Source of the DNA: Anaerolineae bacterium
GTDB lineage: Bacteria > Chloroflexota > Anaerolineae > E26-bin7
Length of the DNA stretch: 34,779 bases
Assembly (NCBI GenBank): GCA_029933115.1
Contig: JAOZOT010000005.1
Location: 1-34,779, forward strand
Reading direction: 5' to 3'
A program made the translations under genes and the position numbers. The notes under the pieces are model-generated. The model was not told where the DNA came from and ran no database searches. It saw nothing but the letters and a program-made list of their open reading frames with translations. This document shows, piece after piece, positions 1-34,779 of this stretch (the stretch's first letter is position 1; every line of letters begins with the position of its first letter).

Positions 1-55
1 CTCAGACCGCAAGCCTTTAACAAGTCCTGATCAGGCGGCGCCACGCCAACCGTGC
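1..55. repeat. Terminal direct repeat, copy 1 (circular contig overlap)
   Basis: ctcagaccgcaagcctttaacaagtcctgatcaggcggcgccacgccaaccgtgc is identical to 34725-34779. Confidence 0.97.
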
Positions 56-275
56 CGCTACCGCTAATGTGCATCGAGAAAGAAATGCGGGCCAGAATAG
101 TGCCGACACGCGGCTTCTCGCGCTGCGTTAGTGGAACCTGGATGTTGTTGTCAAACATATCGGCTTCCAGCGGCGTTAGGTCGTAATCAAATACCTTGTG
201 GTATTTCAACGTTCCGTCAGCCGGGCCGAAAGCGACTTTCGTTAATTTCGCTACATACGGTGGGCCAAAAGCCAT
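1..275 (-). CDS. Major tail (tube) protein, N-terminal part; continues across the junction into 34724..34046
   Basis: ATG at 275 after AGGAGGTGATAA SD; MAFGPPYVAKLTKVAFGPADGTLKYHKVFDYDLTPLEADMFDNNIQVPLTQREKPRVGTILARISFSMHISGSGTVGVAPPDQ... joins in frame to the 34046 ORF; 317 aa total. Tail tube call from gene order. Confidence 0.75.
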   Translation of the reverse strand, partial: MAFGPPYVAKLTKVAFGPADGTLKYHKVFDYDLTPLEADMFDNNIQVPLTQREKPRVGTILARISFSMHISGSGTVGVAPPDQDLLKACGL

Positions 276-430
276 TATTTATCACCTCCTTTAGTTTTTT
301 GGGTATTGGCTTTTTGGGATACCGGCGGCTTGTAGCCAGTCATCCGATACCACGCCTCTTTCTCGCGTTCGGTTTTCCTGGCCCACTTCCGGGGGTCAAA
401 ACCCTCGGGGCAGGGATATTTTGTTTTCAT
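275..430 (-). CDS. Small protein (51 aa) between tail terminator-like and tail tube genes
   Basis: MKTKYPCPEGFDPRKWARKTEREKEAWYRMTGYKPPVSQKANTQKTKGGDK*; its TAA overlaps the next ATG (TAATG). Absent from the ORF track. Confidence 0.7.
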   Translation of the reverse strand: MKTKYPCPEGFDPRKWARKTEREKEAWYRMTGYKPPVSQKANTQKTKGGDK

Positions 431-442
431 CGTTTCACCTCG

Positions 443-859
443 TTAGAATTCACGTTCATATGTTATTTCGACGTGGCAGTCAAAATACATGTAGTTCGCC
501 GTCTCCCACGTCACCGGCGGCTCTTTCCTTTTCACCTCAGCGCATATGCAGGTATTGTTCAGTTGCGGATCACTGGCCAAACTATCGGCAATATCCTCCC
601 AGATGTCATACAGGGCGTCCTCGCCGTCTTTCGCTTTCTGAATAATGCGCACGGCAACAAGCTCCACGACGAGATTGGTGCTCGTTATATAATGGCGAAT
701 TTCAGCGGGGCCGGATTTGATGAATGCACAGGGGAAATCGCTTTCGGGCAATTTGCCGATGTCAACTTCTTTATAGCTCACCAATTTCAATGATGTGCAA
801 TCATTATCAAGCTGTGCAGCGAGCGCGGCAAGGATTGTTTTCAAGCTTTGACTAGCCAT
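443..859 (-). CDS. Tail terminator/minor tail protein-like
   Basis: 138 aa; position between HK97-gp10-like and tail tube genes. Confidence 0.55.
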   Translation of the reverse strand: MASQSLKTILAALAAQLDNDCTSLKLVSYKEVDIGKLPESDFPCAFIKSGPAEIRHYITSTNLVVELVAVRIIQKAKDGEDALYDIWEDIADSLASDPQLNNTCICAEVKRKEPPVTWETANYMYFDCHVEITYEREF

Positions 860-1349
860 CGAAGCCTATCTCCTTGCGCATTTGCGCGAGCGCCTTTTCC
901 GCTTCCTTCTGTATCGGATGTCGCAGAAAGCGCTTCGGTTTTATGTAGCCGCCCGGATGATGCACGCGCCGCCTGTAAAGCGTTTCACCGCCGATAACAA
1001 ACTTCAGTCTGCCCGGCCTGCCGTCACGCCCGATACGTCCCGGCTTGGCGCTGATGCCGTGCGGCGGGATATGGCCGCCATATTCCTGAATGGCAGCGTA
1101 TTCCTTATCGCTGCTCAGGCCAATTGTCCACGCGCTTGCTCCCGTGCGCTGCGAGACGGGCGAAATTGAATTGCGCAAATTGCCCGTGCGCACTTTCATC
1201 ACCTTCGGGAAGAATGCGGTTGCTTCCGCGCGGAACTTAAATGGCAATTCCGCTACCTGTTTGGCTATAGCCCTTTTTGCGCTTTTGCCGACGCCCTTCA
1301 CCAGCGCATTTAAATCATGCCCCAGTTTATCAAGCGTGGTGACGCTCAT
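852..1349 (-). CDS. HK97 gp10-like tail completion/neck protein
   Basis: 165 aa; ...FRAEATAFFPKVMKVRTGNLRNSI... typical of the gp10 family; position in head-tail cluster. Confidence 0.75.
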   Translation of the reverse strand: MSVTTLDKLGHDLNALVKGVGKSAKRAIAKQVAELPFKFRAEATAFFPKVMKVRTGNLRNSISPVSQRTGASAWTIGLSSDKEYAAIQEYGGHIPPHGISAKPGRIGRDGRPGRLKFVIGGETLYRRRVHHPGGYIKPKRFLRHPIQKEAEKALAQMRKEIGFDG

Positions 1350-1999
1350 ATTACCAGCCTCCGGTAGCCGTTCAGCACACGCTCAACATCAGCAGGGATA
1401 CCACTTATGTATTTGTCGATAACGATAGTTTCGCCGACAAGCGTTTTTGAGCTAAGTCCGAGAAGGCCCTGGCTTTTGCGCCAACCGTTGAACGCAAGCA
1501 CTACAAGCTGGGCGACGGCGTATTCAAGGTCGCGCGGCGCGTCAAATGTTTTCCCTGCCCCAGGGTCGGGATATGCTGCGTCGACCCAGTTGCTGCAATC
1601 ATATCCGGAAGTGTAGACAACCTTGATATTATTTTCAGTGCCGGCATACCAGTTCGGCCAGGTCGCGTTCCCTTCCTGTCCGAGCTTGGGATAATGGATG
1701 TAGCGATCTTCAAACTCCTCGTAATAATCGCTGCTTTCAGTATCGTAGCTATCGTCCCCGTCCCAGATGGCGACTGAACTTATCGCTGTTACCGGCCATT
1801 CCCTAAGCCACAGCTTGTTGCTGCCATTGCCAGTATAGTATTCCGTCCGCTCAACCGATTCAAGCGTGCGGTCGCAGTAGGTCTGAACCCAGTCAGTAAC
1901 GGCCAGCGCAAGCGCCTTCAGGTCGTCGTCGTAATCGGCGCTGTCTTCGTTAAGCAGCGCTTTGATTAGCGCAAGTCTTGCAATTGCCGTTGTCGCCAT
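1346..1999 (-). CDS. Head-tail connector (gp6-like)
   Basis: 217 aa; LALIKALLNEDSADYDDDLKALALAVTDWVQTYCDRTLE...; position after the capsid genes. Confidence 0.7.
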   Translation of the reverse strand: MATTAIARLALIKALLNEDSADYDDDLKALALAVTDWVQTYCDRTLESVERTEYYTGNGSNKLWLREWPVTAISSVAIWDGDDSYDTESSDYYEEFEDRYIHYPKLGQEGNATWPNWYAGTENNIKVVYTSGYDCSNWVDAAYPDPGAGKTFDAPRDLEYAVAQLVVLAFNGWRKSQGLLGLSSKTLVGETIVIDKYISGIPADVERVLNGYRRLVI

Positions 2000-2020
2000 T
2001 TTTATTGCTCCGTTTATCCC

Positions 2021-2049
2021 GGGGGCGGACGCCGGAACCGCCCGCCCCC
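2021..2049 (-). other. GC-rich intergenic hairpin
   Basis: GGGGGCGG (2021-2028) pairs with CCGCCCCC (2042-2049); no clear U-tract. Confidence 0.4.
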
Positions 2050-2056
2050 TAAAGCA

Positions 2057-2248
2057 CTATCGCCCGTCGCGGTTAGCCAGCTTGTTTTCGTCGCCCGCTT
2101 CTTCGTGCGTCTTAACGCTGTGCGGATCGCGCGCCATGTCTTGCACGGCCACTTTCCGCTCGATTAACCTGCGGGCCTCATGCGCGGGGAACTCCGCCCT
2201 GTCGCCAGGGGTATAACGTTCCCAGGTTGTAACGAACCGCACGCGCAT
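2057..2248 (-). CDS. Small head-region protein, unknown function
   Basis: 63 aa, MRVRFVTTWERYTPGDRAEFPAHEARRLIERKVAVQD... Confidence 0.6.
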   Translation of the reverse strand: MRVRFVTTWERYTPGDRAEFPAHEARRLIERKVAVQDMARDPHSVKTHEEAGDENKLANRDGR

Positions 2249-2250
2249 GT

Positions 2251-2700
2251 TTAGCTGCCCTGAACCGTCTGACCGCTCGGCCCGTGCAGAATGCGTCCTT
2301 TCACAGCGTAAATGCCAATAATCGTTCCGCTGCTGTGCGTTCCGGTGGCGGTAACCACCACCTTGACGTAACGCTTACTGCCGCGATAGCCGAGGCAGTA
2401 AATGTTATCGTCATCGGCGGCAGCATTTACCACGCCGAACACATTAGACGTATTGCCGATAACGTCGGTATCGGCCACGTCGGTGTAAGTTCCACCGGAA
2501 GTATCGCATTCGGTCAGCTTGCAGCTCCAGTAAACCGAGCCACTAAGCGTATCGCCCGATTCACCGAAGCTCACAGCAAACGTCGCGCCCTCGTAGCCCG
2601 CAAGGTCGCAGGCATCGGAGGTCACGGTGCTTGTTGCCGTATCCGGATCGGTTAGCTGCTCAAGTAACAGCCTGTTAAATAAATCGTAACTGCACGCCAT
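2251..2700 (-). CDS. Putative head decoration/structural protein
   Basis: 149 aa, beta-rich and G/T/S/D-rich; directly after the major capsid gene. Confidence 0.5.
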   Translation of the reverse strand: MACSYDLFNRLLLEQLTDPDTATSTVTSDACDLAGYEGATFAVSFGESGDTLSGSVYWSCKLTECDTSGGTYTDVADTDVIGNTSNVFGVVNAAADDDNIYCLGYRGSKRYVKVVVTATGTHSSGTIIGIYAVKGRILHGPSGQTVQGS

Positions 2701-2717
2701 AAGCGTAGGTGCCTCCT

Positions 2718-3878
2718 TTACACCTGAACAATCTCGAATGCATAAGGGTCAACGACCGCGCCGCCCACTCTCCACCGGAAGTAGAAGTAGACGTAGCCGT
2801 CGCCCTTATACGGGTTGCGAACCACGACGAACCTCTTGGGCTTTTCAACGATGGTGTAGCCCTGGGCGAAATCGCCGACTATCAGCGGCTTGTAGCCGTT
2901 GGTGCCGTCATCCTGCATCGTCTCCGAAGTGCGGATGCGCTTGAAGAATGAGCCTTGCTGCGTCATCACCTGGAACATTGGCGTGGAGCCAGCGTCCTGG
3001 ATGAGCACCTTATACAGAGTGCCCGAATTCACCAGCGCGACCGCATTCCCGCGATACTGCGTTTTGAGGCTCAGCAAGCCCTGGATAAAGTCTTCCCAAT
3101 CCAGGTTGTCGTTGGCCGCATCGTGGCCGGTAAGAACATCCACATCGCTGTTGGTGATAACGCCTTCAGGCTCACCATCGCCTGAGCCGTTGATGAAATC
3201 CTGCCCGCCGGTATAGGCTACTTGGATTGCGGCGCGTCGTGTAAGGAAACCCTCGATGTCGTAAGCGCTGTCCTCCAGCAGTTCCTCGGATACCCTCGAG
3301 TAGAACTTGATGCCGTGGATGTGAATGATGCGCTCGCCCACTGTGGGTTCGCTTTCCGAGCCAACGGAACCTTCACCAGCATAAGCCGCCGATGGGTCTG
3401 TCTTTTGATAGGGAACAGTGAGCGAGTTGCCGCTTACCGTTTCCTTGTTCGCCAGCCCGTAAACCGGATCGATATCAACCGCAAGCTCTATAATGCGCTT
3501 TGCCATTTGCTCCGGCACGAGCACGCCTCCGGCAGATGCGTCGGTTGTCACCATTGCCGCACGGGTTTCCGGCGGTTCGTTATCGCCATGCTTCAAGTCG
3601 GTGGTCACGCCGCGTCGCAGATAGTTTTCAAACGCGCGGCTTTCGGGATCATCGGGTTCGGTCTCCTTCACCTTCTTGAAGTAGTTGTTAACGTTGTCGA
3701 TCTCCTTGCGCAACTCGGTTTCAACCCTTTTCACCTCGTCCTTGAACGCCTCGCCAAGCCGCTTTTCCATCGCCTTCGTGTCGTCGGCGGTGGGGCGCTC
3801 GGCGATTTTAGCCTTCAGTTCCTCAATGGGCGCGGTGAACTTGGGTTCGAGTTCCTCAAGTAGTTCCTTCGTATCCAT
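2718..3878 (-). CDS. Major capsid protein, HK97 fold, with N-terminal delta/scaffold-like domain
   Basis: 386 aa from ATG at 3878 (SD AGAGG): MDTKELLEELEPKFTAPIEELKAK... coiled coil, then TDASAGGVLVPEQMAKRIIELAVDIDPVYGLANKE... typical of the family. Confidence 0.9.
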   Translation of the reverse strand: MDTKELLEELEPKFTAPIEELKAKIAERPTADDTKAMEKRLGEAFKDEVKRVETELRKEIDNVNNYFKKVKETEPDDPESRAFENYLRRGVTTDLKHGDNEPPETRAAMVTTDASAGGVLVPEQMAKRIIELAVDIDPVYGLANKETVSGNSLTVPYQKTDPSAAYAGEGSVGSESEPTVGERIIHIHGIKFYSRVSEELLEDSAYDIEGFLTRRAAIQVAYTGGQDFINGSGDGEPEGVITNSDVDVLTGHDAANDNLDWEDFIQGLLSLKTQYRGNAVALVNSGTLYKVLIQDAGSTPMFQVMTQQGSFFKRIRTSETMQDDGTNGYKPLIVGDFAQGYTIVEKPKRFVVVRNPYKGDGYVYFYFRWRVGGAVVDPYAFEIVQV

Positions 3879-3912
3879 AGTTACCTCTGTTGTTTGGGAT
3901 TTGGCCAACCGT

Positions 3913-4902
3913 TCAGGCTCTAATCCTCCTTGTGAAATCATCAAGGAACTTGCTAACGGAGTGGATGTCCGCCTCCGTGATTCCGGTCGCGTCTTCCGCT
4001 TCGGCAGCTGCGCTGGCAAGTAGCGAATCGCCGCCTTGCAAATCGCAAGTCAACCCAAGCAGAAGTGCTATTTTCTCGTCTATGATCAAGCTATCCGGTA
4101 TGTAGATATTGTCATCGCTGCGTTTAGCATCGGGATGTTCTTTGAGCCAGCTTTTCGCTTTGGCCAAAGTCCAATCATCCTCTTTGGGGAACAGCAGCGC
4201 TTGAATTAGCCATTTGTCTTCCCCTTTCAGTTTGCCGTAAGTGGCCATAACGCGCGGCTTCTTTTTTACGAGCACGATGGTGCGTATCTTCTCAAACTGC
4301 TCAGGGTCGCGCACGCGATAACGAATATAATCATCAGTCTCGTCCCAGCCGGGTCGCGTTTCGAAGCCGTGAAGCGTGAACGGCTCCATTGTGAGCCAAC
4401 TATTGCGCGTTTCCGTTATGTCCGCTTTCGGATTGGCCGCGAAGCCCGGCGGGATTGTTGAATGTTCGCCCATTGCGACTTCGGTCAGTTCGGTCAAGTC
4501 CTCTTTCTTATCGTAAGTCCATTTCACCGGCCAGAAGCCGATAGAAAGCTGCGCGTCGCGGCCCAGCGCCGCCGTATGCTTTATTAGCGCGTATTCCTGT
4601 GCAGCTTCCGGCACGTCGTTGATAAGTAATTCACTTTCAACGAACAGCCCTTTCTTGTCCTCCTCAGCGTGCCTGTTGTTACCGAGCCACTTCTTCGGAT
4701 CGTGATATTTATATACCGGCCACACGCCCTTCAGGTGTTTCACCGTCTGCTTAAATGCGCCGGGCTTCACAATTTCGCGGTAGGCTTCTACGAGCACATT
4801 GAAGACGCTTGCGTAGCCGCGAATAACGCCCACATCACCCTCAACGTCAGCGCCCCGTATATCAAGCGCGCAGGTCAAATATCTTTTATCTCGTTTTCTC
4901 AT
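3913..4902 (-). CDS. HK97-family prohead protease with C-terminal extension
   Basis: MRKRDKRYLTCALDIRGADVEGDVGVIRGYASVFN...; YKYHDPKKWLGN; LSIGFWPVKW; lies between portal and capsid genes. Confidence 0.85.
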   Translation of the reverse strand: MRKRDKRYLTCALDIRGADVEGDVGVIRGYASVFNVLVEAYREIVKPGAFKQTVKHLKGVWPVYKYHDPKKWLGNNRHAEEDKKGLFVESELLINDVPEAAQEYALIKHTAALGRDAQLSIGFWPVKWTYDKKEDLTELTEVAMGEHSTIPPGFAANPKADITETRNSWLTMEPFTLHGFETRPGWDETDDYIRYRVRDPEQFEKIRTIVLVKKKPRVMATYGKLKGEDKWLIQALLFPKEDDWTLAKAKSWLKEHPDAKRSDDNIYIPDSLIIDEKIALLLGLTCDLQGGDSLLASAAAEAEDATGITEADIHSVSKFLDDFTRRIRA

Positions 4903-6953
4903 ACAGCCTCCGATTCTTTGAATAGCGGCGCGGTGTTGCAGCGGCAGTTGATGTCCTCGGCGGGGTCGCCGGTCTGTCCGGGGCATTGCCCGCCGTTGCT
5001 GAATGTCTCGTTTATTCCGACCACTTCCCCGTCCATTGCCTGATGTGTTTCGCGCACATCCGCGTCCCGTGCAGTTATCCATTCCTTGAGTGGCACGCCG
5101 CCCTGTTTGTAGCCTTCAATCTGCGCGTAGTTTACCGTGCGCCCCGTTTCCGTGCGGCTGATGGCGATGCTGCGTCCCCGGCTAATATTCGCGCCCCAGC
5201 TTGAATACAATTCCTCGATACGGGCGCGAAGCTTGTCTGCTCCTTCGCCTTCGGCCATACCCTCTTCCAGCACTGCTTTGATTTTCTTGCCGGTATAATC
5301 GTTGATTAAGCGCGAGCGTTCAGCAATGTCGGCGGCGAGCCATTCTTTTATATCAGGCCGTTCAACGTCAAACAAAATGTCCGAGCCGATTTCATCAAGC
5401 GCATCCTGGCCGAACTCCATTGTCATGCTCACATAAATGCCGTGCATTTCCTCGGCGTAGTGCGCGTTCTCCTCGGGGCCGAATATATTGCCAGCAATAT
5501 CACGCTTGCTGGCGCCGACCCACGTGCCGATATTTTCAAGCACGCGCGCCTTTTGCCCTTTCCAGAAGCGTCGCAAATCGCGCTCAAACAAGCCTTCGTA
5601 AATGCGGCGCGTGCGGTCGTAGCGCTTGTATTTTCGCAACCGCGCTTCCTCTGTGCGATAAAGCGAATGCTCGGAAACATAATCAAGCACGTCACCGTGT
5701 TGTTGCCTGGCGTTCACGCCCAGAATGCGTATCTTGCCGCGCGCGCTTTCCTCGGGTTTGTTTTCCGGTAAGCTGCCGAAGGGGATTTGATTGAAGCCGA
5801 CAAGAATCACATCGCCGCCTTCCACGTCTTCAAGCCCCACCTCCTGGCGGCGCTCGTTTACGGTCAGCCACCAGGCGGTATTCAGTCGGTTCACCTTTTC
5901 ATTCAGGTCAGGTCGCAATGCATCTACATGCTCGGTATTGATTGCCAGCCGAATACTCTTTTCATATTTGGGGAGTAACCAGGCATTCATCTCCTGGCTG
6001 AAATGATTCGCAAGTGGTAGGACAGTTTCGTGATAAAAGGCCTTGCGCGCCTCACGATAATTGCTGTAAGTGCTGTTGGCCATATCGCCCAGAAGCTGTG
6101 AGGGAACGCCCAGCACGGCGCATATCTCGCGCATCATGTCGCGTTTGCCCTCAAGCCAATCAAGGTCTTTGGCGTTCAAGCCGAATTCCCTGAAGTCGCC
6201 AAGCTCACCTGGCAAAACTTTTATCTTGCCCGCATTCTTGGGGCCGCCAAGCTCGCGCTCGTATTTCTCCTGCGCTTTTATCAAGTCAATGTGACCCGGC
6301 AGCGCGTTCTTAAGCGTAAGCAGAATCGACGTGCGTCCCATATTATCAAGCAGGCTTTTGTTCCACTGCACGGCGGAATTGAAAGCCAGAATTATCGGCT
6401 TGGCAGCGGTAACAGGCGAAAAGCCCTGCAACTTGCTTCGCGGATTCGGGAACGCTATGTGCCGCATCTCATCGGATTGGATTGGCTCTGCCCTGTTTGT
6501 GATTTTGTAATAATGCTCCAATCCAATCTGAACTAATTCCACGTTATCCGGATTGACAAGCTCCATCATCGGGCTTGCGCTTGGGCGCCCGCCTGCCCCA
6601 CTTGGCAGGTGTATGAAACTGATTCCCGCCAGGTATATATGCGCCACCCATTGCTGAAGAAATTCGCTGAACGATTGCAAGTTGTTGGGGCGCGTGAATA
6701 ATTGGTGCAGCGGCTCACCCGGCTCAACCACTTCATCGTCTTTGACGAATACGAAATCAATTCCGCTTATCGCGTTCGCGATTTCGTTTATGCAGGCGTA
6801 AACAATCGGGTTGGACGAATACGCTTTAGTGTAAGCGGTATGAAAATCCCACGGCGTGCTATCGCCTTCTTTCAGCCCAAGAAATTCCAGCAGGCTTGAG
6901 CTGAGTGCCCTTACTTGTGGTGCTCGCCGTATGTCGAATCCGAATATTCTCAT
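4899..6953 (-). CDS. Portal protein fused to MuF/SPP1 gp7-like minor head protein
   Basis: 684 aa. N-terminal portal (VYACINEIANAI; LLGDMANSTYSNYREARKAFYHETVLPL); C-terminal morphogenesis domain (RSIAISRTETGRTVNYAQIEGYKQGGVPLKEWITARDADVRETHQAMDGE...EDINCRC). Confidence 0.9.
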   Translation of the reverse strand: MRIFGFDIRRAPQVRALSSSLLEFLGLKEGDSTPWDFHTAYTKAYSSNPIVYACINEIANAISGIDFVFVKDDEVVEPGEPLHQLFTRPNNLQSFSEFLQQWVAHIYLAGISFIHLPSGAGGRPSASPMMELVNPDNVELVQIGLEHYYKITNRAEPIQSDEMRHIAFPNPRSKLQGFSPVTAAKPIILAFNSAVQWNKSLLDNMGRTSILLTLKNALPGHIDLIKAQEKYERELGGPKNAGKIKVLPGELGDFREFGLNAKDLDWLEGKRDMMREICAVLGVPSQLLGDMANSTYSNYREARKAFYHETVLPLANHFSQEMNAWLLPKYEKSIRLAINTEHVDALRPDLNEKVNRLNTAWWLTVNERRQEVGLEDVEGGDVILVGFNQIPFGSLPENKPEESARGKIRILGVNARQQHGDVLDYVSEHSLYRTEEARLRKYKRYDRTRRIYEGLFERDLRRFWKGQKARVLENIGTWVGASKRDIAGNIFGPEENAHYAEEMHGIYVSMTMEFGQDALDEIGSDILFDVERPDIKEWLAADIAERSRLINDYTGKKIKAVLEEGMAEGEGADKLRARIEELYSSWGANISRGRSIAISRTETGRTVNYAQIEGYKQGGVPLKEWITARDADVRETHQAMDGEVVGINETFSNGGQCPGQTGDPAEDINCRCNTAPLFKESEAV

Positions 6954-6954
6954 T

Positions 6955-8301
6955 TCACCAATCCAATGTGATCACATCACCACCACGCATTGCCTCCCAT
7001 TCCTTGATATAGTTAGCGAAATGCGCCGTGGTGTCCACCTGATCGTCGTGTTTGCCGCGCGGGAATTCGGCGTGCTCGTGCACGAAGTCATTTACCCAGG
7101 GTTCGCCATCAGCAAGGAACAATCGGTGCGTTTGTTGTAGTCCAATCGCTTGCTCCGCGCGCGAGAGCTTGTCTTTATCGGCAGTAACAATCTTGATAGG
7201 CAAGCGAGTTTCGCGCTGTAGCGCTTGCTGTGATTGTTTACCTGATGCCCCTTCCTCTACCAAAACACACATCGGGCTTACACGATGCTCCTCCTGTGCC
7301 GCTAATTCGTATTCGCCTTTTAGCGCTACTACCAGATCGGGGAATTCCATTCTGGCACGATAGATTCTACGGCAAAAGTAACCTTCGGGGATAACCCACC
7401 AAGTGGCAATTACCGTGAAATCATTTTCCTTCTTGATGCCTATAGCCGTATCAACCACCTGCACAACGTGCAGCGGCTTGCCCAGCATCGCCGTGCGTAT
7501 ATAGCGCCAGTCCTCACGCTTGAAGTAATTGCCGCTTTCCGGCGTTGGGTTTTGCTGGTAAAGCGCTTCCCAGCTATGTTTGCTGATAGTAAGATTCTCA
7601 AAATACTCAACGGGAAACCGTTCCGTCCAGAGTGCCTCGCCTTCCGAACGGCCAAGCGGGTCTACCTCGTTGCCTGCTGCCAGCGCGGGCAGCTTCACCA
7701 CTTCCCACCTCTCGCCCTCAGCCTCCAGCAGCCGACCTACAAGGTCGTCATGGTGACGGCGCGTCATAATGAATATCACGCCAGCGTTTGGTTCAAGTCG
7801 TGTCTGAATATCTTCTTGCCACCATTTCCACGCGCGTTCGCGGTAGGTTTCGCTACGGGCCTCCTCGGCGCTCTTGACGACATCGTCCAGCACCATAAGG
7901 TTCAGGCGGCGTCCGGTAATCGCGCCACCAACGCCAACTGTCACCATGCCGCCGTCGGCGTTTTCTATATGCCAGCGGGAGACGGCGCTGCTGTCGGAAG
8001 CGACGCTTATACCGAGCTGGCTGCTGAAGCGATTGATCAAGTTGCGCGCTTTTCGTCCCCATTCGGCGGCGAATTCGGCTGTGTGCGCTGCCAGCCCAAC
8101 GCGCCAGCTCGGGAAGTGCGACAATGCCCAGATGATAGTCCATAAAGAAGTGAGCGTGCTTTTGCCGTGGCCCGGCGGTAGAAGTATCATCAGCCGCTTA
8201 TTGCGCCCGGTGATCACATCCACAATCTTGCGGTCAATTAGCCGGACGTGCTGGGGAAGCAGATAAGGGTCGCTATCCGCTCGCGTCAGCCACGCCGCCA
8301 T
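6955..8301 (-). CDS. terL: Terminase large subunit
   Basis: Walker A LPPGHGKST, Walker B LMVLDDV, C-terminal nuclease VVDTAIGIKKENDFTVI and GKHDDQVD. Start taken at MAAWLTRADSD (8301). Confidence 0.93.
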   Translation of the reverse strand: MAAWLTRADSDPYLLPQHVRLIDRKIVDVITGRNKRLMILLPPGHGKSTLTSLWTIIWALSHFPSWRVGLAAHTAEFAAEWGRKARNLINRFSSQLGISVASDSSAVSRWHIENADGGMVTVGVGGAITGRRLNLMVLDDVVKSAEEARSETYRERAWKWWQEDIQTRLEPNAGVIFIMTRRHHDDLVGRLLEAEGERWEVVKLPALAAGNEVDPLGRSEGEALWTERFPVEYFENLTISKHSWEALYQQNPTPESGNYFKREDWRYIRTAMLGKPLHVVQVVDTAIGIKKENDFTVIATWWVIPEGYFCRRIYRARMEFPDLVVALKGEYELAAQEEHRVSPMCVLVEEGASGKQSQQALQRETRLPIKIVTADKDKLSRAEQAIGLQQTHRLFLADGEPWVNDFVHEHAEFPRGKHDDQVDTTAHFANYIKEWEAMRGGDVITLDW

Positions 8302-8779
8302 TGTCGCTGGGCTCGCCCGCCACAGGTTGTTCAATATGTGCAACGACTTTTTGGGCAAACTCGACAATACCGTCGATTGTGCCGAGCAATTCTGCAAACT
8401 CGCCGCCAGTAGATGTCACCTCCAGTTTCTGCGGTTTAGTGCTGATAACGTCCGCTTGCAGCAAACGCAGAAGCTCTATGGCTTCTCTGTTGCTGCTGAT
8501 TTCAAGTTGCTCCTCGATATACTGCTGAACCTTGTCCGCTAAAGCGTCAAGGATTTCGCGGTAGCGCTCACTGTAACCGATATGATTTTCAATACCGCGC
8601 TGGGCAAGGCGCTGAACGTAACCCTTCCAATTTTCGTTACGTGCCCACGTCTTTACGGTCGAATAAGACCTCTTGAAATGCTTAGCCGTGCGCTTCAAGC
8701 TGCGCCCGTTTTCCAGCCACCACTTGAGCGCGTCAAGGTGCACGGGCACGCCATTGCCGACTGTCTCGCCATTCGCCAT
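8273..8779 (-). CDS. Terminase small subunit-like HTH protein
   Basis: SLKRTAKHFKRSYSTVKTWARNENWKG HTH; overlaps the upstream end of terL. Start MANGETVGNG at 8779. Confidence 0.7.
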   Translation of the reverse strand: MANGETVGNGVPVHLDALKWWLENGRSLKRTAKHFKRSYSTVKTWARNENWKGYVQRLAQRGIENHIGYSERYREILDALADKVQQYIEEQLEISSNREAIELLRLLQADVISTKPQKLEVTSTGGEFAELLGTIDGIVEFAQKVVAHIEQPVAGEPSDNGGVADASG

Positions 8780-8780
8780 A

Positions 8781-8969
8781 TCAGGAGCGCTTGAACCGCG
8801 CGAATATAATCGCAAACGCCGCAGCGACGTCAAAGCCCAACTGGCAGAATTGCTTTACCTGCGCAAGAAACTCAGGGTCGTCAATTAAGCCAGGCATACC
8901 CGTGAAATAACCTGCGGCTAAAAACACCATCGCAATAACAACCGCCCATACCGTTCGTGATTTGCTCAT
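8781..8969 (-). CDS. Small membrane protein, holin-like
   Basis: 62 aa MSKSRTVWAVVIAMVFLAAGYFTG...FDVAAAFAIIFARFKRS; two hydrophobic segments; next to the XhlA-like gene. Confidence 0.5.
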   Translation of the reverse strand: MSKSRTVWAVVIAMVFLAAGYFTGMPGLIDDPEFLAQVKQFCQLGFDVAAAFAIIFARFKRS

Positions 8970-8973
8970 AATT

Positions 8974-9207
8974 TCAACCTCCCAGATTGCTGAGGACGTA
9001 GGCGAAAGTTTGTGCGGCCACGGCAATAAGCAGCGTAACGATTCCGCCTATCGCTACCTTGAGAAGAGATTCGATGCCGTTCAACCGGGTCTGTAAGGTC
9101 GCCAACATTATGTCGTGTTGGTCTACGCGACTGTCAATCTTTTCGATGCGCTTCCATTGCGCGCCCTGTTGCCGCTTCAATTCGGTAACCGCATCCACAT
9201 CCACCAT
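8974..9207 (-). CDS. XhlA-like holin accessory protein
   Basis: 77 aa; coiled coil followed by one C-terminal TM (VAIGGIVTLLIAVAAQTFAYVL); GGAGG SD. Confidence 0.6.
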   Translation of the reverse strand: MVDVDAVTELKRQQGAQWKRIEKIDSRVDQHDIMLATLQTRLNGIESLLKVAIGGIVTLLIAVAAQTFAYVLSNLGG

Positions 9208-9248
9208 TTGTCCTCCGTGCATATAGTAGAGTGCGCGCGAACACACCC

Positions 9249-9315
9249 TCTATAGTTAATATGGGGGGTATGGACTGAAATGGACGCCAATGGGTGGAAT
9301 AGGACTTGAATGGAC
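9249..9315 (-). promoter_or_regulatory. Candidate late promoter with paired activator-site repeats
   Basis: 14-bp repeats GGACTGAAATGGAC (9272-9285) and GGACTTGAATGGAC (9302-9315), 30 bp apart; TATAGA -10-like at 9254-9249 (minus); upstream of holin/terminase genes. Confidence 0.5.
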
Positions 9316-9332
9316 AGTCCCGCGCGTGCGCG

Positions 9333-9620
9333 CTACGCGAGGCTGTTATAATGCTTTCTCAGAATACGCTTGATAACTCTCCAGCGTGATTTTGCCGTGC
9401 TATAACTCAAGCCCATTTCCTGGGCGTAGTCAACCAGGCTTCGCTCGGCCAGCTTCCATCGCAGCAGCACCAGAAGTTCAGGGCATCCTTCGGTCAGCAC
9501 TAAAGGTCGTAATTCCTGGAATATATGTTCAGCATCCTGACCGAGTTCTATTTTGTATCGATCGTATGCGTCTTCCGGCCCGCCTCTTGGATCAGGGTAA
9601 TGCTCTAAGGAGTTAATCAC
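9333..9620 (-). CDS. HTH / sigma region 4-like protein, putative late transcription regulator
   Basis: 95 aa; LVDYAQEMGLSYSTAKSRWRVIKRILRKHY; gene lies immediately before the late operon. Confidence 0.55.
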   Translation of the reverse strand: MINSLEHYPDPRGGPEDAYDRYKIELGQDAEHIFQELRPLVLTEGCPELLVLLRWKLAERSLVDYAQEMGLSYSTAKSRWRVIKRILRKHYNSLA

Positions 9621-10320
9621 GTTTTTGCCTCCTCATACGTTCAACGGTTTCGCCCACGCGTTCAATGCCCGGATTGCGGATATTGTGCTCAGAGTTCGCG
9701 CGTGCGGGCGCGCCGACACGTAGCGCGCCACGCACGCACGATTGATTCTTCTTACTAGTAAGAGTCGGAGTCTTAGTCTTAGTCTTAGTAAGAGTAGGCG
9801 AGGGGCTTGCAAGGGGCTTGGTAGCCCCTCCGGAGGGGCTTAGGAGGGGCTTAGAAGGGGCTTCCGATTTCCCTGAAGGGGCTTGCAAGGGGTAAGCAAG
9901 GGGCTTGCATTTCGGGTAGATAACAAAGAACTCATCCCAGAATGGCCACTCAGAGTGTTCGGCATAGGTTTTCTGGATAGCCTTGACCTGGTTGTCGATA
10001 ACTTGTGCGCCTACTTCGCCCGCGAGATGGCGATTGTTGATCTCCAGGTGGTGGATAACGAATATGAATAAACGCCGCCCGTCCTCTTTGTAGCGGATCA
10101 CGGGGTCTGGCTCCTGCGAAAGCTCGTCGAGTAGCTTCAGCGTCTTGGGCATAGAGAAGCTGGCGGCATTGGCCAGGTCTTTGAGCAGGGTCGGGTATAT
10201 CCCGGCGATCGTATTGTCCGGATACGTCCTGAGCACGACATAGAGCCATCGGGCCGGGATGCTGTAATTGCGGGAGCGCATCTCAAACGCGAAGCCGTCA
10301 TCGAATTTCGTGTATGCCAT
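9613..10320 (-). CDS. Replication initiator/replisome organiser-like protein
   Basis: 235 aa from MAYTKFDDGFAFEMRSRNYSIPARWLYVVLRTYPDN...; N-terminal wHTH, basic low-complexity linker carrying an iteron array. Confidence 0.6.
   Translation of the reverse strand: MAYTKFDDGFAFEMRSRNYSIPARWLYVVLRTYPDNTIAGIYPTLLKDLANAASFSMPKTLKLLDELSQEPDPVIRYKEDGRRLFIFVIHHLEINNRHLAGEVGAQVIDNQVKAIQKTYAEHSEWPFWDEFFVIYPKCKPLAYPLQAPSGKSEAPSKPLLSPSGGATKPLASPSPTLTKTKTKTPTLTSKKNQSCVRGALRVGAPARANSEHNIRNPGIERVGETVERMRRQKRD
9701..9909. repeat. Candidate replication origin: hairpin, CTTAGT hexamer repeats and 11-bp iterons
   Basis: AGGGGCTTGCA-type units at 9801, 9812, 9834, 9845, 9856, 9877, 9888 (variant) and 9899, with an inverted unit at 9823; 13-bp stem with one bulge at 9701-9713/9723-9736; gtcttagtcttagtcttagt near 9768-9789. 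Confidence 0.55.
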
Positions 10321-10613
10321 CAGTCGTCCTCCATTGCTTTGCTCGCCAGCAACCAGGGGCAATCATCCTTATGTTCAATCTTTTGTTTTCGCCTCCCTGT
10401 AAGCGTTGCCCCACAATAGATGCAATAGGGAGTATATTCGCCGTCATCGTGCACCGGCTCGGTTTCTACCAGCGCCGCCACAATACCACGCAACCACGCG
10501 TTTTCAGTGTCCTTCGCCTTGAAGGCCTCCAGCAGGTCTTTCACGTCACAGGGCGGCAAACCGAAGTCTAGCTCGTATGAGAGCAGCAGTTTTTTGAAAT
10601 ATTCGTATTCCAT
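10320..10613 (-). CDS. Small zinc-ribbon-like protein (paralogue of the 12159 gene)
   Basis: 97 aa; ...ENAWLRGIVAALVETEPVHDDGEYTPYCIYCGATLTGRRKQKIEHKDDCPW... Confidence 0.65.
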   Translation of the reverse strand: MEYEYFKKLLLSYELDFGLPPCDVKDLLEAFKAKDTENAWLRGIVAALVETEPVHDDGEYTPYCIYCGATLTGRRKQKIEHKDDCPWLLASKAMEDD

Positions 10614-10614
10614 A

Positions 10615-11181
10615 TCACTCCTCCAGCGTAGCGCGGGCTTTATCAATCATCCGCAGCAACTTGCGCCGCTGCGCTTTTCGTTCGGCGTTCCAATTAGCAA
10701 CGAAGGCAACGTCCCGGGCAATAACATCAGCAGCCCAGATAGCGATTTTTTCAGTAATGCTCACAGCAGCATTGGCAGCGGCCCACGCAGCAGCTCCCCC
10801 CAGTGGCCCACGCAGCAGCCCGCCACCGGCTTCCTGTTCCCGTTTCAATGCACGCTCAGCACACCAGCAGGCGAACTCGTGCAGAATGTTAGTAATGTCC
10901 ATCCGCCATAGTTCACGCCGCTCGGACGCGCAGAGCTTATCTGTGCCCTCCAGTATCTCACCGCTTAGTTCCACGCGACGCAATAACGAGCCTTGTGCAT
11001 AGACAAGCGCATCCAGTATATCTCGCGAGGCGTGCAGCCCAAACACACATAACTCAAGCGGGCGTTTCCTGGTAGGCTTCACGCGCTCAATGCCACCAGG
11101 CTTCGGCTTGCGCTTCCGTTCGCTCCAGCAAAATGACCCGTCATTCTTCAGAAAATGCCAAGCTAGTATCGGTTTAGCCAT
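10615..11181 (-). CDS. Phage protein resembling the DUF7666 family
   Basis: MAKPILAWHFLKNDGSFCWSERK...PLELCVFGLHASRDILDALVYAQGSLLRRVELSGEILEGTDKLCASERRELW. Confidence 0.6.
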   Translation of the reverse strand: MAKPILAWHFLKNDGSFCWSERKRKPKPGGIERVKPTRKRPLELCVFGLHASRDILDALVYAQGSLLRRVELSGEILEGTDKLCASERRELWRMDITNILHEFACWCAERALKREQEAGGGLLRGPLGGAAAWAAANAAVSITEKIAIWAADVIARDVAFVANWNAERKAQRRKLLRMIDKARATLEE

Positions 11182-11422
11182 CGTCATCCTCCAGCCCCAA
11201 CAGCTTCTCCACGTGCTTGCGGGCAGCCCAAGCAGTGGCGAACCGCTTGTCATCCAGGCTATTATGCCACTTCTCGCCCTCGTAATACCGAGTAATGTGA
11301 GCCGCGCCAAACAGGCTACCCATCTCGGCGTGAAGCACTTGCCTTGGGAAAATTGCACCATGGATCTTGCGCCAGTAAAAGCGTATTGGCTTAGTCGGCT
11401 TCAGGTATTTTCGTTTAGTCAT
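11174..11422 (-). CDS. Small accessory protein
   Basis: 82 aa MTKRKYLKPTKPIRFYWRKIHGAIF...LLGLEDDDG; SD/start overlap. Confidence 0.55.
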   Translation of the reverse strand: MTKRKYLKPTKPIRFYWRKIHGAIFPRQVLHAEMGSLFGAAHITRYYEGEKWHNSLDDKRFATAWAARKHVEKLLGLEDDDG

Positions 11423-11618
11423 TGTCGTCCTCCTCCAGCTTGCCGTCAGGTTTAACGTCGTTTTCCAGTCGTTTCAACTGTCTGCGCCGCCCATTAATCT
11501 GCTCCTCCAGCCCCAGCTCCTTCATCGCCAACTCGTTTCGCTCGCGTGCAAGGTCGTTTTTTCGCCGCTCTAGCTTGGCAATGAAAGCACGTAGCGTTTC
11601 GGGCGTATGTTTAGGCAT
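11415..11618 (-). CDS. Small coiled-coil protein
   Basis: 67 aa MPKHTPETLRAFIAKLERRKNDLARERNELAMKELGLEEQI...LEEDDND. Confidence 0.6.
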   Translation of the reverse strand: MPKHTPETLRAFIAKLERRKNDLARERNELAMKELGLEEQINGRRRQLKRLENDVKPDGKLEEDDND

Positions 11619-11736
11619 TGTCGTCTCCTTCGTATCCAAACGCCCAGAGCGTGAGCCATACCCCAATCCAAAAGCCGGAACAGAAGGTCGGGACAATTAT
11701 CAATCCGGCCAATTCCCAAATAGTCGTCTCAATCAT
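11611..11736 (-). CDS. Small single-TM protein (41 aa)
   Basis: MIETTIWELAGLIIVPTFCSGFWIGVWLTLWAFGYEGDDNA*; GGAGG SD inside the upstream gene end; not in the ORF track. Confidence 0.6.
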   Translation of the reverse strand: MIETTIWELAGLIIVPTFCSGFWIGVWLTLWAFGYEGDDNA

Positions 11737-12157
11737 CGTTGTCCTCCAGCGCGGCGCGGGTTGCTAACACGTCTGATTCTGTCGCTTCAATAGGCGCTAT
11801 GTCCCCGTATCCCGTTCGTGAAGTCTGCGTCAGGTCGGAATGCAACGTTAGCCTTTGTCCTGCAACGACGAACCAGTAATCCTTGCCGTAGTGCCGCAAC
11901 ACATCAGCAAGGAATGTCCCACCAATGCCGTCAAAGTCGTCCACCGACCAGAACCGTCTTCCCCTGACCCTGACTTCGCTGAACCCGAATGCGTTAGTCA
12001 AACGATTACGGTCAACCAACCTATCAAGCCTACATCCCTTGTATTCTCCAATACAAACCTTGCAGGGCTGCTTGTTGCCCAACAGCACGTCTTCCATTTC
12101 CAGCGTTCCCAACTCCGATGCCTCAAGAACAGTTTTTATGAACTCTTTGCGTTCCAT
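11729..12157 (-). CDS. Hypothetical phage protein
   Basis: 142 aa, MERKEFIKTVLEASELGTLEMEDVLLGNKQPCKVCIGEYKGCRLDRL... Confidence 0.55.
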   Translation of the reverse strand: MERKEFIKTVLEASELGTLEMEDVLLGNKQPCKVCIGEYKGCRLDRLVDRNRLTNAFGFSEVRVRGRRFWSVDDFDGIGGTFLADVLRHYGKDYWFVVAGQRLTLHSDLTQTSRTGYGDIAPIEATESDVLATRAALEDNDD

Positions 12158-12158
12158 A

Positions 12159-12545
12159 TCACTTCTCCTCCAGCGCGGCGCGGGCTTTGGTCACAGGGCA
12201 GTCGGTATTTTTATCGTGACCAGGCAAGCGGTCATGAAGCCCGCAATATGGACAGGTGCCATACTCATCGCCGGGCGATTCGTCTACTACTAGAGCTACA
12301 AGCAACCCCCGCAGCCGCTCGTTCTCAGCAATCAGCTCGGACACGTCGGCCTCCGCCTCCTGCCACGCCTTCTGGTATTCGCGGCGTTCGCCCAGGCGTT
12401 TCCGGTTTCCCTGATACCGTTTCCAGTCAGTCATCGTCGCCTCCTTTTGTGATGCCCCTGCGCCAACCGACAGACCGAGAATAAAGGCTGACGCGATTAT
12501 TACAAATAAGATTGCGGCGAGTTCCACTGTAGTCATCTCAATCAT
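12159..12545 (-). CDS. TM + zinc-ribbon-like protein with probable internal second start (MTDWK, 12434)
   Basis: 128 aa MIEMTTVELAAILFVIIASAFILGLSVGAGASQKEATMTDWK...EYGTCPYCGLHDRLPGHDKNTDCP...; internal GGAGGCGACG-ATG. Confidence 0.55.
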   Translation of the reverse strand: MIEMTTVELAAILFVIIASAFILGLSVGAGASQKEATMTDWKRYQGNRKRLGERREYQKAWQEAEADVSELIAENERLRGLLVALVVDESPGDEYGTCPYCGLHDRLPGHDKNTDCPVTKARAALEEK

Positions 12546-13092
12546 TGTCGTCGCCTCCTTCCCCCACCAGCGCGTCCAGTATCTTGGTGGCCTCATATTC
12601 CACCGCCCGCTCCAGCAGCTCCACATACAGGGCTTGAGCGGCTTCACGTAGAGTAGCCCCGCGCTCAGAAGCTAGCCGACCGTGGCCACCTTCCTCCAAG
12701 TCCGCTTGCCAGTCATGGCGAAACTTGTTGTATGATATACGAATTATCACGCCCAGCCCCATCGCATCCGCCACCCGCGATAGCGCTGCCGTGAAGTAGT
12801 CGGTGGGAAGATGCTCTATGCCCCATGCTACTTCTATCGCCCTGTCGTCTTCGTCAATTTCGTGCAACTCCAATATGCCGCGCTTTCGCCTCTGCTCATC
12901 ATCCATCTCGGAAGGAAACGCGCCATCGAAACGAACGTGGCCCGCTTGCATCCATCCCGCATCGCGGAAAGTCGGGTTTATATACCACCAGCGCTCGACG
13001 CCGACTTCGCTGATGACCAAATTACATATCCGCCGTGCCGCTTCAGCATCCGAAGCGAGCACCTTCTCCAGCCGTTTGCTTAGGTTAGTCAT
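12538..13092 (-). CDS. Hypothetical phage protein
   Basis: MTNLSKRLEKVLASDAEAARRICNLVISEVGVERWWYINPTFRDAGW...GEGGDDND. Confidence 0.55.
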   Translation of the reverse strand: MTNLSKRLEKVLASDAEAARRICNLVISEVGVERWWYINPTFRDAGWMQAGHVRFDGAFPSEMDDEQRRKRGILELHEIDEDDRAIEVAWGIEHLPTDYFTAALSRVADAMGLGVIIRISYNKFRHDWQADLEEGGHGRLASERGATLREAAQALYVELLERAVEYEATKILDALVGEGGDDND

Positions 13093-13300
13093 CGTCCACC
13101 TCGTATTTCCGATGTGTTTTCTCAACGAACGGGCTTTCGCTTTCCCGTCGCACTTTCAATGCTCGGCAGTTCATATGGGCATCCAGAAACCGCAACAATT
13201 TTGAGGGGTCTTCACGCGATACCATCGTGGGGTAACTGGTCTGCCCAGTCCAGATGTATTCGCGGCACTTTTCGCAACATAAATAGACGCAATTACTCAT
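13085..13300 (-). CDS. Small Cys-rich protein
   Basis: 71 aa MSNCVYLCCEKCREYIWTG...KYEVDDD. Confidence 0.55.
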   Translation of the reverse strand: MSNCVYLCCEKCREYIWTGQTSYPTMVSREDPSKLLRFLDAHMNCRALKVRRESESPFVEKTHRKYEVDDD

Positions 13301-13562
13301 CGTCCACCTCCAGCGCATTCAGCCCTGCTTCCGTCAAGGCATAACCCGCGCCATACATAGTGCCGTCCTCCGTAAAAAGACCGCGCCCGTATCCCGCCAG
13401 CCCCTTGCGAGCCAACGAGCGGCAGGCACGCCTGATTACTTTGCGGTCAAGGTCGGTTTTAGCTGCTATCGCCGCGAAATGAATGTAGGAGTATGCGCTA
13501 TAGATGTCGTATTCGCTGCGCAAAGCCCTAAGCACAGTGCGCTCTGTGTCGCTAAGTTTCAT
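13293..13562 (-). CDS. Winged-helix-like protein
   Basis: MKLSDTERTVLRALRSEYDIYSAYSYIHFAAIAAKTDLDRKVIRRACRSLARKGLAGYGRG...NALEVDDE; GGGAGGATGAGG SD. Confidence 0.6.
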   Translation of the reverse strand: MKLSDTERTVLRALRSEYDIYSAYSYIHFAAIAAKTDLDRKVIRRACRSLARKGLAGYGRGLFTEDGTMYGAGYALTEAGLNALEVDDE

Positions 13563-13788
13563 CCTCATCCTCCCAATCCACATTGCCCCCCAGAAAGCGC
13601 TCCAGCCGCCGGAGCAGGTTGCGCCGCTTGCCCGCTATGGGGAGTGCCCCTAGCCCCAGTTCTAGAAGGCTGTGCTCTTTGCCGCCGTATAGCTCCGCGA
13701 TGAACACACCTGCTCGCGAATACACCGCCCACCAGCCGCGCTCCTTGTTACGCACGCAGCGCACCGGCATCATATGATTAGGTTTCAC
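13552..13788 (-). CDS. Hypothetical protein, GTG start
   Basis: GGAGGAGTAAATC-GTG; (M)KPNHMMPVRCVRNKERGWWAVYSRAGVFIAELY...VDWEDEDET. Confidence 0.5.
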   Translation of the reverse strand: MKPNHMMPVRCVRNKERGWWAVYSRAGVFIAELYGGKEHSLLELGLGALPIAGKRRNLLRRLERFLGGNVDWEDEDET

Positions 13789-14464
13789 GATTTACTCCTC
13801 CTTCGGGATATTCCTGCCGCCGCTCAATGCCAAGCGCCTCGCAGTCAAGGTTATCCTTCATAAACACGGGCAGCCCCTCGGCAGCTTCCAGGATGTGCTC
13901 CACCCACTCGCGCTTGGGCTGATACTTCTTTGCGCCCGCGCTGAGTGCACCGATAACAACCCAGTCAACTAGCCATTTTAGGCGGGGATACGATGGCCAG
14001 ACATCATTCACTAAAGGCTCAAACGAAACCCATCGCACGGCGGCATAAGCTCCCGTTGGCAAAAGCAGGTTGTTTGTGTCTACAGTCGCGCCAGCCCAAC
14101 AATTTGGCGGATAGTCGAACCTCATTAACCGCTTCGGGTTCTTCGTGAGCAGCAGGAATATATGCTGTGGCAATTTTGATGCTACATTCAGCACGTTGTG
14201 TATATACTCACGCCGAACCCAATACCCAAATAAGTCCGCCATAGAGCAGACGAATATGCGGCTCGGCTTGCGCCACTTGAAGGGCTGCATCAGCCTGTCC
14301 TCGTGCCACACAGGTTCGTCAAAGCGTGGCTGGTGCTTGAACCGCTCGCATATCGTCTTGGCATAGCACTCCACCACTTTCCCGCCAGGCGCTGTCCACG
14401 TGCAGCCGCGCTTGCAGCCCGTGAGCGGATTCCACGTGCGTTCAGCCCACTCTATATTCTTCAT
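13778..14464 (-). CDS. Phage Gp37/Gp68 family protein (DUF5131-like)
   Basis: MKNIEWAERTWNPLTGCKRGC...YAKTICERF...FVCSMADLFGYWV...LTKNPKRL...WAGATVDT...RWVSFEPL...WVVIGALSG-like blocks. Confidence 0.85.
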   Translation of the reverse strand: MKNIEWAERTWNPLTGCKRGCTWTAPGGKVVECYAKTICERFKHQPRFDEPVWHEDRLMQPFKWRKPSRIFVCSMADLFGYWVRREYIHNVLNVASKLPQHIFLLLTKNPKRLMRFDYPPNCWAGATVDTNNLLLPTGAYAAVRWVSFEPLVNDVWPSYPRLKWLVDWVVIGALSAGAKKYQPKREWVEHILEAAEGLPVFMKDNLDCEALGIERRQEYPEGGVNRET

Positions 14465-14580
14465 TCCTTCAGCACCTCCTCCAGCATACGTTTGAAGCGC
14501 TCGTCGGGCTTTCCCCACGGCCAGTAGAAGCGCACGCGGCGGGATGGCTGTTGCCATTCGTTAATGAACTGAATAGTCAT
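14461..14580 (-). CDS. Small protein (39 aa)
   Basis: MTIQFINEWQQPSRRVRFYWPWGKPDERFKRMLEEVLKE*; its end carries the SD for the next gene; not in the ORF track. Confidence 0.55.
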   Translation of the reverse strand: MTIQFINEWQQPSRRVRFYWPWGKPDERFKRMLEEVLKE

Positions 14581-14927
14581 TGTATCCCAAACACCTCCAC
14601 CTGTTTCGCTTCCCGCTCTTCACCTGAAAGAATAAGCTTACCCGTCCGCCGCAGCCAGCCCCGCTTCACCGCACTACGTGTCACCAGCATATCTTTGGCG
14701 CGGTTGTCAAGCTGCCGCTGTAGCGCCTGGTATTCCTCCTCGGTGGCCGCGTAGTAGTAGCCCGCATCGTCGGCGCAGATCGGATGTCCCTGCCGCCGTA
14801 GCTCCCGCACCATCGTGCGTATCTGCCGCTCGGAGCAGCCGCATAAAGCAGCGAGCATCGGAGCCGTGACGGCGTTCTCACGGCCCCGATGCCTGGTCAT
14901 TATGAGTGTAAGGAAGCTAGTGAGCAT
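14577..14927 (-). CDS. Winged-helix/HTH DNA-binding protein
   Basis: TAPMLAALCGCSERQIRTMVRELRRQGHPICADDAGYYYA. Confidence 0.6.
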   Translation of the reverse strand: MLTSFLTLIMTRHRGRENAVTAPMLAALCGCSERQIRTMVRELRRQGHPICADDAGYYYAATEEEYQALQRQLDNRAKDMLVTRSAVKRGWLRRTGKLILSGEEREAKQVEVFGIQ

Positions 14928-14929
14928 TA

Positions 14930-15448
14930 TTACTCCGGCGTTCCTGCCGGTAGCGCCGTGCGGAACAGGTTTAATTTAGCCGGCAGCCTCCCGGTCTCCA
15001 TTGCCTTTGCGAGTTGCGGGCGCATCGTTTCCAGAAGATTCTCGCCACCCTTCGTCGCCAAGTATCCGCCCAGGCTTCGATATGCCGCTTCGCGCTTGAT
15101 CCCGTCGGGGCTTTCCAGCACGAAGGTCAGCAGGTGCTCGATGTGCGTCTGCCAGCGCCGGGTATAGACGTCGTTCTCGTTGATCCTGACTTTCTGGTAA
15201 TTCCGCTGCGCCAGGTGAAGGTCTTCCGGCTCTTCGAGCAGCGGCATTTTGAACAAGAGCAGCGGCGCGTCGTCGTATTTCTCTTCGTCACTATACCTGA
15301 GTTTGAGCGAGCAGACAATCAGATTTTCCTGCGGGAAGTAGGTTGGCGGCACGTGTATCTGGATATAGTTCGAGTAACGCGAGAGGAATACATTGAGCTT
15401 GGCCAGGCTCTCAGCCATAGGGATACTTGTATGATCGTATTTTGGCAT
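14930..15448 (-). CDS. Hypothetical phage protein
   Basis: 172 aa MPKYDHTSIPMAESLAKLNVFLSRYSNYIQIHVPPTYFPQENLIVCS... Confidence 0.5.
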   Translation of the reverse strand: MPKYDHTSIPMAESLAKLNVFLSRYSNYIQIHVPPTYFPQENLIVCSLKLRYSDEEKYDDAPLLLFKMPLLEEPEDLHLAQRNYQKVRINENDVYTRRWQTHIEHLLTFVLESPDGIKREAAYRSLGGYLATKGGENLLETMRPQLAKAMETGRLPAKLNLFRTALPAGTPE

Positions 15449-15449
15449 A

Positions 15450-16154
15450 TCACAACCTCGTCATCCATTCCGGCGGCTCCCAGTCCCTCAGTTGCAGCCG
15501 GTAGATATTGTAATCGCGGCGCACCTTGCGGGCATACTTGCCCACTCGCTTTGCGTAAGGCGAATTGTAACGTTGCACCGCCAGCCACATATCGTCGGTG
15601 CTGCCCAGCCGATGAGATAGCACCAGCGTGCCTACGTAGATATTCGTGGCCGGATCGTAGTAATCGTCGCCTGGTGCATATTTCGCATAATAGCACGGCT
15701 TCCATTGCATCAACCCGCATTCCCCGGCGCGTCCATTTATGTTAATTCTGAAATCGCTTTCAACGTCAATCATCGCCAGGAGCAAGCATACCGCCTCATC
15801 TGCGGGCGCGTTTATATGCGGCAGGCCTTGCTCAATAATCGCCGCCGCAATCTCCCGCGCATTGCCCGGATGCCCGCGCTCGGCAATCATATGGACGCAG
15901 AAGGCGCGTAAATCAACGGCAACGGGGGAGCAGCCGTCGGAGTCGGAGAGAGCGCCTTCTGCGCCCGCCGAAGTTCCCGCACGCGCCGGAACTACAGCGC
16001 ATATTTTCACCAGCAGCGCAAACGCCAGTATCATCATCAGCCAGAAGCCCAGCCTGTAAACGCTGTATCTCCTGAGCCGAAGCTTAGTCTGGCGATGCGC
16101 CGCCGTCATTTGATTGATTAATCTCTCGTTCACTGTTTCGCGTCCGTCCATCAT
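15450..16154 (-). CDS. Membrane-anchored lytic transglycosylase (SLT-like)
   Basis: N-terminal TM LGFWLMMILAFALLVKICAVV; AMIDVESDFRININGRAGECGLMQWKPCYY; YNSPYAKRVGKYARKV. GGGAGG SD before MMDGRE; overlaps the DnaA-C-like gene. Confidence 0.75.
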   Translation of the reverse strand: MMDGRETVNERLINQMTAAHRQTKLRLRRYSVYRLGFWLMMILAFALLVKICAVVPARAGTSAGAEGALSDSDGCSPVAVDLRAFCVHMIAERGHPGNAREIAAAIIEQGLPHINAPADEAVCLLLAMIDVESDFRININGRAGECGLMQWKPCYYAKYAPGDDYYDPATNIYVGTLVLSHRLGSTDDMWLAVQRYNSPYAKRVGKYARKVRRDYNIYRLQLRDWEPPEWMTRL

Positions 16155-16500
16155 CAGCCTCCCCGGTTGGCTTTACCACTATCGGCACCGGCTGCGGCTC
16201 TTCGCCGCTCTGCCAGTAATACTCGCATATTTCAACCATGCGCCTTAACCGCTGATCTGATTTGATAAGTTCGGCCATTTCGCGATGCTGTTTCATCGGG
16301 CTGTAAGGGTTTGAGCGGTTGAGCGCTTGCGCTATATCGTCAAAAGTGAGATTCGTGTTTTTACGCGCGATGTAATAAAACACCTTCCGCGCTTCCCTGT
16401 ATCTTGCGCGCCTATTTTTAGAGCGTAAGGTCTGTGGCGTCAAGTAATACGCTTTCGCCACCACTTCTACCAGTTCGTCAAGAGGATGCATTTCCGGCAT
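16084..16500 (-). CDS. DnaA domain IV-like DNA-binding protein without ATPase domain
   Basis: VAKAYYLTPQTLRSKNRRARYREARKVFYYIARKNTNLTFDDIAQALNRSNPYSPMKQHREMAELIKSDQRLRRMVE matches the layout of the DnaA C-terminal domain. SD spacing favours the internal start at 16491 (MHPLDEL). Confidence 0.6.
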   Translation of the reverse strand: MPEMHPLDELVEVVAKAYYLTPQTLRSKNRRARYREARKVFYYIARKNTNLTFDDIAQALNRSNPYSPMKQHREMAELIKSDQRLRRMVEICEYYWQSGEEPQPVPIVVKPTGEADDGRTRNSEREINQSNDGGASPD

Positions 16501-16837
16501 TCTCCTTCAACTCCTCGCGCAAACGCGCTATCTGCTTCTCCAGCGAGCGGATGCGCTTGTCGGCGGACTGATTATACTTGCGCTTTTTACGCAGCGTCTC
16601 GCTTAGCGCCTTTTCCGCCGCATTGAGTTGCATACGTTTAAATTCTTTCAATTTGGTGTCCATCATAATGTAACCTACCTCAATACCTGTCGGCGTAGAG
16701 TTGAACCATATATTTTCGCCCATTGGCTTGATAGCATCAATCCGCCGAAGCGTCTGCCGCGTAAGCATCCACGAACGTGCATAACCAAATAGAGTGAATG
16801 CGATAATAAATATCAATCCCCATCCCCACCAGGTCAT
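16478..16837 (-). CDS. TM + coiled-coil protein
   Basis: MTWWGWGLIFIIAFTLFGYARSWML... then KKRKYNQSADKRIRSLEKQIARLREELKENAG. Confidence 0.5.
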   Translation of the reverse strand: MTWWGWGLIFIIAFTLFGYARSWMLTRQTLRRIDAIKPMGENIWFNSTPTGIEVGYIMMDTKLKEFKRMQLNAAEKALSETLRKKRKYNQSADKRIRSLEKQIARLREELKENAGNASS

Positions 16838-17067
16838 TTCATTGCCTCCCTGAAATTCTTCTCCCACCACCATTGGTCTACCCAGACGCCTTCGGGTCGC
16901 GTCTCGCCCTCAAACAACTCATCCTGCCGATCGTCATATGTCCTATCGTGCAGCACGGACTTCGGTATCCAGATGGCGCTGTCCTCATCGTGCCCCACCA
17001 GCACTGCACGGTCGGTTTCGCGCAATATTGCGCCAGCAATGAAGCGCATTTCAACCTGGAATGGCAT
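16834..17067 (-). CDS. Hypothetical protein
   Basis: 77 aa MPFQVEMRFIAGAILRETDRAVLVGHDEDSAIWIPKSVLHDR... Confidence 0.5.
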   Translation of the reverse strand: MPFQVEMRFIAGAILRETDRAVLVGHDEDSAIWIPKSVLHDRTYDDRQDELFEGETRPEGVWVDQWWWEKNFREAMK

Positions 17068-17195
17068 TATCGTTTTCCCTCAAATGGCGGGCTGGTCACA
17101 ACCGCCTGCACAAGCCCATCGGGTAGCTCCCGCAGCCTGTCAAGCACATCGCCCACAAGGATGGTGTTTATCACGCGCGCACTTGGGCTAGTCAT
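17067..17195 (-). pseudogene. Truncated N-terminus of a DNA methyltransferase (TSPPF motif stub, 42 aa)
   Basis: MTSPSARVINTILVGDVLDRLRELPDGLVQAVVTSPPFEGKR*; matches the typical start GDxLxxLxxLPDxxVxxVVTSPPY; GGAGATG SD, TAATG overlap with next gene. Confidence 0.65.
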
Positions 17196-17872
17196 CGTTC
17201 ATCTCCGGTTAAACTTTGAATACAGTGGTCAATCATCTTACGGAATTGAGAGAGCGTCAGTTTCTGGTTGGCATAGCTATCACGAAGGGGATACTTATAC
17301 CATCTCAGTTGATAGTTGGTGGGCTTGTAATGAAAGTTTGGGCGCACCAGGAGGCAATCGGGAGTGTGGTGGTTGTTAGCGCAGAAAGCGCGCCACTTGT
17401 CCTTGTAATCACAGGTGCAATGCGCCCAGCAGCCATACCCGTCATTCCACTCAATCCCCATTTCGTCGCAGAGTTGTTTCATAACCCTGCGCTTGAACTC
17501 ACGGGTAACTTCCCACTCCGTGACCTCGTCGTCACCGCTTGCCATAAGCATTTCACTGTGGACTTTGTGCTTTTCTTCGTCGTCTGCAAGCCGCCGTTCC
17601 AGTTCCGACTGGTAGCAATCAGGGCGATGCTTGTTCGCCTCAACCCATTCGTATTCCTTGTCGGCATAGCCACAGGTGCAATCGCCCCAGTAGTAGGGGA
17701 ACACGGAAAACACATCGTTTTCAAACTCCTCAATGCGACGATAACCCCACTCATCCTCGCGGTCGGGCGTGCAGGCGTCAAAAAGCCGCTCCAATTCTTT
17801 CTCGTAACCGGCGTCGCGTGGCACTGGATACTCGCCACGTGAATTGCCGAAAAAGTAATTGCCCAACTCCAT
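17192..17872 (-). CDS. Protein with internally duplicated Cys/His zinc-binding-like motif
   Basis: MELGNYFFGNSRGEYPVPR...; repeats GDCTCGYADKEYEWVEANKHRPDC and AHCTCDYKDKWRAFCANNHHTPDC. Confidence 0.65.
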   Translation of the reverse strand: MELGNYFFGNSRGEYPVPRDAGYEKELERLFDACTPDREDEWGYRRIEEFENDVFSVFPYYWGDCTCGYADKEYEWVEANKHRPDCYQSELERRLADDEEKHKVHSEMLMASGDDEVTEWEVTREFKRRVMKQLCDEMGIEWNDGYGCWAHCTCDYKDKWRAFCANNHHTPDCLLVRPNFHYKPTNYQLRWYKYPLRDSYANQKLTLSQFRKMIDHCIQSLTGDER

Positions 17873-18177
17873 CAACTGTTTTCCTCCTCCAGCAAGCTTC
17901 CCAGTATCGCGCAATAGTTCATCAGGTCTGCTATCAGCCCGTCGCGCCCTTCAGGATGCGAGATGCCACGTGTAGCTGAGATAGCCCGTAACACGTGCTT
18001 CATCAGATAGATGGCGCAGACCTGTGACGCGGGGATACCCAGCAAGCCCCCAATGAACTTGAAGTTGTAGTTCACATCGTCTCGGTTTATCGTGTATGCA
18101 GGCGACTTCCCGCCCATCACCTGCCGCCGTAACTTCTCAATCCTGGCGAAATATGCCTCTCGTTCAGTATGTTTCAT
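17872..18177 (-). CDS. Hypothetical protein (DUF6378/nucleotide-modification-associated-like layout)
   Basis: 101 aa; QVCAIYLMKHVLRAISATRGISHPEGRDGLIADLMNYCAILGSLLEE. Confidence 0.4.
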   Translation of the reverse strand: MKHTEREAYFARIEKLRRQVMGGKSPAYTINRDDVNYNFKFIGGLLGIPASQVCAIYLMKHVLRAISATRGISHPEGRDGLIADLMNYCAILGSLLEEENS

Positions 18178-18198
18178 TGTATCAGCTTCCTCAAATAA

Positions 18199-18238
18199 GG
18201 GGCGGGCAAACCCCAGGAGACTTCACAGCGCCCGCCCC
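18199..18238 (-). other. Strong GC hairpin in intergenic region after the SbcDC fusion gene
   Basis: GGGGCGGGC (18199-18207) pairs with GCCCGCCCC (18230-18238); followed on minus by TTATTT. Confidence 0.45.
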
Positions 18239-18306
18239 CGTTCCGATTTTCACGCGCCGCTCTTTTTCAGTCAGGACAATACGGCGGCGCTTATGTGTTT
18301 GGTGGC

Positions 18307-21300
18307 TCAACTCACAACCTCCATTACCGCCCCGCCCCCGCGCTTTTCCAGGTATACGCGGGTCGGGAATTCGTTTATCAGCGGCGTGGCGTGCGTCACC
18401 ACAAGCACCTGTTTGAAGTGCGAGACGAACCGCTTCAGCACGTCCACCATCCGGCGACGGTTATCGGTATCAAGCGCATCGAAGGCCTCGTCCACGATAA
18501 ATATCTCCATTCGCTTGCCCTCGCGCTGCGCCTGGTAGACCGCCAGCGCCAGCCTGAGCGCCAGCTTTACCATCTTGCGCTCACCGCCGCTGAAGGTGGC
18601 AACCTCGCGTTCACTTTCGCCGTCGCTCACGAGTATGTCCAGCACCTCACGCTGCTTCCCGCTCTTGGTGGAGCCAAGCGTGCTGAGAGTCACGCGGAAG
18701 TCCTGTCCTTCAAGTATGTCGTCCAAAATCGCCTGTATCTGCGGGACGGCGGCCTCGATGAGCAATTGCGGTATCCCATCTTTACCAAAGGCCTCGGCAA
18801 TCAGCGCATATTGAGCAATAAGTATTTCGTGCTTTTCAATTTCCGCCTTCAGCGAACGCACCTCGTTATCAGCCTGGCGCACAGTTGCGATGCGCTCTTG
18901 CAGCGCGGCAACTTCGCCAACGTGCTTCTCGTGCGATTGCCGCGCCTGGGCTAAAAGCTGCTCCGCAACGTCGCGCTCGGCTTCAAGCTGCTTCTCGGTT
19001 TCATCAGGTTCATCACAAGCGGCAAACGCTTCTTTCTTTTCAGCGAGTATCGCCTGATAGCGTTCCACCTCAGCTTCGTAATCGGCAAGCTGCTCGCGAA
19101 GTTCGGGTAAAGCGGCTTCCTGCCCCTTGATCTCGGCAAGGCGTTGCTTTGCCTGCTGCCCGCTCTTGAGGCGAGCCTGCAATGTCTGCCGCATAACTTT
19201 CAGCGCTTCAAAGTTCACGTCTGGCAGCGCCGCCAGCGCCTTCTCGTGCTCGATCACCGACCGTTTCAATTCGGGTATTCTAGATTTTGCCTCCCGCGCT
19301 TTATCCATAAACTTACAAGGCGGGATTTTCATAGGGCTGTCGCAATTGAGTTCCGGATCGTCTATAAGCGCCGCTTCTGCTTCGGCGTCGGCAAGCTCTT
19401 TACGCGCCGCCTGAAGATTGCTGCGAGTTTGAATTAATAAAGTTTCAGCCTGTAGCTTATCCTCTATATCGGCCAGTTCGCTTTCGGTATCCGCCAGTGA
19501 CGCAAGCGCTTCTATCAGGCGTTGCTTATCTTCGCCGCCGTTTTCCACTTCCTTGATTTTCTGCTCGGTCAGGGATACGCGCTTCTGGGCGTTGAGCAAG
19601 TCCTGCCCGGCGTCCTTGACGGCCTGCTCAAGCTCGGAGCGTTCCTTGTATTTCGCCTTCAGCGCCGCCGCCTTCTCCCGGATTCTCTGTATATCAGCTT
19701 CTTGCTGCTCAATGTTGTCAGCGGCTTTGTCACGCTCGGCGGTGGCCGTTTCAATAGCCTGCTGGATTTCAGGCAGCTTAGCAGCAAGCTCTTGCTGCCT
19801 GTTTTGCTGCAATTGCAGCGAATCGCGCTTCGATGCGAACTCCGAACGCTTATCCTTTGCCCGCTCGTGAATGATTTCAAAGCGCTCAGCTCTAACCAGT
19901 TTTCCGAGCACCGCCTTTCGTTCACGCGGCGGAAGCTCGGTGAGGTCACCGGCGCTGAACTGCGACGAAAAGATAGTGGCAAGCACCAGTTCCTTAGACC
20001 CTATAAGCTGCTCAATCGCGGATTCAAACTCGCGGACTTTAGGGCCAGCAATAGCCTCGGTTTCGTTCTCACGATAAAGGTATGCGTCCTGCTGCGTTCG
20101 CGCTGCGTCAATGAGCCTGCTGGCGGTGTAAGTTTCGCCACCACTCACGAACTCCACCTCTATCAGCGCTTCGCCGTCCGCCCCGCGCGTCACCTGCTCA
20201 TAGAATCCGGGGCGGCTTGGCCACTCGCCATAGAAGCAGGCCAGCACGGATTCAATCAGAAACGTCTTGCCGCTGCCGTTATCGCCAGCGATGCCGATAA
20301 GCTCATTAGAATTGAGAGTAAGCGTAGTATCCTCATGTGGCCCGATGTGCTTCAGCCGGACGCGGCTAACCCGCTCCAGCGAGCCGAGCGCGCCGTTTTC
20401 GCGCGGGAGGTCTTGGGCGAGGTCGTCGATAATGTCATGCACAGCGACATAATTGAATAAGTCGGCGTCCTGCGGGTCTGCAAGCAAGGGACTAAAGGGC
20501 GGACAGCAAGACTGAAACCACTTACCAAAAAGTGCTATTGGCATCTCGTCCACGTTCATATCAGCCGCCCCCTCACGCGCCTTCCGCTCCTGCGGGATGC
20601 GCTCAAATGTCAGGTGCGGCGGATTGAGGCTTATGTCGTCGGGAAGTTCGTAGTCGCGGATACGAACGAAGTCGGCGCTGCGGAATTCCTCTTGGTTGAA
20701 ACGGTAGTGCTCAGCGCCAAGCGTGAAGTAACGCGGCGTGTCGGTGTGGATATGCGTTGCGGTAACGGTGCGTCCTTTTACTTCCAGCACCTCAAAACCA
20801 GGCTCGCACGGCCCCCGATTGTTCCGCTCGGGAACTTCGATGCACATACCTTCCCCGAAGTCCTTCTGCGCTACCGTGCCTACGTAACCGCCAAGCTCCG
20901 GGCGGCTCTCATCCAGCGGCTGGCGTTTGTGGATATCGCCAAGCGCGTAGTAATCTGCGCCGATTTCAATAAGCTGCTCACGTGTGAACACTAGCTCGCG
21001 GTCGGAAGCGTCAAGACTGATGCCGCTTGGCAGCGCGCAGCCCTGCATCTGGCAATGGCCGAGAAATATCACCGGCTTGCCAGCATCATGGCCAACCTGG
21101 GCTTCGAGCCTGAAAGCGTCAAGCTGCTGCTGCACCCGCTGGCGGAACTTGCGCGCAATCTCATCGCGGCTAAGCTCCTGCATTTCGTCGGGCTTGAGCA
21201 ACATGCTCGGATACAGCCACGGCATACACAGCACCACGAGGTCGCTAAAGTGCAGAAATTGCGGGCGTTCCCATACGTGAATGCGCTCATTTCCGAGCGG

Positions 21301-21573
21301 CGCGATTGCCGAACGCCCCAGCCCGAATGCCAGATCGTGCTGGCCTGATATGAGAACGCTTTCGCATTCTAGGTCTTCCAGGAATACTTGCGACATCGTG
21401 ACAAGCTCGCCGGTGCTCGCCTGGGAATCGCCAACCAGCGGGTTATCAAACCAGTCGCCAGCGTTGAGATAGTAATCAATGCTTTCCTGCTCAAGCATTT
21501 GCCGGAATACGGCATCTATGATTTCGCGCCGTTTGCCGTTTAGGTGATGGTCTGCTGAGATAAGAATTTTCAT
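18307..21573 (-). CDS. Single-chain SbcD-SbcC (Mre11-Rad50) fusion nuclease/ATPase
   Basis: 1088 aa. N-terminus: MKILISADHHLNG, LNAGDWFDN, ISGQHD, LGHCQMQG, YALGDIHKRQ. C-terminus: AGDNGSGKT, long coiled coil, FSGGERKMVKLALRLAL, MEIFIVDEAFDALD, VVTHA. Confidence 0.9.
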   Translation of the reverse strand: MKILISADHHLNGKRREIIDAVFRQMLEQESIDYYLNAGDWFDNPLVGDSQASTGELVTMSQVFLEDLECESVLISGQHDLAFGLGRSAIAPLGNERIHVWERPQFLHFSDLVVLCMPWLYPSMLLKPDEMQELSRDEIARKFRQRVQQQLDAFRLEAQVGHDAGKPVIFLGHCQMQGCALPSGISLDASDRELVFTREQLIEIGADYYALGDIHKRQPLDESRPELGGYVGTVAQKDFGEGMCIEVPERNNRGPCEPGFEVLEVKGRTVTATHIHTDTPRYFTLGAEHYRFNQEEFRSADFVRIRDYELPDDISLNPPHLTFERIPQERKAREGAADMNVDEMPIALFGKWFQSCCPPFSPLLADPQDADLFNYVAVHDIIDDLAQDLPRENGALGSLERVSRVRLKHIGPHEDTTLTLNSNELIGIAGDNGSGKTFLIESVLACFYGEWPSRPGFYEQVTRGADGEALIEVEFVSGGETYTASRLIDAARTQQDAYLYRENETEAIAGPKVREFESAIEQLIGSKELVLATIFSSQFSAGDLTELPPRERKAVLGKLVRAERFEIIHERAKDKRSEFASKRDSLQLQQNRQQELAAKLPEIQQAIETATAERDKAADNIEQQEADIQRIREKAAALKAKYKERSELEQAVKDAGQDLLNAQKRVSLTEQKIKEVENGGEDKQRLIEALASLADTESELADIEDKLQAETLLIQTRSNLQAARKELADAEAEAALIDDPELNCDSPMKIPPCKFMDKAREAKSRIPELKRSVIEHEKALAALPDVNFEALKVMRQTLQARLKSGQQAKQRLAEIKGQEAALPELREQLADYEAEVERYQAILAEKKEAFAACDEPDETEKQLEAERDVAEQLLAQARQSHEKHVGEVAALQERIATVRQADNEVRSLKAEIEKHEILIAQYALIAEAFGKDGIPQLLIEAAVPQIQAILDDILEGQDFRVTLSTLGSTKSGKQREVLDILVSDGESEREVATFSGGERKMVKLALRLALAVYQAQREGKRMEIFIVDEAFDALDTDNRRRMVDVLKRFVSHFKQVLVVTHATPLINEFPTRVYLEKRGGGAVMEVVS

Positions 21574-22826
21574 TTCGTTGCTCCCCGCTTCTTTCGCCAC
21601 TTTTCCTGGCACTGACGACAAAATACCCAACCTTCAAAGAACTTCGCATTCTTCGGGTCCTTGCAATAGTTATAAACATCTTCTGCTATTGGGTTTTTGC
21701 AGTGGTCGCATATCGCATAATCGCTTTTGCCGCCCGTTCGACGTTCCGTATTCGGTTCGTCCATCATACTTACTCCTTCGCCCGTATCCTGTTCTGCCGG
21801 TTCAGGGTCGGGCACGAGGCCATTCTTTTGCATATCGTGCTCGACCGGCGGCCCGAGCTCGTTTTCTATTTCCTGATATTCCGCTTCATCGATCGGGTTG
21901 TCGGCATCCTCTTCCAACCGTTGCTCCAGTTCATTGTCGGTCTCGCCAGCAGGCAATGAGGCTCTTCCGCTTTCGCCCGCTCCGCGCATCAGAAGCGTTG
22001 CCACCTGCATTTTGCGGGTATGAACCTTAACTCTTCCTTCCTTATCGGGTTTGCCCCGGTAAGGACGGCGCTCCCAGACTTTCACCAGTTCAAATTCCGG
22101 GGCGCTAAGCGGTATCCTGCCTGCCGACATTATTTTCGCATACGTAAGCACCTGGTTGATGAGCCGATCAGCCGTTCCGCTGTGCAGATCGTATTGAAAC
22201 GGGTTGAAGATACCGATGCCTTCAAGATCAATTAATCTGAGGAATAACCGTCCGCGCCGCGCGCATTTACCTTCAACGAAGTCCGGGCATTCGGTTCGTT
22301 TGCATTCGACTTCGACCCGCTTCCCGTCTAAATCATATCGCATCGCAATACCCGGCTGTTCAGTGCTATAGCACTCGGCAGTTCCGTCAGCCCGATAATA
22401 GGTATACTGAATGTTTGCGGTCACGTCGAAGTTGATCATAAATTTCACGCGCAAGCTCGCAGGAGTCGGGCCGAGTATCTCATCTATTTCCGGCTGATGC
22501 ACGGGATTTTCCGCTTTCACTATGAAGTAGCCAACGTTGAGGATGCCAGGCGATTTGCCCGCTTGCTCGGCGCGGGAGATGCGATCAAGCAATTTCTGCG
22601 CCTGCTCAGGTGTGCAGCGGACAATTTCAGCTACATCATTCGGCTTCCGGCCAGCCAGCGCAAGCAGGTCATCGCCGCTCAAACCAGCCTTGATTTTACC
22701 GGCCCTGGGGATTCTCAATGGTTTATCCCGCATTTCAACTTCAGTGAGAGTGCCCGGCTTCATAATCGGGCCTTCGCCGATTCGTTTTTCGATAGCGTTG
22801 CTGTTGGCGTTATTCGAGTCGTTCAT
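21570..22826 (-). CDS. Recombination directionality factor (Gp3-like)/'hydrolase or metal-binding' family-like protein with C-terminal zinc ribbon
   Basis: 418 aa; VECKRTECPDFVEGKCARRGRLFLRLIDLEGIGIFNPFQYDLHSGTADRLINQVL; C-terminal CDHCKN...CRQC. Confidence 0.55.
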   Translation of the reverse strand: MNDSNNANSNAIEKRIGEGPIMKPGTLTEVEMRDKPLRIPRAGKIKAGLSGDDLLALAGRKPNDVAEIVRCTPEQAQKLLDRISRAEQAGKSPGILNVGYFIVKAENPVHQPEIDEILGPTPASLRVKFMINFDVTANIQYTYYRADGTAECYSTEQPGIAMRYDLDGKRVEVECKRTECPDFVEGKCARRGRLFLRLIDLEGIGIFNPFQYDLHSGTADRLINQVLTYAKIMSAGRIPLSAPEFELVKVWERRPYRGKPDKEGRVKVHTRKMQVATLLMRGAGESGRASLPAGETDNELEQRLEEDADNPIDEAEYQEIENELGPPVEHDMQKNGLVPDPEPAEQDTGEGVSMMDEPNTERRTGGKSDYAICDHCKNPIAEDVYNYCKDPKNAKFFEGWVFCRQCQEKWRKKRGATK

Positions 22827-22935
22827 TTTCACGCTCCCATATCTGTTGATTAAAATAAGCAATAGGAAAGTGCAGGTCGGCGGTGTAAAGACGCGTGACG
22901 GGCGCGAGAGGCGGCTCTCATCGGAAAATATGAGG

Positions 22936-23151
22936 TCATTTTTGCCCCCTTCGTCGCTCTATCCGGTCAACGAGCAGATTTAAATTATCCTCAGCCCGTT
23001 TCGCGCCGATAACCGCTGCTTGAATAAGCTGCTCGTCAACCACTTTCAGATTTCGCCGGTTACCGTTCAGTATTCGATATGCGGCTGTGGCATCCGCAAG
23101 GCACGTTTTAAGCTTGTTCAGCTTTTGCGTCATATCCCTCGTGCAGCCCAT
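22936..23151 (-). CDS. Small helical hypothetical protein
   Basis: 71 aa MGCTRDMTQKLNKLKTCLADATAAYRILNG...; GGAGG SD. Confidence 0.5.
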   Translation of the reverse strand: MGCTRDMTQKLNKLKTCLADATAAYRILNGNRRNLKVVDEQLIQAAVIGAKRAEDNLNLLVDRIERRRGQK

Positions 23152-23153
23152 AA

Positions 23154-23414
23154 TCAAGCCTCCTTGTGCTGCCGCGCTTGGGCAATCAATCCGCCAAGCT
23201 CGCGGACTGGGATTTTGAGCACTTTTGATAGCTTGGGAATATACCTATAGGCGGGAATGCTGTTGCCGTTTTCCCAGAGGCATACGGTCTGGGCGGCGAC
23301 GCCGATCCGGTCGCCAAGCTGTCTTTGGGTAAGGCCAAGTTCCGCTCGCCTCGATTGAAGCAGCAATACCAGCTTCCCCTTCGGCGTTAATACGATGTAT
23401 TCATTGGCGTCCAT
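23154..23414 (-). CDS. XRE (Cro/CI-like) HTH regulator
   Basis: LLLQSRRAELGLTQRQLGDRIGVAAQTVCLWENGNSIPAYRYIPKLSKVLKIPVREL. Confidence 0.85.
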   Translation of the reverse strand: MDANEYIVLTPKGKLVLLLQSRRAELGLTQRQLGDRIGVAAQTVCLWENGNSIPAYRYIPKLSKVLKIPVRELGGLIAQARQHKEA

Positions 23415-23425
23415 CGCCAAGCAGT

Positions 23426-23451
23426 ATTATAAAGAAAATCAAGAATGTCAA
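23426..23451 (-). promoter_or_regulatory. Promoter for the XRE gene
   Basis: Minus strand TTGACA (23451-23446) and TATAAT (23431-23426), 14-nt spacer; TAATAC one step downstream gives a 16-nt spacer. Confidence 0.55.
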
Positions 23452-23592
23452 GCCCTTATACGAAAAAATCTAGTAATTTCTAATTTCCGGTGGCTCGGAA
23501 AGGTCGCGGAAGACGCTTTCTAACCTGTCCAATGGCCGAAAAACAGATGTTTACCTTTTTCAAAGAAATTCCAGATTCCCCCGCTGAACCCC

Positions 23593-23620
23593 TTGACAGG
23601 GTATCTCTACAGGGTATAAT
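23593..23620 (+). promoter_or_regulatory. Consensus sigma70 promoter with operator-like direct repeats
   Basis: TTGACA (23593-23598), 16-nt spacer, TATAAT (23615-23620); ACAGGGTAT at 23596-23604 and 23609-23617. Confidence 0.8.
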
Positions 23621-23662
23621 TGAAGCGTGATGAACGATAAAATGAGGAATGGAAGGGATATT

Positions 23663-23881
23663 ATGAAAACGAAAATCAATGGAAGCGACCCTAAAACAAC
23701 AGGGGAAGTGCTTCAATGTCTGCGTGAAGCGCGAGACGGCAATCTCAATGAGTGCCGCCGACTCGCCCAAGCTGGCGTGATTCCGCCTGGATGGAAAGAG
23801 GAAGTGTGCAATTTCTGTGGTGGCGCCATCGCGACTTCGCCCGACGGGAAATTCACCCTTCACATTGGCGAGTGCGGCTAA
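23663..23881 (+). CDS. Small protein with C-terminal CxxC motif
   Basis: 72 aa MKTKINGSDPKTTGEVLQCLREARDGNLNECRRLAQAGVIPPGWKEEVCNFCGG...; first gene after the plus promoter. Confidence 0.6.
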   Translation: MKTKINGSDPKTTGEVLQCLREARDGNLNECRRLAQAGVIPPGWKEEVCNFCGGAIATSPDGKFTLHIGECG

Positions 23882-23887
23882 CCTCCT

Positions 23888-23956
23888 ACAGGCTCCCCAC
23901 CGTGTTCGACTCACGGCGGGGGGCTATGCCCCCGTGACGGTTCACGGGGAGCCTGT
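23888..23956 (+). promoter_or_regulatory. Nested-hairpin element in leader of the metallopeptidase gene
   Basis: 11-bp outer stem ACAGGCTCCCC/GGGGAGCCTGT; inner CCGTG-TTCGACT-CACGG; GGGGGC-TAT-GCCCCC; competing CCCCGTGA-CGGT-TCACGGGG. Confidence 0.6.
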
Positions 23957-23975
23957 ATTGGATGAGGATGACACA

Positions 23976-24458
23976 ATGGGCGCTTATGCCACCTACAACT
24001 GGGAATGGGATACCTGGCCCGAACCGCACTGGCGCACGCCACTTACCGACAAGGAGATTCTTCGCTTCACCAAGAAGCTGGTGCGGCATTTCAAGACGCC
24101 GCATCTGCTCATCCGGCGCGCCAAGTATCACGGGCGCGGCGGCGGCAAATATCACTGGACGAACTATTGGTATCATTACGCCGACCTCAGCAAAAATAAA
24201 TCTCGTTTCGTGTATATGCGCACTAATCCCAAGTGCGATCTTTATAACCGCATGATAAAATTGTCCGCCGTCGTGCCGTTCAGCACATTGTTGCACGAGT
24301 TTACCCATCACCTCTGCGACCCGCAAGACCAGAAGGATAGGCGCAACGGTAAAGCACACTATCACGGAAAGCATTTCCGGAAGGCGTTGAAGCGGGTCTA
24401 CAAATGGGCCGAACGCTGGCTGCCTGAACTTGAGGCGGCAAGGAAAACACAACAATGA
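23976..24458 (+). CDS. HExxH zinc metallopeptidase-like protein
   Basis: 160 aa; VVPFSTLLHEFTHHLCDPQDQKDRRNGKAHYHGKHFRKAL (HEFTH ... HGKHF). Confidence 0.7.
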   Translation: MGAYATYNWEWDTWPEPHWRTPLTDKEILRFTKKLVRHFKTPHLLIRRAKYHGRGGGKYHWTNYWYHYADLSKNKSRFVYMRTNPKCDLYNRMIKLSAVVPFSTLLHEFTHHLCDPQDQKDRRNGKAHYHGKHFRKALKRVYKWAERWLPELEAARKTQQ

Positions 24459-24679
24459 AATACATCAGTGCCCGGAAGCTGGCGGCAATGCTGGGCGTGC
24501 CGCGCAACAAAATCCTGGCCGCATTGCACAGCGGCAGAATCCGTTCTGAAAAGGTAGAAGTTACGCGCGTTGAGCGGCGCATCCCGTATTCCGAACTCAG
24601 CCGCGTCCGGCAACTTATGCAGCGAGGCGCTTGGGATTGGGGCAAGCGCGGCAGACCGAGAAAGCACTCAAAGAATTGA
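24455..24679 (+). CDS. Excisionase/MerR-like HTH protein with AT-hook
   Basis: MKYISARKLAAMLGVPRNKILAALHSGRIRSEKV...KRGRPRKHSKN. Confidence 0.6.
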   Translation: MKYISARKLAAMLGVPRNKILAALHSGRIRSEKVEVTRVERRIPYSELSRVRQLMQRGAWDWGKRGRPRKHSKN

Positions 24680-24692
24680 AGCGTTGAATAAG

Positions 24693-24899
24693 CTATGTCG
24701 GCTTTTCGTCTACATCTGTAGATTTATTCTCTACTCTCTTGCTGAACCCGTCTCCCCTATACACGGGAGTTGGCGGGCTATATGTTCTTTTCGCCTCGCC
24801 ACCGCATACCGGGCATTTCCGGCTGCCATAAGGCGGGCTATCCTCCAGCCGTTCAAAAAGCGTTTTGCAGGCCAGGCAGCGGAACTCATAAAGCGGCAT
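24693..24899 (-). CDS. FmdB-like zinc ribbon protein
   Basis: MPLYEFRCLACKTLFERLEDSPPYGSRKCPVCGGEAKRTYSPP. Confidence 0.75.
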   Translation of the reverse strand: MPLYEFRCLACKTLFERLEDSPPYGSRKCPVCGGEAKRTYSPPTPVYRGDGFSKRVENKSTDVDEKPT

Positions 24900-24917
24900 C
24901 TGTCTCCTCCGCACGTT

Positions 24918-26090
24918 TCATTTTCTTCTCAGATTGATTGCGTTAAACCAGGTCACTCCCCAGCGCGGATGCACGGCAAACATTGCCTGCATCGCCGGGC
25001 AAGGCCGATCGAATTGGCCGAGCGTATATTCTGTAACGCCCGGAAAACAGCCGCCAAAAATCACCGGCGGACTAAGGCTCAAAAAATGCCAGTGGCCGAA
25101 TTCGCCCCAATCTATGCGTTTGCCCGTATCCTGCTGGATGCGGCTGAGGCGGCGTCGCGCCATGTTCTCTGTGTTGACGCTGGCCTTTATCTTGTCGCCG
25201 TGCTCAAGAAAGAATTGCCAGCCGAATCGGTCTACGATTTCCCAGTCACTATAATCGCTTAGTTCGAATCGGCTTTCTACATTTTCCGGTTTTATGCGCT
25301 CAATCACTTCGTGCAGCGTGTTGTAGGCGACGCGATCCCAATTATCTTCCGGTCGCTTGCCCTGGTAGCGCCCGCCCGACCTTCCGTGATTGCCGCTGCG
25401 GTAGTGAACTGTGACTTTGCGAAACTTCGTTGAAGCGAATATTATCAAGTCGAGCATCAGCTCAACGAAAAGGTTCGCCTGCTCCAGGACGCCCATATCG
25501 GCGCGCCACAACTGGCCGGGGTAAACTCCGCCATCGCCCTCAACAACATCGCCCAAAATATCTATATCCAGCCCGACGAAACCCTTGAAGCCGCCCTGCT
25601 TTTTTTTAATGATGCTGACCATAGCTTCTTTGATACGGTCAAATGAAGCTATCGTTATGCTGGGATCGTAGAAGTTCGACTTCTGATTTTCCTGTGGCCG
25701 CACAACGAGACCGGTATGAACATCGCATATTGTAAGCACAGCGAGTTCAGAATCTTTATCGGGCTTATAAGTCGCGGGCGGCGGTATTTCAATGGGCGCG
25801 AGTTTGTCGGCCATGAGCTTTATCGCCTGAGCGAGTTCGCGCTTCACTTCCAACTGCTTAGCCTCACGCTGCGTCAATCCCAATTCTACATTCGTTGGCT
25901 TTGGTGGAACGACGCCGCCATCCTGCTGGTAAAACGCGCCCATCGCATACATCCAGTAGGAGCGGGCGACACTTTTTTTCATGTTGAATTCATTATGCAT
26001 CGCGCTCCGCTTCCCGTAAGGGTCATCGCGCAAATATTCCATCACACGCTTTAGAGTATCGGTATCCGGTTGGAATGGTGGCGTTGGCAT
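24918..26090 (-). CDS. Calcineurin-like metallophosphoesterase
   Basis: LTICDVHTG, DILGDVVEGDG, RSGNHGRSG, LEHGDK, FGHWH. Confidence 0.75.
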   Translation of the reverse strand: MPTPPFQPDTDTLKRVMEYLRDDPYGKRSAMHNEFNMKKSVARSYWMYAMGAFYQQDGGVVPPKPTNVELGLTQREAKQLEVKRELAQAIKLMADKLAPIEIPPPATYKPDKDSELAVLTICDVHTGLVVRPQENQKSNFYDPSITIASFDRIKEAMVSIIKKKQGGFKGFVGLDIDILGDVVEGDGGVYPGQLWRADMGVLEQANLFVELMLDLIIFASTKFRKVTVHYRSGNHGRSGGRYQGKRPEDNWDRVAYNTLHEVIERIKPENVESRFELSDYSDWEIVDRFGWQFFLEHGDKIKASVNTENMARRRLSRIQQDTGKRIDWGEFGHWHFLSLSPPVIFGGCFPGVTEYTLGQFDRPCPAMQAMFAVHPRWGVTWFNAINLRRK

Positions 26091-26299
26091 TAATCGTCTC
26101 TCGACAATTCAATCTGCTCGCCGACCTGCTCAATGGGCTGAAGCGGCTTGGTGAAGCCGACAACGTTTGCCCTGGGCGGTTTGCTCGCGAACTCTCCAGC
26201 AAGTTTCATCATTTCGCGCGCCAGGTCAAAATCAACATCATCCTCGACGAGCGTTGCTGCAATCTTGCCGCTGATAAAGAATTTTAATTCAAGCTCCAT
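26090..26299 (-). CDS. Hypothetical protein
   Basis: 69 aa MELELKFFISGKIAATLVEDDVDFDLAREMMKLAGEF...; coupled starts and stops on both sides. Confidence 0.5.
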   Translation of the reverse strand: MELELKFFISGKIAATLVEDDVDFDLAREMMKLAGEFASKPPRANVVGFTKPLQPIEQVGEQIELSRDD

Positions 26300-26826
26300 C
26301 AGGCAAGCGCCATATCGAAATTGCCAATTCCGACGGCGATAAAAACAAGCTCGCTTCTAGGTCGTTCTCTCATTTCAACTCTATCGTTCACGTTTCCTTC
26401 TATCGTTTCTATGTAGGCATCGTGAACGCGCGCGACCATGCCTGTATGCCGGTATCCCGTTGGCCCGCCTTTCACCAAAAACAGGTCGCCGTTTCTGGGA
26501 TTGGTTGTAATCCAGCCGTTTCTTTTCGCATAGCGATATAACGCGCTGCTGCTCCAGCGCAGGCGGCCCAGCGGCGCGAAGGGATTTACTTTACGCAGTA
26601 AGCGCGCCGCGAGAATATAGCAATTCGTTGCAATGCCCGCACACCATTCATATGCGCGCCCTTCATTGCCTTCCATAACCGCGCGGACAATCTTGCCTCG
26701 GTTTTCGCCGCCGGACTCGCAAGCGCCCAGCGCATCGTAAAAAAGCGCCAGCGCCGTTGCACGCAAACTACCGGACGCGACGGCGATAGTCACATTGAAA
26801 TCAGGATTGAAAGGATTGCGCGTCAT
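26299..26826 (-). CDS. CHAP/NlpC-like cell wall hydrolase
   Basis: AYEWCAGIATNCYILAARLL...NPRNGDLFLVKGGPTGYRHTGMVARVHDAYIETIEGNVN. Confidence 0.7.
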   Translation of the reverse strand: MTRNPFNPDFNVTIAVASGSLRATALALFYDALGACESGGENRGKIVRAVMEGNEGRAYEWCAGIATNCYILAARLLRKVNPFAPLGRLRWSSSALYRYAKRNGWITTNPRNGDLFLVKGGPTGYRHTGMVARVHDAYIETIEGNVNDRVEMRERPRSELVFIAVGIGNFDMALA

Positions 26827-27230
26827 TTCTTATATTCCTTATGAAACTTCTCAAACTCATCGAGCAGGTATTGCGACAGGTGCTCCTCAAAATCATCGCC
26901 CTCCGCTTGCGGCCCAAGTATTGTTACAGTTCCCACGCGCGTGGCGATACCGTAATCGGCAATCAACTTCGGGATTACCGCGCGGGCGAATGCAACCGTT
27001 TCCTCACGATAGCGCGCTGGTATTTCATCGGCATTATCATTGACGAAATCAACCGCCCATTCAGCAGCGAAATCGTCAATGCGGCTCAGGTCAAGCTCCT
27101 GGCCGGTCGCAATGTCCAGCACATAAGACGCGAGCAGCGCCGCGACTTTCGTCTTGTCAAGTTCCGCTTTGCAGCTCGCAGCGCCTATTAGCAGCAGCGC
27201 CACCAGCACGATTAGATAAACTCTTCGCAT
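26823..27230 (-). CDS. Putative lipoprotein
   Basis: MRRVYLIVLVALLLIGAASCKAELD: signal peptide with lipobox AASC. Confidence 0.65.
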   Translation of the reverse strand: MRRVYLIVLVALLLIGAASCKAELDKTKVAALLASYVLDIATGQELDLSRIDDFAAEWAVDFVNDNADEIPARYREETVAFARAVIPKLIADYGIATRVGTVTILGPQAEGDDFEEHLSQYLLDEFEKFHKEYKK

Positions 27231-27253
27231 GTCGAAACCTCCATAATTCGTAA

Positions 27254-28267
27254 TTACGCCGTGTGATAACGCACCAGGATACCGCCTTCGAAAGTCAGCA
27301 AATGGTTGGTAACGCGGTCGCCGTCCAGAATGATAATCACCTGCGTTATGCCATCATTGCCGTTGACGTTGAAGGCCGTATCCGCGCGCACTTTAGCCGA
27401 GCAATGTAACTTCTCCAGCGGCGTGGCTACTCCGATACCCACCTTATCCAAGCCCGCGTCTACCTTTATGAGATTAACGTCGGTATCGCCCTCAATGCGG
27501 GTATCTATGTCCGCGCCGGACTCATTGAACACAACCGCGCCTGTAGTTCCAATATCATGGTGCAAAGTGCTATAGTTATCGTAAACTTTCAGGAAGCCGC
27601 TTGCTGTTACTTGTAGCATCCCATTGCCGATTTGCTCGCCGAAGTCAACCTCTCCGATATGGACGGTTCCTTTTGTGGCGTTATCGGTGCTACGGAGTTT
27701 CAAGCTTTCGCTTGCGGCGATTCCGCCTTTTAATATCTGCCCGCCACTCCTGCCCGCCAGCTTTGCATACTGCGTATGGTCGTCATCGGCAAGCCCCGTC
27801 AGCGCCGCGCCGTGGTCAAGCTGTCCGCAATTAGCCGCGTCCTGATGCGTGTGCGTAGGGGTCTCGGAAGCCAGGCCACCGCTGCCCTTCTCCTTCAGAT
27901 ACTGCGGATGGTCATCGTCGCCCAGCCCGCTCAGGCTGCCGTGGTCTATCGCGCTTTCGTCCATACCCAGCGTCACGTAATCGCCGCCGTCGCTGTAGGT
28001 AAGCGGGCTATCAGTTCGCAGCACGCCGTCGTTGTTAGCCGCGCCCAGGAAGCCGGGCGTGGCATCGCCGTCCACGCCGACAAGCTGGTCGGTGCCGCCG
28101 CCGCTAACAGGTGGTGGGTCTGGGCTTGCTGCGCGAAACAGGGAAGTTCCCGTGAGCCGAACTTCCGGTTTACGACACTCCAGCCTGAAGAATCGCGCCA
28201 CCGACCGCAACAGCGTGCGAACGGGATTGTCCGGGTCTTTGATAACAGGGTGTCGGAACATGCTCAT
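27254..28267 (-). CDS. Tail fibre-like protein
   Basis: Two GL(G/A)DDDH(P/T)QY repeats; fibre-like composition; downstream of tail tip genes. Confidence 0.7.
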   Translation of the reverse strand: MSMFRHPVIKDPDNPVRTLLRSVARFFRLECRKPEVRLTGTSLFRAASPDPPPVSGGGTDQLVGVDGDATPGFLGAANNDGVLRTDSPLTYSDGGDYVTLGMDESAIDHGSLSGLGDDDHPQYLKEKGSGGLASETPTHTHQDAANCGQLDHGAALTGLADDDHTQYAKLAGRSGGQILKGGIAASESLKLRSTDNATKGTVHIGEVDFGEQIGNGMLQVTASGFLKVYDNYSTLHHDIGTTGAVVFNESGADIDTRIEGDTDVNLIKVDAGLDKVGIGVATPLEKLHCSAKVRADTAFNVNGNDGITQVIIILDGDRVTNHLLTFEGGILVRYHTA

Positions 28268-30579
28268 GCTACATCTCCTGCATTATAATCTAACAATGTC
28301 AGGGTTATAACGGTGCGCCCTTCTGCGCATTCCACGCTATAGCCCCTGCAAATACCGGTATAGTCAGCGCTGCCGTCATTGTCTTCATCGATCGCGATCG
28401 TCATGCCAAGCTCCGGATATGTTGTAATCGGGCCCTCATACTGATAGGAACGCGCCTGATACCACTTCAGCCTGTTCATTAACTCGAGTCGCCCTAACGT
28501 GATTGCCGCGCCTTCGGATGCCGGGCCGATGTCCAGCATTGCGCAGCGAGCGGGCTTGTTGGCATTCGCACCCCGTATTTTTTTATGTGAATTTGCGGCA
28601 AGTAGAAGCGTCCCGCCATTGTCGGTAGTGTCATCGGTTTGCACGAGCACATACTGGTCGCTGGAGCCGGTAGAGACCTCGAACTCGTGCACAATGCCTT
28701 CGTAGTCATTGTTGAAGGCTGGCAGGCTAAGAAAACGAATGCGTATGCAATTAACGTTCTTTGTGGTGATTTCATCCGACTGCATTTCGATCGTCGCCAG
28801 CGCGTTTGTCTTGCCCTGCGTGGTGAACTTGCCGTAAGCCTTAGCGCCCATTAGCTTCCAGTTACCTGATGCGCTTTGGTGAGTCGAGGTGTTGAAATCA
28901 TCGCAGCCTTCTATACGCACATCCCACGTCTCATCGCCGCCCCTGTCGGAATAGTTGCCAAACACGGCCTTGATATAATCCACCTTATCCGTCGCGGGCG
29001 TCGTTCCCGACCGGAACCAGAAGTAGAGCGAAAAGCCTGTCGATGCGCCGGTTTTCTTGCCCCAGAACTTGGACTCCAGCTTGCCGTCTATCATCAGGTT
29101 CATGCCGGTATTGTCAGCGCCCGTGTATTCCGATGCGCCGCCACCGTCCCAATAGGGATTGCAGTTCGACTTATACTTCCAGCTATCAAGTCCTTCGTTG
29201 CTAGCGGTATCGTGCCACATATAGCTTGACTTGAGCGCATTGCCGCGCACTTCGCTTTCGTAGCGCAGCAGGATGCCGTTTACCAGGTCGTCCACAGTCA
29301 GGTCACGCTCAACCTCTGAGACCTTGTCAAGCGTGATGTCCGGCGTCGCCTTTTGGTATAGCTGTTCCAGCACGTATTTGTTGTTGGTGTGGTCGTAATA
29401 CCTGACTATCTCGTTTTGTAGCGATGCCGCAGCCAGTATCATGTCAAGCGTGCGCCCCGCATATTCGCTGAACCGTGCCGGGCTATAGTCCACGCGATTG
29501 ACAGGCAGCCCCAGCGTTGATACCGCAGCCCCCGCTTTGCGTATCTCGATGTCGCCCGCCTGGAAATTTGCGCCACCGTATTCGTCCGGCGCGGTAACTA
29601 TTGTGTTGAATACGTCAGCCAAGTCCTTCACTGTCCCGCCAAGCGATTCGTCCTCGTCGTAGATTCCGTAATCGCCCTCCGGATTGGTTCCGAACGACTG
29701 GCTGGAAGCAAAGCAGCCGTCCTCCGGCAGCGCGTAATACGTCTTGGGGTCGAGCGTGCCGCCCGTATTCGTTATCTCGACAGCCGCCTCGACACTTATC
29801 TGCTTGGCAATGCGCTCGTATACATTAGCGCCAACCGCATGGTCGGCGGCGGTGGTGCCAAGTTCCGCCCGCGTGACGTTGAGCAGCTTCGCGCTAACAT
29901 GGTCGTAGCCGTCGTAGTAAAACCATTCGCTATCAATTTTCACGAATCCTCGCGCCTGGAAACCCAGCCCCGGCGTGTCCAGCTCTATTTCCGTAACCGT
30001 ATCGCCCGCCAGGAAACCAGTCTTAAGCGTGTCGGCGGCGGCATCGCCGTTCTCGCCTTTGATATAGCAATCATCGCCGCTAACAGAGTTATCGTCGGAG
30101 TCGTTAGGATCGGGCCATATCGTATACATCTTGCTATCGCTGCTGCTGCCCCACGCCTCGCTCTCCTGCATCGGCATATTAACAAGCGTAATCGTGTCAC
30201 TGGTCACGACCCAGACCGAACGCCCGCTGTCGTCGGGGCATAAAGCAGGCCCCAGCGCCGCGCCTTTATCAAGGCATAGCACGACGAGATAATGGCCTTC
30301 GCCAGCATTGTCATAATAAGGCTTCTTGGCAACGAAGCCCTCAAATATGCGCTTTGCGCCGTCGGCCAGCACAACCCGCGAATTCATCATCAGCGGATTG
30401 TTGGCAGCGTCGCTTTCGAGCGAATATTTGCTTACAACGTCCGAGCGTATCAGAAGCGTCAATGTGTCGTCCTGCCCCAGCGCGGCTTCTTTACGGTAGT
30501 TCGCAACAGGCACCGTTGCGCTAGTCCCGCTTGAATCGTATGTTTCGTAAGGGTTGGTAAATGTCGCTGTCAAGCTCAT
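28264..30579 (-). CDS. Tail tip/baseplate protein
   Basis: 771 aa; after the distal tail-like gene; contains a discoidin-like stretch NMLIDGKLESKFWGKKTGASTGFSLYFWFRSG...WDVRIEGCDD. Confidence 0.6.
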   Translation of the reverse strand: MSLTATFTNPYETYDSSGTSATVPVANYRKEAALGQDDTLTLLIRSDVVSKYSLESDAANNPLMMNSRVVLADGAKRIFEGFVAKKPYYDNAGEGHYLVVLCLDKGAALGPALCPDDSGRSVWVVTSDTITLVNMPMQESEAWGSSSDSKMYTIWPDPNDSDDNSVSGDDCYIKGENGDAAADTLKTGFLAGDTVTEIELDTPGLGFQARGFVKIDSEWFYYDGYDHVSAKLLNVTRAELGTTAADHAVGANVYERIAKQISVEAAVEITNTGGTLDPKTYYALPEDGCFASSQSFGTNPEGDYGIYDEDESLGGTVKDLADVFNTIVTAPDEYGGANFQAGDIEIRKAGAAVSTLGLPVNRVDYSPARFSEYAGRTLDMILAAASLQNEIVRYYDHTNNKYVLEQLYQKATPDITLDKVSEVERDLTVDDLVNGILLRYESEVRGNALKSSYMWHDTASNEGLDSWKYKSNCNPYWDGGGASEYTGADNTGMNLMIDGKLESKFWGKKTGASTGFSLYFWFRSGTTPATDKVDYIKAVFGNYSDRGGDETWDVRIEGCDDFNTSTHQSASGNWKLMGAKAYGKFTTQGKTNALATIEMQSDEITTKNVNCIRIRFLSLPAFNNDYEGIVHEFEVSTGSSDQYVLVQTDDTTDNGGTLLLAANSHKKIRGANANKPARCAMLDIGPASEGAAITLGRLELMNRLKWYQARSYQYEGPITTYPELGMTIAIDEDNDGSADYTGICRGYSVECAEGRTVITLTLLDYNAGDVA

Positions 30580-31388
30580 TGAATGATCTCCGTAGCAGCG
30601 TCAATGGCAAATGTGATTTCATAAGTGTTAGGATCCATTTTTGCTGGAGATGCAACACCTGGAGCGCAATCAATTATGTAGCCTTCGTATTCCTTGTAGA
30701 AAGCATCCGCATCAGGATTGGGCGTGGCTGTTTGCGCCAAGTCTTCAATGTAGAGCTTGACGCGATTGTGATTGAAATATCGCAACAGGTTCAGATCGTC
30801 CATTTTAAGCGCTGTCTGCCTGCATACTATCGTCGCCGAAGTCGGCCCTGTATATGCGATGTCCGCTTTCTGAAGAGTGCCGTTGATGTCACGGTAGTAT
30901 TTAGAGATATTCGCATCCTGAAGATTGAGCCTCAATGGCGCGCTTAGCGTAACATTGCGCAGCAACGAATAAACCTGAGCCGTAGTCGTAATGCTCGCAG
31001 GCTTACCGCGTATCCAGTAGGCGTTCACGCCATCAACGAGCGTTGGATTCCAGCCCGTGAGCGTCCCCCAGGCAAGCCAGCCGTTTTGCGAGAAGTCGCT
31101 TGTGGAATCGTGGAACGGCGTGAACGCAGTCCAGCCGTTGCTGAGGTGATAAAACTCCCAGGTAATCGCGCCATACGAGCCTGCCGTATGCAGGCGCACG
31201 CCGAAGCTGTAGAAGGCGGCGTCCGCGCCGATGTAAATGTAATCGCTGCTATCGGCCCAGAATGCCTTTGGCGTTCCGGCTTTGGTCGCCATCTCGTCGT
31301 CGTAATCATCGTATGTTGCGCCATTATAGCGGCGGCAATAATCAAAATCGCCCGCCTGCTCGGTCACGCGCACTTCTGCGATGCTCAT
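30576..31388 (-). CDS. Distal tail-like protein
   Basis: 270 aa, immediately downstream of the tape measure gene. Confidence 0.5.
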   Translation of the reverse strand: MSIAEVRVTEQAGDFDYCRRYNGATYDDYDDEMATKAGTPKAFWADSSDYIYIGADAAFYSFGVRLHTAGSYGAITWEFYHLSNGWTAFTPFHDSTSDFSQNGWLAWGTLTGWNPTLVDGVNAYWIRGKPASITTTAQVYSLLRNVTLSAPLRLNLQDANISKYYRDINGTLQKADIAYTGPTSATIVCRQTALKMDDLNLLRYFNHNRVKLYIEDLAQTATPNPDADAFYKEYEGYIIDCAPGVASPAKMDPNTYEITFAIDAATEIIQ

Positions 31389-33295
31389 AATTGCAATCTC
31401 CTGGCGCTATCGCGCAAAGTTCCACCATCTGTAGCAACCAATGCGGGCGCGCCCTGACGCACGATGCCGGACTTTGCGATGTTGAGAAGGATATTCTTTA
31501 GCTCGTTGATTCCGACGTCTTTGGTATATACAGGATTATTCGCATTAGCCCCTCTGTTAGATGCTTTGCCACCAAACAGGTTGCCGAGCACGCCACCAAT
31601 GGCTGTGCCAATAGGCCCGAAGGCGCTTCCCGCGATGGGGAGTATTGACGCCAGTATTCCTTTTGCGCCGCCGCCGCCTGCTGCCGCGCCAATACCCGCA
31701 GCGGCTACCGCTTCCCAGAATGATTTGCCGAACCTCTTGCCGGACTTCTCGCCTTCATCGTCCATATCTTCGAAGCCCAGGAACGATTTTACCCACGCTT
31801 CGCCTTTGCCCTCAAATCCGTATGTATATGTTTTCCACTTGGTGGCAGCACCAGCAGCCCCAGCAACTGCGCCCGTTATCGGCGACATTGGCGGCAATTT
31901 CGCTGATGCAATTGTGAGCGCCCCTATATTGTCCGTAAGTTCTTTTACCTTATCGGCGGCATCTTTTGCTGAACCGCCTGTCTTATCCAGCGTGTCTGCA
32001 AGCGCCTTTGATGCACCGGCTGCGGCAGTTGACGAACCGGTAAGCTCCTGTGTGCGGGAATTCAATTCGTTCTGTATGTCAGTAAGCTCGCCCTGCACTT
32101 CAGTCATTGCCACTATTGTATCGGCATAATTGCGCATTGTTAGCGCAGCGTCGGCTGTGGCTGCCGCGCTCTTATTGGCGCTTAGCTCGAAGTTCGCTAT
32201 CGTATAATTTAAATCAACGTGGCCGATTTTCACCGCTTTCATAAAACCTATATTGGCGTTGAAAATCGTATTCGCGGCAGCGATGAATTTGTTGATACTG
32301 CGGACGCCTCGTGCAATCAGTATATTTATTGCGTCAATGACGAGATTGACCGAATCCTGAACCGCCTTCAGGAATGCCGTCTCGCCCGCATTCAGCCAGC
32401 TCCATATCTGGTATGCTCCCATCTTGACGGCCTGCCACGCAACGCCCAATCCCGCAACAAACTTACCCAATGCCAGACCCGCGCGCGCGGTGCTGAACAT
32501 TACATCGCCAGTCCACCTTATCCAGGCTGAGCGGTTCTCCACAACGCTATCGGTGACTTCGGTGATTTTATTCGTTGTGAGCTTCAGTATTTCAATAAGC
32601 GCGGGATTCTGGGTTATAACCTTCCCTATCTCTTCTTTCAGGTCGCCCCAGGCGGCGTTAAGAATCCGCGTAGCGCCTTCCATCGTATTGGCGCGCTCAA
32701 TCGCCATATCCCAGCCCGCTGATGTTTTCTCCAGTATTTCCGCCAGCTTCTCGGTTTTGCTCGCAGCGGTGTCAACCTGTATGCCATATCGTGAAAATGC
32801 GTTGATATTTGAACTTAGCGTTTTCGCTAAGAGTATTCCCGCATCCTTGAATTGAACTCCGTAAAGCTCACTGATCTGCACAACCGCTTTCATCGCGTCC
32901 GGCAATGCCTGTTGCGACAGGCCGGTGATGGCTTCAATAGTGGCCATCGTCTGGAGCGTCATCTCATCGCCAACACCGATGGCGTTTTGCATCTCTTTGG
33001 CATATTCGCGCAGGACGTTGAATCCCTCGATGGTGTATTGGTTTTTAGCCCTAAGTGCGGCAATCAACCCTATTTCGGCAGCTTCCTGCTCCTGGGCTAG
33101 GCGCACGGCGTCTTTCATAAAGTTGATGAATCCGGTAACCGCGCGGTATCCGGCATAAGCTGCGATCAAGCCGGCGACAAGTTTGCCGAGATTGCGGAAA
33201 GGCGCGGCGGCCTTTTGCGCAATTGATGCGCTTCGCTTCACCGGCCCCGACAGCTTATCCTTCAAGCCTAGCACTACTTCCAGTATCTTCGTCAT
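31385..33295 (-). CDS. Tape measure protein
   Basis: 636 aa; helical N-terminus, hydrophobic Gly/Ala-rich segments (AAAGGGGAKGILASILPIAGSAFGPIGTAIGGVLGNLFGG); after tail chaperones. Confidence 0.85.
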   Translation of the reverse strand: MTKILEVVLGLKDKLSGPVKRSASIAQKAAAPFRNLGKLVAGLIAAYAGYRAVTGFINFMKDAVRLAQEQEAAEIGLIAALRAKNQYTIEGFNVLREYAKEMQNAIGVGDEMTLQTMATIEAITGLSQQALPDAMKAVVQISELYGVQFKDAGILLAKTLSSNINAFSRYGIQVDTAASKTEKLAEILEKTSAGWDMAIERANTMEGATRILNAAWGDLKEEIGKVITQNPALIEILKLTTNKITEVTDSVVENRSAWIRWTGDVMFSTARAGLALGKFVAGLGVAWQAVKMGAYQIWSWLNAGETAFLKAVQDSVNLVIDAINILIARGVRSINKFIAAANTIFNANIGFMKAVKIGHVDLNYTIANFELSANKSAAATADAALTMRNYADTIVAMTEVQGELTDIQNELNSRTQELTGSSTAAAGASKALADTLDKTGGSAKDAADKVKELTDNIGALTIASAKLPPMSPITGAVAGAAGAATKWKTYTYGFEGKGEAWVKSFLGFEDMDDEGEKSGKRFGKSFWEAVAAAGIGAAAGGGGAKGILASILPIAGSAFGPIGTAIGGVLGNLFGGKASNRGANANNPVYTKDVGINELKNILLNIAKSGIVRQGAPALVATDGGTLRDSARRLQL

Positions 33296-33299
33296 GCTC

Positions 33300-33644
33300 T
33301 TATCCGTTTTCCTCCCTCAAACGTGCTGCCTGTATTGCGTTCATCCGGTTATCGATAAACCTTATCGCCTCCAGATACCATGCGGGCTGGTCGGCGATAC
33401 CGCCAGCTTTTAGCAGAAACCCGTTTTTATAGTCTACATACATTTCCATGAACGCTCGCGCGAAAGGGCTGACTTCCAGCCAGGGGCACGTGGTGCTAAA
33501 AGTTTCAAAAACTTCATCACCGACCACCTCCTGCTTTAATCGCAGCCCGCCTTCAAGACACATCAGCGGGCATCTGTCAAGTTCGTTTTCGTTCAGTTCA
33601 CAGGTTCGGCACTCGTCGAAGTTTCCTCCGATGAGGTTGCAGTA
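33300..33644 (-). CDS. Tail assembly chaperone T-like extension made by -1 frameshift
   Basis: -1 frame open from GGGTTTT (33650-33644): YCNLIGGNFDECRTCELNENELDRCPLMCLEGGLRLKQEVVGDEVF...EENG*, 114 codons. Confidence 0.75.
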   Translation of the reverse strand, partial: YCNLIGGNFDECRTCELNENELDRCPLMCLEGGLRLKQEVVGDEVFETFSTTCPWLEVSPFARAFMEMYVDYKNGFLLKAGGIADQPAWYLEAIRFIDNRMNAIQAARLREENG

Positions 33645-34033
33645 AAACCCAGCTCTTCAGCCTCCTGTCCGGTCAGGCCGTGCGCCTCGTTCGCCGCGCG
33701 AAGCAATTCCCCGAAAAGTGTGGCGGGCAAGCGGTTGAGCGATGCACGGTTCACGCGCTCGTATTCCTTGCCGCCGATTTTCACGGTATTATACTCAAGC
33801 TCAAACGGGCCGTCCGCATCGGGGTCTTCCAGGCCGCGCAAGCCGCGCAGTGTCAGCCGTAAAATGTCGTAAGCCATTGAAATGGCGTCAACTTCACGCC
33901 CCTTCGTATGCATGGAAGTTACCTGCATCATCGCATCATTGGTTAGCGGAATGATGAGGTATTCGACGTTGCCATCGGGGTCGCACTTTGCGACCTGCCA
34001 GTTTTCACTCAATCGTTTTGGTAGTGCTTTCAT
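33593..34033 (-). CDS. Tail assembly chaperone (G-like)
   Basis: 146 aa MKALPKRLSENWQVAKCDPDGNVEYLIIPLTNDAMMQ...; between tail tube and tape measure genes; slippery site near its 3' end. Confidence 0.75.
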   Translation of the reverse strand: MKALPKRLSENWQVAKCDPDGNVEYLIIPLTNDAMMQVTSMHTKGREVDAISMAYDILRLTLRGLRGLEDPDADGPFELEYNTVKIGGKEYERVNRASLNRLPATLFGELLRAANEAHGLTGQEAEELGFTATSSEETSTSAEPVN

Positions 34034-34045
34034 TGAATCTTCTCC

Positions 34046-34779
34046 TTAAGTCCAGGTAAACTGGAATTTGTTTTGCGAATCCATCGCGAACCGCGCCCGA
34101 CAATAATACAGGCCATCCTGCTCAAATATCTCCGGCGGTTCATTAAGGTAACCGTCAATGCTGTAATTGCAAGTGTTGCCTTCCGCCTTGCCGAGTTCAA
34201 GCGTAAAAGAAGCGCTCGTTTCGCTCGTGAAGATATTGTGAATGTTAAGGGTTGCCTGAGCGGGGAGCCGGAATTCTGCCTCAATTGTCGGAGCCTGATC
34301 AACAACACGTGGCACCTGGATACCCTGCACAGCGCCGCTGCCCAGATCGCGTTCCGCTACAGTTTCGTTGTTGAGCGCGAAGCGCAGACGACGGCATACA
34401 AGGTTGGCAGATGAGACGCCCGCGACAGTTGCATCTAACCCTGTGCATACAACGGGCGTTGTGGCTGTCCAGGCGCTTTCGGACGAACCCGCCTCGCTGG
34501 GCGCAACATACTGGCCGATAATGTTGTAAGTTGCCTTGCCCGGCTTGCCCGGCTCAAATTCGAATACAGCATCCGCAACAGCTTCATCAATCCCCTGGCA
34601 GAATCCGTTCCCAAGATACTGACGAACATCGATAGCCGTAAGGTCGCCGGGATTCGAATCGTCGTTAAGGTTGAGTTCGCCATCAGCAGCGTAAGTCACG
34701 CTAGTGCCGGAAACGATAGTTTCACTCAGACCGCAAGCCTTTAACAAGTCCTGATCAGGCGGCGCCACGCCAACCGTGC
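34046..34779 (-). CDS. Major tail (tube) protein, C-terminal part (same gene as 1..275)
   Basis: Open frame ending ...AMDSQNKFQFTWT; lies upstream (in transcription) of the tail chaperones and tape measure. Confidence 0.75.
   Translation of the reverse strand, partial: TVGVAPPDQDLLKACGLSETIVSGTSVTYAADGELNLNDDSNPGDLTAIDVRQYLGNGFCQGIDEAVADAVFEFEPGKPGKATYNIIGQYVAPSEAGSSESAWTATTPVVCTGLDATVAGVSSANLVCRRLRFALNNETVAERDLGSGAVQGIQVPRVVDQAPTIEAEFRLPAQATLNIHNIFTSETSASFTLELGKAEGNTCNYSIDGYLNEPPEIFEQDGLYYCRARFAMDSQNKFQFTWT
34725..34779. repeat. Terminal direct repeat, copy 2
   Basis: Exact 55-bp match to 1-55. Confidence 0.97.

Follow-up and report, generated by a model that had tools for sequence, protein, structure and literature searches.

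Two-Chain SbcCD and the Known Mre11-Rad50 Fusions

The best-described counterparts of the protein considered here are E. coli SbcCD and T4 gp47/gp46, which belong to the same nuclease and ATPase families and provide structure matches for it (7yzo, 6s85, 6s6v, and 7yzp), but which consist of two polypeptides instead of a single chain. Both systems carry the canonical metal-site residues and a CxxC hook. Proteins in which Mre11 and Rad50 are joined were described in 2011, when thirteen cases were reported (Yoshida et al., PMC3175470), including Mimivirus R555, Bacillus phage 0305phi8-36, C. kluyveri and Deferribacter plasmids, bacteria, and eukaryotes, and a repeated origin of such fusions from operons was already proposed in that work (PMC3175470). 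These proteins share with the fusion described below the same domain order, a comparably short linker, and a sporadic distribution on mobile elements, whereas in the phage case of the 2011 paper one P-loop segment is missing, as is the capping/HLH region (PMC3175470); both are present here, in a genome of 34.7 kb.

The first-pass annotation of this locus had implied that SbcD and SbcC are known only in the form of separate polypeptides, a view contradicted by the 2011 report (PMC3175470) and by fusions found in several large phages. The search for other fused proteins that it recommended was run and yielded further examples, both in annotated phage records and in scans of viral contigs. Fused proteins of ∼1070-1330 residues are found in Microcystis Mel-JY01, Tenacibaculum PTm1 and pT24, Chryseobacterium MA9V-1/2, Sphingomonas PAU (gp288), and a 735-kb uncultured phage, where they are annotated as metallo-phosphoesterase or DNA repair exonuclease. 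An apparent fusion in a 484-kb phage was matched in two pieces with no fused frame found, and was not counted. The large-phage proteins (PTm1, pT24, MA9V-1, PAU, Mel-JY01, the 735-kb phage, and the scanned contig L110) resemble the present one in carrying both domains in one chain and, except in PAU, a motif V of GDIH, but they come from records of 190-735 kb and form one clade from which it is excluded. What is new here is a fusion in a complete genome of ∼35 kb, a fusion event that appears to be separate, and two unusual metal-ligand replacements.

The Fused Gene and Its Phage Genome

The window, by which we mean the whole 34,779-nucleotide stretch of DNA analyzed, is a complete small circular phage genome, since its ends (1-55 and 34725-34779) are identical over 55 nt, closing a circle of 34,724 bp, and a tail-protein ORF reads through the join. 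Among its genes are those for terminase, portal, prohead protease, major head, an endolysin-like protein, and a transglycosylase. The SbcD-SbcC (Mre11-Rad50) fusion gene occupies 18307..21573 on the minus strand and encodes one chain of 1088 codons plus stop, open throughout from the ATG at 21573. The first-pass annotation had placed this uninterrupted frame at the correct coordinates, its strand being absent, and was right to put its share of a small phage genome at about 9%. Although the same frame is open from a TTG at 21630 (1107 codons), the ATG at 21573 is the likely start: GGGGAG lies upstream of it, it shares an ATGA with the stop codon of the preceding gene, and it lines up with the first residue of SbcD in L135, the closest relative found (MKIAIVADAHFRGK).

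The Mre11 part comes first and the Rad50 part second in a single uninterrupted frame, as in the fusions described in 2011. Pfam profiles match the protein to Metallophos (1.7e-6, aa 1-216), AAA_23 (3.6e-8), and SbcC_Walker_B (2.3e-10), and PHROG profiles to SbcC (1.2e-64) and SbcD (1.6e-7). Together with the named motifs, these matches cover both halves and bear out the earlier proposal that both domains lie in one chain; on its sequence, chance does not account for a 1088-codon frame with matches to both families.

The Mre11/SbcD Half

The Mre11/SbcD module comprises residues 1-∼390 of the fusion. It begins with an Mre11-type phosphoesterase domain (aa 1-245; 20839..21573, minus strand), recognized by Pfam Metallophos, an SbcD profile, and Foldseek, and containing the motifs DxH (D8, H10), G39-D40, G77-Q-H79-D80, H173, and G212-D-I-H215. 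A capping domain follows at approximately aa 258-330 (20584..20802, minus strand), assigned with low model confidence in parts from the modeled strands, its position, and matches to SbcD structures with nuclease and capping domains. The SbcD profile, which itself includes the fusion sequence, spans aa 1-394, and in sequence this part resembles the SbcD proteins of phage records only weakly. Residues 1-400 were modeled with AlphaFold2 from an alignment of 58 viral sequences, with a pLDDT of 76.5. When this model was compared with known structures by Foldseek, ranks 1-35 were all Mre11/SbcD (the best being 3thn, E 5e-13, followed by 7yzo and 6s85), and other phosphoesterases appeared from rank 36. 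The modeled N-terminal part thus has an Mre11-type fold with a capping domain, and the earlier assignment of an Mre11-type nuclease, which a homology search pointing to another family could have overturned, withstood this comparison.

Putative Rad50-binding helices were placed by position at approximately aa 339-386 (20416..20559, minus strand), with helices predicted at 345-356, 367-370, and 375-386. Between the last helix of the Mre11 part and the first Rad50 strand of the model lies a 12-residue linker (approximately aa 387-398; 20380..20415, minus strand). Helices spanning 345-386 followed by ∼12 residues before the first ATPase strand would fit a Rad50-binding segment and linker, the linker in Mre11/Rad50 fusions having been estimated at 9-12 residues from the T. 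maritima complex (PMC3175470).

The Rad50/SbcC Half

A complete Rad50/SbcC is present in residues ∼399-1088, in which the Walker A, Q-loop, SGGE, Walker B, D-loop, and H-loop elements all fall in conserved alignment columns. ATPase lobe I (aa 399-562; 19888..20379, minus strand) is supported by Pfam AAA_23, alignment, and the model, and contains the Walker A motif GDNGSGKT (430-437) and Q538. It is followed by an antiparallel coiled coil (aa 563-933; 18775..19887, minus strand) with ∼175 residues per arm and predicted helices at 563-738 and 754-928. The coil apex, between the helix end at 738 and the helix start at 754, bears two cysteines as C744-x8-C753 (19315..19344, minus strand), an arrangement that is zinc-hook-like but not the canonical CxxC; one cysteine at the apex is invariant in the alignments, and the spacing of the hook cysteines is variable in other viral SbcC proteins. 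ATPase lobe II (aa 934-1088; 18310..18774, minus strand) was delimited by Pfam SbcC_Walker_B and invariant alignment columns, and carries S995-G-G-E998 (FSGGE, 994-998), the Walker B/D-loop FIVDEAFDALD (∼1023-1035), and H1061. The full-length model, which is of modest confidence (pTM 0.53, with pLDDT <50 over much of the capping region), has the Rad50 chains 7zr1, 5dny, and 3qku as its best structure matches.

Replacements in the Metal Site

Two positions of the nuclease site differ from nearly all relatives. Motif III reads GQHD in place of GNHD (aa 77-80; 21334..21345, minus strand), and motif V reads GDIH in place of GHxH (aa 212-215; 20929..20940, minus strand). Across 116 separate viral SbcD proteins, whose positions were assigned by automatic alignment, the N of GNHD is N in 109 and Q in none, while the leading H of GHxH is conserved in 112 and replaced by N in three and by D in one. 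The ligands D8, H10, D40, H79, H173, and H215 are all retained. The equivalents of Q78 and D213 in P. furiosus Mre11 are N84 and H206, which bind the same metal ion.

An Asp at the motif V position is found in seven of the nine fused proteins tabulated, GDxH being present in six large-phage fusions, and the same H-to-D change occurs in Mimivirus R555 (PMC3175470). The fused L028, PAU, and L157 proteins have His at this position, and the unfused L135 has GHIH. The association of fusion with the H-to-D change is not significant, about two of four independent pairs being in agreement (sign test p = 0.5), and amounts to a lead and not a result. It is a rather doubtful proposition that fusion has been repeatedly accompanied by this change (in the window, the large-phage clade, and R555), such that nuclease gating is altered and fused Mre11-Rad50 proteins are functionally distinct from tethered SbcCD, though the metal-site changes do raise the question of nuclease gating in fused forms.

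Relatives and Origin of the Fusion

Searches of viral and genome contigs with the fusion protein alone found no relatives, and alignment queries were needed; in a tblastn search of phage and plasmid records, no record covered 80% of the protein. The viral scans recovered three distinct fused ORFs (L028, L110, and L157), compared with 117 distinct loci in which the two genes are separate. Upstream of the L028 fusion lies an 848-codon frame (L028:3244-5787) that by eye resembles a replicative helicase with an intein-like insert. The closest relative found, L135 (IMGVR_UViG_3300038675_000170), encodes separate SbcD and SbcC proteins with ∼30% identity in both domains, and its two genes overlap by ATGA with a strong ribosome site, GGAGGGGG. 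Like the window, L135 has both domains and a Gp3-like gene upstream, but unlike it, the domains are encoded by two genes and motif V is GHIH.

SbcD and SbcC were aligned separately for tree building, as SbcD-only and SbcC-only rows were misaligned when combined. The D-domain tree placed the window near the fused L028, where two long branches meet, and the C-domain tree was used instead. In that tree, with L135 included, the window is sister to the unfused L135 (99/94), the large-phage fusions make up a separate group (85/96), and the fused L157 is sister to the unfused L143 (100/98), so that the fusion label requires four changes. A grouping of the window with the large-phage fusions was rejected (AU p = 0.0005), as was a grouping with L157 (p = 4e-7).

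These sequences are most simply explained if a two-gene operon became fused separately along the window's own branch. The tree alone is compatible with L135 having split an older fusion, and the window may be related to the fused L028, a nearby long branch. It is scarcely credible that two overlapping genes were merged by a mistake in sequencing or assembly, even though separate SbcD and SbcC genes lie within 30 nt of each other or overlap at 47 of 83 viral loci from the first scans, and though in some, such as L036, L061, L087, and L102, they share a frame with one stop between them, so that a single error could fuse them. The fusion has no in-frame ATG, GTG, or TTG between codons 378 and 443, whereas at the same point L135 has an ATG with the GGAGGGGG ribosome site, and error is unlikely because a mere indel would leave the SbcC start codon and ribosome site in place. 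From its sequence, then, the fusion seems genuine. With a separate fusion on its own branch, the window would offer a clear operon-to-fusion case for the Mre11-Rad50 machine, the nearest relative found having kept two overlapping genes. The arrangement in L036, L061, L087, and L102 would also be a one-step route to fusion.

Proposed Function and Alternatives

The protein is probably a one-chain SbcCD end-processing enzyme, used on phage DNA ends and fused on the phage's own branch from a two-gene operon. Two copies of the fused chain would associate by way of their nuclease and ATPase heads and so form the usual M2R2 head. ATP binding would close the heads and cover the nuclease, and contact with a DNA end or hairpin would switch the complex to its cutting state, as happens in E. 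coli SbcCD. Trimming of DNA ends in this way may serve the phage's own recombination or replication, perhaps together with the neighboring Gp3-like protein. By analogy with the family, a role in phage recombination or replication as an ATP-controlled nuclease of DNA ends or hairpins is likely, the role in infection being read from family and gene position only. The earlier argument that fusion fixes a 1:1 ratio is sound, but this is not special to the present protein. Being compact, taken from a small phage, and fixed in its 1:1 assembly, such a single-chain enzyme could suit structural work.

Full nuclease activity is not assured, given that the metal site departs at two residues from that of nearly all relatives, and the fusion might instead bind or bridge DNA ends with a weakened or altered nuclease, mainly tethering or protecting them. 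Q78 and D213 do sit in the metal site, at positions that are overwhelmingly N and H in separate viral SbcD proteins, and R555 has the same H-to-D change (PMC3175470), but Gln and Asp can still coordinate metal, the six ligands listed above are intact, and GDxH in the large-phage fusions suggests a working site, which leaves such a protein unlikely. An action against the host, in which the fusion degrades host DNA or counters end-directed defenses instead of processing phage DNA, is more improbable still. The bacterial bin that holds the contig is probably Anaerolineae-like (its SbcC being 53% identical over 295 residues to an Anaerolineales bacterium protein) and has its own SbcC and SbcD as separate genes, and if it is the host, the phage copy would therefore replace no missing host function; yet no specific feature points to an anti-host role, and the fusion adjoins a Gp3-like gene, an arrangement also seen with the two separate genes in L135. 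Production of two proteins, namely the full chain and a free Rad50 with the Mre11 docking helices made by internal initiation at the ATG of codon 339, is very improbable indeed: GAGGGGGCGG does lie a few bases upstream of that ATG, but its resemblance to a ribosome site is only loose. The end-processing enzyme described above is the reading that we prefer.

Neighboring Genes

The Gp3-like gene (PF18897; 21570..22862, minus strand) is 430 codons long and lies upstream of the fusion, its stop overlapping the fusion ATG. A Gp3-like gene is likewise located upstream of SbcD in the unfused L135 (L135:3375-4616), and those of both the window and L135 are recombination directionality factor-like. The part of the window's gene set that was searched showed no integrase, and a search of viral contigs with the Gp3-like protein alone found no relatives. 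A few genes upstream of the fusion, a second, separate gene (24918-26090, minus strand) matches the phage exonuclease family PHROG 284 (E 7e-36) and shows metallophosphoesterase-like motifs by eye. The gene at 16084-16500 on the minus strand encodes a 138-residue protein whose sole domain is the DnaA C-terminal DNA-binding domain (PF08299, E 3e-11).
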